DNA of 64,000 nt, taken from the NCBI RefSeq assembly GCF_002140915.1, contig NZ_NGKU01000001.1:1-64000 (forward strand), written 5' to 3'. The notes beneath the pieces were generated by a model. The model saw nothing but the letters and a program-made list of their open reading frames with translations, did not search any database and had not been told where the DNA came from. Source of the stretch: Candidatus Enterococcus testudinis (lineage in GTDB: Bacteria > Bacillota > Bacilli > Lactobacillales > Enterococcaceae). Positions 1 through 64,000 of this stretch are shown one piece after another; position 1 is the stretch's first letter, and every line of letters starts with the position of its first letter. A program made the translations under genes and the position numbers.

Positions 1-2528
<2,528 letters not shown>

Positions 2529-2691
2529 TTGTTTGAACGATCCAAAGGATCGTTAAGCTCATAAATTAAAACTTTTGCTAGCTATTGCTTGCATGTATTT
2601 GCTTCATAAAATGAAGCGTCCTACACATTGGTTCGTTTGCTTGCTTTGTTCAGTTTTCAAAGGTCTACGTTGTTGTGTTAGCAACTTTTAT

Positions 2692-2720
2692 ATCATATCA
2701 GAGTGACAAGTGATTGTCAA
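2692..2720 (-). promoter_or_regulatory. rRNA promoter P1 (proximal)
   Basis: On the minus strand there is a perfect -35 TTGACA (2715-2720), a 17-nt spacer and -10 TATGAT (2692-2697). Transcription would begin near 2685, giving a 16S leader of about 155 nt. It is the nearest of four tandem promoters. Confidence 0.85.
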
Positions 2721-2789
2721 CACTTTTTATAAAAGTTTTTTTCGCTTGTTGTTTTTCAACAACGTTGCGGCTGCCTTAGCAACTTAATC

Positions 2790-2818
2790 ATCATAACAAA
2801 TGATTTGTTATTTGTCAA
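2790..2818 (-). promoter_or_regulatory. rRNA promoter P2
   Basis: Minus-strand TTGACA (2813-2818), 17-nt spacer and TATGAT (2790-2795). The hexamers are identical to those of P1, 98 bp further upstream. Confidence 0.85.
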
Positions 2819-2885
2819 CAACTTTTTTTAATTAATTTGTTGTCATATCAACAACGATTAATCTTTTTAAATTTGCGACTTCGTT

Positions 2886-2914
2886 ATAATATCATCTGTA
2901 TTCTCGTGCGTCAA
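2886..2914 (-). promoter_or_regulatory. rRNA promoter P3
   Basis: Minus-strand TTGACG (2909-2914), 17-nt spacer and TATTAT (2886-2891). It lies 96 bp upstream of P2, so the three promoters are almost evenly spaced. Confidence 0.7.
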
Positions 2915-2966
2915 GCTTTTTTTCAAAAAAGTTTTTTGAAGCCAGTAGCTATTTGGCACATGTAAT

Positions 2967-2995
2967 AATATACCAACTTTCATCCTATTCGTCAA
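2967..2995 (-). promoter_or_regulatory. possible rRNA promoter P4 (distal)
   Basis: Minus-strand TTGACG (2990-2995), 17-nt spacer and TATATT (2967-2972). It is weaker than P1-P3, and its role is inferred from tandem spacing. Between here and the croR promoter (2996-3174) I see only AT-rich sequence and no gene. Confidence 0.5.
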
Positions 2996-3174
2996 CCCTA
3001 AAACGCTTGATAGAACAACGTTTCTAGTTAGTGCGTTTCCAAAGCTGATGCGCAATTATTTTATCCTTTTTGTTCGTTAATCAATGCGAATCTTCTCTTC
3101 TGCTCTCGTAATGTTCGTGTTTTCTTTTTTGAGTTGTTTTAATTCCTATCATTCTTATAAATTTAAGTCTGAAT

Positions 3175-3204
3175 TTGTTCATTTTGTTGAATATTTGCTA
3201 AAAT
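3175..3204 (+). promoter_or_regulatory. croR promoter
   Basis: TTGTTC (3175-3180), 18-nt spacer and TAAAAT (3199-3204), with a TGC extended -10 just before it. It is 34 bp from the croR start and diverges from the rRNA promoters. Confidence 0.5.
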
Positions 3205-3237
3205 GGAGAAAAGAATATTGTTCCTAGGAGGATACAT

Positions 3238-3927
3238 ATGAAGATATTGGTAGCTGATGATGATAAAGAGATTGTTGAACTATTGAGTATTTATTTACAC
3301 AATGAAGGGTATGAGGCGGTCAAAGCGTATGATGGGAAAGAAGCCTTATCCAAAATTCGAACCACCGCTGATATTGAACTACTGATTTTAGATATCATGA
3401 TGCCCGAAATGGACGGTATGCAGGTCGTCAAAGAACTGCGTAAGGAATCCCAAATCCCTATTATTATGTTAACAGCAAAAACAACTGATATGGATAAGAT
3501 TCGTGGATTGGTAGCTGGCGCAGACGATTATGTAACTAAACCTTTCAATCCTTTAGAAGTAATGGCCCGCGTAAAATCATTATTAAGAAGAACGAAAATG
3601 CAAACTCCTTCTAATCAACCGGAAATATTAGAAGTCAGCTCACTGATCATCAATCGTGATTCACATGAAGTGAAGACGATTGATGGGAATGAGATTCAAT
3701 TAACTGCTCTGGAGTTTGGTATTTTGTATTTGCTTGCTTCTCATCCCAACCGTGTATTTAGTGCAGATGAGATTTTTGAGCGGGTGTGGAAACAAGAAAG
3801 TGTCGTTTCTGCGAAAACTGTCATGGTTCATGTCAGTCATTTAAGAGATAAGATTGAAGAAGCAACTGATGGTGAGAAAGTCATTCAAACAGTGTGGGGA
3901 GTTGGCTACAAAATAGATGCGAAGTAA
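3238..3927 (+). CDS. croR: CroR/VanR-type OmpR-family response regulator
   Basis: DNA-binding response regulator of 229 aa. The receiver domain (about 1-115) has the acidic pocket DDD at 7-9, phospho-acceptor Asp52 (LLILDIMMPEMDG), the switch Thr in IIMLTAK and Lys101 in TKPF. The C-terminal half is an OmpR/PhoB winged helix ending VGYK. A strong RBS (AGGAGG) precedes the ATG. It overlaps the kinase gene by 11 nt. Position between the rRNA operon and serS matches my memory of E. faecalis CroRS, the system needed for intrinsic cephalosporin resistance. VanR proteins are close relatives, so the exact name rests on synteny. Confidence 0.75.
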   Translation: MKILVADDDKEIVELLSIYLHNEGYEAVKAYDGKEALSKIRTTADIELLILDIMMPEMDGMQVVKELRKESQIPIIMLTAKTTDMDKIRGLVAGADDYVTKPFNPLEVMARVKSLLRRTKMQTPSNQPEILEVSSLIINRDSHEVKTIDGNEIQLTALEFGILYLLASHPNRVFSADEIFERVWKQESVVSAKTVMVHVSHLRDKIEEATDGEKVIQTVWGVGYKIDAK

Positions 3928-5101
3928 ACCCGTTGAAAAGAAGAAGCGTATTACCCTGACTTCCAAAGAAATCAGCGAACTTTTTGCTGAAGGAATCATC
4001 ACCGTTGTCCTTTTACTTCTATTAAATGTCGCGATAATTGTCGTGGGTACTTCTGTGCGAGAAAACTCACCTCTTTTGGTCGAAGCTATCTATGAATCGA
4101 AGACTGCCTTTACAGATGCTTTCAATACGGATATTTTTAGGAGCGGTCGTAATTTCATTCTGCCCTTGTTTTTCTTTTTGGATGTCATCGTTTTGTATTG
4201 GCGTTTGATCCGTAGGTATCATCAAATGCAATTGCGTCACATCATCAGCGAGTTGCATTACATTGCTGAAGGCAATTACGACCACCGAATTCCGTTTGAA
4301 TTAAGAGGTGATCTGAATCGCGTGGTGTCAAATATCAATGTCCTCGTTGATAGTACGGTAGCTGCGATTCAAGACGAACGAAGAATTGAACAATCCAAAG
4401 ATGAATTGATTACCAATGTCAGTCATGACATTCGCACACCATTGACATCGATCATTGGTTATTTAGGACTGATTGAAGATCGTCAATACCATTCTGAGGA
4501 AGAACTACTAAAATATACCCATACGGCCTATGTGAAAGCCAAACAAATGAAATCGTTGGTAGACGATTTGTTTGAGTATACCAAAGTGCGCCAACCAAGT
4601 GTGCCTATCAACTTAGTCTCCTTCGACATGGCACAATTTGTTGAACAACTCGCTGCGGACTTTGAATTGGAGGCAACCCGCAAAGGAATCAAAATCGAAA
4701 CATATACGCGTCCTAATCACATCGAAATGGACGGCGATACCGAAAAATTAGTACGCGTCTTTAACAACCTGCTTTCTAATGCACTGAAATATGGTAAGGG
4801 TGCAGACACGATACGCATGGAAGTCGAAAAAGTTGGGACTGAAGCAATTCTGACCGTCAAAAACAATGGGCAAATGATTCCCAAACAAGCTTTAGATTCC
4901 CTTTTTGACCGTTTTTATCGAGTAGAGGAATCTCGTTCTCAAGAAACCGGAGGTACTGGTTTAGGGTTGGCGATCGCCCAAAGTATCGTTGCCTTACATG
5001 GCGGCTATATCTATGCAAACTCCACACCTGAGTGGACTTCCTTCATTATCCACTTGCCGTTGACGCGCAACAATCTGTCCTCAACACAGAACTATGGTTG
5101 A
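3917..5101 (+). CDS. croS: CroS-type membrane sensor histidine kinase
   Basis: Sensor kinase of 394 aa, partner of the upstream regulator. Two membrane helices (about 25-45 and 78-98) flank a very short extracellular loop of about 32 residues, which suggests it senses something within or at the membrane. A HAMP-like linker follows. The HisKA helix carries His170 in NVSHDIRTPLTS, and the HATPase_c domain shows the N box (NNLLSNALKYG) and G box (GTGLGLAIA). The start overlaps the croR stop, so translation is probably coupled; a weak GGGAG lies about 14 nt upstream. In E. faecalis CroS controls the response to cell-wall damage and cephalosporins (family knowledge). The signal is not visible in the sequence. 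Confidence 0.75.
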   Translation: MRSKPVEKKKRITLTSKEISELFAEGIITVVLLLLLNVAIIVVGTSVRENSPLLVEAIYESKTAFTDAFNTDIFRSGRNFILPLFFFLDVIVLYWRLIRRYHQMQLRHIISELHYIAEGNYDHRIPFELRGDLNRVVSNINVLVDSTVAAIQDERRIEQSKDELITNVSHDIRTPLTSIIGYLGLIEDRQYHSEEELLKYTHTAYVKAKQMKSLVDDLFEYTKVRQPSVPINLVSFDMAQFVEQLAADFELEATRKGIKIETYTRPNHIEMDGDTEKLVRVFNNLLSNALKYGKGADTIRMEVEKVGTEAILTVKNNGQMIPKQALDSLFDRFYRVEESRSQETGGTGLGLAIAQSIVALHGGYIYANSTPEWTSFIIHLPLTRNNLSSTQNYG

Positions 5102-5126
5102 CGAAAAAGTTATTTTTCGTTATGCT
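5098..5126 (+). promoter_or_regulatory. serS promoter, -35 overlaps the croS stop
   Basis: TTGACG (5098-5103), 17-nt spacer and TATGCT (5121-5126). The -35 shares bases with the TGA stop of croS, so serS has its own start of transcription with no intergenic space lost. Confidence 0.7.
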
Positions 5127-5173
5127 ATGGTAAATAATATAAACACAGAACCTAGTATATGCGTTTTTTCTTC

Positions 5174-5360
5174 AGAGAGCTGATGGATGGTGAAAATCAG
5201 TGATCAAACGGATAGAATCCAGTTCTTTGACGTGTATTTTTCGAAAGAAAAATCGTCGACTCACGATACGAGTATCAAGGGCAGCTGAAGCTGAACTTGG
5301 GTGGCACCGCGAATGGTTATTTCGTCCCAAGCAACAAGGGATCGGAGTAACCATTTTTTG
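5174..5360 (+). promoter_or_regulatory. T-box leader (serine) with terminator
   Basis: A tRNA-sensing T-box riboswitch. Stem I begins with AGAGAGCTGATGGATGG (5175). The specifier is probably UCC, a Ser codon, at 5218-5220 in the GAA-TCC-A context. The T-box core with GGGTGGCACCGCG lies at 5299-5311. A terminator follows (5312-5360), pairing AATGGTTA with TAACCATT before a T run. Uncharged tRNA-Ser would stabilise the antiterminator and allow serS transcription. Structure class and specifier position are established for the family; the pairing is by eye. Confidence 0.93.
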
Positions 5361-5384
5361 TATACAAAAAAGGAGGAATTAATC

Positions 5385-6662
5385 ATGTTAGATGTAAAAA
5401 TGATTCGCCAAAACTTTGAAGAAGTACAGCAAAAACTAGCAACTCGAGGTATAAAAGCAGAAATTCTTGAACACTTCTTGACCCTCGATGAACAACGCCG
5501 ACAACAATTGGTCAAAACAGAGGAATTAAAAAAATTACGCAATGACGTATCTGGCGAAATAGCTGCTTTGAAACGGGCCAAGGAAGACGCGACAGATAAA
5601 ATCACTCAAATGAAAGAAGTGGGCAGTCAAATCAAGCAATTAGATGAAGCGATTGACACAATCGATGAAGAAATCAAGCATATTGCTACGACATTACCTA
5701 ATCTACCGAATGAATCAGTGCCTGTTGGTAAAGATGAAGACGATAATGTGGAAGTAAGACGCTGGTCAACACCCAAAAGCTATGATTTCGAACCAAAACC
5801 ACATTGGGAAATTGCTGAAGCGCTAAACATTTTAGATTTTGAACGCGGCGCCAAAGTTTCAGGAAGCCGATTCGTCTATTACAAAGGTCTAGGGGCCCGC
5901 TTAGAACGTGCATTGTATAACTTTATGCTCGATCAGCATGTTTATGAGCATGGCTATACGGAAATGATGACTCCTTACATCGTCAACAGCCAGTCAATGT
6001 TTGGTACTGGTCAATTCCCAAAATTCAAAGAAGATGTTTTCCAATTGGCAGATACCGACTTAACATTGATTCCAACTGCTGAAGTGCCACTGACCAACTA
6101 CTATAATGGTGAGATTTTAAATGGCGAACAACTTCCCGTCTACTTTACAGCGCTCAGCCCTTCATTCCGTTCGGAAGCCGGCAGTGCTGGTCGAGATACC
6201 CGTGGCTTGATTCGCCTACATCAATTCAACAAAGTAGAAATGGTCAAATTTAGTGATGCCCAACATTCTTATGAGGAATTAGAAAAAATGACCGGTAACG
6301 CAGAAGATATTTTGCAAAAATTGAACTTACCATACCGCGTCATGGCTTTATGTACTGGTGATATGGGCTTCTCAGCGGCTAAGACCTATGATTTAGAAGT
6401 CTGGATTCCAGCACAAGATACCTATCGTGAAATCAGTTCTTGTTCAAATTGTGAAGACTTCCAGGCCCGTCGTGCGATGATCCGTTACCGTGACCAAGAA
6501 GGAAAAATCCACTACATGCACACGTTGAATGGTTCTGGCCTAGCTGTTGGACGAACTGTAGCAGCCGTCTTAGAAAATTATCAAAACCAAGATGGCAGTG
6601 TAACGATACCTGAAGTACTCGTACCTTATATGGGTGGTTTAACCAAAATCGAAAAAGCATAA
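5385..6662 (+). CDS. serS: seryl-tRNA synthetase
   Basis: Charges tRNA-Ser with serine in the cytoplasm. The protein has 425 aa, normal for the family. The N-terminal 110 residues form the antiparallel coiled-coil arm that grips the long variable arm of tRNA-Ser. The class II core shows motif 2 ([15 protein letters not shown], about 260) and motif 3 ([15 protein letters not shown], about 382). The frame stays open upstream into the T-box, but the ATG at 5385 has an excellent RBS (AGGAGG) and gives the conserved [11 protein letters not shown] start. It is controlled by the serine T-box and ends at a terminator. Confidence 0.97.
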
Positions 6663-6667
6663 ATCTG

Positions 6668-6704
6668 AACTATGACTGCCAAAAGCGCAGCCATAGTTTT
6701 TTTA
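6668..6704 (+). terminator. serS terminator
   Basis: ACTATGACTGC pairs with GCAGCCATAGT (one mismatch) and is followed by seven T. Confidence 0.8.
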
Positions 6705-6734
6705 TTGACATGGATTGCGCCATTACTCTATACG
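6705..6734 (+). promoter_or_regulatory. possible promoter of the deacetylase gene
   Basis: TTGACA (6705-6710), 18-nt spacer and TATACG (6729-6734), directly after the serS terminator. This would give a leader of about 200 nt. The leader holds a nested inverted repeat (CAACG...CGTTG around TTTCTT...AAGAAA, about 6832-6876). A second weak promoter (TTGAAA at 6873) is possible. Confidence 0.35.
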
Positions 6735-6940
6735 ATTTTCTAATAGACAACGCACAGCCATAAATAAATCCGCTCCCATTGATCAACAATAAAAAAACTA
6801 TCGTTTTTTTCAGATGTTATATTAGAAAAAAGCAACGTTTCTTTAATTCCACTAAGAAAGAAATCAGGAGCGTTGAAAGAATATTACAATTATGTTACGG
6901 TTGGTTTACTTTATGATGTTAGATGGAGGGAGTAAGCCAA

Positions 6941-8500
6941 ATGCCTGATAAAAAGTCATATGCTCGTCGGAGTGATTTACACAAGAAAACTACTGACTTA
7001 GCCAAGGGTCAGAATCAAACTAGTCCTACTGAAAATAAAATAAATACTGAGGTGCACTCAGATAAGTCGAATCACTTGACGAAAAAAAAGAAAACACTTT
7101 ATGGAAAATATATTTTCAGCTTAGTTGCATTATTGATCATTGTGATTATTGCAACGGCTGGTTATATCACCTACACATTACAGCAGCAAGAAAAGGCTGC
7201 GCAAGCAAAGTATGAAGCTGCGGCTAGCTCTTTGCTAGATGACATTGCCCAGCAACAAGCACAGAATGGACTTGCTACCCAAAGTCAGTCCTTATCCAAA
7301 GGTGCGCGCAAAGAAGTGATCTATCGACCAGAAGATGACAGTAAGTTCCCTATTGATGATGCAACTAGCAAGCTGACAGCATTGGTTGAAAAACTAGACA
7401 AAAAACACACGGATAAGGAACGCGTCACGATTGCTCAAATCAAATCGAAGGCTGTGTCTTCCAAGGTCTCCGTTTATTCTTTACAGGCCGACAGCTACGT
7501 TTGGAACCGAGAAACCGAAAAATTTCAAGATGCAGATACCTTATCTGAGTCTTCTATCTATGTCTCTGAAAAAACAAATGCTGTTCTGACTATGAAAGAT
7601 TTGATTCCAGATCAAGGGAGTCTTTTAGGCATCCAACAAGTGATTCAACAAAAGATTCTAAATCAAGCAGATGATCCCGATAAAATCATTGATGCTGTGT
7701 TGAGTATGGATCGCATCACTTTTGATTCAAAAATGACCTATGCGCCAGAAAAATTAACGATTGAATTACCCAAAAACCAAACTGGGGTCGACAAAATCAC
7801 ACTGGATTATAAAGATATCGCTGCATTTATTGATACCGATTTGGTAAAACCAGAAAGCGTCAAAGATGCTCTACCCGTATTGGACCAAAATAAAAAGTAT
7901 GTCGCACTGACTTTCGATGATGGACCGAATAATTCCTCCACTTTAGATTTACTCGATATTTTGCAACAAAACGATGTCAAAGCGACCTTCTTCATGCTCG
8001 GTCAAATGGTGGCGCAATATCCTGATTCCGCGAAAAAAGTTGCTGAAGCTGGACATGAAATAGCTAGTCATTCCTATTCTCACCCTCAGTTGAACACATT
8101 ATCAACCGAGGACTTGAAAGAAGAAATCTTCAAAACAGACAAAGCAATTTTTGATGCGACCGGTACACTACCAAGAAATTTACGACCACCCTATGGCGCG
8201 ATCGACAAGCAAAGTACAGAAACGATCGGTATGCCAATCATTCAATGGGATATTGATTCTCAAGACTGGAAATCAAAAGACCCTGGCAAAATCAATGCTG
8301 TCGTTAAACGGAATGTATTTAATGGTGCTATTATTTTGATTCATGATATTCATCCAGAATCTGTAAAAGCTGTGCCGGGTATTATTAAAATGCTCAAAGA
8401 AGAAGGCTATACGTTCGTCACTGTAGATCAATTATTGAATGGAGAACAAAGACCGCTGCATCAATACTTCGGTATGTCGGATGAACGCTTAGTTGAATAG
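6941..8500 (+). CDS. membrane-anchored polysaccharide (peptidoglycan) deacetylase, PgdA-type
   Basis: Predicted extracellular deacetylase of 519 aa. A basic cytoplasmic tail precedes one membrane helix (about 55-80), followed by an extracellular linker domain (about 85-315) and a C-terminal NodB domain. NodB motifs are complete: TFDDGP (about 323), metal-binding SHSYSH (about 375), RPPYGA (about 416), WDIDSQDW (about 435) and LIHDIH (about 467). Relatives such as PgdA of Streptococcus remove N-acetyl groups from peptidoglycan and give lysozyme resistance. I chose ATG 6941 because GGAGGG lies 10 nt upstream; an in-frame ATG at 6923 has no RBS. Substrate is inferred. It is a single gene ending in a strong bidirectional terminator. 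Confidence 0.85.
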   Translation: MPDKKSYARRSDLHKKTTDLAKGQNQTSPTENKINTEVHSDKSNHLTKKKKTLYGKYIFSLVALLIIVIIATAGYITYTLQQQEKAAQAKYEAAASSLLDDIAQQQAQNGLATQSQSLSKGARKEVIYRPEDDSKFPIDDATSKLTALVEKLDKKHTDKERVTIAQIKSKAVSSKVSVYSLQADSYVWNRETEKFQDADTLSESSIYVSEKTNAVLTMKDLIPDQGSLLGIQQVIQQKILNQADDPDKIIDAVLSMDRITFDSKMTYAPEKLTIELPKNQTGVDKITLDYKDIAAFIDTDLVKPESVKDALPVLDQNKKYVALTFDDGPNNSSTLDLLDILQQNDVKATFFMLGQMVAQYPDSAKKVAEAGHEIASHSYSHPQLNTLSTEDLKEEIFKTDKAIFDATGTLPRNLRPPYGAIDKQSTETIGMPIIQWDIDSQDWKSKDPGKINAVVKRNVFNGAIILIHDIHPESVKAVPGIIKMLKEEGYTFVTVDQLLNGEQRPLHQYFGMSDERLVE

Positions 8501-8543
8501 AACAAACAAACGCCGAGGATCGACATCTCGGCGTTTGTTTGTT
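8501..8543. terminator. bidirectional terminator, deacetylase and tetR
   Basis: A perfect 17-bp stem (8501-8517 with 8527-8543) with a 9-nt loop; the core is CGCCGAG/CTCGGCG. It separates two convergent genes and abuts the tetR stop codon. Confidence 0.85.
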
Positions 8544-9098
8544 CTATTCTCTTTCATACACATTTGTGGTAAATATTTGAATCAGCAATGCTGCTACAGC
8601 ATCTGGCGCCATCTCAGGAAATGCTTTTAACCAGTGTTCAATCAGTCCAATCGACCCACACACGAAATAGCTCAAGCATAATTCTAATTCTTCGGTCGTC
8701 GCTTCTTTGAAATAAAGCGCAAAGCGTTTGAATGTTTCTGGTTTGATCTCAGTCATTAACAGATTCAATAAATGGCTATTATTCAACAAAATCAAATGAG
8801 TCGTACTTGGATTTTCATATAGGATTGTCAGCAACTTTGATAACCATAAATCAAGGGAAAGACTTTCTTGTTGCAAGTTACCTGAAATCTCACGAACCAA
8901 TTCAGTTTCGATTTCTTCAAGCAACGCCGCTGTATCCTTATAATATTTATAAAAAGTTCCTCGATTGATATCTGCCCGTTCTGCAATTTCTTTAATGGTG
9001 ATTTTTTCGAATTCTTTTTCTAATAGTAACTCTTGAAATGCTTGTCTGATCACATTTTTTGAATATATTGTTCGGCGATTCCCCGCTACTCCAGCCAT
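8544..9098 (-). CDS. TetR/AcrR-family transcriptional regulator
   Basis: Probable repressor of 184 aa. The N-terminal helix-turn-helix (about 10-60) reads ITIKEIAERADINRGTFYKYYKD, split here as ITIKEIAERA and DINRGTFYKYY, the hallmark of the family. The C-terminal half is the variable ligand and dimer domain. ATG 9098 is chosen because GGAAGGAG lies 6 nt upstream; a longer frame from 9122 lacks an RBS. It is divergent from an ABC exporter operon, and the shared promoter region holds an inverted repeat, so it probably represses that operon and itself. Its ligand is unknown. Confidence 0.85.
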   Translation of the reverse strand: MAGVAGNRRTIYSKNVIRQAFQELLLEKEFEKITIKEIAERADINRGTFYKYYKDTAALLEEIETELVREISGNLQQESLSLDLWLSKLLTILYENPSTTHLILLNNSHLLNLLMTEIKPETFKRFALYFKEATTEELELCLSYFVCGSIGLIEHWLKAFPEMAPDAVAALLIQIFTTNVYERE

Positions 9099-9169
9099 TA
9101 GATACTCCTTCCTAGCCAACACATTCTCTTTATTTGTCTATTTCATAACATTCACATAAGCATTGAGGA

Positions 9170-9227
9170 TTGCCCCCGCTTTTCTTTACTAGTATACTAA
9201 CACCATGTGATTAAATCAACACGTGTT
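9170..9227. promoter_or_regulatory. overlapping divergent promoters with probable TetR operator
   Basis: Plus promoter: TTGCCC (9170-9175), 17 nt, TATACT (9193-9198). Minus promoter: TTGATT (complement 9214-9219), 17 nt, TATACT (complement 9191-9196). Both -10 boxes lie in one palindrome, AGTATACT (9191-9198), so only one polymerase can bind at a time. A 29-bp dyad (9199-9227) has symmetric arms AACAC / TGATT-A-AATCA / GTGTT and overlaps the minus -35 and the plus start point. This suits a TetR dimer that would silence both genes. Confidence 0.7.
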
Positions 9228-9247
9228 TATTAGATGGAGGCTATTGA

Positions 9248-9949
9248 ATGAGTTATGTTGAAGTAAAGAACGAATGTAAAAGATACCAAATGGGTGAGAC
9301 GACAATCACTGCGAACGATCACCTGTCTTTTTCGATTGAAGAAGGCGAATTGGTCGTTATTTTGGGTCCTAGTGGTGCCGGAAAATCAACTGTCTTAAAT
9401 ATTTTAGGTGGTATGGATTCCCCCGACGAAGGACAAATCATTATTGACCAAGTCGACATCGCCCAGTTCTCAGACAAACAATTGACAGAATACCGCCGCA
9501 AAGATGTCGGATTCGTTTTCCAATTTTATAACTTGGTACCGAATCTGACTGCCAAAGAAAATATTGAATTGGCGACAGAAGTTTCACCTAACGCCCTTGA
9601 TCCTGATGAAGTCCTTGCACAAGTGGGCTTAGAAAATCGCAAAAACAATTTTCCCGCTCAACTTTCTGGTGGCGAGCAGCAACGGGTATCGATTGCCAGA
9701 GCATTGGCGAAGAATCCTAAATTGCTACTCTGTGATGAACCAACAGGTGCTCTAGATTTTGAAACTGGGAAGCAAGTGCTGAAACTCTTGCAAAATGCCA
9801 GTCGTGAAAACGGAAATACGGTATTGATCATCACCCACAACAGTGCCATTGCACCCATCGCTGATCGCGTGATCCATATCAATGATGCTACTGTACGATC
9901 AATTGAAGAAAATAAAGAGCCGATTTCTATCGACGATATCGTTTGGTAG
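9248..9949 (+). CDS. ABC transporter ATP-binding protein, MacB/LolD-type
   Basis: ATPase of 233 aa that energises the FtsX-type permease encoded next to it. Walker A is GPSGAGKST (about 39-47), the Q-loop lies in FQFYNLVPN, the signature is LSGGEQQRVSIARAL (about 138), Walker B is LLLCDEPTGALD and the H-loop is ITHN. The RBS GGAGG is 8 nt from ATG. The permease starts 9 nt after the stop, so the two form an operon controlled by the divergent TetR regulator. Such pairs export peptides, lipids or antimicrobials, or transduce mechanical work across the membrane; the substrate here is unknown. Confidence 0.88.
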   Translation: MSYVEVKNECKRYQMGETTITANDHLSFSIEEGELVVILGPSGAGKSTVLNILGGMDSPDEGQIIIDQVDIAQFSDKQLTEYRRKDVGFVFQFYNLVPNLTAKENIELATEVSPNALDPDEVLAQVGLENRKNNFPAQLSGGEQQRVSIARALAKNPKLLLCDEPTGALDFETGKQVLKLLQNASRENGNTVLIITHNSAIAPIADRVIHINDATVRSIEENKEPISIDDIVW

Positions 9950-9958
9950 GAGGCAATG

Positions 9959-12667
9959 ATGAAAAATAAAACCTATTTAAAAGCCAGTTTCCGTGAAATC
10001 ACTCAATCAAAAGGACGCTTCATTGCCATTACCGTGATTATTTTTCTCGGTACTTTTCTCTTTGTCGGTGTGAAAGCGACTGGACCCATATTGAATCATT
10101 CAGCTAGCGCCTACGTAGATGGGCAACAATTGGCGGATCTGCAAGTCACATCCACGATGGGTCTCACTGAAGAAGACCTTGATGTTGCAGCAAAAGCGGA
10201 TGCGGCTGTCGAATCTGCCTATCAGTTTTATGCAGCCGTAAACAGCGATGAAGTCGTTCAAGTCAACTCCTACAATAAAGAACAGTCATTGAACCAGCTT
10301 TTGGTCAAAGAAGGACGCTTACCTGAAGAGAAGAACGAAATCATTTTAGATACTGAGGCCAAAAATTATGGCTATCACCTAGGTGATTCCTATACATTCG
10401 AGGATACGGATAACTTGTCGAATGAAACCTACACAATCGTTGGTTTTGCAGACTCACCCATCTATATTAGTGTCGCCGAACGCGGCTATGCCAATGTCGG
10501 CAGCGGTGTGGTCTCTTACTTCGCATATGTACCGGAAAACAACTTTACTATGGATGTCAAATCGATCCTGTATTTTGCCTTTGATGATGTCCAAACATTG
10601 GAAACCTACGGGGATGCATACGTTGAAAAGATGGACAGCCACCAAGAATCAATCGAAGCACTCTTTGCCGATCGTCCACAAGCGCGCTTGGCTGAAATCA
10701 AAGCAGATGCCATGGAAGATATCACACCCGCGCAAGACGAACTAGCGGACAATCAAGCAAAACTGGATGACGCCCAAACGCAATTAGATGATGCAAAGGC
10801 ACAGCTTGATGAACAAGAAGCGGCTTTAAGCCAATTACCGCAAGCACAACAAGCCGCCCTCAACAGTCAAATCACTGCAGGCAAGGCAGAATTGGCACAG
10901 CAGCAAGAAACTTTAGACGAACAACAAGAAACATTGGACGACGCACAACAAACCATTCAAGACAATCTCGCTGACTTAGATGACTTGGAAGAACCAACCT
11001 ATCTCTATAACCAACGGAAGGACAATCCTGGTTTCCAAGAATATGGTGGGTTATCTGATCGAATCGCAGCTATTGCGAATGTCTTCCCCGTCTTCTTCTT
11101 CTTTATCGCTGCATTGATCACCTTTACAACGTTATCGAGAATGGTGGAAGAAAACCGGAAAGAGATTGGGACCTTAAAAGCATTAGGTTATGGAAAAGCG
11201 GAAATCTCAATCAAGTATTTGATTTATGCCCTACTCTCTTCCACGATTGGTATCGTCAGTGGAGCCGTATTAGGAACTGAACTGCTGCCCCGTTTGATTT
11301 ATTTCCTATCGAGTGATCGCTATTTATTGGATGGGATTCGTGTATATTATGTTTGGTCCCCCATTATTTTAGCCGCGGGCGCCTTTTTGATTGCAGCACT
11401 TGGTGCCTGTCTTTTTGTTTTGATCAAAGAATTACGGGAAAAACCAGCCCAATTGTTGCAAGTACGGGCGCCAAAACCAGGAAAACGGATTTTCTTGGAA
11501 AGAATCACCCCGCTCTGGTCTCGTTTAAGCTTTAATCAAAAAGTCAGCTTTCGAAATATCTTCCGCTACAAATCACGTATGGTCATGGCGATCATCGGCA
11601 TCGCTGGATGTACAGGATTGATGGTCGCGGGGGTTGGCTTGAAAGATTCCCTAGGCTCCGTCACCAGCAAACAATTTGGACCAATCACCGATTATCAAGC
11701 AGTCGTGACGCTGGCAGATAGCAAAGACGCTACGTTAGAGAAAGCCGAAACAACCCTTGCTGATGATCCAGCAGTGAACAGTACATTAGCGGTAAACAGC
11801 GAAACGATTGAGATTCGGCCAAAGAATCAAGGCAAACAAAGTCTGACTTTGATGGTTCCTGCTGATAACGATGCTTTCGCAGAGTATGTTCATTTGACCT
11901 CTCCTGATGGTGAGGAGTTATCTTTGACTAATCAAGGTGCGGTTTTGACAATGAAATATGCTGAACTCTATGATATCCATGTAGGAGATACCCTGACTTT
12001 CTACAATAGTGATCAAGTATCTTTTGAGGTGAACATCAGTGGTATCGCCGAAAACTACTTAGGTAATTCACTATACCTATCGCAAGAAACCTATGAAGCG
12101 ATGACTGATTCAACCAGTACACCGAATACCTTATTGCTCAAAAGCGATACAATGAGCCAAAAACAAGAAGAAACTCTCTCTACCACATTGTTAAAAACCG
12201 ATAGTGTCAAAAATACAACTTTCCTCTCTACGCAAATCAATACCCAAAACGAATCAATGGGCAATTTAGACTCGATTGTTTTGATCTTAGTCGTATTGTC
12301 TGGCGCACTGGCCTTTGTGGTGTTATACAACTTAACAAATATCAATGTGTCAGAACGGATTCGTGAATTATCTACTATCAAGGTATTGGGTTTCTACAAT
12401 AAGGAAGTCACGATGTATATTGTACGGGAGAATATCGTCTTTACATTGTTTGGTATTTTGGCGGGCTATGCCGTAGGATACTTCTTGACCGACTTTATTC
12501 TCATGCAAGCCTCAATGGAGAATATGGTCTTTCCCCTTGTGATCAATTGGCCTGCTTATGCATTGGCAGGAGGAATGACGATTCTCTTTACCGTCATTGT
12601 TATGTTTGTCACCCATGTGAGATTGACCCATGTGAATATGATCGATGCGTTAAAATCCAACGAATAG
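9959..12667 (+). CDS. FtsX-family ABC transporter permease with large extracellular coiled coil
   Basis: Membrane protein of 902 aa with about eight helices in the order 1 + 3 + 1 + 3 (about 18-40; 375-490; 541-560; 770-888), a duplicated FtsX/MacB_PCD layout. The first extracellular domain contains a heptad-rich coiled coil (about 255-345) made largely of D, Q, A, L and E. The second extracellular domain (about 565-765) is beta-rich. ATG 9959 is preferred over 9956 because AGGAGG is better spaced. It pairs with the upstream ATPase. Coiled-coil extracellular arms occur in related exporters and in FtsX-like proteins that control wall hydrolases; which role applies here is not visible. Confidence 0.85.
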   Translation: MKNKTYLKASFREITQSKGRFIAITVIIFLGTFLFVGVKATGPILNHSASAYVDGQQLADLQVTSTMGLTEEDLDVAAKADAAVESAYQFYAAVNSDEVVQVNSYNKEQSLNQLLVKEGRLPEEKNEIILDTEAKNYGYHLGDSYTFEDTDNLSNETYTIVGFADSPIYISVAERGYANVGSGVVSYFAYVPENNFTMDVKSILYFAFDDVQTLETYGDAYVEKMDSHQESIEALFADRPQARLAEIKADAMEDITPAQDELADNQAKLDDAQTQLDDAKAQLDEQEAALSQLPQAQQAALNSQITAGKAELAQQQETLDEQQETLDDAQQTIQDNLADLDDLEEPTYLYNQRKDNPGFQEYGGLSDRIAAIANVFPVFFFFIAALITFTTLSRMVEENRKEIGTLKALGYGKAEISIKYLIYALLSSTIGIVSGAVLGTELLPRLIYFLSSDRYLLDGIRVYYVWSPIILAAGAFLIAALGACLFVLIKELREKPAQLLQVRAPKPGKRIFLERITPLWSRLSFNQKVSFRNIFRYKSRMVMAIIGIAGCTGLMVAGVGLKDSLGSVTSKQFGPITDYQAVVTLADSKDATLEKAETTLADDPAVNSTLAVNSETIEIRPKNQGKQSLTLMVPADNDAFAEYVHLTSPDGEELSLTNQGAVLTMKYAELYDIHVGDTLTFYNSDQVSFEVNISGIAENYLGNSLYLSQETYEAMTDSTSTPNTLLLKSDTMSQKQEETLSTTLLKTDSVKNTTFLSTQINTQNESMGNLDSIVLILVVLSGALAFVVLYNLTNINVSERIRELSTIKVLGFYNKEVTMYIVRENIVFTLFGILAGYAVGYFLTDFILMQASMENMVFPLVINWPAYALAGGMTILFTVIVMFVTHVRLTHVNMIDALKSNE

Positions 12668-12712
12668 AAAAAGACATCTGCCGCCTTCAAGTGAGGCACA
12701 GATGTCTTTTTT
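12668..12712. terminator. bidirectional terminator, permease and guaB
   Basis: AAAAAGACATCTG pairs with CAGATGTCTTTTTT around a GCCGCCTTCAAGTGAGGC-type inner part. T runs are present in both directions. It lies between convergent genes. Confidence 0.85.
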
Positions 12713-12714
12713 AA

Positions 12715-12730
12715 TGTTTCACGTGAAAAC
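12715..12730. promoter_or_regulatory. parS-like site (left arm)
   Basis: TGTTTCACGTGAAAAC matches the conserved firmicute parS (TGTTNCACGTGAAACA) at 14 of 16 positions and keeps the CACGTG core. It lies 2 bp beyond the guaB stop and about 19 kb left of dnaA. ParB, encoded at 18.7 kb, is the expected binder. Confidence 0.6.
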
Positions 12731-12732
12731 AA

Positions 12733-14232
<1,500 letters not shown>

Positions 14233-14256
14233 TTAAAGTTTTTAGGTATTTTAAAA

Positions 14257-14285
14257 AAAATATCAAAATTCTTTTCATAAGTCAA
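14257..14285 (-). promoter_or_regulatory. guaB promoter
   Basis: Minus-strand TTGACT (14280-14285), 17-nt spacer and TATTTT (14257-14262), about 40 bp upstream of the guaB start. Confidence 0.65.
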
Positions 14286-14356
14286 CCATTCAGAAAGCTT
14301 TCTTATTTATCGTTAGGAATCAGAATAGGAATTCTCATAATCTGCTTTGGTTTTCT

Positions 14357-14388
14357 CAAAAAGGCAGCCAGATGCGTCTGACTGCCTA
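14357..14388 (-). terminator. terminator of the padR-MFS operon
   Basis: Minus-strand GGCAGTCAGA pairs with TCTGGCTGCC (one wobble) and is followed by TTTTT. Confidence 0.8.
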
Positions 14389-14419
14389 CAAAAATAATAC
14401 TGACTATTCTAGGTTGTGA

Positions 14420-15952
14420 TTACACAGCCGTCTTATTTTCTCTCATACAGATGGCTGCCCCGATTGCACCAATCACGACAACAATACCTGCAACATAACA
14501 GATATGGGTCAATCCGCTATCAAAAGCTTGAATGACGGTCTTTTGCAATTCAGCTGCGAAAGGCGCTTGATTGACTGTATCAGAAAAAGCAATCTCATGG
14601 CCAGAAAAAGGACCAGCACTGATCAAGCTATCTGTTAGTTTGATTGGCACATTCATATTGTCTGCATTGGCATTGACCACTTCGGCATAGCGATTGGCTT
14701 CGACTAGCCCTAAAATCACCACACCAAAACTCGTACCAAATTGACGAAATACATTTAAAAGTCCTGAAGCCATACCCATTTCTTGAGGAGCAACACCTTC
14801 TAGACCAGCTGAATTCAGCAATGGATTGACGATTCCGTTGGCTATACCGATCATCACTAATGTTGGCCATAGTTGCGCATAACCCATTGTTGGTGATAAT
14901 TGACCGATCAAGAACAAGAAACCGCCCCCGCTAATCAATAATCCAGCAGCAATCATCCATTTTTTGGCAAATTTATTGCCCAAGATACCTACAACTGGAC
15001 CTAGAATCAATGACCAAACAGATAACGCTAACTGACGCACGCCTGTGTCAAATGCCGACCAGCCAATGTAGTTTTGCATCAAAACAGTCAAATATGTATT
15101 GAATGCATAAATACCGGATCCCAATGCAAAAGCAACGATGACGGAACCGACAAAATTGATATTTTTGAACATCTTTAAATTCATCATTGGTTCTTTGACT
15201 TTTGCTTCGGTGACAATAAATAGAACCAAGAAAACGATCGCCAACACCAACCAGCCGCCAACTCTGAAATCTGTCCATGCCCAATCTATATTGGTCTCTT
15301 TTTGGATCAGCCCATAGATGGCACTGAATAAAGCTGCAGTTGAAAGAAACATCCCCAGCACATCGATTTTTTGTTCATGACCATAACTAGGTGTTTCATC
15401 TACAAAGCGCACAGTCATCAATACAGCAATAATCCCAATCGGCAAATTGATGAAGAAAATAGATTCCCAACCAAAAGCATCCACCAATAGACCACCAACT
15501 AATGGGCCAGAAGCAGAAGACAAGCCAATAACAGAACCCAAGATACCTAGAGCCAGTCCTCGTTGCTTGCCTTCAAAGTTTGATGCAACCAGTGCCATAG
15601 ACAAGGACATCATCCCGGCACCGCCAACTGCTTGGATCCCACGACCAATATCCAAAATCAGTAAAGAAGGGGCAAACCCATTCAAAACGGACGCGGCGAT
15701 AAAGATCACTAAGCTGCCTAAGAAAATCTTTTTGCGCCCATACATGTCACCTAACTTAGATACGATCAGCAATGTAACAGCAAAGACCAATGTATAGGCA
15801 TTTAACACCCATTGTAATTGTGTGAATGGGGCATCAAATGCTTTTTGCATCGTGGGCAATGCCACATTGACAACTGTTACATCTAACAAACCCATAAAGA
15901 CGCCTAATGATAAGGCAATCAATGAAAACCATTTTTTTGACGCTTTGTCCAT
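14420..15952 (-). CDS. MFS multidrug exporter, DHA2 (EmrB/QacA) family, 14 TM
   Basis: Proton-driven efflux protein of 510 aa with about 14 membrane helices. The DHA2 signatures are the first helix motif LDVTVVNVALPTM (about 23-35), motif A as KLGDMYGRKKIF (about 66) and motif C-like GPLVGGLLVDAFGWESIFF (about 150). The RBS is AGGAG about 11 nt before ATG. It lies 41 bp downstream of a PadR regulator on the same strand, so the pair forms an operon in which the regulator probably responds to a toxic substrate of the pump. The substrate range cannot be read from sequence. Confidence 0.88.
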   Translation of the reverse strand: MDKASKKWFSLIALSLGVFMGLLDVTVVNVALPTMQKAFDAPFTQLQWVLNAYTLVFAVTLLIVSKLGDMYGRKKIFLGSLVIFIAASVLNGFAPSLLILDIGRGIQAVGGAGMMSLSMALVASNFEGKQRGLALGILGSVIGLSSASGPLVGGLLVDAFGWESIFFINLPIGIIAVLMTVRFVDETPSYGHEQKIDVLGMFLSTAALFSAIYGLIQKETNIDWAWTDFRVGGWLVLAIVFLVLFIVTEAKVKEPMMNLKMFKNINFVGSVIVAFALGSGIYAFNTYLTVLMQNYIGWSAFDTGVRQLALSVWSLILGPVVGILGNKFAKKWMIAAGLLISGGGFLFLIGQLSPTMGYAQLWPTLVMIGIANGIVNPLLNSAGLEGVAPQEMGMASGLLNVFRQFGTSFGVVILGLVEANRYAEVVNANADNMNVPIKLTDSLISAGPFSGHEIAFSDTVNQAPFAAELQKTVIQAFDSGLTHICYVAGIVVVIGAIGAAICMRENKTAV

Positions 15953-15993
15953 AATGATTCAACACTCCTATATATAAATTCAATTGCTTGTAG

Positions 15994-16533
15994 TTAAATG
16001 GCAGTTCGTTGTTCAATCTGTTGATTGATCCACGAAAGCTTTGTTTGTGCCAACTGGATATCTAAATCATAGGCTGACACGATGACATCAAAGCGAGGCG
16101 CCATATCAGGAAATTCGACGCGATGGGCCTGCATATCCTGTTGTGCTTGTTGATAAAATAAAAGATCACTTTCGATAAAGCTTTGAAACTCAGTCAAAAT
16201 CTTCAGCTGTACTGGCATTGACACACTATTCAATGAACGTAATTTGAAATGGATCATATCATTTCGTTTCGCATCCGATGGAATATCTGCTTGCATCAGC
16301 TGGGCAAAACGTGCTGTCCCAGCAGCTGTAATGTGCCATAACTTGGTTTTGCGGACATCTTGCTGCTCTGTTGACGTGATCAATCCTTCTTTTTCTAACT
16401 TCTCCAAGGATGGATACAAGACCCCACTTGAGACCTTACGCATAGGTTGTAATGCAGATCCAACGATTTTTTGCAGCTTATAACCGGTTTTATCCCCACC
16501 AACGAGTGACCCTAATAATAATAAATCGTACAT
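15994..16533 (-). CDS. PadR-family transcriptional regulator
   Basis: Regulator of 179 aa. The N-terminal winged helix has the typical PadR opening (MYDLLLLGSL) and the wing sequence SSGVLYPSLEKLEKEGLI (about 36-53). The C-terminal Vir_act_alpha_C-like helices (about 85-175) dimerise and bind ligand. AAAGGAGG precedes the ATG. It is co-transcribed with the downstream DHA2 exporter. Its promoter carries two identical 11-bp boxes, which are likely autoregulatory operators. PadR proteins commonly repress efflux genes and are released by the drug; that role here is inferred. Confidence 0.85.
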   Translation of the reverse strand: MYDLLLLGSLVGGDKTGYKLQKIVGSALQPMRKVSSGVLYPSLEKLEKEGLITSTEQQDVRKTKLWHITAAGTARFAQLMQADIPSDAKRNDMIHFKLRSLNSVSMPVQLKILTEFQSFIESDLLFYQQAQQDMQAHRVEFPDMAPRFDVIVSAYDLDIQLAQTKLSWINQQIEQRTAI

Positions 16534-16559
16534 AGGTACCTCCTTTGCAATCTATATCA

Positions 16560-16612
16560 GTCTTTTAGATATATCGACTTGCTTATTATAGGTCTTTTAG
16601 ATCTATTGTCAA
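16560..16612 (-). promoter_or_regulatory. padR promoter flanked by direct repeats
   Basis: Minus-strand TTGACA (16607-16612), 16-nt spacer and TATAAT (16585-16590). ATCTAAAAGAC occurs at 16592-16602, inside the spacer, and again at 16560-16570, downstream of the start point. The copies are 32 bp apart, about three helical turns. Confidence 0.7.
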
Positions 16613-16613
16613 G

Positions 16614-16663
16614 CAAAAAAATTCCCCGCTGCTTTTCTTTTATAAAAAGAGAAACAACGGGGC
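16614..16663 (-). terminator. terminator of the DUF1129 gene
   Basis: Minus-strand CCCCGTTGTTTCTCTTTT pairs imperfectly with AAAAGAAAAGCAGCGGGG and is followed by a T run. Confidence 0.75.
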
Positions 16664-16669
16664 TGCTCA

Positions 16670-17362
16670 TTAGCCTCTAGGTACAGAGAGACTGCTGATA
16701 ATATTATATTTGCGTTTTAAGTAATACTTCGCTGCCAATGCAACCGCACCGATCAGCGCTTCAATCACTGGATCAACTTGTGGATTGAATGGCGCCGGAA
16801 TCATCGCTGATAGAGAAATCACAACGATCCATAATAAGAATGCACCGACCAATATCAAGATAATCTTCCACATCTTAGGTCGTTTGCTCTTATCAGCACC
16901 AGGTCGTTCATATTGATACATGTATTTGTACATCAAATAGAAGACCCAACCAGCCAAGATCGCCATCAAGAACAAGGTCAATAAGCCATATGGCTGTGCT
17001 TGTCCCCGGGTAAAGATACCCATAACACCTAACATCAGCCCGAAGATACCAAGGATCAGCAAGGTATTGTCTAACCACATCAGAAACGGGCCTGATTCTT
17101 TCTGTACAACCGGCTTGTTAATGATCGCCTCTGTTCGTTCAGACACCGTACCAAACAATTGTCTAGCTGTCTTCCCGCCCTTTTGTTCTTTTACTAGGAC
17201 TGGCAGTATGTCGTGCAGTGCTACAGTCTTTTCTTCTTCAGAAAGATTGGCGGCTTCTAATGATTTTTTTAAATCAAAAATATATTGTTGATTACGTTTT
17301 GTTAATTGTTGTTCAAATTCACGATTTTCGGAAACATAATTTCGCAGAGTTTCTGGTTCCAT
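16670..17362 (-). CDS. DUF1129 family membrane protein
   Basis: Protein of 230 aa and unknown function. A cytoplasmic helical domain (about 1-90) is followed by four to five membrane helices: about 95-117, 127-145, 162-182 and a hydrophobic segment near 200-215. A basic tail ends the protein. DUF1129 proteins are found in lactic acid bacteria next to ychF and parB. ATG 17362 is chosen because GGGAG lies 8 nt upstream; a frame open to 17404 has no RBS. It is followed by a terminator and preceded by ychF on the same strand with a 73-bp gap. Confidence 0.75.
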   Translation of the reverse strand: MEPETLRNYVSENREFEQQLTKRNQQYIFDLKKSLEAANLSEEEKTVALHDILPVLVKEQKGGKTARQLFGTVSERTEAIINKPVVQKESGPFLMWLDNTLLILGIFGLMLGVMGIFTRGQAQPYGLLTLFLMAILAGWVFYLMYKYMYQYERPGADKSKRPKMWKIILILVGAFLLWIVVISLSAMIPAPFNPQVDPVIEALIGAVALAAKYYLKRKYNIISSLSVPRG

Positions 17363-17435
17363 GAATTGATTCTCCCTTCTGCGCGTTTTCTTCACAATGG
17401 ACATTTTACCACAAAATCCTTAGGAAGAAAGCCCT

Positions 17436-18536
17436 TTATACGTTAAAACGGAACAACATGACATCGCCATCTTGCACGATGTATTCTTTTCCTTCCAAAC
17501 GAACCCGTCCTGCTTCTTTGGCGGCTTGCATTGTGCCGTATTGGTCTAGGTCTTCAAAGGAAACTGTTTCTGCGCGAATAAAGCCGCGTTCGAAGTCTGT
17601 ATGGATAATACCAGCTGCTTGCGGTGCTTTGATTCCTTTACGGAATGTCCAAGCCCGGACTTCTTGTTCTCCTGCCGTAAAGTAAGTCGCTAGGCCTAAT
17701 AAGTCATAGGCTGCTCGAATCAATTGATCCAATCCAGATTCTTCGATACCCAAAGCCTCCAAGAAATCAGCTTTATCTTCTTCTTCTAATTCAGCGATTT
17801 CTTCTTCAGCTCTCGCACTGATCACAATCACTTCAGCATTTTCGCTATTGGCAAATTCTTTGACTTTGTTGACGTAGTCGTTGTGGTCATAATCTGCCAC
17901 ATCATCTTCAGCAACGTTAGCCACATAAAGCACAGGCTTCGTCGTCAATAAGAACAAGCTTTTGACGATGCGTTGTTCTTCTTCCGTAAATTCAATAGAA
18001 CGCGCAGAAATCCCTTCTTCTAAAACGGGTTTGATTTTGTCTAATACGGACAATTCTGCCACAGCATCCTTGTCTTTGGTTTTGGCGATTTTAGCCACCC
18101 GTGTATATCGTTTGTTGACAGATTCTAAATCAGCCAACACCAATTCTAAATTAATGGTATCGATATCTGCTAACGGATCTACGCGACCTTCCACGTGAGT
18201 GATATTATCATCATCAAAACAGCGAACAACGTGACAAATAGCGTCTACTTGGCGAATATGGCTCAAAAATTGATTCCCTAGTCCTTCACCTTTACTCGCG
18301 CCACGTACGATACCGGCAATATCCGTAAATTCAAAAGTCGTTGGTACTGTTTTTTTAGGATGAACCAATTCTGTTAATCGCTGCAAGCGCCAATCTGGTA
18401 CTTCCACCATGCCTACATTGGGATCGATCGTTGCGAAGGGATAGTTAGCGGCTTCTGCGCCTGCCTTCGTGATTGCATTAAATAAAGTCGATTTGCCTAC
18501 ATTTGGTAGACCGACGATTCCGGCTGTTAACGCCAT
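17436..18536 (-). CDS. ychF: ribosome-associated ATPase/GTPase YchF (OLA1 family)
   Basis: Obg-related P-loop NTPase of 366 aa. G1 is GLPNVGKST (about 8-16) and G3 lies in [10 protein letters not shown]. The usual NKxD motif is altered (NVAEDD region), consistent with the ATP preference of this family. A coiled-coil insert follows, then the C-terminal TGS domain (about 280-366). The family binds 70S ribosomes and is linked to oxidative stress control. It lies 8 bp downstream of the DUF951 gene, in line with parBA, which suggests co-transcription. Confidence 0.95.
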
Positions 18537-18544
18537 AATTTACT

Positions 18545-18733
18545 TCACTCTTTCTCTTTTTTTTCTAGAATTTTTTTCATTTTTTTATCAAAATCACGTC
18601 GGGTCAACATCACGATGTGACCGCAATTGGTACATTTGATTTTGATATCGGCACCCATACGGATGATTTCCCACCGATTTGCCTTGCAGGCATGTGGTTT
18701 TTTCATTTCGACAATATCCCCAAGATCATACAT
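18545..18733 (-). CDS. DUF951 family small zinc-finger-like protein (YyzM-like)
   Basis: A 62-residue basic protein. It has a CxxC pair in KCTNCGH (about 34-37) and a further Cys in HACKANRW, so it may bind a metal. The lysine-rich C-terminus may contact nucleic acid. This family sits between parB and ychF in many firmicutes, but its function is unknown. It begins 11 bp after parB on the same strand, with AGGTGATAAAG-type RBS upstream. Confidence 0.8.
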   Translation of the reverse strand: MYDLGDIVEMKKPHACKANRWEIIRMGADIKIKCTNCGHIVMLTRRDFDKKMKKILEKKEKE

Positions 18734-18744
18734 TCTTTATCACC

Positions 18745-19635
18745 TCAAGCTTCATCAAATTGAATATTCAACAAATCTAATATACGGGTCAAATCTTTTT
18801 GAGACAAATACTCGATTTCGATTTTCCCTTTGCCTTCTTTTTCGCGAATCTCTACATTCGTGCCGAATTTATCCATTAAACGGTCTTCGCTTTCACGCAA
18901 ATAATAAGGTTTCTCGCGTATCAGGCGCGGCACTTTTTTCTTTTCATTTTTGGTATCATTCATTTCAGAGACCAATTGCTCTAATTGACGAACCGTAAAG
19001 TTTTCTTTCACACAGCGGTTGGCCAATTTCAAGATTTGATCTTTGTTTTTCAATCCTAACAACGTACGGGCTTGTCCCATAGATAAGCGATTGTCTTGCA
19101 CCATTTCTTTGACAAGTTTAGGCAATGTGAGCAAACGTAAGTAGTTCGCAATATATGGACGGCTTTTGCCCAAACGCTCAGCGACTTCGGCTTGTGTCAA
19201 CTTGAGGTTTTTCATCAACATATCGTAGGCTTCGGCTTCTTCTAACGGATTCAAGTCTTCTCTTTGCAGATTTTCCAAAACGGCGACTTGCATCATCGCT
19301 TCTTCATCAAAATTGCGGATAATCGCTGGAATCGTTTCTTTTCCTGCTAATTTTGACGCACGAAACCGACGTTCACCTGCAATGATCTCATAGCCTTTGA
19401 CCGTTGATTGACGGACAATGATTGGTTGGAAGACCCCTGCATGCTGAATCGAGTTGGCCAATTCTTGCAAAGAAAGTTCATCGAAGGTTTTTCGTGGTTG
19501 ATATGGATTCGGACGTAATTCATTCAAGGGAAGCTCAACGACTTTTTCGGTCTTGATATCGACTTCTTCTAATCCTTGCAGGTCTTGAAACAAGGCATCA
19601 ATGCCGCGACCCAATCCTTTGCCTTTATTCTTCAC
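18745..19635 (-). CDS. parB: chromosome-partitioning protein ParB (Spo0J)
   Basis: CTP-dependent DNA clamp that loads at parS and spreads along DNA, recruiting SMC to the origin. The protein has 296 aa. The ParB/Srx domain holds ELRPNPYQPRKTF (about 38) and the CTP motif GERRFRASK (about 88-96). The helix-turn-helix (TQAEVAERLGKSRPYIAN, about 142) reads parS. The C-terminal part dimerises. The gene starts with GTG and overlaps the parA stop by 11 nt. Three parS-like sites lie in this window (12.7, 40.7 and 41.6 kb). Confidence 0.95.
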   Translation of the reverse strand: MKNKGKGLGRGIDALFQDLQGLEEVDIKTEKVVELPLNELRPNPYQPRKTFDELSLQELANSIQHAGVFQPIIVRQSTVKGYEIIAGERRFRASKLAGKETIPAIIRNFDEEAMMQVAVLENLQREDLNPLEEAEAYDMLMKNLKLTQAEVAERLGKSRPYIANYLRLLTLPKLVKEMVQDNRLSMGQARTLLGLKNKDQILKLANRCVKENFTVRQLEQLVSEMNDTKNEKKKVPRLIREKPYYLRESEDRLMDKFGTNVEIREKEGKGKIEIEYLSQKDLTRILDLLNIQFDEA

Positions 19636-20389
19636 GTGCTAACACTTCCTTTGCTAACGTTTGGTACACTTCCGCTCCTTTAGAACGTGGATCATAATCA
19701 ATGATCGACAGTCCGTGGCTAGGGGCTTCAGATAAACGTATATTCCGTGGAATGATCGTTTCATACACTTTTTCTTGGAAGTAGCGACGCACTTCTTCAA
19801 CGACTTCAGCACCCAAATTGGTCCGGGCATCATACATCGTTAACAAGACACCTTCGATTTCTAATTCTGGATTGAAATGCTTTTGGACTAAACGAACCGT
19901 ATTCAACAACTGGCTCAACCCTTCTAACGCATAATATTCGCATTGGACAGGAATCAAAATCGAATCACTGGCGGTAAATGCATTGATTGTTAAATGGCCC
20001 AATGAAGGCGGACAATCAATGAAAATATAATCATATTGCTCATTGATTTCATTAAGTGCTGATTTAAGGCGTGATTCTCGTGCCATCATCGAAGTCAACT
20101 CAATTTCGGCACCTGCCAATTGGATCGTAGCTGGAACAATATCCAAATTTTCGCGGCTGCTTGGCAGAATTGCTTCGACGATCGGTGTTTCATTGACTAA
20201 GACGTCATAAATATCTTTTTCTACGTCTGGTTTGCGGATACCGACACCGCTGGTGGCATTTCCTTGGGCATCGATATCGACTAATAAGACTTTTTTACCG
20301 ACAAACGCTAAACTTGCACCAAGATTGACAGTCGTCGTTGTTTTGCCGACACCGCCTTTTTGGTTTGCAACTGATATAATACGAGCCAT
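19625..20389 (-). CDS. parA: chromosome-partitioning ATPase ParA (Soj)
   Basis: Deviant-Walker ATPase of 254 aa. Walker A is KGGVGKTTTT (about 11-20), Walker A' is DIDAQGNATSG (about 40), and Walker B lies in FIDCPPSLG. ATP dimers bind DNA nonspecifically and ParB stimulates hydrolysis; in Bacillus the homologue Soj also regulates DnaA. It starts 11 bp after rsmG and overlaps parB, so rsmG-parA-parB form an operon, probably extending into DUF951 and ychF. Confidence 0.96.
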   Translation of the reverse strand: MARIISVANQKGGVGKTTTTVNLGASLAFVGKKVLLVDIDAQGNATSGVGIRKPDVEKDIYDVLVNETPIVEAILPSSRENLDIVPATIQLAGAEIELTSMMARESRLKSALNEINEQYDYIFIDCPPSLGHLTINAFTASDSILIPVQCEYYALEGLSQLLNTVRLVQKHFNPELEIEGVLLTMYDARTNLGAEVVEEVRRYFQEKVYETIIPRNIRLSEAPSHGLSIIDYDPRSKGAEVYQTLAKEVLAREE

Positions 20390-20400
20390 TGATTTTCCTC

Positions 20401-21117
20401 CTACTTGATTGGTTGTTTCGCTGGCGTACCTGGTTTACGTGGAAACTTCTTTGGTGTTTCTTTGGTTTTTTGAATGATCAGTACATGTCGTTCATCACCG
20501 CTGACAGGCAATGAAAAACTTTTTTCTGTGATGAATTTGCCGCCAAGTTGTGAGATCGCTGGTTTGGCTTCAACAAACTCTTCTTCACTTTTGGCCGCTT
20601 TCAGGGCATAAAAATAGCCTGATTTTTTTACCAATGGCAAACATAATTCAGCTAAGACATTCAATCTAGCAACAGCGCGGGCCGTCACATAATCAAATTG
20701 CCCACGAAACTGCGAATTTTGTCCAAAGGTTTCGGCACGATCATGGTACAAATGCACGCCTTGCAGACCGAGAGCCGCAACTAGATTTTGCAAAAATGTG
20801 ATGCGTTTGTTCAATGAATCGACAATCGTGATCTCTAATTTAGGAAAAACGATTTTCAAAGGGATACTTGGAAAACCAGCACCTGATCCGACATCACACA
20901 AATGACTATTTGTCGTGAGATCAGTTTCAAATGCTAAAGCGACAGAATCAAAAAAATGTTTTAAGTACACGTCTTTTTCTTCCGTGATCGCGGTCAAATT
21001 CATTTTTTGATTCCATTCGATCAAACAATGAAAATAGGCAGAAAATTGTTCCATTTGCGCTGGTGTTAAGTCAATACCTTTTTTGGCTAATGCGTGTTGA
21101 AATTCTTCAGGCTGCAT
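20401..21117 (-). CDS. rsmG: 16S rRNA (guanine527-N7)-methyltransferase RsmG (GidB)
   Basis: SAM-dependent methyltransferase of 238 aa that modifies G527 in the 530 loop of 16S rRNA; loss gives low-level streptomycin resistance. The SAM-binding motif is [14 protein letters not shown] (about 72-85), followed by [10 protein letters not shown] and the AVARLNVL region. The C-terminus is a short basic, proline-rich tail ([12 protein letters not shown]). It is the first gene of the rsmG-parA-parB cluster. A promoter candidate upstream is TTGCAA, 17 nt, TAAAGT near 21172-21201. Confidence 0.95.
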
Positions 21118-21130
21118 AGTGGATCCTTTC

Positions 21131-21157
21131 TATTTCGTGAAACAGAAAATGTTTCAC
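21131..21157. repeat. rearranged or decayed parS-like element upstream of rsmG
   Basis: GTGAAACA (21137-21144) and TGTTTCAC (21150-21157) are the two parS half-sites in reversed order around GAAAA. The first copy, TATTTCGTGAAACA (21131-21144), also equals parS with the central AC deleted and one substitution. It lies just upstream of the rsmG start, in the transcribed leader. Confidence 0.5.
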
Positions 21158-21260
21158 AGACTAATTCCTACTTTAACGCAAAAAGTACCTTGTTGCAAGG
21201 TCAGACAACGGGAAAAAAGAGAATTTACGCTTTTTTAAATTGGCTTAATTGCGATTTTAA

Positions 21261-21363
21261 GTTTACTTTAAGTTATCCGCAGTATAGTGATGTCAATCCA
21301 AAAAAACTTTTTTCATTTTTCCTCGACCAGTAAGGCTGCCAAACTTACTGGTCGGCTTTTTTT
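21261..21363 (+). ncRNA. candidate small RNA ending in a strong orphan terminator
   Basis: The 302-bp gap between rsmG and asp23 has no gene, yet the plus strand carries an intrinsic terminator. CGACCAGTAAG (21324-21334) pairs perfectly with CTTACTGGTCG (21344-21354), followed by GC and seven T. Upstream is a possible promoter: GTTTAC (21261-21266), 16 nt, TATAGT (21283-21288). The transcript would be about 70 nt, divergent from rsmG. No plus-strand gene reads into this terminator. The promoter call is weak; the terminator is clear. Confidence 0.4.
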
Positions 21364-21367
21364 CAGC

Positions 21368-21410
21368 AAAAAAAAAGGAGCATCGACGTGATCGAGTCGA
21401 TGCTCCTTTT
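21368..21410 (-). terminator. terminator of the asp23 operon
   Basis: AAAAGGAGCATCGAC (21373-21387) pairs perfectly with its complement at 21396-21410. The minus strand continues into a run of T. Confidence 0.88.
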
Positions 21411-21419
21411 AACTATTGC

Positions 21420-22181
21420 TTATTTTACACGTGGCTCATTGTATTCTTCGATACGGTCAGACGTTCTAGCAGCCGCATGTTTGGCTTTATCGGTTTGACG
21501 TGAAGCAAAATCACCTGTTTTTGATGCTGCAGAAGATACTTTGTCTTGGACTGTTTCGCTGTCTTCTTCATATTCCGCAACGGTTTTCACATCAACCACG
21601 TTGATATTGACTTCAATCACTTCTAGTTGTGTCATATTAGAGACTTCTCTTTCAATCACTTCTTTGACTTGTTCAGCGACCTCTGGAATATTGCGGCCAT
21701 ATTCAACCACGATATCTAAATCAACTGCCACTTGTTTTTTCCCAACTTCGGTACTGATACCAGAAGTCACATTGTCTGTATTGACCAATTTTTCAGCGAT
21801 ATTTGAAAAGAAGCCGCCGTCAACAGTCAACAATCCATCTACGTGTTCCAAGGCGATTCCAATGATTTTTTGGATCACTTTGTCATCATACGTCAATGCG
21901 CCATTGACTGGTGCTTCACCTGTAGGTCCTTCAAAACCTGGTTTTGGCGGTGTTGGTACTGTTGCATGACCTGGTTTTGGGTTGCCTGGTGCAGGGTGAT
22001 CCCCTGGCTTAGGTCCATTTGGCTTAGGATCGACTGCTCGTTCAGCACCTGGTACCACTGGATCTGGCGCTTCGGTCAACGGTACAGAATGATCATTTGC
22101 TTGATGATTTGTATTCGGCACGACTGGATCTGGGTGTGCACTGATTGGTTTTTCGTTGTTTAATTCATTTCGATTACTCAT
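21420..22181 (-). CDS. Asp23/Gls24 family envelope stress protein with Pro-rich N-terminal extension
   Basis: Protein of 253 aa. The Asp23 domain (about 97-205) shows the family pattern VIQKIIGIALEHVDGLL and VDLDIVVEYGRNIPEVAEQV. Before it lies an unusual segment of about 90 residues rich in Pro, Gly, Asp and Lys, with two PDPVVP copies and several PKPG units. The C-terminal tail (about 206-253) is charged and helical. Related Gls24 proteins of enterococci are stress-induced and linked to bile tolerance and virulence; Asp23 in staphylococci is held at the membrane by AmaP. It is the last gene of an amaP-DUF2273-asp23 operon. Confidence 0.88.
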   Translation of the reverse strand: MSNRNELNNEKPISAHPDPVVPNTNHQANDHSVPLTEAPDPVVPGAERAVDPKPNGPKPGDHPAPGNPKPGHATVPTPPKPGFEGPTGEAPVNGALTYDDKVIQKIIGIALEHVDGLLTVDGGFFSNIAEKLVNTDNVTSGISTEVGKKQVAVDLDIVVEYGRNIPEVAEQVKEVIEREVSNMTQLEVIEVNINVVDVKTVAEYEEDSETVQDKVSSAASKTGDFASRQTDKAKHAAARTSDRIEEYNEPRVK

Positions 22182-22197
22182 ATAATATTCCTCCTAT

Positions 22198-22386
22198 TTA
22201 TTGTCGGTTTAGAAATTCATCTAACATACCGGTACGTTGTACATATAATCCCAATAAGAATCCAAGTCCTGTTAAAAGTAGGATCAGCAATGTCTTAAAA
22301 AAGCCAATCGTAACAAATAACAATGCGATGATCAGGCCAATCGCGCCGAAAATCAATGGGATTTTGTATTGTTGGATTTCGTTCAT
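22198..22386 (-). CDS. DUF2273 small membrane protein
   Basis: A 62-residue protein, almost wholly two membrane helices (about 9-30 and 31-50) with a polar tail. DUF2273 proteins are regular members of asp23/gls24 operons. AGGAGG precedes the ATG. Spacings of 10 bp to amaP and 16 bp to asp23 support one transcript. The function is unknown, but co-occurrence with AmaP suggests membrane anchoring of Asp23 complexes. Confidence 0.85.
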   Translation of the reverse strand: MNEIQQYKIPLIFGAIGLIIALLFVTIGFFKTLLILLLTGLGFLLGLYVQRTGMLDEFLNRQ

Positions 22387-22396
22387 GATAGCCCTC

Positions 22397-22966
22397 CTAT
22401 TCTACACGTGGATTTTCCGGGGTTTCTTTTTGCTCAAAATTGGCATAATTGACTTCAACTTTGATTTTTTCGCTAGAACCTAGCACACGTTGGACATCTT
22501 GTTGAATCTCTGCCATTAAATTTTCGGTCTTGCCAACTAATGCCGAAGTACGTTTTAATCTACCTTTGATTTTGATCAATAGCCGATTTTTTGTCGCTTT
22601 GACAGATACTTTTGGTCCTTCAACAAATTCTTTATCGTTGACTTTCGTACGAACAAGTCCTTCGATTGCTTTTTTGTCGATGGTCAACGTTCCTTTATCT
22701 TCTTTCAAAACAAAGGTCGTTTTTGTTTTCGGATAAAACAAAATCACAAGAATCACTATCAAGAATAAGATGATCAAGACTGCTGCTACCCAAAACATGT
22801 ATTGCCGCATAAACAAATTGTTGAAGAAATAAGACACTACATTGCCATCTCGATCGAAACCGAAAGGTAATTGCATATAAGGATTACTCATTAAAACGAT
22901 TGGCAATAAAACAGTAATAAAGACCAATGAAATGACGATCGATACGATTTTCCACCCTTTACTCAT
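22397..22966 (-). CDS. amaP: alkaline shock response membrane anchor protein AmaP
   Basis: Membrane protein of 189 aa. Two helices (about 7-27 and 58-82) are followed by a cytoplasmic domain related to Asp23 (about 95-170, TLTIDKKAIEGLVRTKV and VSVKATKNRLLIKIKGR, cited as two separate stretches). In Staphylococcus AmaP binds and localises Asp23. GGAGGAGG lies ahead of ATG. It is the first gene of the stress operon, 39 bp downstream of an SDR gene on the same strand. Confidence 0.87.
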   Translation of the reverse strand: MSKGWKIVSIVISLVFITVLLPIVLMSNPYMQLPFGFDRDGNVVSYFFNNLFMRQYMFWVAAVLIILFLIVILVILFYPKTKTTFVLKEDKGTLTIDKKAIEGLVRTKVNDKEFVEGPKVSVKATKNRLLIKIKGRLKRTSALVGKTENLMAEIQQDVQRVLGSSEKIKVEVNYANFEQKETPENPRVE

Positions 22967-23005
22967 ATGACACCTCCTCCTTTGCTTACGTTATTTCATA
23001 GTGGT

Positions 23006-23899
23006 TTACAAATTGATTGCTTCGCCACCTGTAACACCATAAATTTGTGCAGTTACATAACTAGCTTTGTTTGAAGCCAAAAAGACATAGACTGGTGCCA
23101 ATTCTGCTGGTTGACCGGCCCGTTTCAATAAGGCTTGTTGACCAAATTCTGGTAAGGCATCCTCTGGTTGACCATGGTCTAATTGCAATGGTGTCCAAAT
23201 TGGACCTGGCGCCACACCATTGACACGAATCCCTTTTTCAGCAAACTGTTTCGCCAAACTAACTGTAAAACTCGCAATCGCTGATTTCGTAGCTGCATAA
23301 TCCATCAGATGAGCACTTGGACTGAAAGCTTGAACGGATGTTGTAGTCACGATTGCACCGCCAGCAGGTAAATGAGGTTCTGCTGCTTTGACCAAGGCAA
23401 ACATCGAAATAATATTGACCATAAAGGTATCTTTTACTTGTTCGATCGGTAATTCGGCAATCGATGGGCGGGTGATCTGTTGCGCTGCATTTAACACGAG
23501 CGTGTCCAAACCACCTAAAGCACCCACTGCTTTATCAATGATTTCTTGCGGGGCACTTTCATCTCGCAGATCATATGGTAGCAAAATCACTTTGCGCCCA
23601 GCTTCTTCAATATAGTGGGCGACTTCTTTGGCATCTTTTTCTTCACCCGGGAAAAAATGCAATGCAATATCAGCACCTTCTCGGGCAAATGCAATCGCTG
23701 CAGCACGCCCAATCCCTGAATCACCGCCAGTGATCAAGACACGACGATTTTCCAATTGCTGCGTGCCAACATAAGATTCTTCACCACAATCTGGTTCCGG
23801 CAGCATCTCGTCTTGTAAAGCAGGCGTATCTTGTTCCTGTTTGCTGAATTTGTCAGTGTGATAAATATCCCGTGGATCAGTCAATATAGGTTCACTCAT
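23006..23899 (-). CDS. SDR-family oxidoreductase, general-stress type (YhdF/YhxC-like)
   Basis: Short-chain dehydrogenase of 297 aa with an N-terminal extension of about 50 residues, typical of the stress-related subgroup. The NAD(P) motif is TGGDSGIGRAAA (about 57-68), NAA is in LVLNAAQQ, and the catalytic Ser-Tyr-Lys appear as TTSVQ and YAATKSA. The substrate is unknown. AAGGAGG precedes the ATG. It lies directly upstream of the amaP-asp23 genes and may be transcribed with them. Confidence 0.87.
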   Translation of the reverse strand: MSEPILTDPRDIYHTDKFSKQEQDTPALQDEMLPEPDCGEESYVGTQQLENRRVLITGGDSGIGRAAAIAFAREGADIALHFFPGEEKDAKEVAHYIEEAGRKVILLPYDLRDESAPQEIIDKAVGALGGLDTLVLNAAQQITRPSIAELPIEQVKDTFMVNIISMFALVKAAEPHLPAGGAIVTTTSVQAFSPSAHLMDYAATKSAIASFTVSLAKQFAEKGIRVNGVAPGPIWTPLQLDHGQPEDALPEFGQQALLKRAGQPAELAPVYVFLASNKASYVTAQIYGVTGGEAINL

Positions 23900-24030
23900 T
23901 TGTACGACCTCCTTAACTCTATACTAAAATTCTAAACCATTCGAATTTTTTTGGGAAATATAACGCTTGTATAACCAAAAAGAAAATGCTTCTTCGTGTT
24001 TTATGGAAAAAGAAAGGGCTGCAAATGTAT

Positions 24031-24057
24031 GGGAAAGCATATCATTTCCCTTTTTTT
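24031..24057 (+). terminator. possible terminator or attenuator upstream of the DUF2188 gene
   Basis: GGGAAA pairs with TTTCCC across 8 nt, followed by seven T. It sits 54 bp before the DUF2188 start with no gene ending before it on this strand, so it may be a leader attenuator. The stem is short. Confidence 0.35.
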
Positions 24058-24111
24058 CAGAAGCCAGTACACTAAGAGATAAAAGAAATGATCATTCGAG
24101 GAGGAACCGAT

Positions 24112-24567
24112 ATGCCATGGAATGTAGATGATTATCCTGTTTCAATGAAAAATCTCGATCCACTGATCCGCAAGAAAGCCATTTCAATTGCCAACGCCTT
24201 GTTAGCAGACGGCTATAACGATGACCGCGCCATCCCGATTGCCACCAGTCAAGCCGAGAAATGGTTCGATGATGCAACAGCTGACGAAAAAAAGGCGTTT
24301 CACCAAGAAAAAAATCCGCAAAAAAATGACAAACATGCTATCAACAAAAATGCGCAGAAGTTAATGGATGCCGCTGTAACCGTACAATATCAAGAAGACC
24401 ATTGGGAAGTCCGTTCTAAAGGCGCCGAACGCGCCAGTGATCAGTTCGATCATAAAGACGACGCAGTGACTAGAGGCAAAGAAATCGCCCAAAACAAGCA
24501 GTCTGTTTTAACGATTTATAAACAAGACGGCACCAAGCAGCAAGAAATCGATTATCGCGATAAGTAA
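24112..24567 (+). CDS. DUF2188 domain protein (stress-associated)
   Basis: Hydrophilic protein of 152 aa. The N-terminal part (about 1-60) matches the ChaB-like pattern MPWNVDDYP with a following KKAISIANALL helix. The C-terminal part (about 85-150) resembles DUF2188, with VRSKGAERASDQFDHKDDAV and its repeat-like core. Start ATG 24112 follows CGAGGAGG; an in-frame ATG at 24088 has no RBS. It is divergent from the SDR-amaP-asp23 group. ChaB and DUF2188 proteins are often stress-induced, which fits the neighbourhood, but no biochemical role is known. Confidence 0.75.
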   Translation: MPWNVDDYPVSMKNLDPLIRKKAISIANALLADGYNDDRAIPIATSQAEKWFDDATADEKKAFHQEKNPQKNDKHAINKNAQKLMDAAVTVQYQEDHWEVRSKGAERASDQFDHKDDAVTRGKEIAQNKQSVLTIYKQDGTKQQEIDYRDK

Positions 24568-24627
24568 AAAAACATGAAGACATCCCTATTGATTGCTTAC
24601 GCGATCTTGGTTTGTCTTCATGTTTTT
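24568..24627. terminator. bidirectional terminator, DUF2188 gene and mnmG
   Basis: AAAAACATGAAGACA (24568-24582) pairs perfectly with TGTCTTCATGTTTTT (24613-24627), between convergent genes. Confidence 0.88.
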
Positions 24628-24629
24628 GG

Positions 24630-26525
24630 TTATTCTTTAACTTTCGCAATCTTTCCTTGTTCGATGTAGACCATTAAAATACTAATATCCGCTGGGTTGA
24701 CCCCGCTGATGCGGCTGGCTTGGGCAATCGTTTCAGGTTGGATTTTTTGCAATTTTTGTTTGGCTTCCGTGGCTAAGCCATTGATTGCTGTATAATCGAT
24801 CATCTCTGGGATTCGTTTGGCTTCCATCCGTTTTAATTTATCGACTTTTTCAAGGGCTTTTTTGATATACCCTTCATATTTGATTTGGATCTCAACTTGT
24901 TCGATCTCTTTTGGTTTCAATGCATCATTCGCTTCAATAAAAGCCAACATCTCTTGATAAGTCACTTCTGGGCGCCGTAAGAAATCATAGGCAAGGACAC
25001 CATCTTTCAAAGTCGCAGTGCCTTTTTCCGTCAAGTACGCTTGGATTGCCGGTGTTGGTTTGATGCGAATTTTTTTCAATCGCAGCATTTCTTGTTCAAC
25101 AGCATCTTTCTTAGCTAGATAACTTGCGTATTGTGCTTCTTTGACTAAACCAATCTGATGACCGACTTCAGTCAACCGCAGATCTGCATTGTCATGACGC
25201 AGCAACAAGCGGTATTCCGCTCTTGATGTCAACAAACGGTAAGGTTCATTGGTCCCTTTGGTAACCAGATCATCGATCATGACACCGATATACCCATCAC
25301 TGCGTTTCATAATAAAGGGTTCTTTGCCTTGGATCTTCAACGCAGCATTGATGCCGGCAATCAGTCCTTGACCAGCTGCTTCTTCGTAGCCGCTGGTGCC
25401 GTTGGTTTGACCGGCTGTAAATAAGTTTTCAATGACTTTGGTTTCAAGTGTTGGCCGTAATTGATGAGGTACGACAACATCGTATTCAATGGCATAGCCT
25501 GTCCGCATCATTTCAACTTGTTCTAACCCAGCAATTGAGTGCAGCATTTGCACTTGAACATCTTCTGGCATTGACGTGGATAATCCTTGTACATAGACTT
25601 CTTCTGTATGCAAGCCTTCCGGTTCCAAAAACAATTGGTGACGTGATTTATCAGCAAAACGGACGATTTTGTCTTCGATAGATGGACAATATCTTGCGCC
25701 TACCCCTTCAACGATTCCCGTGAACATTGGTGCCCGGTGCAGATTATTTTGAATGATTTGATGCGTCCCTTCATTGGTATACGTCAACCAACAAGGTTCT
25801 TGGTTTTGATTATAGTTTTCATCTGGCGTACTGTAACTAAAATGGTTGGGTTGTTCATCCCCCGGTTGGATCTCCGTCACATCATAATTGATGGTACTTG
25901 ATTTGACCCGTGGCGGTGTACCTGTTTTAAAACGGGCAATTTCTAAGCCCAGCTCTTTCAAATGATCGGCCAAACCGATAGAGGGTTGGGAGTTATTCGG
26001 ACCCGATGAATATTTCAACTCACCGATAATGATTTCCCCGCGTAAAGCAGTTCCGGCTGTGATCACAACTGCAGCCGCTTCGTAGCGCGCACCAGTGGAG
26101 GTAACAACACCATGGCATTGTCCATTGTCTACCAATAATTTTTCAACGATGCCTTGGCGCAGCGTCAAATTGGCTTCTTGCTCAATGGTATGTTTCATTT
26201 CAGCAGCATAGGCATGTTTGTCTGCTTGGGCCCGCAATGCACGAACGGCTGGACCTTTACCAGTATTGAGCATCCGCATTTGAATATAGGTTTTGTCGAT
26301 GTTTCTGCCCATCTCTCCGCCTAAAGCATCGATTTCTCTTACAACGACGCCTTTGGCAGGTCCCCCTACCGACGGATTACACGGCATGAAAGCAACCATA
26401 TCCAAATTGATTGTCAGCAACAACGTTTTGGCACCCATTCGACTGGCAGCTAGTGCTGCTTCTGAGCCCGCATGACCGGCACCAACAACGATCACATCAT
26501 AATTTTCTGCTTGATATTCTTGCAT
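24630..26525 (-). CDS. mnmG: tRNA U34 carboxymethylaminomethyl synthase subunit MnmG (GidA)
   Basis: FAD protein of 631 aa that, with MnmE, installs the cmnm5 group on wobble U34 of several tRNAs. The FAD motif is [15 protein letters not shown] (about 14-28). The GidA signatures are [17 protein letters not shown] and [16 protein letters not shown]. The C-terminal GidA-associated helical domain ends with [16 protein letters not shown] (about 607). It is 30 bp downstream of mnmE on the same strand and is presumably co-transcribed. Confidence 0.97.
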
Positions 26526-26555
26526 GTATTTCTCCTTTGCGCACTGTTGGCGACT

Positions 26556-27950
26556 TTATTTTCCTAAACAAAATTGACTGAACAATTGGGTAATCAACTC
26601 ATCTTGCACACTATCTCCGACTACTTCTCCTAGATAATCCCAACAACGGGTCAGATCGATCTGTACCAAATCTACCGGCATCCCTGCTTCTATCCCTTCA
26701 ATCACTTCAGATAAAGAGTGCGCAGCATTTTCCAATAATGCGATGTGGCGGGTATTAGACAAATAAGAAGCATCCTTTTCGGTGGTTTTACCACCGAAAA
26801 AGAGATCCGCGATGGCTTGCTCCAATTGCTCTAATCCCTCATTGGTCAAAACAGAGACTGAGAACACTGGTTCATCTGTGCTATAGGCTGCTAGTTCTTC
26901 TGGCGAGATTTGGGCAGGCAAATCGGTTTTGTTCAACAAAATGATCCGTCGCGCCCCTTTCGTCAACGCTAACAACTGCTGATCTTGCGGCGTGATAGCT
27001 TCACTTTGGTTAAGAACCAACAAAATCAATTCTGCTTCTTGCAAAGCTTTGCGGCTGCGTTCAACACCAATTTTTTCAACGATGTCTTCTGTGTCCCGAA
27101 TCCCTGCTGTATCGATCAATTTCAGCGGCACACCACGTACATTGACATATTCTTCAATGACATCGCGGGTTGTCCCAGCAATATCTGTCACAATCGCTTT
27201 TTCTTCTTTGAGCAAATGGTTCAGTAAACTTGATTTACCCACATTGGGGCGACCGATAATTGCGGTACTGAGCCCCTCGCGCAAAATTTTCCCTTGTTGC
27301 GCGGTCGATAGTAAACCTTCGATCTGCGCTTTGACCATTTGGGCTTTTTCCAATAACAGACGCGTTGTTAATTCTTCAACATCATCATATTCTGGATAAT
27401 CGATATTGACTTCTACTTGCGCCAACGTTTGCAAGATATCTTGTCTCAATTGACGAATCAACTGTGATAGATTGCCATCCAATTGATTGATGGCCAAATT
27501 CATCGCTTTGTCCGTTTTGGCCCGAATCAAGTCCATTACGGCTTCCGCTTGAGAAAGATCGACACGACCATTCAAGAAAGCACGTTTGGTAAATTCACCA
27601 GGTTCTGCTAGTCGAGCACCTTGGCGCAACACCAACTGCAACAGTTGATTGACGACAACGATTCCACCATGACAATTGATTTCAACAACATCTTCTCTGG
27701 TAAAGGTCCGCGGCTGTTTCATAACAGATAGCATGACTTCATCCATTAAGCGTTCTTCCACAGGGTCTACGATATGACCGTAATGGATGGTGTGACTAGG
27801 TACTTCTGCCAGCGATTTGCTGCTGGTAAAGATCCGATCAGCGATTGCAATGGCTTGGTCGCCGCTTAAACGGACAATACTGATTGCCCCTTCTCCTGGT
27901 GGAGTTGAAATCGCAGCAATCGTGTCAAATTCTTGCGTAATATTCGCCAT
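26556..27950 (-). CDS. mnmE: tRNA modification GTPase MnmE (TrmE)
   Basis: GTPase of 464 aa and partner of MnmG. The N-terminal tetrahydrofolate-binding domain (about 1-120) is followed by a helical domain that holds the G domain: G1 GRPNVGKSS (about 232), G3 [11 protein letters not shown]4 NKTD. The C-terminus ends FCLGK, the C[IL]GK motif whose Cys is essential for modification. Its leader carries a terminator-like hairpin 25 bp upstream of the ATG, so expression may be attenuated. The RBS AGGAGG is 8 nt from ATG. Confidence 0.97.
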
Positions 27951-27974
27951 ATTCTAGCGCCTCCTATTTTTTCC

Positions 27975-28036
27975 ATAAAAAAAAGTGCCCACTCCACCCG
28001 TTGATTGAACCCAACGAGTAGACTTCGCACTTTGAC
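27975..28036 (-). promoter_or_regulatory. terminator-like attenuator hairpin in the mnmE leader
   Basis: Read on the minus strand, AAAGTGC pairs with GCACTTT (7 bp). Inside it TCTACTCGTTG pairs with CAACGGGTGGA (11 bp with wobbles) around a GGTTCAAT-type loop. A run of eight T follows. The element lies between the mnmE promoter (28062-28090) and the mnmE start, with no gene ending upstream on that strand, so it should attenuate mnmE itself. I see no T-box core and no leader peptide. Confidence 0.6.
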
Positions 28037-28061
28037 TGCTTGTCAATTAAATTCTGTGAAT

Positions 28062-28090
28062 AGATTAGCATATTTTCCTTTGTATCGCAA
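28062..28090 (-). promoter_or_regulatory. mnmE promoter
   Basis: Minus-strand TTGCGA (28085-28090), 17-nt spacer ending in a TGC extended -10, and TAATCT (28062-28067). The leader would be about 105 nt. Confidence 0.65.
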
Positions 28091-28113
28091 GTTTCTTGGA
28101 AAACTTTTAAATT

Positions 28114-28142
28114 TTGCATATAAGTGCAAAAAAAGCTAGAAT
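28114..28142 (+). promoter_or_regulatory. promoter of the YbjQ-like gene
   Basis: TTGCAT (28114-28119), 17-nt spacer and TAGAAT (28137-28142), 30 bp before the ATG and divergent from the mnmE promoter. Confidence 0.65.
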
Positions 28143-28172
28143 ATAAGAAAAGAATGAAACGAGGGAACGCTT

Positions 28173-28502
28173 ATGGATACGACCAAACACACAGATACGT
28201 CATCCCGTATCAAAGAAATCATTTTATCAACTGGAAATGTCAATCGACCTTATATCGTACGAGATATCGTCTTCGCGGCGGATAAAATCGAAGTGGATCT
28301 TTTTGACACAAGTATTGACCTTAGTGAATTGATGTCTGATGTGACGCTGCGTTTGAAAGAAACAGCCCATCGTTATGGCGCGAATGCAGTCATCAACTGT
28401 CATTTCGAGCACGATCGAATCGTTGAAGGCGACAAAACGTTTCTAGAAATTTTTGCCTATGGAACAGTCGTGCAATTTACGCAATCGACGATTGGCGGAT
28501 AA
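28173..28502 (+). CDS. YbjQ/UPF0145-like heavy-metal-binding domain protein
   Basis: Small cytoplasmic protein of 109 aa. It resembles the YbjQ fold: an N-terminal beta strand with GNVNRPYIVRDIVF, a helix ELMSDVTLRLKETAHRYGAN, then AVINCHFEH and the final strand FAYGTVVQF, where YbjQ proteins have AYGTAV. The family forms pentamers that may bind metal, but no activity is established. AGGGAACGC serves as RBS. It is monocistronic, with its own promoter and terminator, on the strand opposite to its neighbours. The assignment is from pattern only. Confidence 0.6.
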   Translation: MDTTKHTDTSSRIKEIILSTGNVNRPYIVRDIVFAADKIEVDLFDTSIDLSELMSDVTLRLKETAHRYGANAVINCHFEHDRIVEGDKTFLEIFAYGTVVQFTQSTIGG

Positions 28503-28503
28503 C

Positions 28504-28536
28504 AAAAAAAAGAGTCCGCGGCTGGACTCTTTTTTA
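28504..28536. terminator. terminator of the YbjQ-like gene
   Basis: AAAAAAGAGTCC pairs with GGACTCTTTTTT around GCGGCT. Confidence 0.88.
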
Positions 28537-28638
28537 TTACCAAAGTATGACCTACGTAGCGTATGTTGACTTTGATAAGAATGATTTGTGTCAAGAATAC
28601 TTGGTTTCAAATCGCTTGTCAAATCACTTTTGAATAAG

Positions 28639-28678
28639 AAAAGCGGCAAAGGCCTTCAATCAAGCCTTTGCCGCTTTT
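28639..28678. terminator. terminator of the jag operon
   Basis: AAAAGCGGCAAAGGC pairs perfectly with GCCTTTGCCGCTTTT (15 bp, 10-nt loop), ending 2 bp from the jag stop codon. Confidence 0.8.
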
Positions 28679-28680
28679 AA

Positions 28681-29439
28681 TTATATTTTTTTGGCTGTTG
28701 GTTCTACAACGAGATAGCGATACGGTTCGTCCCCTTCAGAATGTGTCTGAACACCTGTATCTTTGCTTAACACCGAATGGATCTGTTTTCGCTCAAAGGC
28801 TGGCATCGGCTCTAAGAATACCGGACGGCCTGTTCGTTTGACTTTTTCAGCGGTCCGGCTGGCTAAACGCTCAAGGATCGCTTGTCGTTTTTCCCGATAA
28901 TCACCTACATTGATGACGACAGACAGTTTATTTTTGGCGATGCGATGAATATAAACTTGTGACAAATATTGTAACGCATTCAAGGTCTTGCCGTGCTTAC
29001 CGATCAAGATACCTTGTTTGTCTGTCTCTAGTTGAAATACGATCAAGCCATCCTGACGTACAGTTTTGACAAAAGCCGGTGCCTGCAATGCGTTTGAAAT
29101 ATTGGTCAAATAGAGTCCCAATTGAGCCAAAGCTTCATCATCGGACAACTCTGTCTTTTGTTGTGCTTGCTCAGAGATTTGGCCTTCAGTCACTGTCTCA
29201 ACGATAGCATCTGTATCAGATGTCTGTTCAATGACTGCTTCTGGTTCTGGATCAGTTATTGGTTCAGGTTGGACGAACGCTTTTTCAATTGACACCCGCG
29301 CAGGTTTTTTTCCCATGCCCAAAAATCCTTTTTTACCTTCATCAAGTATATCGATCATTGCTTGATCTTTGGTCAATCCAAGAACTTGCAATCCTTCTTG
29401 AATCGCTTCTTCTACTGTAAGACTTTCATAAATCGGCAT
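28681..29439 (-). CDS. jag: RNA-binding protein Jag / KhpB
   Basis: Protein of 252 aa. The Jag_N domain (about 1-50, ESLTVEEAIQEGLQVLG) is followed by an acidic, disordered linker (about 55-110), a KH domain with GKHGKTLNALQYL (about 147) and a C-terminal R3H domain (ERKQIHSVL). KhpB partners with KhpA to bind RNA and influences cell elongation in streptococci and enterococci. It is 18 bp downstream of yidC, the standard arrangement. Confidence 0.93.
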   Translation of the reverse strand: MPIYESLTVEEAIQEGLQVLGLTKDQAMIDILDEGKKGFLGMGKKPARVSIEKAFVQPEPITDPEPEAVIEQTSDTDAIVETVTEGQISEQAQQKTELSDDEALAQLGLYLTNISNALQAPAFVKTVRQDGLIVFQLETDKQGILIGKHGKTLNALQYLSQVYIHRIAKNKLSVVINVGDYREKRQAILERLASRTAEKVKRTGRPVFLEPMPAFERKQIHSVLSKDTGVQTHSEGDEPYRYLVVEPTAKKI

Positions 29440-29457
29440 TGCAGTGCAGCCTCCTTT

Positions 29458-30282
29458 TTATTTTTTGCGTTTTTTCTTAGGGTTCATTGCTTTACTCAAT
29501 GCCCGTTCCCGTTCTCGTTCTTTACGGGCTGCTTCTTCACGTTCTTGACGAATCTTGAATGGATTGTTCAAGATCAGCGTTTGTACCACTTGGAAGGCAT
29601 TTGACACGACCCAGTACAAGGATAGCCCGCTGGCAATATTGATCCCCATCAACAGAATCATCATTGGCATCGCAAAGTTCATGATTTTCAAGCTCGCATT
29701 TGATTCCACTTGGCTCATGCTAGATAAATACGTACTAGCAAAAGTAAAGAGTGCTGCCAAGATCGGTAAGATGAAGTATGGGTCATGATCGCCTAATTGC
29801 AACCACATAAACTTCCCCTCCTGCAAAGCAGGGACGCGAGAAATCGATTGCCATAACGCCATCAAGATCGGCATTTGAACCAATAAAGGCAAACACCCGG
29901 CATATGGATTGACATTGTGTTCTGCATATAGCTTTTGGGTTTCTTCTTTTAATTTGCTTTGTGTTTCAGTGTCTTTAGACGCATATTGTTGTTGCAACGC
30001 TTTGATTTTTGGTTGCAATTCTTGGGTTTTGCGCATGCTCTTTGTTTGAAAATGCATCAACGGCATCAAAATCACTCGGATGATCAACGTAAAGAGAATG
30101 ATCCCGATTCCGGCATTACCAAATGATAATGCTTTGATTGCTTCTGCAAAATAATAGACGACATAACGATCCCAGATCCCTGTACTTTGTGCATTGACTT
30201 CCCCTGTTGCACCACAGGCAGATAAAACAACTACTAATGAAAGAACTCCCAATAGCAGTAAGACGCGTTTTCCTTTTTTCAC
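29458..30282 (-). CDS. yidC: membrane protein insertase YidC (lipoprotein type)
   Basis: Sec-independent and Sec-assisting insertase of 274 aa. It is made as a lipoprotein: a hydrophobic signal ends in the lipobox LSAC (Cys at about 23). Five membrane segments follow; the conserved hydrophilic groove Arg lies in LIIRVILMPLMHFQTKSM (about 67). The basic C-terminal tail (RKERERERALSKAMNPKKKR) binds ribosomes. It is transcribed with rnpA and jag. Firmicutes often have a second YidC elsewhere. Confidence 0.95.
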   Translation of the reverse strand: MKKGKRVLLLLGVLSLVVVLSACGATGEVNAQSTGIWDRYVVYYFAEAIKALSFGNAGIGIILFTLIIRVILMPLMHFQTKSMRKTQELQPKIKALQQQYASKDTETQSKLKEETQKLYAEHNVNPYAGCLPLLVQMPILMALWQSISRVPALQEGKFMWLQLGDHDPYFILPILAALFTFASTYLSSMSQVESNASLKIMNFAMPMMILLMGINIASGLSLYWVVSNAFQVVQTLILNNPFKIRQEREEAARKERERERALSKAMNPKKKRKK

Positions 30283-30300
30283 GTAACTAATTCCTTTCTA

Positions 30301-30636
30301 TTACTGAATGATTTTCGCAAGTTTCAACACATGCGCCAAGTTCGAATAGATTTCCTTCGACGAACAAGTTGCCGTACTTGGTCGCGCAATAACGATAAAA
30401 TCGATTGTTGGTGAAATACGCGGTTTCATCTCGGTCAAACTCGCGCGAATTTTTCTTTTCACATCATTTCGTTTGACAGCATTGCCGACTTTCTTTCCAA
30501 CAGATAGGCCGACCCTAAAATGCGGCTGCTCTTTAGGTAAGACATAGACCACGAATTTCCGATTTGCAAAAGAATTCCCTGACTGGAAAACTTTTTGAAA
30601 ATCTTGCTCTGATTTTACACGATAAGATTTTCTCAT
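30301..30636 (-). CDS. rnpA: ribonuclease P protein component
   Basis: Basic protein of 111 aa that supports the RNase P ribozyme in 5' tRNA maturation. The family signature is GNAVKRNDVKRKIR (about 51-64), close to the RNR motif, and the start MRKSYRVKSEQDFQKVF is typical. It follows rpmH after a 145-bp gap that contains a terminator-like hairpin, so full rnpA expression needs readthrough or its own promoter. Confidence 0.95.
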   Translation of the reverse strand: MRKSYRVKSEQDFQKVFQSGNSFANRKFVVYVLPKEQPHFRVGLSVGKKVGNAVKRNDVKRKIRASLTEMKPRISPTIDFIVIARPSTATCSSKEIYSNLAHVLKLAKIIQ

Positions 30637-30752
30637 CTCGGTTCCTTCACTTCTTTCGATTATGCTCTGTTACGTCATTGGATACGTAACCACTCACTCG
30701 TCAATCATACCATATTTGCGATTCGTCAGGCACTAAATTCCGCAAAAACGGC

Positions 30753-30780
30753 ATAAAAAAAAACCACTGGCAAACAGTGG
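30753..30780 (-). terminator. terminator directly after rpmH
   Basis: Minus-strand CCACTG pairs with CAGTGG around TTTGC, followed by nine T, 1 bp beyond the rpmH stop. It probably partly terminates transcription so that L34 is made in excess over RnpA. Confidence 0.75.
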
Positions 30781-30781
30781 C

Positions 30782-30916
30782 TTATGCAGAAATAACCTTT
30801 CTGCCTTTACGACGACGGCTAGCTAAAACACGACGTCCATTTTTAGTACTCATACGTTTACGGAATCCGTGAACTTTTTGACGTTTACGTTTATTTGGTT
30901 GATACGTTCTTTTCAT
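30782..30916 (-). CDS. rpmH: 50S ribosomal protein L34
   Basis: Very basic 44-residue ribosomal protein. It begins [18 protein letters not shown] and contains [18 protein letters not shown], both invariant for L34. It lies next to the origin, as in nearly all bacteria. GGAGG is 7 nt before ATG. Its promoter is strong, and a terminator follows immediately. Confidence 0.97.
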
Positions 30917-30967
30917 ATATTTCCACCTCCATTAGCAGCTTGCTTATGCGCACAGACATACTTTGAT

Positions 30968-30997
30968 AGTATACCTAGTCCAGTACTACTTTGTCAA
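30968..30997 (-). promoter_or_regulatory. rpmH promoter
   Basis: Minus-strand TTGACA (30992-30997), 18-nt spacer and TATACT (30968-30973), about 50 bp upstream of rpmH and bordering oriC. Confidence 0.8.
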
Positions 30998-31025
30998 TAA
31001 CAAGTTATGCTAATTTCGGCTTCTT

Positions 31026-31369
31026 TTATCCACAATCTTCGTAAAAGACGTGTATTAGCTGTTTATAATCCAATCTTGTGGAAAACTTTTTCCCCAACGT
31101 TCCTTTGCACTTTTCCACAAATAAACATGGTGTCTAAAACTTATCCACATTCTTTTTTTTCGCTGTTGATAACTTCTAGTAATCCCTTTGCTATCAACGT
31201 ATCAATTGGGTATTATCGTGTGGATAACCTTTCGGAAAATTCACTTATCAACAGAAATAACCATGCTGTGGAAAACCCTTTTTTGGATATGTGCATCTCT
31301 CCTTTATTTTTATCCTCTGGTGTGGAAAAGTATTTTTTTCTAACCTTTTTTAACTTAATCTGTGGAAAA
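31026..31369. other. oriC: oriC part 1: DnaA-box cluster upstream of dnaA
   Basis: This stretch without genes holds about ten 9-mers matching TTATCCACA or one-off variants. Plus: 31026-31034, 31111-31119, 31141-31149, 31245-31253. Minus: 31077-31085, 31164-31172, 31219-31227, 31267-31275, 31321-31329, 31361-31369. TTTTCCACA is the most common variant. The cluster would load DnaA and also allow autoregulation of dnaA. The remaining sequence is AT-rich with no gene. Confidence 0.92.
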
Positions 31370-31426
31370 CTTTTGCAATCCGTGCTATTTTAGTTATATC
31401 TATTTTTAGTTATGGGAGGACAATTT

Positions 31427-32758
31427 ATGCCATCTGCTGATTCTATTTGGCAAGATCTGCAAAGATCCTTTAAAGAAGAGTTAAATCCAGCCAGTTACAG
31501 CGCTTGGATCGAAACTGCCAATGTCTTGTCTTTTGAAAAAAATCAGCTGCTGATCGAAGTACCCAGCGATCTTCATAAATCTTATTGGGAAAAAAATCTA
31601 GCTGCCAAAATCGTTGAAATGGGATTTATGAGAACTGGTGAAGAATTGATTCCTAGTTTTGTGACTGTCGAAGAAGCGGAAGCCCTAAAAACACCTGCGG
31701 CTTTGCAAAAAAACAGCACGCCCGAACAGCCGCCTAAAACCATTTTGAACGAGAAATATACATTTGATACCTTTGTCATCGGAAAAGGCAATCAAATGGC
31801 CCATGCTGCTGCCTTGGTCGTTGCTGAAGATCCTGGGTCTATTTATAATCCACTTTTCTTCTATGGAGGCGTTGGTTTAGGTAAAACCCATTTGATGCAT
31901 GCGATCGGTCATCAAATGCTGTTAAAACGACCAACAGCCAAAATAAAATATGTCAGTAGTGAAAATTTTACCAATGATTTCATCACATCGATCCAAAAAA
32001 ACAAAATGGAAGATTTTCGCAATGAATATCGCAATGTCGACCTGTTGCTGGTTGATGATATCCAATTTCTTGTCAACAAAGAAGGAACACAAGAAGAGTT
32101 CTTTAATACATTTGAAGAGTTGTACCGCAACAATAAACAGATCGTATTGACCAGTGACCGTCTGCCTAATGAGATCCCTACGTTACCAGAACGCTTGGTT
32201 TCCCGCTTTGCTTGGGGATTATCCGTCGATATTACGCCGCCAGATCTAGAAACAAGAACGGCTATTTTGCGCAAAAAAGCTGAAGCAGAGCGATTGGAGA
32301 TCCCGGATGATACATTGAGTTATATCGCTGGACAAATCGATTCCAATATTCGAGAACTTGAGGGGGCCTTAGTCAGAGTACAAGCTTTTGCGACGATGCA
32401 AAATTCTGATATCACAACAAGTTTAGCTGCTGAAGCCATTAAAGCATTGAAATCAAGCCATGGTTCTACTCAAGTGTCCATTTTACAAATTCAAGAAGAA
32501 GTCGCTAAATACTATCATATTCATGTGACCGATTTAAAAGGCAAAAAACGCGTCAAGGGCATCGTCGTTCCACGACAAATTGCAATGTTCCTTTCAAGAG
32601 AGCTCACGGACAGTTCATTGCCGAAAATCGGTGGGGAATTTGGTGGTAAGGACCATACGACCGTTATTCATGCGCATGAAAAAATCCAACATCTCGTTGA
32701 AACGGATACTACGATCAAAAATGAGATTGCTGAAATCAAACATATTCTCTTCAGTTAA
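31427..32758 (+). CDS. dnaA: chromosomal replication initiator protein DnaA
   Basis: Initiator of replication, 443 aa. Domain I (about 1-80) is the oligomerisation and helicase-loading part, domain II a short linker. Domain III is the AAA+ core with Walker A GGVGLGKTH (about 148), Walker B LLLVDDIQFL (about 205) and sensor motifs. Domain IV ends with the box-reading GGKDHTTVIHA (about 412). ATG 31427 is chosen because GGGAGGA lies 6 nt upstream; an ATG at 31412 precedes that RBS. It is flanked by DnaA boxes on both sides, so DnaA probably regulates its own transcription. Confidence 0.98.
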   Translation: MPSADSIWQDLQRSFKEELNPASYSAWIETANVLSFEKNQLLIEVPSDLHKSYWEKNLAAKIVEMGFMRTGEELIPSFVTVEEAEALKTPAALQKNSTPEQPPKTILNEKYTFDTFVIGKGNQMAHAAALVVAEDPGSIYNPLFFYGGVGLGKTHLMHAIGHQMLLKRPTAKIKYVSSENFTNDFITSIQKNKMEDFRNEYRNVDLLLVDDIQFLVNKEGTQEEFFNTFEELYRNNKQIVLTSDRLPNEIPTLPERLVSRFAWGLSVDITPPDLETRTAILRKKAEAERLEIPDDTLSYIAGQIDSNIRELEGALVRVQAFATMQNSDITTSLAAEAIKALKSSHGSTQVSILQIQEEVAKYYHIHVTDLKGKKRVKGIVVPRQIAMFLSRELTDSSLPKIGGEFGGKDHTTVIHAHEKIQHLVETDTTIKNEIAEIKHILFS

Positions 32759-32760
32759 GC

Positions 32761-32853
32761 TGTGGATAATAAAAATAAAAAGCCAAAAGTTTTCCACAAG
32801 TTATTCACAGGCGTTTTCGTTGGTGGTATCACGTTAAACCAAAGTTATCCACA
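32761..32853. other. oriC: oriC part 2: DnaA boxes between dnaA and dnaN
   Basis: Boxes lie at 32761-32769 (minus, TTATCCACA), 32790-32798 (plus, TTTTCCACA), 32801-32809 (plus, TTATTCACA) and 32845-32853 (plus, perfect TTATCCACA). With the upstream cluster this makes a bipartite origin as in Bacillus subtilis, with dnaA in the loop. Confidence 0.9.
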
Positions 32854-32865
32854 TTACTAACAAGC

Positions 32866-32886
32866 CTATTACTACTATTACTTTTA
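32866..32886 (+). other. DnaA-trio-like element, probable unwinding site
   Basis: Seven triplets, CTA TTA CTA CTA TTA CTT TTA, begin 12 bp after the last perfect DnaA box. The complementary strand read 3' to 5' is GAT/AAT repeats, the DnaA-trio pattern on which DnaA forms a filament on single-stranded DNA. The following 20 bp are almost pure AT. Confidence 0.7.
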
Positions 32887-32917
32887 TTTAATAACTATAA
32901 ATTAAAGGAGTCCCGTT

Positions 32918-34048
32918 ATGAAACTAACTTTAAATCGCTCAGAATTCATGCAAGAACTACAAACTGTGCAACGCGCTATTTCAACAAAGACGACAATCCC
33001 TATCTTAACTGGTGTCAAAATCACATTAACGGAACAAGGATTGACATTGACTGGCAGCAATGCAGATATTTCGATTGAAACATTTCTAAGTGCTGATAAT
33101 GAAAAAGCGCAAATGAACATCGAACAAACAGGTGCCATTGTTTTACAAGCCCGTTTCTTCAGTGAGATCGTTCGTCGTTTACCAGAAAGTACATTAACGT
33201 TAGAAGTATTGGAAAATAATCAAGTAGCTATCACTTCTGGAAAAGCCAATTTTACTGTCAATGGGTTAGATGCAGATAGTTATCCACATTTGCCAGTTGT
33301 CGAAAGCCAAAATGCAATCGAGATTCCTGGACATATTCTGAATAAAATTGTTAGTGAAACGGTCTTTGCCGTCTCACAACATGAAAGTCGCCCAATCTTA
33401 ACTGGGGTCCATTTTGTTTTAGAAGATCAAAAACTATTGGCTGTCGCTACGGACTCTCATCGATTGAGTCAACGGGTGATTCCTTTAGACAGCGGAGATA
33501 CAACGTTCAATATTGTGATTCCTGGAAAAAGTTTAACGGAGCTTTCTCGTTCATTGACAGATGAAGAAGAAGCCATCCAAATCAGCATTATGGATAATCA
33601 AGTATTGTTCCAGACCAAAACAATGAAATTTTATTCACGCTTGCTAGAAGGCACCTATCCTGATACCAACCGCTTGATTCCTTCAAGTTTCAATACCGAG
33701 ATCGAATTTTCTGTCCCTGAACTTTTACAAGCGATTGAGCGGGCATCATTGCTTTCTCATGAAGGGCGCAACAACATCGTTCGTTTGGCGATTTCTGAAG
33801 AAGCGGTCGTTTTATACGGAAATTCTCCCGAAATCGGTAAAGTGGAAGAAGACTTGAACTTTGCATCCGTAACAGGGGATCCCTTAGAGATCTCTTTCAA
33901 TCCTGACTATATGAAAGCTGCTTTACGGGCCTTCGGTGATACAAGTATTGTGATTCGCTTTATCTCAGCAATCCGTCCATTCACCTTAGAACCAACAGAA
34001 AGCAAGGGCAACTTTATCCAATTGATCACACCTGTTCGGACCAACTGA
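32918..34048 (+). CDS. dnaN: DNA polymerase III beta sliding clamp
   Basis: Processivity clamp of 376 aa. Three clamp folds of about 120 residues each; the protein starts MKLTLNRSEFMQELQ and ends with the conserved FIQLITPVR. It tethers the polymerase and recruits many partners through clamp-binding motifs. AAAGGAG lies 9 nt before ATG. It is 160 bp from dnaA across the second oriC box cluster, and may share the dnaA transcript. A terminator follows. Confidence 0.97.
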   Translation: MKLTLNRSEFMQELQTVQRAISTKTTIPILTGVKITLTEQGLTLTGSNADISIETFLSADNEKAQMNIEQTGAIVLQARFFSEIVRRLPESTLTLEVLENNQVAITSGKANFTVNGLDADSYPHLPVVESQNAIEIPGHILNKIVSETVFAVSQHESRPILTGVHFVLEDQKLLAVATDSHRLSQRVIPLDSGDTTFNIVIPGKSLTELSRSLTDEEEAIQISIMDNQVLFQTKTMKFYSRLLEGTYPDTNRLIPSSFNTEIEFSVPELLQAIERASLLSHEGRNNIVRLAISEEAVVLYGNSPEIGKVEEDLNFASVTGDPLEISFNPDYMKAALRAFGDTSIVIRFISAIRPFTLEPTESKGNFIQLITPVRTN

Positions 34049-34104
34049 TTTTCACCGATTTTGAAAATCACTGAAATTTACGTTGAAAATGAATAAAACT
34101 GTTT

Positions 34105-34137
34105 AAAGGGCTTAAAATCGTTTTTAAGCCCCTTTTT
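34105..34137 (+). terminator. dnaN terminator
   Basis: GGGCTTAAAA (34108-34117) pairs with TTTTAAGCCC (34122-34131), followed by CTTTTT. Confidence 0.82.
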
Positions 34138-34203
34138 CTATTTTCGCTTGCTTTTTATCTAAAAAGAGTAAGTCTTCTGAGAATCAAAAATATACCGATG
34201 AAT

Positions 34204-34232
34204 TTGTTTTCTGAAGCAAAAAAGAGTATAAT
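34204..34232 (+). promoter_or_regulatory. yaaA-recF-gyrBA promoter
   Basis: TTGTTT (34204-34209), 17-nt spacer and consensus TATAAT (34227-34232). The first start codon is 37 bp downstream. Confidence 0.75.
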
Positions 34233-34268
34233 AGAAGTACACATTCTGTGACGGAATTGAGGGAAATT

Positions 34269-34508
34269 ATGAAAAAGAAAATTTTTTTGGAAACAGAATA
34301 CATGACCCTTGGACAAATGTTGAAAGAAGTCAACGTCATCGGCAGCGGCGGCCAAGCAAAATGGTATTTAGCGGAGCAAACCGTTCTAGTGGATGGCGAA
34401 CCTGAAAATAGAAGAGGCCGCAAATTATATGCGGGAATGATGATCGAGCTGCCTGATGAGGGTACTTTTTTTATGGCCAAGAAAGAAGATAATCATGCGG
34501 CTGAATGA
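34269..34508 (+). CDS. yaaA: S4-domain protein YaaA (RlbA-type)
   Basis: RNA-binding protein of 79 aa, essentially one S4 domain: MTLGQMLKEVNVIGSGG with the following WYLAEQTVLVDGEPENRRGRK core, where the Arg/Lys-rich turn contacts RNA. Relatives next to recF are linked to ribosome assembly. Start ATG 34269 follows GAGGGAAATT; an in-frame ATG at 34248 lacks an RBS. It overlaps recF by 14 nt, so translation is probably coupled. Confidence 0.92.
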   Translation: MKKKIFLETEYMTLGQMLKEVNVIGSGGQAKWYLAEQTVLVDGEPENRRGRKLYAGMMIELPDEGTFFMAKKEDNHAAE

Positions 34509-35607
34509 GTTGCAGCTCAAAAACTATCGCAACTATCAGGAATTGCAGCTATCCTTCAATAAAAACCTGATTATTTTTTTAGGGGAAAATGCCCAAGGAA
34601 AAACCAATATTCTTGAGAGTATTTATGTGTTGGCTATGACCAAAAGTCACCGGACATCCAGCGAACAAGAATTGATTCGCTGGGAAACGGATGGTGCTTA
34701 TGTTTCTGGACTGGTGGATAGAGGCCGTTCTACGATACCTTTAGAACTATTTTTGTCCAAAAAAGGGCGCAAAACCAAAGTCAACCATATTGAACAAAAG
34801 AAATTGAGTAGTTACATAGGACAATTGAATGTCATTTTATTTGCGCCAGAAGATTTGTCTTTAGTCAAAGGCAGTCCCCAAGTCCGTCGCAAATTTCTTG
34901 ATATGGAAATTGGACAGATCGACCCTATTTATTTGTATGATCTTGTCCAATATCAATCAGTCTTGAAACAAAGAAATCAATACTTAAAACAACTGTATGA
35001 AAAAAAACAAAGCGATGAAGTGTATTTAGAGGTGTTGACGGAACAGTTGATTGATTTTGGCAGCAAAATCATTTTAGCTAGAAAGCGATTTGTTGAACGC
35101 CTCGGATACTGGGCGAATGCCCTTCATCAAAAAATCAGCCAAGAAAAAGAAATCTTGCGAATTGATTATTTATCGAATGTGCCTGCAACGGCTCAATCTT
35201 TACCAGCTATCCAGCAATACTTCACGCAAGCATTGGCACAAGTCAAAGACCGTGAACGATTTCGACAAGTGACGTTGGTGGGTCCTCATAGAGATGATTT
35301 AGATTTCTTGATCAACGAAAGAAATGTCCAGACATTTGGTTCCCAAGGACAACAACGCACCACCGCTTTAAGCGTGAAATTAGCCGAGATCGACTTGATG
35401 AAAGAAGAAACGGGTGAATATCCAGTATTGTTGTTAGATGACGTGATGAGTGAACTAGATGATTCTCGGCAGCTGCATTTATTGTCGACGATCGAAGGTA
35501 AAGTCCAGACATTTCTGACAACCACCACATTAGATCATGTAAAAGACAAAATGTCTGTTGAAGCAGAGATTTTTTATGTAGAGCAAGGACATATCAAAGG
35601 AGAATAG
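34495..35607 (+). CDS. recF: DNA replication and repair protein RecF
   Basis: SMC-like ATPase of 370 aa that, with RecO and RecR, loads RecA at gaps. Walker A is GENAQGKTN (about 30-38), the signature region reads FGSQGQQRTTALSVKLAE (about 285), and Walker B is LLLDDVMSELD. ATG 34495 gives MRLNELQLKNYRNY, the usual start; the open frame further upstream is an overlap with yaaA. It is followed by gyrB with 5 bp between. Confidence 0.96.
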   Translation: MRLNELQLKNYRNYQELQLSFNKNLIIFLGENAQGKTNILESIYVLAMTKSHRTSSEQELIRWETDGAYVSGLVDRGRSTIPLELFLSKKGRKTKVNHIEQKKLSSYIGQLNVILFAPEDLSLVKGSPQVRRKFLDMEIGQIDPIYLYDLVQYQSVLKQRNQYLKQLYEKKQSDEVYLEVLTEQLIDFGSKIILARKRFVERLGYWANALHQKISQEKEILRIDYLSNVPATAQSLPAIQQYFTQALAQVKDRERFRQVTLVGPHRDDLDFLINERNVQTFGSQGQQRTTALSVKLAEIDLMKEETGEYPVLLLDDVMSELDDSRQLHLLSTIEGKVQTFLTTTTLDHVKDKMSVEAEIFYVEQGHIKGE

Positions 35608-35612
35608 ACTGA

Positions 35613-37562
<1,950 letters not shown>

Positions 37563-37585
37563 TCAATCGCAGAGGAGGAAACAGC

Positions 37586-40123
37586 TTGAGTGAAGCAAAA
37601 CAAAATATTCATGACGTCAACCTGACGAGTGAAATGCGTGAGTCCTTTATCGACTATGCGATGAGTGTTATCGTAGCAAGGGCTTTACCAGATGTACGAG
37701 ACGGCTTAAAACCCGTGCACCGCAGAATTTTATACGGGATGAATGAATTGGGTGTGACACCAGACAAACCCCACAAAAAATCTGCCCGGATCGTTGGGGA
37801 CGTAATGGGTAAATATCACCCCCATGGAGATAGCGCGATTTATGAATCAATGGTACGGATGGCACAGTCATTCAGTTACCGTTATATGCTCGTTGACGGC
37901 CATGGTAACTTTGGTTCTGTCGACGGTGACGGTGCCGCTGCTATGCGGTATACCGAAGCCCGTATGAGTAAATTGGCGATGGAGATGTTGCGAGATATCA
38001 ATAAAGATACCGTTGATTTCCAAAGCAACTATGATGACACAGAGCGGGAACCAGCTGTCTTGCCTGCACGTTTCCCGAATTTATTGGTCAATGGAACCAC
38101 AGGGATCGCGGTGGGAATGGCTACCAATATCCCACCTCATAACTTAAATGAAGTCATTGCAGCCATTGATTTATTGATGGAGAATCCTGAAGTGACGACG
38201 AGCGAATTGATGGAAGTACTGCCTGGTCCCGACTTTCCAACTGGCGGGATCGTTATGGGGAAATCAGGTATTCGTCGCGCCTACGAAACAGGTAAAGGAT
38301 CGATCACTGTCCGTGGGAAAGTCGAAGTAACTGAGATGCCAAATGGCAAAGAACGAATCTTGGTCACAGAATTGCCTTACATGGTCAATAAAGCCAAATT
38401 GATCGAACGGATCTCCGAACTTCATCGTGACAAACGAATTGAAGGAATCACTGACTTACGAGATGAATCTTCCCGTGAAGGGATGCGCATCGTGATTGAT
38501 GTCCGCAGAGATGTTAGTGCTTCAGTGATTTTGAATAACTTGTACAAAATGACTGCTTTACAATCATCATTCGGCTTTAATATGCTGGCTATTGAAAAAG
38601 GTGTACCTAAAATACTCAGTCTGAAACGTATTTTAGAGAATTATATCGAACATCAACAAGAAGTGGTGACCCGACGGACACAATTTGACAAAAGTAAAGC
38701 GGAAGCGCGGGCCCATATTTTGGAAGGCTTGCGGATTGCTTTGGATCATATCGATGAAATCATTGCTTTGATCCGTGCTTCAGCTTCTGATGATATTGCT
38801 AAAACAACGATGATGGAGCGTTTCGAATTATCTGAACGTCAGGCACAAGCTATTTTAGATATGCGTTTGCGTCGTTTGACTGGTTTGGAACGGGACAAAA
38901 TCGAGAATGAATACCAAGGTTTGTTGGCATTGATTGCTGATCTAACAGATATTTTGGCCAATCCACAACGGGTATTAGAAATCATCCAAACAGAATTGCA
39001 AGAGTTGGGACAACGCTTTGGGGATGCCCGACGGACAGAATTATTGGTGGGTGAAGTACTGAGTCTTGAAGATGAAGACTTGATCGAAGAAGAAGAAATC
39101 GTGATCACTTTAACCAACAATGGCTATATCAAACGGGTAGCCAATTCAGAATTTCGTGCCCAAAGACGCGGCGGACGTGGTGTTCAAGGTATGGGCATCC
39201 ATGATGAAGACTTTGTGCGTACGTTGATCTCTTGTTCGACCCATGATACACTGCTATTTTTTACCAACAAAGGAAAAGTCTATAAAGCAAAAGGCTATGA
39301 AATTCCAGAATACGGTCGAGCAGCCAAAGGAATTCCGGTCATCAATCTGCTAGGGATTGATTCTAGTGAACGCATCGAAGCAATCATTTCAGCATCTGGC
39401 GGACCACAAGAAGGGCGCTATCTCTTCTTTACTACCCGTTTAGGAATCGTTAAGCGGACCTCAGTGACCGCTTTTGCCAATATTCGCGCCAACGGATTGA
39501 TCGCAATCGGTTTGAAGGAAAACGACGAACTTGTGAATGTGATTGAAACCCATGGGGAAGACAAAGTGATTATTGGTACCCACAAAGGCTACTCTGTTAC
39601 TTTCCAAGAAGCATTGGTCCGTGATATGGGAAGAACGGCTGCCGGTGTGCGAGGGATTCGTCTCAGAGATGAAGATTATGTTGTCGGTGCTGCCGTGATC
39701 AAAGAAGACAGTGAAGTCTTAGTGATCACAGAAAACGGCTATGGCAAACGCACTAAGGGCTCTGAGTATCCAATCAAAGGTCGAGGCGGTAAAGGAATCA
39801 AAACGGCGAATATCACGCCTAAAAACGGTCCATTGGCTGGTTTGGCAACGGTGTCCGGAGATGAAGATATCATGGTCATCACCAATAAAGGTGTCTTGAT
39901 CAGATTCAATGTATCCTCTGTTTCACAAACAGGTCGCTCAACATTAGGTGTCCGTTTGATGAAAATGGAAAATGAGGCCAAAGTTGTAACGATGGCCACT
40001 GTTGAACCTGAACCAGAAATGGAAGAAGCGACGACTGATCAAGTATCAGACACTGCTGCAGACATAGAAGCTGTTCAAGAGCTTGTTGATAGTCAAGAGT
40101 CACCAACAGAGAGTGAAGAATAA
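37586..40123 (+). CDS. gyrA: DNA gyrase subunit A
   Basis: Breakage-reunion subunit of 845 aa. It starts at TTG with a strong GAGGAGG 7 nt upstream, giving [13 protein letters not shown]. The catalytic Tyr is in [12 protein letters not shown]. The quinolone-determining region reads [13 protein letters not shown], with the wild-type Ser and Glu, so no fluoroquinolone resistance change is visible here. The C-terminal beta-pinwheel includes the GyrA box QRRGGRG (about 530). An acidic tail of about 45 residues ([13 protein letters not shown]...) ends the protein. Confidence 0.98.
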
Positions 40124-40150
40124 GCGCATTTGATGATGAAATATAAAAGT

Positions 40151-40182
40151 CGATCTCATTTCCAGTGAGATCGATTTTTTTT
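40151..40182 (+). terminator. gyrA terminator
   Basis: CGATCTCA (40151-40158) pairs with TGAGATCG (40166-40173), followed by ATTTTTTTT. Confidence 0.88.
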
Positions 40183-40250
40183 AATGCAAGTCATACTTTG
40201 TGGCGTAATTCATTATGTAAGGGATAAGGTCGTCCACCAATAAAAACAAC

Positions 40251-40279
40251 TTGCAACTTGGATGTAAAAAGTGTATAAT
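40251..40279 (+). promoter_or_regulatory. rpsF operon promoter
   Basis: TTGCAA (40251-40256), 17-nt spacer and TATAAT (40274-40279). The leader is about 78 nt. Confidence 0.8.
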
Positions 40280-40286
40280 AATTATT

Positions 40287-40360
40287 TGTGAGTAGTCTAA
40301 CCAGGCCACTCTCTCTGCTCCTAGTCAACTAGGGGCCAAAGTCCACAGGGAGGTGAAAAA
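40287..40360 (+). promoter_or_regulatory. structured rpsF leader, possible ribosomal-protein autoregulation
   Basis: GGCC (40304-40307) and GGCC (40333-40336) enclose a hairpin CTCCTAG/CTAGGGG (loop TCAA, 40319-40336). The S6:S18 complex regulates rpsF operons through a leader in many bacteria, but I do not see a clear CCG-bearing motif, so the class is uncertain. Confidence 0.4.
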
Positions 40361-40363
40361 TCA

Positions 40364-40663
40364 ATGGAAAATACGAAATATGAAATTTTATACATTATTC
40401 GTCCAAACATTGATGAAGAAGCTAAATCCGCATTGATCGCACGTTTTGATTCAATCTTAACTGATAACGGCGCTGAAGTTATCGAGTCTAAAGATTGGCA
40501 AAAACGCCGTCTAGCGTATGAAATGGATGGATTCCGTGAGGGTATCTATCACATCGTTAAAGTTTCTTCTTCAACAACTGCAAGTGCAATCAACGAATTT
40601 GACCGTCTTGCAAAAATCAATGATGACATTATCCGTCACATGATTGTCAAAGAAGAAGCATAA
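40364..40663 (+). CDS. rpsF: 30S ribosomal protein S6
   Basis: Small-subunit protein of 99 aa that pairs with S18 on the central 16S domain. It begins [19 protein letters not shown] and contains [19 protein letters not shown], both typical. GGGAGGTG lies 10 nt before ATG. It leads the rpsF-ssb-rpsR operon, conserved across firmicutes. A perfect parS site lies just after its stop. Confidence 0.97.
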
Positions 40664-40666
40664 TAT

Positions 40667-40682
40667 TGTTTCACGTGAAACA
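40667..40682. promoter_or_regulatory. parS site, perfect match
   Basis: TGTTTCACGTGAAACA matches the firmicute parS consensus at all 16 positions and is a perfect palindrome. It lies in the 43-bp gap between rpsF and ssb, about 8 kb right of oriC, inside an operon, so ParB would load on transcribed DNA. Confidence 0.9.
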
Positions 40683-40706
40683 AAAGCGATGAGGAGATGA
40701 TGAACT

Positions 40707-41237
40707 TTGATTAATAATGTTGTACTAGTAGGAAGATTAACCAAAGATCCTGATTTACGTTACACATCTAATGGCACGGGTGTCGCAACCTTTACTTTGG
40801 CGGTAAATCGTAATTTTACCAACCAAAGTGGTGAACGCGAAGCTGATTTTATCAACTGTGTTATCTGGAGAAAACCAGCTGAAACCATGGCAAACTATGC
40901 GCGCAAAGGTACATTGCTAGGTATTACAGGACGGATTCAAACACGTTCTTATGATAACCAGCAAGGTCAACGTGTGTATGTAACAGAAGTTGTTGCTGAT
41001 AACTTCCAATTATTAGAGTCTAGAAATGCTTCAGAGCAAAGAAAAACGGATAATAACGGGAATAGCAATAATACGTATAACGCAAATAGTTCTAACAGTT
41101 CTTCTGGATTTGGTCACAATCAAACCAATCAAACTCAATCCTCTCAACCATCAGGAATGCCAAATTTTGATCGCGACAACTCTGATCCGTTCGGAAACGC
41201 ATCAATCGACATTTCAGACGATGATTTACCATTCTAA
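40707..41237 (+). CDS. ssb: single-stranded DNA-binding protein
   Basis: OB-fold protein of 176 aa that coats single-stranded DNA at forks. It starts at TTG with GAGGAG 11 nt upstream, which yields the universal [12 protein letters not shown]. The OB domain (about 1-105) is followed by a disordered Asn/Ser/Gln-rich linker and the partner-binding tail DDDLPF. It lies between the two S6/S18 genes as usual, and its upstream gap holds a parS site. Confidence 0.97.
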
Positions 41238-41260
41238 GAAATTGATAGGAGGGAAATAGG

Positions 41261-41497
41261 ATGGCACAACAAAGAAGAGGCGGACGCAAACGTCGTAAAG
41301 TAGACTATATTGCAGCTAACCATATCGAACATATCGACTATAAAGATATTGAATTACTAAAACGTTTCATTTCAGAACGTGGCAAAATTTTACCACGTCG
41401 TGTAACTGGTACTGGTGCGAAAAACCAACGCAAACTTACCATTGCAATCAAACGCGCACGTATTATGGGATTACTTCCATTCGTAGGCGAAGAATAA
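41261..41497 (+). CDS. rpsR: 30S ribosomal protein S18
   Basis: Basic protein of 78 aa, partner of S6. It starts [20 protein letters not shown] and ends with [14 protein letters not shown], typical of S18. GGAGG lies 9 nt before ATG. It is the last gene of the rpsF operon, followed by a terminator. Confidence 0.97.
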
Positions 41498-41507
41498 ATC
41501 GACAGCA

Positions 41508-41546
41508 AATGACAAGCTTCTATATAGAGGTTTGTCATTTTTTTCT
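41508..41546 (+). terminator. rpsR terminator
   Basis: AATGACAAGCTTCT pairs with AGAGGTTTGTCATT (wobbles) around ATAT, followed by seven T. Confidence 0.82.
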
Positions 41547-41574
41547 ATTATTTGACTTGTTGAGCGTTATTTTA

Positions 41575-41597
41575 TTGTTCGTAAATATAACGAACAA
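41575..41597. repeat. inverted repeat upstream of gdpP
   Basis: TTGTTCGT (41575-41582) and ACGAACAA (41590-41597) form a perfect 8-bp inverted repeat around AAATATA. It could be an operator for gdpP; no binder is evident. Confidence 0.4.
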
Positions 41598-41629
41598 GAT
41601 ATATAAAATTGCTACTAATCAGAATTTCA

Positions 41630-41645
41630 CGTTTCACGTGAAACA
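41630..41645. promoter_or_regulatory. parS site upstream of gdpP
   Basis: CGTTTCACGTGAAACA differs from the consensus only at the first base (15 of 16). It lies 963 bp from the perfect site, so the two would form a local ParB loading cluster. Confidence 0.85.
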
Positions 41646-41678
41646 TTTTTTTGCATCATCGCCTAATTTCTTAAACTG

Positions 41679-41687
41679 TGGTAAAAT
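41679..41687 (+). promoter_or_regulatory. gdpP-rplI extended -10 promoter
   Basis: TGG followed by TAAAAT (41682-41687). No good -35 is seen. It would start transcription near 41694, 42 bp before the gdpP ATG. Confidence 0.45.
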
Positions 41688-41735
41688 AGGATAACGAAAG
41701 AGTACAAACTGGGAGAAAAATTGAGGGGTTTAATA

Positions 41736-43184
41736 ATGGCAGCAATTGGGTTGATTTCAATTGACAACTATGATGATTTGATTGAAAAAAAAGACGATAA
41801 GCAAGTATCTTATTTGAACTCGCTGATTACAACGCTGATTTCTGATTGGGCAAGTGAAAACAGTGTTTTTTACAAACGTATCAATTCAGAGCGTTTTCTT
41901 TTTGTTGCGAAGGATTCTGATATTGATCGGATGAAAGAAGACAAATTTCAATTTTTGACCCGCGTGCGACAGGTGGCTGAAAAAAATGATTTGCCATTGA
42001 CGATCAGTATGGGTATTGCTTATGGTCAAGAGTCTTTTGAGGTGATCGGGGAAGAAGCCCAAAATAATCTCGATGTGGCTTTAGTCAGAGGTGGTGACCA
42101 AGTTGTGTTGAGAGAGGCAGTCGAAGATGCCAAACCGCAATTCTTTGGGGGGAATACCGATGGTACACCAAAGAGAACGCGTGTTCGCTCTCGAGCAATG
42201 AGTACAGCGCTCAAAAAGATTTTTGCGGAGAATCAGCGGATATTTATCATGGGACACCGTTATCCTGATATGGATGCCTTAGGCTCTGCCTTTGGTGTTG
42301 CCTATATGGCAATGATGAGCGACAAAGAGTGTTATATCATCTTGAATCCTAAAGAAATCACAGCGGATATTGAGCGTGCCCTTGAGGAATTAAAGAAGTA
42401 TCCTGATCTTGAACGACTCGTGATTTCCGCTGATGAAGCAATCGATCTTTCAAATGACGATAGCGTTTTAGTTATGGTGGATTATCATAAACCATCGATG
42501 TCGATTTCTCAAGCTGTCTATGACGCATTTGAAAAAATTGCTGTGATCGATCACCATCGTCGTGGAGATGAGTTTCCTGACAAACCATTACTGACTTACA
42601 TTGAATCGACTGCTTCTTCTGCAGCAGAACTGGTAGCAGAATTGATTCAATACCGGGCAGCCCGTAAGTCATTATTGCCTAAGTTTATCTCTACCGCACT
42701 TTTAGCTGGTATCTATGTGGATACCAAAAACTTTACTGTGCGTACGACTGGCCGTACCTTTGATATAGCCGGTTATCTAAAAAATCAAGGTGCAGACACA
42801 TCTTTGGTTCAATATATGCTCAGTACAGATTTAGATTCTTATCTGATGATCAGTGAATTGGTATCACGAAGCAAACATTTTAAAGAAGATATCGTAATCG
42901 CTGCAGCAGATGAAGATCGCGTGTATGATAGTGTGACAGTAGCCAAAGCTGCGGATACATTATTGTCTATCAACGGCATCCACGCTGCCTTCGTGATCAC
43001 CAAACAACCAGGAGACTTGATTGGGATCAGTGCCCGCAGCACGGGCAAGGTCAATGTCCAAACGGTGATGGAGGCCTTGGGGGGTGGTGGCCATTTTACC
43101 AACGCAGCAACCCAAATCAAAGGAAGCAATATCGATGAGGTGGAGCATCGACTACGCAATGAATTAATCAATCATGATCAATAA
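41736..43184 (+). CDS. gdpP: c-di-AMP phosphodiesterase GdpP, N-terminally truncated (no TM or PAS domains)
   Basis: Hydrolyses c-di-AMP to pApA. The protein has 482 aa, whereas GdpP is usually about 655-660 aa. It begins inside the degenerate GGDEF domain (IGLISIDNYDDLIEKK, then SERFLFV), and the two membrane helices and heme-binding PAS domain are absent. The catalytic part is intact: GHRYPDMDALGSA (about 174), VDYHKPSM, the IDHHRRGDE site (about 270), and the DHHA1 motif GGGGHFTNAA (about 450). Only about 190 bp separate it from the rpsR terminator, too little for the missing part, and there is no frameshifted remnant. GAGGGG lies 9 nt before ATG 41736; an in-frame TTG at 41721 is an alternative. 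It is followed by rplI 15 bp later. Confidence 0.88.
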   Translation: MAAIGLISIDNYDDLIEKKDDKQVSYLNSLITTLISDWASENSVFYKRINSERFLFVAKDSDIDRMKEDKFQFLTRVRQVAEKNDLPLTISMGIAYGQESFEVIGEEAQNNLDVALVRGGDQVVLREAVEDAKPQFFGGNTDGTPKRTRVRSRAMSTALKKIFAENQRIFIMGHRYPDMDALGSAFGVAYMAMMSDKECYIILNPKEITADIERALEELKKYPDLERLVISADEAIDLSNDDSVLVMVDYHKPSMSISQAVYDAFEKIAVIDHHRRGDEFPDKPLLTYIESTASSAAELVAELIQYRAARKSLLPKFISTALLAGIYVDTKNFTVRTTGRTFDIAGYLKNQGADTSLVQYMLSTDLDSYLMISELVSRSKHFKEDIVIAAADEDRVYDSVTVAKAADTLLSINGIHAAFVITKQPGDLIGISARSTGKVNVQTVMEALGGGGHFTNAATQIKGSNIDEVEHRLRNELINHDQ

Positions 43185-43199
43185 CAAGGAGTGACCAAG

Positions 43200-43652
43200 A
43201 TGAAAGTTATTTTCTTACAAGATGTAAAAGGTAAAGGCAAAAAAGGCGAGATCAAAGAAGTACCGAATGGCTACGCCCAAAATTTTCTGATCAAAAACAA
43301 CTATGCCAAACCGGCCAATAATGAAAGTATGGCAGAATTAAAAGGCAAGCAAAAAGCCAAAGAGAAACAAGATGCAGAAATCCTCGCTGAAGCACAAGCG
43401 TTGAAAGAAGTTCTTGAAAAAGAAGAAACAGTGGTCAAGATCCAAGCCAAAGCTGGTGAAGATGGTCGTTTGTTCGGCTCAATCCCTTCGAAACAAATCG
43501 CTGACGCATTGAATAAACAATACAAAATCAAATTGGATAAACGCAAAATCGAGTTAGACCAACCGATTCGTGCATTAGGCTTCACACAAGTACCAGTAAA
43601 GATCCATCCACAAGTAACTGCGACCATCAATGTTCATACGGTCCAAGAATAA
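43200..43652 (+). CDS. rplI: 50S ribosomal protein L9
   Basis: Large-subunit protein of 150 aa with the two-lobe layout: an N-terminal rRNA-binding domain with [19 protein letters not shown] (about 13-31), a long connecting helix rich in Lys, Ala and Glu, and a C-terminal domain ending [11 protein letters not shown] 43200 (AAGGAG 10 nt upstream) is chosen over a GTG three codons earlier. It is co-transcribed with gdpP, a pairing common in firmicutes. Confidence 0.96.
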
Positions 43653-43655
43653 GGG

Positions 43656-43687
43656 AAAGACCCAACAGTCAAATGTTGGGTCTTTTT
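43656..43687 (+). terminator. rplI terminator
   Basis: AAAGACCCAACA pairs perfectly with TGTTGGGTCTTT around GTCAAA, followed by T residues. Confidence 0.88.
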
Positions 43688-43709
43688 CAGGGAAGGTCAC
43701 AAAGGTCCC

Positions 43710-43738
43710 TTGTACTTTATAGGGTTATCTTGTAGAAT
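43710..43738 (+). promoter_or_regulatory. dnaB promoter
   Basis: TTGTAC (43710-43715), 17-nt spacer and TAGAAT (43733-43738), 29 bp before the dnaB start. Confidence 0.7.
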
Positions 43739-43767
43739 AAATGGACACTAGATGAGGAGCGAAAGGT

Positions 43768-45138
43768 ATGAATGAAGCGTGGCAGAACCAAGTCCCTCCA
43801 CAAGATATAGAAGCGGAACAAGCGGTACTGGGTGCAATATTTTTAGATGCTGAAGCGATTATCGATGCAATGGAAGTCATTGCACCGCAAGATTTTTATC
43901 GTCGAAGCCATCAAATTATTTTTCAAGCAATGATTCAATTGAATGACCGCAGTGAAGCCATCGATTTGATCACGCTGAAAGCGGAGATCGAAAAGAGCAG
44001 TAGTCTGGAAGATGTCGGCGGATTAACGTACTTAACTGAACTCAGTCAAGCGTCACCCTCCGCAGCCAGCATCGCTTATTATGCGAAAATCGTTGATGAT
44101 AAAGCTACTTTGCGTAACTTAATCCAAACTGCCAGTAGGATCGTCACACAAGGGTTTGAACAAGACGAAGATGTCCAATCCATCATTGATCAAGCAGAAA
44201 AAAGTATTTTGGAAGTATCAGAAAAGCGAAACAGCAATGGTTTCCAATCAATCGCAGATGTCTTGAATCGGACGATTGAAAATATTGATCAACTGGCGCA
44301 AAATAATGAAGAAATCACAGGACTGCCAACAGGTTACCCTGCATTAGACAAAATGACGGCAGGCTTGCAAAAAGAAGAATTGATTATTCTTGCTGCCCGT
44401 CCCGCCGTAGGTAAAACAGCTTTTGCGTTGAATATCGCGCAAAATGTGGGAACTAAAACAGATCGGTCTGTTGCTATTTTTAGTTTGGAAATGGGGGCCG
44501 AATCGTTAGTCAATCGGATGTTGTGTGCTGAAGGATCAATTGAAGCTGGTCATTTGCGAACTGGGCAATTGTCAGAAGAAGAGTGGCGTAATTTGATCGT
44601 GGCAATGGGGAGTTTATCCAATGCCAGTATCTATATCGATGATACACCGGGGATCAAAATTTCAGAAATACGTGCCCGTTGCCGAAAATTGGCTCAAGAA
44701 AAAGGCAATCTTGGCTTGATTTTGATTGACTATCTGCAGTTGATTGAAGGTACGGGTCGTGAGAATCGGCAACAAGAAGTATCTGAGATTTCCCGCCAAC
44801 TCAAAAAATTGGCGAAAGAATTGAAAGTACCTGTTATTGCACTTTCTCAATTATCGCGGGGCGTGGAACAAAGACAAGATAAACGCCCTGTGTTGAGTGA
44901 TATCCGGGAATCAGGATCCATCGAGCAAGATGCGGATATCGTAGCCTTTTTATACCGAGATGATTATTACCGCAGTGAAGAAGGCGAAGATGATAACCAA
45001 GAAGAGCAGCAAGACAACAATGTCATAGAAGTCATTATCGAGAAGAACCGGAGTGGTGCCCGTGGCACGGTTGAGTTGTTGTTTATCAAAGAATACAACA
45101 AGTTTTCTTCGGTATCACCGCGCACAGACTTTGGATGA
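43768..45138 (+). CDS. dnaB: replicative DNA helicase
   Basis: Hexameric 5'-3' helicase of 456 aa, called DnaC in Bacillus. The N-terminal collar domain (PPQDIEAEQAVLGAIFLD, about 10-27) binds primase and the loader. The RecA-like motor has Walker A ARPAVGKTAF (about 212), Walker B LILIDYLQLI (about 315) and the arginine finger region LSDIRESGSIEQDAD. GAGG lies 10 nt before ATG. It stands alone between terminators. Confidence 0.97.
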   Translation: MNEAWQNQVPPQDIEAEQAVLGAIFLDAEAIIDAMEVIAPQDFYRRSHQIIFQAMIQLNDRSEAIDLITLKAEIEKSSSLEDVGGLTYLTELSQASPSAASIAYYAKIVDDKATLRNLIQTASRIVTQGFEQDEDVQSIIDQAEKSILEVSEKRNSNGFQSIADVLNRTIENIDQLAQNNEEITGLPTGYPALDKMTAGLQKEELIILAARPAVGKTAFALNIAQNVGTKTDRSVAIFSLEMGAESLVNRMLCAEGSIEAGHLRTGQLSEEEWRNLIVAMGSLSNASIYIDDTPGIKISEIRARCRKLAQEKGNLGLILIDYLQLIEGTGRENRQQEVSEISRQLKKLAKELKVPVIALSQLSRGVEQRQDKRPVLSDIRESGSIEQDADIVAFLYRDDYYRSEEGEDDNQEEQQDNNVIEVIIEKNRSGARGTVELLFIKEYNKFSSVSPRTDFG

Positions 45139-45205
45139 TCAATGGTTCTCATTATAGACCAACGAGACAAGTCAACTAAAGCTCAATGAGCAAGCTACAC
45201 AAGAT

Positions 45206-45240
45206 TGGGTACACCTTTAAAAGAGGCTGTGCCTTTTTTT
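45206..45240 (+). terminator. weak dnaB terminator
   Basis: GGTACA pairs with TGTGCC (one wobble), with CCTTT/AGAGG inside, followed by seven T. Confidence 0.55.
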
Positions 45241-45278
45241 ATTCGTTTTTAAACGATATTTTTTTTGTCGGATAAAAA

Positions 45279-45291
45279 ATAGTTCGTTTTT
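45279..45291 (-). promoter_or_regulatory. putative PurBox upstream of purA
   Basis: Read on the minus strand, AAAAACGAACTAT matches the PurR box AWWWCCGAACWWT at 12 of 13 positions. Its centre is about 85 bp upstream of the predicted purA start point, near the distance used by the lactococcal PurR activator. A second, weaker copy may lie near 45241. Confidence 0.4.
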
Positions 45292-45335
45292 TAACCTTAA
45301 AAAATGAGAAATACAATTGAATATTCGATTTTAGA

Positions 45336-45364
45336 TTGAAAGCCGTTGCGAAACTTGTTACAAT
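45336..45364 (+). promoter_or_regulatory. purA promoter
   Basis: TTGAAA (45336-45341), 17-nt spacer and TACAAT (45359-45364), 38 bp before the purA start. Confidence 0.78.
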
Positions 45365-45402
45365 ACATAAGGAATGCATTAAACAAAGAAAGAGGTCATT
45401 TT

Positions 45403-46695
45403 ATGTCATCTGTAGTAGTAGTAGGTACACAATGGGGCGACGAAGGTAAAGGAAAAATCACAGACTTTTTGAGTGAAAACGCGGAAGTCATTGCACGTTA
45501 TCAAGGTGGCGACAATGCGGGACATACGATTAAATTTGACGGTGTGACCTATAAATTGCATTTGATTCCTTCAGGAATTTTCTATGCAGACAAAATCAGC
45601 GTGATCGGAAATGGCGTGGTCGTCAATCCTAAATCACTTGTAAAAGAGTTAGCATACTTGAAAGAAAATAATATAATAACAAAAAATTTAAAGATTTCTG
45701 ATCGTGCACATGTTATTTTACCTTATCATATCCAATTAGATCAGTTGCAAGAAGATGCAAAAGGTGAGAACAAAATTGGTACGACGATCAAAGGAATCGG
45801 ACCAGCCTATATGGACAAAGCGGCGCGGGTCGGTATTCGAATCGCAGATTTATTGGATAAAGAGATTTTTGAAGAACGCTTACGCATCAATTTGGAAGAA
45901 AAGAATCGTCAATTTGTCAAAATGTTCGATGCTGAACCGATTGATTTTGATGATGTCTTTGAAGAGTATTATGCCTACGGCCAACAAATCAAGCAATACG
46001 TCACAGATACATCAGTGATCTTAAATGATGCCTTAGATGCAGGCAAACGGGTATTGTTTGAAGGGGCACAGGGGGTAATGTTGGATATTGACCAAGGAAC
46101 GTATCCATTTGTCACATCTTCTAATCCAGTTGCTGGTGGCGTGACGATCGGTAGTGGCGTTGGCCCTTCAAAAATCAACAAAGTAGTTGGTGTTTGTAAA
46201 GCTTATACCTCTCGAGTGGGGGACGGTCCTTTCCCAACAGAGCTATTTGATGAAACAGGTCAACAAATTCGTGAAGTCGGTCGTGAATATGGAACGACAA
46301 CTGGGCGTCCCCGCCGTGTCGGTTGGTTCGATACCGTTGTGATGCGTCATTCAAAACGTGTGTCAGGCATCACCAACCTATCACTGAATTCAATCGATGT
46401 ATTGAGTGGCTTAGATACAGTTAAGATTTGTACTGCGTATGAATTGGACGGAGAGAAAATCTATCATTACCCTGCAAGTCTGAAAGAGTTAAATCGCTGC
46501 AAGCCAGTATATGAAGAATTGCCTGGTTGGTCTGAAGACATAACAGGGTGCAAAACGTTGGCAGATTTACCTGAAAATGCCCGTAATTATGTGCATCGTG
46601 TATCAGAATTAGTGGGTGTCCGTATTTCGACTTTCTCAGTTGGACCAGACCGCAATCAAACCAATATTTTAGAAAGTGTTTGGGCACAAATCTAA
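45403..46695 (+). CDS. purA: adenylosuccinate synthetase
   Basis: Joins IMP and aspartate using GTP, the first step from IMP to AMP. The protein has 430 aa. The P-loop is [14 protein letters not shown] (about 8-21), followed by [14 protein letters not shown], the IMP site with [17 protein letters not shown], and the GTP-base motif near [12 protein letters not shown] 45403 follows AGAGGT; the open frame upstream has no RBS. It is preceded by a good promoter and a possible PurBox, and complements guaB, which draws IMP to GMP at the other end of the window. Confidence 0.97.
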
Positions 46696-46789
46696 AAAAG
46701 ACCCGTTTTAATGAACGGACAGTACAAGACAAAGCAAGAATCTAGTCAGATAAGCAAAAAAACGTTTGTTTCATTTGCTTCATCGCAAG

Positions 46790-46825
46790 AGAAATGCTTT
46801 TGTCTTGTGCTTTTTTTGCTATAAT
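46790..46825 (+). promoter_or_regulatory. purA weak terminator overlapping the degV promoter
   Basis: CGCAAGA (46785-46792) can pair with TCTTGTG before a run of seven T, forming a weak terminator. The same T tract leads into TGC-TATAAT (TATAAT at 46820-46825), an extended -10 for degV. Confidence 0.45.
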
Positions 46826-46849
46826 AAATCATATGAAAGGGGTGGAATC

Positions 46850-47725
46850 ATGTTTCAAATGATAACTGATTCTTGTTGTGACCTACCTGCGGAACGACTG
46901 GCTGAACTGGATGTCGCATTTATTCCAATGGTAATTGAACTTGAGGGGAAAGAATATACAGATGATATGGGTCAATCCTTTGATACGGATTGGTTTTTAG
47001 CAAAACTGAAGGAACATGCGCAACCAACTACGTCGCAAATCAATGTGGGCCGCTATATGGAATATTTCCGTCCATACGTTGAAGCAGGGACACCTATTTT
47101 GTATTTAGGCTTTTCATCTGGAATGAGCGGCTCTTTCCAAAGCGCGGTCCAAGCCGTAGCGTTGTTGAAAGAAGAATACGAAACAGTTGAAATTTCTCTG
47201 ATCGACACGAAATCAGCAAGTTTAGGTGAAGGATTTTTGGTTGCTGAAGCGGCACGACGTAAAGCGGAAGGTGCGTCATTGATGGAAGTGAGTCAATGGG
47301 TCGAAGCACACAAAATGCAAATTGATTCTTGGGTGACAGTGGATGACTTGAAACAACTGGAACGGGGAGGACGTATCTCTAAAACTGCAGCGGCAATCGG
47401 CGGTTTATTGAATGTCAAACCGATCATCACTGTTGATACGGACGGAAAATTGCGAAATGTCGATAAGGTGAGAGGCAGAAACAAATCGATTCAACACATC
47501 GTAGAACGCACGATTGCCAATTTGCAAGCAACTCAAACAAAGACTGTTTATTTGGCAAATGCTGGAGACGATGAAGCGGCGGAAAAAGTCATCGCAAGCT
47601 TGCGCGAAAAAATGCCGGATGTTGATATTTATCATTATCCATTAGGTCCTACGATCTCGAGTCATACGGGATACGGGTGTCTTGCGGTCTTCTCTTTTGG
47701 GACACAGCGCATAGCTGGTGTGTAA
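46850..47725 (+). CDS. DegV family fatty-acid-binding protein
   Basis: Cytoplasmic protein of 291 aa. It opens MFQMITDSCCDLP and has YLGFSSGMSGSFQSAV (about 82-97), where the SGMSGS loop holds the fatty-acid carboxylate, and RGGRISKTAAAIGGLLNVKP (about 166), the conserved basic turn. DegV/FakB proteins present fatty acids to the kinase FakA for phosphorylation. No fakA is nearby, so its role as a FakB is inferred from family. AAAGGGGTGG precedes the ATG. Confidence 0.92.
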   Translation: MFQMITDSCCDLPAERLAELDVAFIPMVIELEGKEYTDDMGQSFDTDWFLAKLKEHAQPTTSQINVGRYMEYFRPYVEAGTPILYLGFSSGMSGSFQSAVQAVALLKEEYETVEISLIDTKSASLGEGFLVAEAARRKAEGASLMEVSQWVEAHKMQIDSWVTVDDLKQLERGGRISKTAAAIGGLLNVKPIITVDTDGKLRNVDKVRGRNKSIQHIVERTIANLQATQTKTVYLANAGDDEAAEKVIASLREKMPDVDIYHYPLGPTISSHTGYGCLAVFSFGTQRIAGV

Positions 47726-47740
47726 TATCAAATGAAGGAT

Positions 47741-47788
47741 AAAAAAGCCATTGCGATTCCTGAAAAAACAGGAGGCAATGGCTTTTTT
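47741..47788. terminator. bidirectional terminator, degV and abc-F
   Basis: AAAAAAGCCATTGC (47741-47754) pairs perfectly with GCAATGGCTTTTTT (47775-47788), between convergent genes. Confidence 0.88.
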
Positions 47789-47795
47789 GTTGGTT

Positions 47796-49418
47796 TTACT
47801 CGTTTAGTTCTTTGACACGTTGTTGCACATCTTTATTTTCCAAGAATTCATCATAGGTCGTTTCCGCACGATCGACGACACCATTACTAGAAACCGCAAT
47901 GATACGATTTGCTAATGTCTGGATAAATTGGTGGTCATGAGAAGCAAACAACAATGAGCCAGTGAAGGCCATCAACCCATCATTTAAGGCAGTGATCGAT
48001 TCTAAGTCTAAGTGATTGGTTGGATCATCCAAGACTAGTACATTGGCTTTCGATAACATAAGTTTAGATAGCATACAACGGACTTTTTCGCCTCCGGAAA
48101 GGACGTTGACTGGTTTCAACACTTCATCACCTGAGAAGAGCATACGACCTAAGAAGCTGCGTAGGAAGGTATTATCGTCTTCTTCTTTACCTGCGTATTG
48201 GCGCAACCAATCAACGATTGGCATATCAGTATTGAATTCGTTGGAGGTATCTTTTGCCAAATAAGCATGTTGAGTCGTTACACCCCAACGTACGCTACCG
48301 GTATCAGGAGTGATCTCGCCCATAATCACTTTGAATAAAGTGGTGGTCGTAATATCACTATTGGCTACAAAAGCGACTTTATCGTCTTTGTTCAATGTGA
48401 AAGAGATATTGTCGAGAATTTTCTTGCCATCAATCGTCACACTGACATTGTCTACTTGTAAGAGATCATTGCCGATTTCTCTTTCTGGTTTGAAACCAAC
48501 AAAAGGATAACGGCGAGAGGAAGGTTGGATATCATCAAGTGTGATTTTGTCCAACATTTTTTTACGAGACGTTGCTTGCTTTGATTTAGACGCGTTGGCG
48601 CTGAATCGTGCAATAAAGTCTTGCAACTCTTTGATTTGTTCTTCTTTTTTTGCATTTGATTGTGATTGTAGTTTTGTAGCCAATTGGCTAGATTCTAACC
48701 AAAAGTCATAGTTTCCGACGAATAGCTTGATTTTACCGAAATCTAAGTCCGCCATGTGGGTACATACTTTGTTTAGGAAGTGACGGTCATGGGAGACAAC
48801 GATAACGGTATTGTCAAAGTTGATCAAAAATTCTTCAAGCCAATTGATTGATTGGATATCTAAACCATTGGTAGGTTCATCCAGCAGCAAAACATCAGGT
48901 TTACCAAATAATGCTTGTGCCAGCAAGACTTTGACTCTTTGACCTGCTGTCAATTCCTTCATCTGTACGTGGTGCAATTCTTCAGGGATATTCAATCCTT
49001 GTAAAAGAACCGCAGCTTCTGGTTCTGCTTCCCAACCATCCAGTTCAGCGAATTCCCCTTCTAATTCAGCGGCACGAATCCCATCTTCATCGGTAAAATC
49101 TTCCTTCATGTAAATGGCATCTTTTTCTTTCATGACTTCATATAAACGTTTGTGGCCCATGATGACTGTTTCAATCACTGCGTAGTCTTCATAGTCATAA
49201 TGGTTCTGTTTTAAGACAGCCATCCGTTCATCAGGGCCTAAAGAAACATTGCCTGTTGACGGTTGGATCTCACCAGATAATATTTTTAAAAAAGTTGATT
49301 TTCCAGCACCATTTGCACCAATCAAACCATAACAATTACCAGGCGTAAATTTAATATTAACATCGTCAAATAGTTTGCGGTCTGAAAAATGCAAACTTAC
49401 ATCACTTACTGTAATCAA
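47796..49418 (-). CDS. ABC-F family ATPase (YkpA/YbiT subgroup) with degenerate second P-loop
   Basis: Soluble tandem-ABC protein of 540 aa without membrane segments; ABC-F proteins act on the ribosome E site. NBD1 is canonical: Walker A GANGAGKST (about 34-42) and Walker B VLLLDEPTNGLD, though its signature is LTAGQ. A linker rich in Lys and Gln (about 245-305) joins NBD2, whose P-loop position reads VANSDITTTTLF instead of GxxGxGKT and whose Walker B is VLVLDDPTNHLD (Asp in place of the catalytic Glu). The LSGGE signature remains. It is monocistronic, against the fork, with its own consensus promoter. Confidence 0.9.
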   Translation of the reverse strand: MITVSDVSLHFSDRKLFDDVNIKFTPGNCYGLIGANGAGKSTFLKILSGEIQPSTGNVSLGPDERMAVLKQNHYDYEDYAVIETVIMGHKRLYEVMKEKDAIYMKEDFTDEDGIRAAELEGEFAELDGWEAEPEAAVLLQGLNIPEELHHVQMKELTAGQRVKVLLAQALFGKPDVLLLDEPTNGLDIQSINWLEEFLINFDNTVIVVSHDRHFLNKVCTHMADLDFGKIKLFVGNYDFWLESSQLATKLQSQSNAKKEEQIKELQDFIARFSANASKSKQATSRKKMLDKITLDDIQPSSRRYPFVGFKPEREIGNDLLQVDNVSVTIDGKKILDNISFTLNKDDKVAFVANSDITTTTLFKVIMGEITPDTGSVRWGVTTQHAYLAKDTSNEFNTDMPIVDWLRQYAGKEEDDNTFLRSFLGRMLFSGDEVLKPVNVLSGGEKVRCMLSKLMLSKANVLVLDDPTNHLDLESITALNDGLMAFTGSLLFASHDHQFIQTLANRIIAVSSNGVVDRAETTYDEFLENKDVQQRVKELNE

Positions 49419-49461
49419 TTTTTTTCCTCACTTTATATAGATTGACATGGAGTCTCCTAGC

Positions 49462-49490
49462 ATTATAGCGATGAATGTTGAAACTTTCAA
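49462..49490 (-). promoter_or_regulatory. abc-F promoter with palindromic -35
   Basis: Minus-strand TTGAAA (49485-49490), 17-nt spacer and TATAAT (49462-49467). The -35 is half of TTGAAACTTTCAA (49478-49490), a perfect 13-bp palindrome. Confidence 0.75.
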
Positions 49491-49623
49491 GTAAACATGT
49501 GGATTAAAACGGCATTCACGAACAAAGCAAGCAAAAAAGGGGCAACGGTTTGGCTTGAGACTAGAACCGATTCTGCTCCTGTGCTAGAGTATGTCTAAGA
49601 AGTGTTTATAAGGAGGATGGAAA

Positions 49624-50442
49624 ATGGTTGATTGGCTCGTCAGTTTGGCCCCTTGGCAACAGGCATTGGCAGGTACAGCATTTACATATGCGATGACCGC
49701 ATTAGGGGCTGCTTTGGTGTTTTTCTTCAAAGATATCAATAAAAATGTGTTGAATACAATGTTGGGCTTTGCGTCGGGGGTGATGATCGCGGCTAGTTTT
49801 TGGTCTTTGCTTGATCCAGCGATTGCTCGTGCCGAAGAAAATGGGGATATTCCTTGGCTTGTCGTCAGTATTGGTTTTGGTTTGGGTGGTTTGTTCTTAT
49901 ATGCAGCAGACAAAACATTGCCTCATATGCATTTTGGACCGAACCATGAAACAGAAGGACTGCCAAGTCATCTCAAGCGAACGATATTGCTCGTCTTTTC
50001 AATTACCTTGCACAATATTCCAGAAGGGTTGGCAGTCGGTGTCGCTTTCGGGGCGGCCGCCAGTGCAGATGATCCCAGAGCGGCTATTTTGGCCGCTCTC
50101 TCGGTAGCAATCGGTATCGGTATCCAAAACTTTCCAGAAGGTGCAGCGGTATCGATTCCGCTAAGGCAAGAAGGACTAAGTCGTAAAAAGGCGTTTGTCT
50201 ATGGTCAGGCGTCAGGAATCGTAGAGCCGATCGCAGGTGTGATTGGTGCCCTATTGGTCACCAGTATGTCCGCTGTCTTGCCCTATGCCCTCGCATTTGC
50301 GGCAGGAGCCATGATTTATGTGGTTGTGGAAGAACTGATCCCGGAGGCACAGCAAACGCTGACCAGTCGTCGTCATTTTGCGGTTTTTGGTGTTATGCTA
50401 GGCTTTATCTTGATGATGATTTTGGATGTTGCGTTAGGATAA
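49624..50442 (+). CDS. ZIP family divalent-metal transporter
   Basis: Membrane protein of 272 aa with about eight helices. The two metal-site helices carry HNIPEG (about 122-127) and QNFPEG (about 163-168); the change of the second His to Gln is seen in bacterial ZIP members of the GufA type. A His-containing loop (PHMHFGPNHE, about 99) lies in the cytoplasmic region. It likely imports zinc, iron or manganese. GGAGG is 7 nt before ATG. It is monocistronic; I see no Fur or Zur box in the 200 bp upstream. Confidence 0.9.
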   Translation: MVDWLVSLAPWQQALAGTAFTYAMTALGAALVFFFKDINKNVLNTMLGFASGVMIAASFWSLLDPAIARAEENGDIPWLVVSIGFGLGGLFLYAADKTLPHMHFGPNHETEGLPSHLKRTILLVFSITLHNIPEGLAVGVAFGAAASADDPRAAILAALSVAIGIGIQNFPEGAAVSIPLRQEGLSRKKAFVYGQASGIVEPIAGVIGALLVTSMSAVLPYALAFAAGAMIYVVVEELIPEAQQTLTSRRHFAVFGVMLGFILMMILDVALG

Positions 50443-50443
50443 T

Positions 50444-50490
50444 CAAAAACAGTGGTATCTGCAAGGGGGATGCAGATACCACTGGTTTTT
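50444..50490. terminator. terminator of the ZIP gene
   Basis: CAGTGGTATCTGC (50450-50462) pairs perfectly with GCAGATACCACTG (50472-50484), with A and T tracts outside. Confidence 0.88.
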
Positions 50491-50503
50491 GTATTTAAAG
50501 GGA

Positions 50504-50707
50504 TCAACGGTAATACTTTCTTGGGCGTTGACGAACGGCAGTCAACCAACGGACGATCCAGATAGCAATCAGTAAAGGAATCCCAAAACGGAAAATCAAA
50601 CCGATCAAGCCGCCAATCAAGCCTAGAACCAAGGAAAGAACGGCTGATGCTAAAATCAAAACGGCCACGACAGCAACGATTTTGCCTAATAAACTTTGTG
50701 TATTCAT
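50504..50707 (-). CDS. small two-helix membrane protein, unknown function
   Basis: A 67-residue protein with two hydrophobic stretches (about 9-30 and 31-54), rich in Gly, Leu and Ile, and a basic C-terminus (RQRPRKYYR). GGAGG lies 8 nt before ATG. It sits between convergent terminators and is probably expressed alone. I recognise no family. It could be a small stress-related membrane protein, but nothing in the sequence decides this. Confidence 0.6.
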   Translation of the reverse strand: MNTQSLLGKIVAVVAVLILASAVLSLVLGLIGGLIGLIFRFGIPLLIAIWIVRWLTAVRQRPRKYYR

Positions 50708-50856
50708 AATGGAGCCTCCTAAAGGTTTTTTAACTTATCCATAGCATACCAAGAAATGAATCTTCACACATCGTACTTTAGGCGGAATTATTTCTCCGTC
50801 ATCAGCCAGAGGATTTGTGATAAACTAAACATGACAAAACAAAGGAGGTAAGTCTT

Positions 50857-51270
50857 ATGGAGGCAATCATAAAAAGCGAGCAAGTGATGACCGAAGGCGG
50901 TTGTAATGCCTGTGTTCCTTTTGAACTACAATCCTTTACTATGGCTTTAGACAATGGTCGGGAATACGCACTAGAGCAGCTGGACTGCGGGGCTTTGGTC
51001 ATGCCCATCGCCCAGATCAATGGGTGGCAGACACAGTTGTGGTTGGAAGAAGAGGAAGGGCTGATATATCGTAAAGGAACACAAGAAGTGCGCTTTAACG
51101 AGACGTTCCGCAATCTGCTATTTGCGACTGACGAGCAAACAATCACTTGTCCCAAAAAGTTGACTGTGGCACAAACCTTTGCCCAAACCAATCAGATATT
51201 ACAGATATTATTCGCTATTGACCCACTGACATTTGTTGTTCAAGATTTAGCGGAGGATACCATCAAATAG
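50857..51270 (+). CDS. hypothetical protein, 137 aa
   Basis: Cytoplasmic, acidic protein. The N-terminal part contains GGCNACVPFEL (about 14-24), with a CxxC pair, and a further Cys in LDCGAL and TCPKK. It has no signal peptide or membrane segment. AAAGGAGG lies 7 nt before ATG, and a TGA-TAAACT extended -10 sits near 50818, so it is a real gene. A strong terminator follows. I do not recognise the family; the four Cys might bind a metal. Confidence 0.6.
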   Translation: MEAIIKSEQVMTEGGCNACVPFELQSFTMALDNGREYALEQLDCGALVMPIAQINGWQTQLWLEEEEGLIYRKGTQEVRFNETFRNLLFATDEQTITCPKKLTVAQTFAQTNQILQILFAIDPLTFVVQDLAEDTIK

Positions 51271-51272
51271 TC

Positions 51273-51310
51273 AAAAGCCGCATCACGATGAAGGTCGTGA
51301 TGCGGCTTTT
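51273..51310. terminator. bidirectional terminator, hypothetical gene and proA
   Basis: AAAAGCCGCATCACG (51273-51287) pairs perfectly with CGTGATGCGGCTTTT (51296-51310). Confidence 0.9.
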
Positions 51311-51331
51311 ATGTGAATGAAAAGACGGAGA

Positions 51332-52576
51332 TCATGGACGAATCTGACCTTCACCGTAGATCACATATTTCGTTGAGGTCAATGCTTCAAGGCCCATAGG
51401 TCCTCTTGCATGCAATTTCTGTGTAGAGATACCGATTTCGGCACCAAAGCCAAACATGAACCCATCCGTAAAGCGTGTTGATGCATTGACATATACAGCT
51501 GCCGCATCGACTTCTTTTAAAAAGCGTTGCGAAGCAAAGTAATCATCTGTAACGATTGCTTCCGAGTGCTTTGTATTGTAACGATTGATATGTGTAATGG
51601 CTTCATCAAGTGAAGCAACGACTTTGACCGCCAAAATATAATCTAGAAATTCTGTTTCCCAATCTTCTTCAGTAGCTGCTTTGGCTTGGGGCAAAAAGAC
51701 ACGGGCTTTCTCATCTGCCCGCAATTCAACTTGATCTGCGAATGCTTCAGCCAATTGCGGCAAAAAGTCCGCGGCGACAGATTCGTGGACCAAAATCGTT
51801 TCAATCGCATTGCAGACTGAAGGACGTTGGGTTTTGGCATTGCCCACGATCGATAAAGCCATCGGGATTTGAGCAGCTTGATCGACATAAACATGGTTAT
51901 TACCAGTACCCGTTTCGATCACAGGAACGGTGGCTGTTTCCTTCACCCGTTTGATCAATCCAGCCCCGCCTCGAGGAATCAAGACATCGATATAAGCATT
52001 CAAGCGCATCATTTCAGCAGCTGTTTCATGATTAGTATCGGTAATGAATTGTATAGCATCAGGAGAAGCACCGTTGTCAGTCAAAGCTTGCTGCAAAATA
52101 GTGACCAACGCTTGGTTGGAATGAAAGGCTTCTTTGCCGCCGCGTAAAATCACGGCATTGCCTGATTTAAAACATAGACTGGCTGCATCAGTGGTCACGT
52201 TCGGACGGGCTTCATAAATGATACCGATCACACCCAAAGGTACTCTTTGCTGACCAATCAATAGATCATCGGCATTGCGCCACATTTGATCAACGCGCCC
52301 AATTGGATCAGGCAATTGGACAACTTCTCGCATCCCATTGGCCATTTCCAAAATACGCGCAGTAGTCAAAGTTAAACGATCTAGTACTGTCTGATTGATA
52401 GGTTGTAGTTTTGCTGCCGCGAGGTCTTGCTCGTTCGCCGCAAGAATCGCATCGGTGTTGTGTTCAATCGCATCTGCCATGTGCAACAATAACGCGTTTT
52501 TGCTTTTGGTTGAAAGCAGACCCAATTCGTGGGCACTTCTTCGGGCGTTTGCACCAATTGTCGTTAAATCGATCAT
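51332..52576 (-). CDS. proA: glutamate-5-semialdehyde dehydrogenase
   Basis: NADPH-dependent reductase of 414 aa and second enzyme of proline synthesis, converting glutamyl-5-phosphate to the semialdehyde. It begins with LGANARRSAHELGLLSTKSK-like helices; the ALDH-type site has the catalytic Cys in RPSVCNAIET (about 254), and GRGPMGLEALTSTKY lies near the end. It overlaps proB by 4 nt (ATGA), so the two are translationally coupled. Confidence 0.96.
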   Translation of the reverse strand: MIDLTTIGANARRSAHELGLLSTKSKNALLLHMADAIEHNTDAILAANEQDLAAAKLQPINQTVLDRLTLTTARILEMANGMREVVQLPDPIGRVDQMWRNADDLLIGQQRVPLGVIGIIYEARPNVTTDAASLCFKSGNAVILRGGKEAFHSNQALVTILQQALTDNGASPDAIQFITDTNHETAAEMMRLNAYIDVLIPRGGAGLIKRVKETATVPVIETGTGNNHVYVDQAAQIPMALSIVGNAKTQRPSVCNAIETILVHESVAADFLPQLAEAFADQVELRADEKARVFLPQAKAATEEDWETEFLDYILAVKVVASLDEAITHINRYNTKHSEAIVTDDYFASQRFLKEVDAAAVYVNASTRFTDGFMFGFGAEIGISTQKLHARGPMGLEALTSTKYVIYGEGQIRP

Positions 52577-53388
52577 CTATTGTCCTCCTCTATTTCAAAA
52601 AAGTAAGTGCCTATTTGGTTTCCTGCCAATACATCAAAGATGATTTTGGGGTGTTTGCCATTGGCAAGAATCATTTGCCCTTGGCTAGACAAGATGCGTT
52701 GGGCAGCTTTTAATTTACTCGTCATTCCCCCGGTGCCGTAAGGGCTGCCTTTTCCAGTAGCTTGCGATAAGAGTGTTGGTGTAATCTTGTTGATTTCATC
52801 ATACAAGATTGCTGAGGGATCACTGACGGGATTCGCAGAATAAAAGCCGTCAATGTCTGACAGCACGATCAGCAGATCCGCATGGGTCAATTGTGAAACG
52901 ATCGCAGACAATTGATCATTGTCACCAAATTTGGTCAAATGATCCAATTCGTCGACTGCAACAGTATCATTTTCATTGATGATTGGAATGATTCCCATGG
53001 CGATGAGTTGTTCAAGCGTATTACAAACATTTTCTCGGCTTTGGGGGAACTCAATGATATCACGGGTCAGTAATAATTGTGCTGTTTGCTGACTATACGT
53101 TTGGAACCGCTGGTTATAGATCGTCATCAATTCAGATTGACCGACAGCAGCAACTGCTTGTTGTTCTGGAATTTCTTTTGGACGCTCTTTCAAGTTCAAT
53201 TTGTTCATACCGACTCCAATTGCACCGGAAGATACCAGAATAATCTCTTTTCCTTGATTTTGCAGATCAGTTAAGACAAATGCCAGTTCATCGATGCCCG
53301 ACAAATTGATATTGCCATTTGGATAAATCAAGGAGCTGGTCCCGATTTTAACGACGATCCGCTTTTTGTGTTGTAATGATTCCCGCAT
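52573..53388 (-). CDS. proB: glutamate 5-kinase, single-domain (no PUA)
   Basis: First enzyme of proline synthesis; phosphorylates glutamate. The protein has 271 aa and comprises only the amino-acid-kinase domain. KIGTSSL (about 14-20), SSGAIGVGM (about 52), FGDNDQLSA (about 158) and TGGMTSKLKAA (about 222) are the substrate motifs. The C-terminal PUA domain of E. coli-type enzymes (about 365 aa) is absent, as in several lactic acid bacteria. It is first in the proBA operon. Confidence 0.95.
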   Translation of the reverse strand: MRESLQHKKRIVVKIGTSSLIYPNGNINLSGIDELAFVLTDLQNQGKEIILVSSGAIGVGMNKLNLKERPKEIPEQQAVAAVGQSELMTIYNQRFQTYSQQTAQLLLTRDIIEFPQSRENVCNTLEQLIAMGIIPIINENDTVAVDELDHLTKFGDNDQLSAIVSQLTHADLLIVLSDIDGFYSANPVSDPSAILYDEINKITPTLLSQATGKGSPYGTGGMTSKLKAAQRILSSQGQMILANGKHPKIIFDVLAGNQIGTYFFEIEEDNR

Positions 53389-53420
53389 GGGTCACCGCCT
53401 CATTTTTTGATATTTTTACT

Positions 53421-53449
53421 ATTGTACTAGCAAAAGACTGATTCGTCAT
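53421..53449 (-). promoter_or_regulatory. proBA promoter
   Basis: Minus-strand ATGACG (53444-53449), 17-nt spacer and TACAAT (53421-53426), 33 bp before proB. No proline T-box is visible in this short leader. Confidence 0.6.
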
Positions 53450-53578
53450 GCTCTTTTTTCACATTTTATTGATTGGATAAGAAGAATTTGTAAAGACTTT
53501 GCGATAATTATGTTTTACATGCAGAAAATCAGCCTTCCTATGCTAAAATAACTATATGTTTTATTATTGGAGGAAGTT

Positions 53579-54088
53579 ATGAAATTACGAGGATTTGAAA
53601 TCATTACTGCATATCAAGAAAAAAATATCAACTTGCCGCAGCGGGCAACACATCATGCCGCCGGCTATGATTTTGAAGCAGCTGAAGATATAGTGATTCC
53701 CAGCATCTGGAAAGCTGGCGTCATTGATGGCGTGAAAGCACTCTTTGACAAAGAAAATGAAAAGCACTTCAAACCAACACTTATAGCCACAGGCATCAAA
53801 GCGTATATGGGGGATGACGAGTACTTGCAATTGACCAATCGCTCCAGCAATCCATTGAAGCGTTTTTTGTTATTGACAAATGGTGTCGGGATCATTGATA
53901 GCGACTATTATAATAATGCTGATAATGAAGGTCACATTATGTTTCAGTTCAGCAACTTTGGACCTAAAGATGTCGTGATCAAAAAAGGTGAACGCATCGG
54001 TCAAGGTATTTTCTTGTCTTTCTTAAAAGCAGATCAAGATGTAACGACGAGCAGCCGCTCAGGTGGCTTTGGCTCTTCTGACCAATAA
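53579..54088 (+). CDS. dut: dUTP diphosphatase (dUTPase)
   Basis: Removes dUTP to prevent uracil incorporation and supplies dUMP for thymidylate. The protein has 169 aa. Trimeric dUTPase motifs: I, HHAAGYDFEA (about 23); II, NRSSNPLKR (about 87); III, NGVGIIDSDYY (about 101); V, SSRSGGFGSSDQ at the C-terminus, which closes over the active site. It is longer than E. coli Dut because of an insert near 45-60, as in phage and firmicute types. ATG 53579 follows GGAGGAAG. It is followed by radA 44 bp later. Confidence 0.9.
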   Translation: MKLRGFEIITAYQEKNINLPQRATHHAAGYDFEAAEDIVIPSIWKAGVIDGVKALFDKENEKHFKPTLIATGIKAYMGDDEYLQLTNRSSNPLKRFLLLTNGVGIIDSDYYNNADNEGHIMFQFSNFGPKDVVIKKGERIGQGIFLSFLKADQDVTTSSRSGGFGSSDQ

Positions 54089-54132
54089 TCAGAGGCAACG
54101 CGTTGATTCACAATCATTTGGGGAGGAAATAA

Positions 54133-55503
54133 ATGGCAAAAAAAGCAAAAAGTCAGTTTGTCTGCCAACACTGCGGGTATAGTTCGCCTAAATATTTGGG
54201 CAAATGCCCCAATTGCGGCAGCTGGAATGCCATGGTCGAAGAAGTGATCCAAGAAAACGTCGATCGCAGAGTTCGGACCACATTGACTGGCCAACGGATG
54301 CAGCCAACGAAAATCGCAGATGTCATCCCGAAGAAAGAACCACGGGTCCAAACCCGTTTAGCAGAACTGAATCGGGTATTGGGTGGCGGTGTAGTGCCTG
54401 GTTCTCTGATATTGATTGGCGGCGATCCAGGAATCGGGAAATCAACATTGCTGTTGCAAGTGTCGCAACAATTGGCAGCTATTGGCGGTACGGTCCTTTA
54501 TGTTTCTGGAGAAGAAAGTGCGGAACAAATCAAAATGCGGGCAGAACGCTTGGGTGCGATCGATACCGAATTTTATCTCTATCCCGAAACAGATATGTCT
54601 GAAATCAGCAAAGCTATCGATACGATCCGACCTGATTATGTAATCATCGATTCGATCCAAACTATGACACAACCAGATATCACGAGTGTTGCGGGCAGTG
54701 TCAGTCAGGTACGAGAAACGACAGCCGAATTGTTGAAGTTAGCCAAAACCAATGGGATCGCAATTTTCATTGTCGGACATGTGACCAAAGAAGGATCGAT
54801 CGCAGGACCGCGGATGTTAGAACATATGGTGGATACAGTGCTGTATTTTGAAGGTGAAAAACACCATAGTTTCCGCATTTTGCGGGCGGTCAAAAATCGT
54901 TTTGGTTCCACCAATGAAATTGGTATTTTCGAGATGGAAGAAGGTGGGCTGAAAGAAGTGGCCAACCCATCACAAGTCTTTTTGGAAGAACGCTTAGAAG
55001 GCGCAACCGGGTCTGCTATCGTTGTGGCGATGGAAGGCAGTCGACCAATATTGGTCGAGATTCAAGCTTTAGTCACCCCAACGATGTTTGGCAATGCCAA
55101 GCGTACAACGACTGGTTTAGATTTCAATCGCGTGTCACTGATCATGGCTGTATTGGAAAAACGTGCTGGTTTGCTCTTACAAAACCAGGATGCCTACCTA
55201 AAAGCGGCGGGTGGTGTTAAATTGAATGAACCAGCCATCGATTTGGCGATCGCAATCAGTATCGCTTCTAGTTACAAAGAAAAAGGCACAAGCCCGACCG
55301 AATGCTTTATTGGTGAAATCGGCTTGACCGGTGAGATTCGTCGGGTCAATGCCATTGAGCAGCGGGTGAAAGAAGTACAAAAATTAGGCTTTACCAAGGT
55401 GTATTTGCCAAAAAACAATTTAACTGGCTGGAAACCGCCAAAAGGCATTGTAGTAGAAGGTGTGTCCACATTGTCTGAAACCCTACGTAAAGTCTTTCGT
55501 TGA
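54133..55503 (+). CDS. radA: DNA repair protein RadA (branch-migration helicase)
   Basis: Protein of 456 aa active in recombination intermediate processing. The N-terminal C4 zinc finger is [18 protein letters not shown] (about 11-28). The RecA-like core has Walker [11 protein letters not shown] (about 96), and the RadA-specific KNRFG lies in AVKNRFGST (about 253). The C-terminal Lon-protease-like domain (about 280-456) is inactive and forms the hexamer. GGGGAGG is 7 nt before ATG. It precedes yacL, as in other firmicutes. Confidence 0.97.
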
Positions 55504-55519
55504 ATGTATGTGAATATTC

Positions 55520-55557
55520 GCAAGAATCAGCCGCTTCATGGCTTCATTGGTTCTTGC
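55520..55557 (+). repeat. stem-loop between radA and yacL
   Basis: GCAAGAATCA (55520-55529) pairs with TGGTTCTTGC (55548-55557), one wobble, around an inner GCC/GGC hairpin. No T run follows, so it is not an intrinsic terminator. Confidence 0.45.
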
Positions 55558-55640
55558 CGATGTTCCCTTTCAATAGCAGCAAACAATGGCCAATTCAAAG
55601 GCAATTGAAGTAAAAAACATGTGAGCATGGAGGAAATTAT

Positions 55641-56774
55641 ATGCAGAATCGAGTCATTACCGCACTCATGGTGCTGGCAGGTGCAAGTTTAGGGATCTCA
55701 TTGATGCCTGTTGCATGGCAGACCATTGGGCAGGACCGAAATCAATGGCTGAACAATAATATTACTAATAGTTTGCTTGGAGCCCTTATTTTCTTTTTAT
55801 TATCTTTGCTATTAGCCAAATATATTGCAGCTGGTATTCGTAAAATCGAAGAAAAACTAAGTGAATTGAGCTTGACCTATTTGCTGTTTGGCGCAATTGG
55901 TGCCATTATCGGCTTGATGATTGGTGTCATCGTATCGATTCCTTTTTATAACTGGGATATTCCCTTTATCAATGGGATCGCACCGATTTTAGTCATGGCA
56001 TTATTAGGGTATCTAGGGTTCCAAATCGGTACGACACGAATCGAAGAATGGAAGAAAGTCTTTGCACCGAAAAATAAGAAAACAGACACCCAAGAAGAAC
56101 AACAAATGTTAGAACGAAAAATCGCAGATCATTTTCATAAATACAAAATATTAGATACAAGTGTCATCATTGATGGACGTATTTATGACATTGCAAAAAC
56201 TGGCTTTTTAGAAGGTGTTTTGCTGATTCCCAATTTTGTCCTCTATGAGTTACAATATATCGCTGATTCTGGCGATAGCTTGAAACGGGTACGCGGGCGT
56301 CGAGGCTTGGATATTTTAAACGCGCTGCAAAAAGAAGATGGCATCGAAGTTGAGATGTATGAAGGCGACTTTGAAGATATTTCCGAAGTGGACAGCAAAC
56401 TAATCAAGTTGGCCAAGCTGTTGGATGGCGTTGTGGTCACCAACGACTATAACTTGAATAAAGTTTCTGAGTTTCAAAATGTACCGGTCTTGAATATCAA
56501 TGCGCTGGCCAATGCAGTCAAACCGGTTGTGATTCCTGGAGAAAATATGCACGTCCTAGTTGTAAAAGCTGGTACAGAGCGGCAACAAGGGGTTGCGTAT
56601 CTTGATGATGGAACCATGGTAGTCGTTGAAGATGGGCAGCATTACATGAATGAACATATCGATGTGGTTGTGACGAGTGCCTTGCAGACGGCTGCAGGAC
56701 GAATGATTTTTGCAAAACCGGCGCATTCAGGCCGCGGGATCGATAACCACGATACAGCAAAGACAGAGAAGTAA
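55641..56774 (+). CDS. yacL: PIN and TRAM domain membrane protein YacL
   Basis: Protein of 377 aa. Four membrane helices (about 5-28, 42-62, 80-103, 112-130) anchor a cytoplasmic PIN-type nuclease domain (about 170-295) with acidic residues in LDTSVIIDGRIYDI (about 172) and VVTNDYNLNKV. A C-terminal TRAM domain (about 300-355) should bind RNA. The enzyme is predicted to be a membrane-bound RNase, but its targets are unknown. GGAGG is 8 nt before ATG. Confidence 0.92.
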   Translation: MQNRVITALMVLAGASLGISLMPVAWQTIGQDRNQWLNNNITNSLLGALIFFLLSLLLAKYIAAGIRKIEEKLSELSLTYLLFGAIGAIIGLMIGVIVSIPFYNWDIPFINGIAPILVMALLGYLGFQIGTTRIEEWKKVFAPKNKKTDTQEEQQMLERKIADHFHKYKILDTSVIIDGRIYDIAKTGFLEGVLLIPNFVLYELQYIADSGDSLKRVRGRRGLDILNALQKEDGIEVEMYEGDFEDISEVDSKLIKLAKLLDGVVVTNDYNLNKVSEFQNVPVLNINALANAVKPVVIPGENMHVLVVKAGTERQQGVAYLDDGTMVVVEDGQHYMNEHIDVVVTSALQTAAGRMIFAKPAHSGRGIDNHDTAKTEK

Positions 56775-56779
56775 TTGAG

Positions 56780-56817
56780 GGCAACTGGCGTAAAATATGC
56801 CAGTTGCCTTTACTATT
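56780..56817 (+). terminator. yacL terminator
   Basis: GGCAACTGGC pairs perfectly with GCCAGTTGCC around GTAAAATAT, followed by TTTACTATTTT. Confidence 0.75.
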
Positions 56818-56891
56818 TTGCCTATTGATTGTACAATTCTAGCTGAGGGTCCTGTTTTTTTTGATATGTTTGATAAACAGACCAATATGCG

Positions 56892-56915
56892 TTCAAACAA
56901 TAGCTATTGTTTGAA
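56892..56915. repeat. perfect 24-bp palindrome upstream of gltX
   Basis: TTCAAACAATAG (56892-56903) is followed directly by its reverse complement CTATTGTTTGAA (56904-56915). It lies 25 bp before the gltX ATG, just ahead of the RBS. A possible promoter lies further upstream (TTTACT, 17 nt, TACAAT at about 56835), which would place the palindrome in the leader. It could be an operator or an RNA hairpin. Confidence 0.7.
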
Positions 56916-56940
56916 AATTAGATGAAGGAAGAGGAAAACA

Positions 56941-58398
56941 ATGACGAAAGTACGTGTACGTTACGCGCCAAGTCCAACAGGACATCTACACATCGGCAAT
57001 GCCCGGACGGCTTTATTCAACTATTTATTTGCCCGTCACAACGATGGTGATTTTATCATCCGCATCGAAGATACGGATCAAAAACGAAATATTGAAGACG
57101 GTGAAAAAAGCCAGTTAGAAAACCTGAAATGGCTAGGAATGGATTGGGATGAATCCCCTGCTGAACCAGGTGCTTACGGCCCTTACCGTCAATCAGAACG
57201 CGGAGAGCTTTATCAACCGCTGATCGATCAATTGCTTGCAAGCAACCGTGCCTATAAATGCTATTGTACAGAAGAAGAGCTGGAAGCTGAACGAGAAGGC
57301 CAAAGAGCCCGTGGTGAAATGCCACATTATGGCGGCACATGTGCCAATTTGACGCCTGAAGAACAAGCTGAAAAAGAAGCGCAAGGCTTAGAGCCGGTTA
57401 TTCGCTTCCGTGTGTCTCGTAATACTGAATACAAATTCCAAGATATGGTCAAAGGTGAAATCGTCTTTGAATCAGACAATGTTGGTGGTGATTTTGTCAT
57501 CCAAAAACGTGATGGCATGCCGACTTACAACTTTGCCGTTGCAGTCGACGACCACCATATGAAAATCACTCATGTGTTGCGTGGAGACGATCATATTGCG
57601 AATACACCAAAACAATTGATGATTTACGAAGCATTTGGTTGGCAAGCACCAGAATTTGGTCATATGACACTGATCATCAACAGCGAAACTGGGAAAAAAT
57701 TAAGCAAACGGGATGAATCGATCTTACAATTTATCGAACAATACCGCGAACTTGGTTATTTACCTGAAGCAATGTTCAATTTCATTGCATTATTAGGCTG
57801 GTCGCCAGTTGGGGAAGAAGAAATCTTCTCTCAAGAAGAATTGATCAAAATCTTCGATCCAGAACGCTTGAGCAAATCTCCGGCTGCATTTGATGCGAAG
57901 AAATTAGAATGGGTCAACAATCAATATATGAAACAAATGGACTTGGAAGAATTAACAGCTATGTGTGTGCCTTATCTAGTCAAAGCTGGTCGGATCGATG
58001 AAGCAACTGCTGCTGATAAACAAGATTGGCTGCAAAAAATCGTTTCATTGTATCAACCACAAATGAGCTATGCCGCGCAAATCGTTGATTTATCTGACTT
58101 ATTCTTTGAAGAACATCCTGTTTTAGATGATGCAGCAAAAGAAGTATTGGCAGGTGAGACAGTACCGACTGTCTTACAAGCATTCAAAGAAAAATTGAGT
58201 GCATTGCCAGTTGTTGAAGCGGCGGCTGTCAAAGCAGCAATCAAAGAGATTCAAAAAGAAACAGGCATCAAAGGCAAGAACTTGTTCATGCCGATCCGTG
58301 TAGCCGTTTCAGGTCAAACCCACGGACCAGAATTACCAGATACTGTTGAATTATTAGGGAAAGAAAAAGCCCTTGATCATTTAAATAACGTATTATAA
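56941..58398 (+). CDS. gltX: glutamyl-tRNA synthetase
   Basis: Class I enzyme of 485 aa. The HIGH motif appears as [18 protein letters not shown] (about 10-27) and KMSKS as KLSKRDESI (about 254). Firmicutes usually use a non-discriminating GltX that also charges tRNA-Gln, later amidated by GatCAB. The C-terminal anticodon domain is helical. GAGG lies upstream of ATG. Control is not by T-box; the only notable element is a 24-bp palindrome before the RBS. The cysE T-box follows the stop. Confidence 0.97.
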
Positions 58399-58403
58399 AC
58401 ACA

Positions 58404-58432
58404 TTGAATAGACGAAGTACTGTTGCTTTTAT
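58404..58432 (+). promoter_or_regulatory. possible cysE operon promoter
   Basis: TTGAAT (58404-58409), 17-nt spacer and TTTTAT (58427-58432) with a TGC extension. It sits just before the T-box. Confidence 0.4.
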
Positions 58433-58435
58433 TTT

Positions 58436-58628
58436 AGAGAGATCACGGGTGGTGCAAGTGATCATAAAAGGATGGGAAATGCACCTATGAGTGGCTTTGG
58501 CGCAAGTCAAAGACGGCCTAGCGGACGTTACCCGCTTTGAGGCAGGCTATTGTCTGCAAACAAAAGTGGGACCACGCAGGAAAGCGTCTTTTGGATAAGG
58601 AAACTTATTTGAAAGACGTTTTTTTTGT
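58436..58628 (+). promoter_or_regulatory. T-box leader (cysteine) with terminator
   Basis: Stem I begins AGAGAGATCAC (58436) with GGTGCAAGTGATC. The specifier is probably UGC, a Cys codon, at 58480-58482 (GGAAA-TGC-ACC). The T-box core reads GTGGGACCACGC (58566-58577), a shortened variant. The terminator pairs GCGTCTTT (58584-58591) with AAAGACGT (58612-58619) before eight T. Uncharged tRNA-Cys would allow transcription of cysE-cysS. Confidence 0.88.
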
Positions 58629-58658
58629 ACATAAAGCGCGCATAAAGCAGGTGAAAAG

Positions 58659-59204
58659 ATGACTTGGTTCAAAAAAGCAATCGCGGCAACAAAACAATAT
58701 GATCCTTCTGCACGTTCAACATTGGAGATCGTGGTGACGTATCCAGGATTTCATGCACTATTCTGGCATCGCTGGGCGCACTTTTTATTTCGCCATCACT
58801 TGTATTTCATTGCGAAAGTGACCGCCCAATTTTGGCGTATGCTTACAGGGATTGAGATTCACCCTGGGGCACAGATTGGCCAAGGGGTGTTTATTGATCA
58901 CGGCATGGGTGTTGTGATTGGTGAAACAGCGATCGTAGAAGATGATGTCGTCTTATTCCATGGCGTGACATTAGGCGGTACGGGCAAGGATCGCGGCAAG
59001 CGGCATCCAACAATCAAAAAAGGGGCATTTATATCCGCCCATGCGCAGATTTTAGGGCCAGTGACTATTGGTGAACGGGCCAAAATCGGGGCGAGTGCAG
59101 TTGTATTGACTGATATCCCAGCAGATGCAACGGCTGTCGGTATTCCTGCACAAGTCGCACGAATCAAAGGAAAGAAGGTTATCCATAATGATAAAAATTT
59201 ATAA
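58659..59204 (+). CDS. cysE: serine O-acetyltransferase
   Basis: Makes O-acetylserine, the precursor of cysteine. The protein has 181 aa, the short form. An N-terminal helical part is followed by left-handed beta-helix hexapeptide repeats ([20 protein letters not shown] region, about 66-85) with the catalytic His in [11 protein letters not shown] and [18 protein letters not shown]. It is first behind a cysteine T-box and overlaps cysS by 17 nt, linking cysteine synthesis to its charging onto tRNA. Confidence 0.95.
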
Positions 59205-60597
59205 TACACTGACACGTCAAAAAGAAGAATTCCAGCCATTAGTCCCTAATAAAGTGAAGATGTACGTGTGCGGACCAACTGTCTATAACTATATCCATAT
59301 CGGCAATGGCCGCAGTACCGTTTCATTTGATACGATCCGCCGTTATTTTGAATATCGCGGGTATGAAGTGGATTATTTGATGAATTTTACGGATGTCGAT
59401 GATAAAATCATTCGAGCAGCCAAAGAATTAGAAACAACGGCACCCGCCGTCGCAGAGCGCTTTATTGCCGCATTCAATGAAGATACCGCCGCATTGAATG
59501 TCAAACCAGCTACGATGAATCCACGAGTGATGGATCATATCGACGATATCATTGCGTTTATTGCTGCGCTAGTTGAAAAAGGCTATGCTTATCCTGTGCA
59601 GGGGGATGTGTACTATCGTACCCGCAAGTTTGCGACGTATGGTCAATTGAGCGATCAGTCTATCGATGAGTTAGAGGTAGGTGCAAGTCAACGTACCGGT
59701 GATGAGCAGCAAATCAAAGAAGATCCTTTAGATTTTGCCTTGTGGAAAGCGGCGAAAGAAGGGGAGATTTCTTGGGCATCTCCGTGGGGACCGGGACGAC
59801 CAGGCTGGCATATCGAATGTTCAGTGATGGCCACCAAACATTTAGGGGATACCATTGACATCCACGGTGGGGGGCAAGATTTGACTTTCCCGCATCATGA
59901 AAATGAAATTGCCCAGAGCGAAGCCAAAACCGGTCACACGTTTGCGCATTACTGGATGCACAATGGCTATGTGACGATTGGGGAACAAGAGGAAAAAATG
60001 AGCAAATCTCTTGGAAACTTCGTGACGGTCCATGATATGATCCAACAAGTCGACCCTCAAGTATTGCGCTTTTTCTTGGCAACAACACAATACCGGCGAC
60101 CAATCAGATACAGTGAAACGACCGTTAGAGAAGCAGAGACCAATCTGCAAAAATTGCGTACCACTTATGAAAACGCCCGTTTCCGCTTAGCAAATCGTGG
60201 GACCGATGAAGCAAAAACCAGCGAAGTGCCCGTTTTGGCAGATTTTGAAGCGCGGTTTATCACAGAAATGGATGATGATTTCAATGCGGCCAATGGGATC
60301 ACTGTCGTTTATGAACTGGCAAAATGGATCAATCTAGCCACAGAAGATCCGACGATTGATTTGGCTGTTTTGGCGGCGGCAGTCACCAAATTCAGTGCGT
60401 GGTTAAGTGTTTTTGGTATCTACTTTGTGACAGATACCTTACTAGATGAAGATATCGAAGCGTTGATCAATGAACGGATCGCTGCCCGTCATGCCAAAGA
60501 TTTTGCCCGCAGTGATCAAATCCGTGATGAGTTGAAAGAACAAGGAATCATTTTGGAAGATACAGCGCAAGGAACAAGATGGAGAAGAGACGCATGA
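59188..60597 (+). CDS. cysS: cysteinyl-tRNA synthetase
   Basis: Class I enzyme of 469 aa. A zinc site begins at [18 protein letters not shown] (about 27-44), which includes the HIGH motif, and the remaining ligands are in the GWHIECS region (about 208) and [15 protein letters not shown] is [10 protein letters not shown] (about 269). ATG 59188 overlaps the cysE end; AAGAAGG is the RBS. The stop overlaps mrnC (ATGA), so translation is coupled. Confidence 0.96.
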
Positions 60598-61028
60598 GAG
60601 ATTACAAACAATTGAATGGTTTGGCATTGGCCTATGTGGGTGATGCAATCTACGAAGTCTATATTCGTGATTATTTAGTGGCACAAGGACAAACTAGACC
60701 CAATCAGCTGCATCATATGGCCACGCATTATGTTTCTGCCAAAGCACAAGCAGCATTGATCCAAAAAATGCTGGACGATGAGATACTAACAGAAGAAGAA
60801 TATGATTTTTACCGTCGCGGCCGCAACAGTAAGAGTCATACCGGAGCCAAAAATGCCGATATAACCACCTATCGCATTGCTACAGGCTTTGAATCATTGA
60901 TCGGGTATTTGCACCTGACAGAACAAAAGGAACGCTTAGACGAGCTGATAGCTTGGTGTATTAAGAAAGTAGGAGAAGATGATGCGAGAAAAACAACAAA
61001 GAAACCGCCCCAACAAAAAAAACGCTAA
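60594..61028 (+). CDS. mrnC: Mini-ribonuclease 3
   Basis: RNase III-like enzyme of 144 aa without a double-stranded RNA domain; it matures 23S rRNA. The catalytic helix is [18 protein letters not shown] (about 10-27), and the second acidic site is in [19 protein letters not shown]. Start ATG 60594 overlaps the cysS stop. Its Lys-rich C-terminus overlaps rlmB by 47 nt, a long overlap in a different frame. Confidence 0.94.
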
Positions 61029-61797
61029 ACCTAGAAACGATCGGCCAAAGGAAACAAGTACAGAAGCGGTTGAAGATAATTTCGTCTTCGGTTTCCACGC
61101 CGTAACGGAAGCCTTAAAAGAAGGGCGAGGCAATAAATTATTCTTATCAGAAGATGCCCGCGGTGAAAAAATCGATACCTTGAAGGAAGCAGCTCGAGAA
61201 CAAGCTGTCCCAGTCAAATGGGTACCAAAACAAAAATTGGATCTTATGAGCGATCAAGGCGTGCATCAAGGGATGTTATTGGCCATCACACCTTATCAAT
61301 ATTTGACCCTTGATGAGTTGTTGGAACAAACCAAAGAAAACCCGATTTATCTGATTTTGGATAATCTAGAAGATCCCCACAATTTTGGGTCTATTTTAAG
61401 AACAGCAGATGCCAGTGGGATTGATGGTGTTATTATTCCTAAACATCGGGCAGTCGGTATTACCCCGGTTGTCGTCAAGACATCTACTGGTGCAGTTGAG
61501 CATGTTCCAGTGGCACGAGTAACCAATCTGACCCAAGCCATTCAACAATTAAAAAAAGCCGGTTTCTGGATTTTTGGTACTGATATGGCGGGTAGTGATT
61601 ATCGTACGTGGAATGCCCAAGGTTCAGTTGGTCTGATCATTGGCAACGAAGGCCGGGGCATGGGAGAAGGACTCAAAAAAGAGGTCGATCAAATGTTGAC
61701 GATTCCGATGACTGGGCATGTCCAAAGTTTGAATGCCAGTGTTGCTGCTGGATTGTTGATGTATCAAGCGTACACGAGTCGAAATGGGGTTTCTTAA
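60982..61797 (+). CDS. rlmB: 23S rRNA 2'-O-methyltransferase RlmB (SpoU family)
   Basis: SPOUT-fold enzyme of 271 aa that methylates G2251 of 23S rRNA. A basic, disordered N-terminus ([19 protein letters not shown]) precedes the L30e-like substrate domain ([12 protein letters not shown], about 34). The trefoil-knot motifs are [19 protein letters not shown] (about 130), [11 protein letters not shown] and [16 protein letters not shown] 60982 gives better RBS spacing than 60979. It overlaps yacP by 1 nt. Confidence 0.95.
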
Positions 61798-62315
61798 TGA
61801 AGAATCCCCTGCTGATCGTTGATGGCTATAATATGATCGGTGCATGGCCGGAACTTGTGTTGTTAAAAAATCAAGATCGTTTGGAAGATGCAAGAGAAGC
61901 GTTGCTCCATCGTTTATCCAACTATTCAAAATACGAAGGATTAAAAATAATCGTTGTCTTTGATGCGCAACTGGTGCCCGGTGTTACGCAAAGTTATACG
62001 AAGTACCAACTTGAGGTGATTTTCACCGAAGAAGGGGAAACGGCAGATAGCTATATTGAGCGCGTTGCCGGTGAATTAAACAACCGTTTGACGCAAGTGA
62101 CAGTAGCAACGAGTGATTTGGCTGAACAATGGGTGATCTTTTCCCAAGGTGCCTTACGGACATCTGCCCGTGAACTTTATAAAAGTATCGAGAAGACCGA
62201 AAAGGATATCCATCAGCATCAAACAGATCTGTCTTTTAAAGACTTTCGACGCAACTCACCTTGGACAGCGGAGCAGTTGGCAGAGCTGAATAAGAAATTG
62301 CATGATTTGAGTTAG
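61797..62315 (+). CDS. yacP: NYN-domain endoribonuclease YacP (Rae1)
   Basis: Protein of 172 aa. The NYN/PIN-like fold has its acidic residues in LLIVDGYNMIGAW (about 5-17), VVFDAQLVPG and the VATSDLAEQW region (about 102-111). In Bacillus, Rae1 enters the ribosomal A site and cuts mRNA during translation. The start overlaps the rlmB stop codon, and the cluster cysE-cysS-mrnC-rlmB-yacP is conserved in firmicutes. Confidence 0.93.
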   Translation: MKNPLLIVDGYNMIGAWPELVLLKNQDRLEDAREALLHRLSNYSKYEGLKIIVVFDAQLVPGVTQSYTKYQLEVIFTEEGETADSYIERVAGELNNRLTQVTVATSDLAEQWVIFSQGALRTSARELYKSIEKTEKDIHQHQTDLSFKDFRRNSPWTAEQLAELNKKLHDLS

Positions 62316-62370
62316 GGACAAAATTGAACTGGCAAATGAGAAGATAGGGGAACCGTTTATGTTACGCTCT

Positions 62371-62394
62371 TTTTGTATTCAAACACATACAAAA
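62371..62394 (+). repeat. inverted repeat overlapping the sigma-factor RBS
   Basis: TTTTGTAT (62371-62378) and ATACAAAA (62387-62394) form a perfect 8-bp inverted repeat around TCAAACAC. The right arm runs into the RBS AAAAGGAG (62391-62398). In RNA it would partly hide the ribosome site; in DNA it could be an operator. Confidence 0.5.
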
Positions 62395-62406
62395 GGAGTG
62401 ACATGA

Positions 62407-62964
62407 ATGGCAAGTACAGAAAGGCAATACTCGGATTATTTTGAAGAGAAGTTTCGACAATACCAGCCAGTGGTAGAAATTCTTTATAAGAAATACTACT
62501 TGAGAGATTACGATTTCGATGATTGGCTGCAAGAAGGTCGCATCGTATTTGATAAGTGCCTCAAGGCGTATGATCCTGATAAAGGAACCACGATCGGTGT
62601 CTTGTTCAAGCGCTCCTTCGAAAATCGTATCTGCAGTCTGTTGCGTATCCAGCAAGCACAAAAACGCAAAGCGCAAGCGGATGCATGCTCATTGGAAGAG
62701 AAAATCGCCAATGAAGGTGGACACTTTTTAACAGACAATAATCGTCAAAAAGAACAGATCGAAGCGCAAATGATCATTCATGATGCATTGCCAAGTTACC
62801 CGAAAGAACTTTCCCAACTTGAAGGATTGGTTATAATGAATTTCCTCAAAGGATTAGAACTTGAACAAATTGCTGCGCAAGAAAAACTTCCCTACGACAA
62901 GATAAAAAGCGCTTTCAATCGTGGCAGATCAAAGATGATAACGCTTTTTATGGAAGGTTCATAA
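62407..62964 (+). CDS. sigma-70 family alternative sigma factor (SigH/ComX-like)
   Basis: Protein of 185 aa. Region 2 is recognisable: YYLRDYDFDDWLQEGRIVF and KCLKAYDPDKG (about 30-62), the core-binding and -10 part, with FENRICSLLR following. The C-terminal region 4 has a helix-turn-helix near 140-175 (LEQIAAQEKLPYDKIKSAFNRG). Enterococcal relatives at the same place after yacP have been named SigH or ComX-like and are linked to competence-type promoters in other firmicutes; no regulon is known here. AAGGAG is 8 nt before ATG, partly within an inverted repeat. Confidence 0.82.
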   Translation: MASTERQYSDYFEEKFRQYQPVVEILYKKYYLRDYDFDDWLQEGRIVFDKCLKAYDPDKGTTIGVLFKRSFENRICSLLRIQQAQKRKAQADACSLEEKIANEGGHFLTDNNRQKEQIEAQMIIHDALPSYPKELSQLEGLVIMNFLKGLELEQIAAQEKLPYDKIKSAFNRGRSKMITLFMEGS

Positions 62965-63000
62965 AAATCTTATTGAAACGACATTTATTTTGTGGTAAAC

Positions 63001-63029
63001 TTGAAATTTTCTGCCATTCGTGGTATGAT
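63001..63029 (+). promoter_or_regulatory. veg promoter (strong)
   Basis: TTGAAA (63001-63006), 17-nt spacer and TATGAT (63024-63029), 20 bp before ATG. The Bacillus veg promoter is a classic strong sigma-A promoter with similar short leader. Confidence 0.8.
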
Positions 63030-63048
63030 GTTACTCGAGGTGAATGCG

Positions 63049-63294
63049 ATGCCAACAACTTTAGCAACGATCAAGAAAGATTTAGAATGCCGTATCGGTA
63101 GTGAGATTATGCTGGTTGCTCAAACTGGACGTAAGCGTCAAACCGAGCGTCGCGGTGTTTTGACAGAGACATATCCTTCTGTTTTTGTCGTAGATTTGGA
63201 TCCAAATGAAAATTCATTTGAACGCGTTTCTTACAGCTATTCCGATATCTTAACAAGAACAGTTGAAATTGAATTTTTATCAGAAGCAGTGTAA
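63049..63294 (+). CDS. veg: Veg family protein
   Basis: Small beta-rich protein of 81 aa. The pattern TLATIKKDLECRIGSEIML and RGVLTETYPSVFVV is typical of Veg. In Bacillus it promotes biofilm genes by affecting SinR. ATG 63049 follows CGAGGTG; a longer open frame to 62992 covers the promoter. It is monocistronic with a terminator after it. Confidence 0.92.
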   Translation: MPTTLATIKKDLECRIGSEIMLVAQTGRKRQTERRGVLTETYPSVFVVDLDPNENSFERVSYSYSDILTRTVEIEFLSEAV

Positions 63295-63300
63295 TGACAG

Positions 63301-63329
63301 AAGAGTTGACGATTGTTGACTCTTTTTTG
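63301..63329 (+). terminator. veg terminator
   Basis: AGAGTTGA pairs with TTGACTCT-type sequence (two G-T pairs) around a short loop, followed by six T. Confidence 0.7.
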
Positions 63330-63355
63330 TTTTTTAATGAAAGGGGGCATGACAT

Positions 63356-63799
63356 GTGTTTGTATGTAAACAATTAAGTGCAATGTCAGCTGATACTTTT
63401 TGCCGGTTGGCACAAGTACGTACCGCTGTCTTTGTAGTAGAACAAGCATGTGCTTATCAAGAAATCGATGCCATCGATCAAAGAGCCTATCATTTATGGG
63501 CCGCCGATGAGCAAGAAACGATCATCTCTTATGCCCGTATCTTTTTACAAGATGAGGTCGTCCATTTTGGGCGTGTGCTTGTTGCACCAGCGTATCGCGG
63601 TCAAGGAGAAGGCCATCGCTTGCTGCAAGCAATCTTGCACCAGATTCAGACCCTTTATCCAATGCGCGAGATCCGTATCGAAGCACAAGCGCATTTGGCG
63701 GGATATTATGGCCAGTATGGCTTTGAATCAATCAGTGCACCCTATGAAGAAGATGGTATCTTGCATATCCGCATGAAAAAAGAATCCTTCGCCAACTAG
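63356..63799 (+). CDS. GNAT-family N-acetyltransferase, ElaA-like
   Basis: Protein of 147 aa. The acetyl-CoA loop is VLVAPAYRGQGEGHRLL (about 74-90), with the R/QxxGxG/A pattern RGQGEG. Upstream ACAYQEIDAIDQRAYHLWA and downstream AQAHLAGYYGQYGFE are typical of ElaA-like acyltransferases. The substrate is unknown. The start is GTG at 63356, 7 nt after AAGGGGG; the ATG at 63354 is out of frame and closes after a few codons. The stop lies inside the terminator shared with mscL. Confidence 0.85.
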   Translation: MFVCKQLSAMSADTFCRLAQVRTAVFVVEQACAYQEIDAIDQRAYHLWAADEQETIISYARIFLQDEVVHFGRVLVAPAYRGQGEGHRLLQAILHQIQTLYPMREIRIEAQAHLAGYYGQYGFESISAPYEEDGILHIRMKKESFAN

Positions 63800-63827
63800 A
63801 ACGCTTCTAGTGGGAAAGGATTCTTTT
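63776..63827. terminator. bidirectional terminator, GNAT gene and mscL
   Basis: AAAAGAATCCTT pairs with AAGGATTCTTTT, with CTAGAA/TTCTAG forming an inner stem. It overlaps the end of the GNAT gene and abuts the mscL stop. Confidence 0.82.
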
Positions 63828-63829
63828 GT

Positions 63830-64000
63830 TTATTGCTCTGTTTTGGTATCAAATAACTGATCCAATTGTTCATTTGGCAAAGTGCCAGTTGTCTGTGCTT
63901 TTAATAAGTCGCGAATTTCTTCTAAATAGTCTTCAGCAGTGATTTCTGGCGCTACTTCTTCCTCTTCTTGAGGATGCAAGTTGCGTAATTTGTTGACTGC
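63830..64000 (-). CDS. mscL: large-conductance mechanosensitive channel MscL, C-terminal part (runs off the window)
   Basis: The last 56 residues are visible. They begin AVNKLRNLHPQ, which matches the end of the second membrane helix (AINKLRR in relatives), continue with an acidic linker, and include EEIRDLLKAQ, the cytoplasmic helix bundle typical of MscL. A tail of about 20 residues (TTGTLPNEQLDQLF...) follows. The channel releases solutes on hypo-osmotic shock. The 5' part lies to the right of the window. Confidence 0.85.
   Translation of the reverse strand, partial: AVNKLRNLHPQEEEEVAPEITAEDYLEEIRDLLKAQTTGTLPNEQLDQLFDTKTEQ

Follow-up and report, generated by a model that had tools for sequence, protein, structure and literature searches.

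A clade of Enterococcaceae carries a short GdpP without the membrane anchor and PAS sensor, apparently under selection

The c-di-AMP phosphodiesterase gene gdpP in the window, which is the whole stretch of 64,000 nucleotides from Candidatus Enterococcus testudinis analysed here, encodes a protein of only 482 aa that begins at the GGDEF domain and lacks the transmembrane (TM) and PAS parts of full-length GdpP. Judged by its sequence, this protein is probably a soluble, constitutively active phosphodiesterase that arose by one ancestral removal of the TM-PAS module, with membrane sensing now falling to PgpH; solubility, catalytic activity, loss of regulation and the transfer of sensing to PgpH are what we infer for the short form. 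Comparative data place it as a clade-wide GdpP variant under selection. The features of the locus, in positions of the window, are as follows.

41507..41540, + strand: terminator-like hairpin, 3ʹ of rpsR
41630..41645, + strand: parS-like site with one mismatch to the consensus, also found 5ʹ of many full-length gdpP genes
41677..41688, + strand: extended −10, TGTGGTAAAATA, identical in all six genus members aligned
41723..41728, + strand: ribosome binding site GAGGGG (GAGGNG in each of the same six genus members)
41736..43184, + strand: gdpP, short form, 482 aa, from the ATG at 41736 to the end of the stop codon at 43184 (open reading frame and Pfam; start via the G004 frame)
41754..42119, + strand: degenerate GGDEF domain (Pfam GGDEF_GdpP, aa 7–128), whose first strand is the protein start in the AlphaFold model
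42237..42713, + strand: DHH domain (Pfam, aa 168–326), with invariant H174, D178, D180, D249 and D272-H273-H274
42924..43160, + strand: DHHA1 domain (Pfam, aa 397–475), with GGGH at 450–453
43005..43007, + strand: codon 424, Q in 22/23 short forms and R in 27/27 full-length forms

The ATG at 41736 is the likely start, because in G004, a relative with 97% identity, the frame is closed two codons ahead of it; an in-frame TTG at 41721, 15 bases further 5ʹ, is an alternative start that would yield 487 aa. A Pfam scan of the 482-aa protein found no family beyond GGDEF_GdpP, DHH and DHHA1, and no PAS, with the degenerate GdpP-type GGDEF clearly present (PF24898, E 9.3e-36). The AlphaFold model had good local and modest global confidence (pLDDT 81.3, pTM 0.55). 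The earlier note, made from the letters of the window, had described a 482-aa GdpP starting within a degenerate GGDEF domain and retaining its DHH/DHHA1 motifs, and both points held: besides the DHH and GGGH residues listed above, D329 was also invariant across 20 aligned proteins, and we take all of these residues to be catalytic. The nearest solved structures were the GdpP catalytic domains 5xt3/5xsi and chain 9n0l, residues 115–583 of which were aligned by residues 3–473 of the short GdpP.

When the starts of 20 full-length relatives were chosen by script, they lay 155–173 codons ahead of the short-form start point, in agreement with the earlier estimate of about 170 missing N-terminal residues. 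Nine of ten full-length N-termini matched Pfam PAS_GdpP at E ≤ 0.1. The two N-terminal transmembrane helices of the GdpP family are absent from the short form; no 19-residue window in the 23 short proteins exceeded a mean hydropathy of 1.44, so that no transmembrane helix was detected, while 27 full-length proteins peaked at 2.24–3.18 in their N-terminal parts (G003, with a broken frame, was left out of the hydropathy and residue-column counts). The product of the short gene is most likely a GGDEF-DHH-DHHA1 protein that would be soluble.

A profile of ten aligned full-length N-termini was used to search 30 genomes, namely the 24 short-form genomes described below and six full-length controls, for the TM-PAS module. 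It was found in all six controls (E ≤ 3.1e-46), and no separate module was detected by this search in the 24 short-form genomes (best E 0.002) or, at E ≤ 1, in the window's own genome, which speaks against a separate TM-PAS protein of the kind that the earlier note had suggested looking for. The weak matches in short-form genomes were short, low-scoring stretches, mostly on the TM part. Two reached the PAS part, covering profile positions 52–139, in G004 (E 0.008) and in E. casseliflavus G001 (E 0.010); each lies in a 448-aa protein that we take to be lyase-like, and both were rejected as sensors. Another, in G056, covered positions 76–150 (E 0.11) and contained an internal stop. By eye, no TM-PAS gene was seen in the measured rpsR-gdpP gaps, even in those of several kilobases.

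To place the short form in its family, we surveyed 105 Enterococcaceae genomes, of which 24 had a short GdpP, seven had none and 74 had a full-length one, the N-terminus having been inspected in 20 of these 74 and the remainder classed by frame length. The short form was present in all six genomes examined of the casseliflavus/gallinarum genus (g1), the group to which the earlier note had rightly pointed, and in genera g6 (four genomes), g7 (two), g8, the E. italicus genus (three), and g17, the Tetragenococcus genus (nine of nine). Apart from G003, the short frames were open (23/24) and spanned 483–508 aa. The full-length set comprised 72 frames of 612–700 aa, one broken frame (G038) and one split at a contig end (G049). 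The breaks in G003 (E. innesii GAL7, L048 3001–4443) and G038 (C1:10732–12143) may be real or sequencing errors. Only weak DHH-type matches were found in the seven GdpP-less genomes. Six of them (L122–L127, genomes G064, G069, G068, G062, G093 and G063, respectively) had rpsR and rplI on one contig with no gdpP match between them; the gaps measured 182–251 bp in four of these genomes, 1103 bp in another and 1734 bp in the last. No rplI was located in the seventh, G065, whose genome is 77% complete.

The window has the gene order rpsR-gdpP-rplI-dnaB, and some relatives carry insertions between rpsR and gdpP. In two g6 genomes (L082 and L083), a gene of 1279–1561 aa and another gene stand there, presumably encoding a surface-protein-like product with a YSIRK-like signal and a NUDIX-like product. 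In T. osmophilus (L090), the intervening 426-aa open frame presumably represents a group II intron reverse transcriptase. The gap in E. casseliflavus NBRC 100478 (L072) is 890 bp, compared to about 240–260 bp in close relatives, and contains no + strand frame of at least 60 aa.

The earlier note had also inferred from a terminator, a parS site, an extended −10 and a ribosome binding site that the short gene is deliberately expressed, and all four elements were located. The 12-base block holding the −10, together with most of the ribosome binding site, was invariant among six genus members; the −10 call rests on this conservation, because a consensus scan upstream of gdpP called no sigma-70 promoter on the + strand. 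By eye, a −10 of the TGNTAAAAT kind was seen 5ʹ of both short and full-length gdpP in most rows, and a parS-like site (at most two mismatches to the consensus) preceded 14/20 full-length versus 9/21 short gdpP genes. The idea of a kept promoter thus stood, and the idea that the parS-like site and the −10 belong specifically to the short gene did not; we read both as ancestral elements. The distance from rpsR to the GGDEF start was 161–259 bp in 13/20 short-form loci and 601–776 bp in 14/18 full-length loci, with the other short-form loci at 392 bp to 8.2 kb owing to insertions or, in G003, the broken frame. The simplest anatomy would be a deletion of the TM-PAS coding part that left the promoter in place, an order of events that we infer.

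Three parS-like sites with at most two mismatches were found in the 64-kb window, versus 0.04 expected. These palindromes (40667–40682, 41630–41645 and 12715–12730; one exact, two near) lie towards the beginning of the chromosome contig, and the one ahead of gdpP recurs in relatives. Elsewhere in the window, Rfam placed two T-box leaders, at 5133–5332 and 58395–58594.

To reconstruct the history of the short form, we compared a GdpP core tree with trees of the neighbour genes. In the core tree (50 proteins, N-terminus excluded, G003 left out for its broken frame), the 23 short forms made up one clade (100/99), within which the casseliflavus genus was outermost and the rest were supported at 88/84. 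Both neighbour trees were computed without L102, where dnaB is represented by a short piece, and L093, where no dnaB was detected. The 39-row tree, without the GdpP-less genomes, required one change of the short label (SH-aLRT 89) and likewise put the casseliflavus genus outermost among the short forms. The 53-row tree, with GdpP-less genomes and additionally without L127 (no dnaB) and G296, joined the window's genus to the full-length g5 (85/88) and the other short forms to the GdpP-less g10 (81/87), neither node being starred; here, three changes of the short label were needed, including the g10 loss. Read at face value, the 53-row tree would imply two separate losses of the TM-PAS module, one in the casseliflavus genus and the other in the italicus/Tetragenococcus group. 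We consider this unlikely, given the single change in the 39-row tree, the single clade in the core tree and the start codon at an identical point of the domain in the short forms; moreover, forcing the short forms and g10 together was 3.77 log units worse, with an AU p of 0.179, so that one clade was not rejected. A single loss is favoured by these trees over two. In the 53-row tree, g10 sits beside g7 and Tetragenococcus (98/98), which suggests an order from full-length through truncated to absent; gdpP can evidently be dispensable, because g10, nested in the second short group, has none.

The two kinds of tree also bear on a horizontal origin, in which a short allele from one lineage would have replaced the gene of the other at the rpsR-rplI locus. 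The GdpP tree is well supported at points where support in the neighbour tree is low, and the stem of the short forms is 0.218 in GdpP versus 0.016 in the neighbours (a ratio of 13.5 versus 1.97 overall; the third largest residual of 91), measured on a topology forced to unite the short forms, so that the excess is only suggestive. Considering that the casseliflavus genus is outermost in both the core and the 39-row trees and that gdpP stands ahead of rplI in all measured loci, we give such a replacement a low probability, below that of two losses.

A single ancestral loss, the favoured history, leaves the question of what the short protein does. Among ten short-form species pairs, the computable dN/dS values were 0.016–0.111; saturation affected both halves of the gene in two pairs and the DHH half in two others. 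Five full-length pairs were compared in the same way: two showed saturation in both halves, and the other three yielded 0.018–0.049. Several dS values exceeded 1, so these ratios are rough. Every computed dN/dS indicates purifying selection on short gdpP, with some short pairs less constrained than the computed full-length pairs. At DHHA1 residue 424, 22 of the 23 short forms have Q, and all 27 full-length ones (23 from the family and four from outside) have R. Under the rule applied, only three columns separated the two forms, and extensive adaptation is not supported by this measure.

The R424Q exchange and the long stem would fit a changed role of the soluble form, for instance towards cleavage of pApA or nano-RNA, and excerpts from PMC10720645 describe nanoRNase and ssDNase activity for the Mycoplasma bovis GdpP, which has no PAS. 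However, the structures nearest to the short protein are GdpP catalytic domains, NrnA being far weaker (the NrnA model scored 69.8 bits, its cut-off being 350), and the window's genome encodes an NrnA-like protein separately, with 28% identity across the DHH part; there is little to favour a changed role. Decay into a gene of little function is less probable still. The relaxed ratios of some short pairs, PgpH as a possible backup and the absence of gdpP from g10 (beside the short-form g7 and Tetragenococcus), from g12 and from one of two g14 genomes would agree with it, but the dN/dS values remain low, the catalytic-type residues are invariant, the −10 and ribosome binding site are conserved, and G003 alone among the 24 short frames is broken in its record. 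An assembly error or a deletion confined to this strain, the two objections foreseen in the earlier note, is refuted by the six of six genus genomes and the 18 in four further genera that share the short form.

Outside the family, an order survey of 395 genomes showed no clean TM-PAS loss among the matches listed, 83 of them from outside Enterococcaceae. Two short frames among these matches (G113, 542 aa; G412, 575 aa) were rejected as convergent losses, since TM-PAS-like sequence remains in another frame by eye. A class survey of 200 genomes also showed no clean loss, all 148 matches listed outside the family having frames of at least 645 aa. Beyond the matches listed in these surveys, a 589-aa frame of a distant GdpP relative in a Eubacterium MAG (L071 2647–4413, 32% identity) has 118 residues before the match, perhaps a PAS without helices ahead of the GGDEF part. 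No report of the short form was found in the open-licence literature searched.

The c-di-AMP setting of the short form was assessed through its partner genes. PgpH was found in 104 of the 105 family genomes, including all 24 with short GdpP (the one miss, G063, is 85% complete), and the DAC synthase in all 31 short-form or GdpP-less genomes searched. With both present, these genomes presumably produce c-di-AMP and retain a membrane phosphodiesterase. We also considered whether the TM-PAS loss was tied to an abandonment of haem respiration and rejected this, as cydA (cytochrome bd) was present in 24/24 short-form genomes; the 62 genomes with cydA matches included none from g4 (15 genomes) or g5 (10), both with full-length gdpP.

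In excerpts from the review PMC10243994, E. faecalis GdpP reduced to DHH-DHHA1 is reported to have about 13-fold higher activity than the full-length form, a figure for a form that also lacks the GGDEF domain kept by short GdpP. According to the same excerpts, PAS truncation left the activity of S. pneumoniae GdpP unaffected, and ppGpp inhibits E. faecalis GdpP weakly. Because the isolated catalytic part is more active, the PAS truncation was neutral and the ppGpp inhibition is weak, derepression of the short form is plausible but not certain. The excerpts also call the signal routes to c-di-AMP via CdaA and GdpP a significant gap and suggest membrane sensing.

Taken with these reports, a single ancestral loss could have proceeded as follows. 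About 500 bp would have been cleanly excised from gdpP in an ancestor of the casseliflavus-italicus-Tetragenococcus group, and the existing promoter and leader would thereby have come to precede a start codon at the first GGDEF strand. The product would be a soluble GGDEF-DHH-DHHA1 phosphodiesterase, free of the membrane anchor and N-terminal control, serving as a constitutive cytosolic sink that converts c-di-AMP to pApA, and membrane signal input would be left to the second phosphodiesterase, PgpH (7TM-HD), and the synthase. The consequences proposed in the earlier note, namely loss of membrane localisation and of haem/NO sensing and altered c-di-AMP levels, potassium uptake, wall stress and beta-lactam tolerance, may follow from the missing parts. 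A wider reading, which we offer as a speculative possibility, is that throughout this lineage, osmophilic Tetragenococcus included, all membrane sensing moved to PgpH and the synthase while GdpP was re-tuned to serve as a soluble sink free of regulation; its catalytic part would have changed in a burst at the loss (the long stem and R424Q), and one genus would later have lost GdpP altogether.

The short-form clade amounts to a natural TM-PAS deletion in several genera, under selection, with the full-length g5 relatives (about 60% core identity) for comparison, and it can reveal which stress responses depend on anchor and sensor. GdpP regulation worked out in E. faecalis or Bacillus should not simply be transferred to E. 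casseliflavus, E. gallinarum and Tetragenococcus.

Compared to the full-length GdpP (YybT) of enterococci and other Bacilli, the short form has the same GGDEF_GdpP, DHH and DHHA1 domains, catalytic-type residues, rpsR-gdpP-rplI locus and type of −10, but it has no membrane anchor or PAS and begins at the GGDEF domain. The Mycoplasma bovis GdpP, as described in excerpts from PMC10720645, resembles it in combining a GGDEF-like motif with DHH-DHHA1 in the absence of PAS; that protein carries a transmembrane part at its N-terminus, and its DHH domains are atypical, whereas the short form has no transmembrane part and its DHH residues match those of ordinary GdpP. The stand-alone enzymes DhhP, Pde2 and NrnA share with short GdpP a DHH-DHHA1 arrangement without a membrane part, but unlike it have no GGDEF. 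PgpH (7TM-HD), by family a c-di-AMP phosphodiesterase and present in the same genomes as short GdpP, differs from GdpP in being a membrane protein with an unrelated HD catalytic domain, as excerpts from PMC10243994 also state.
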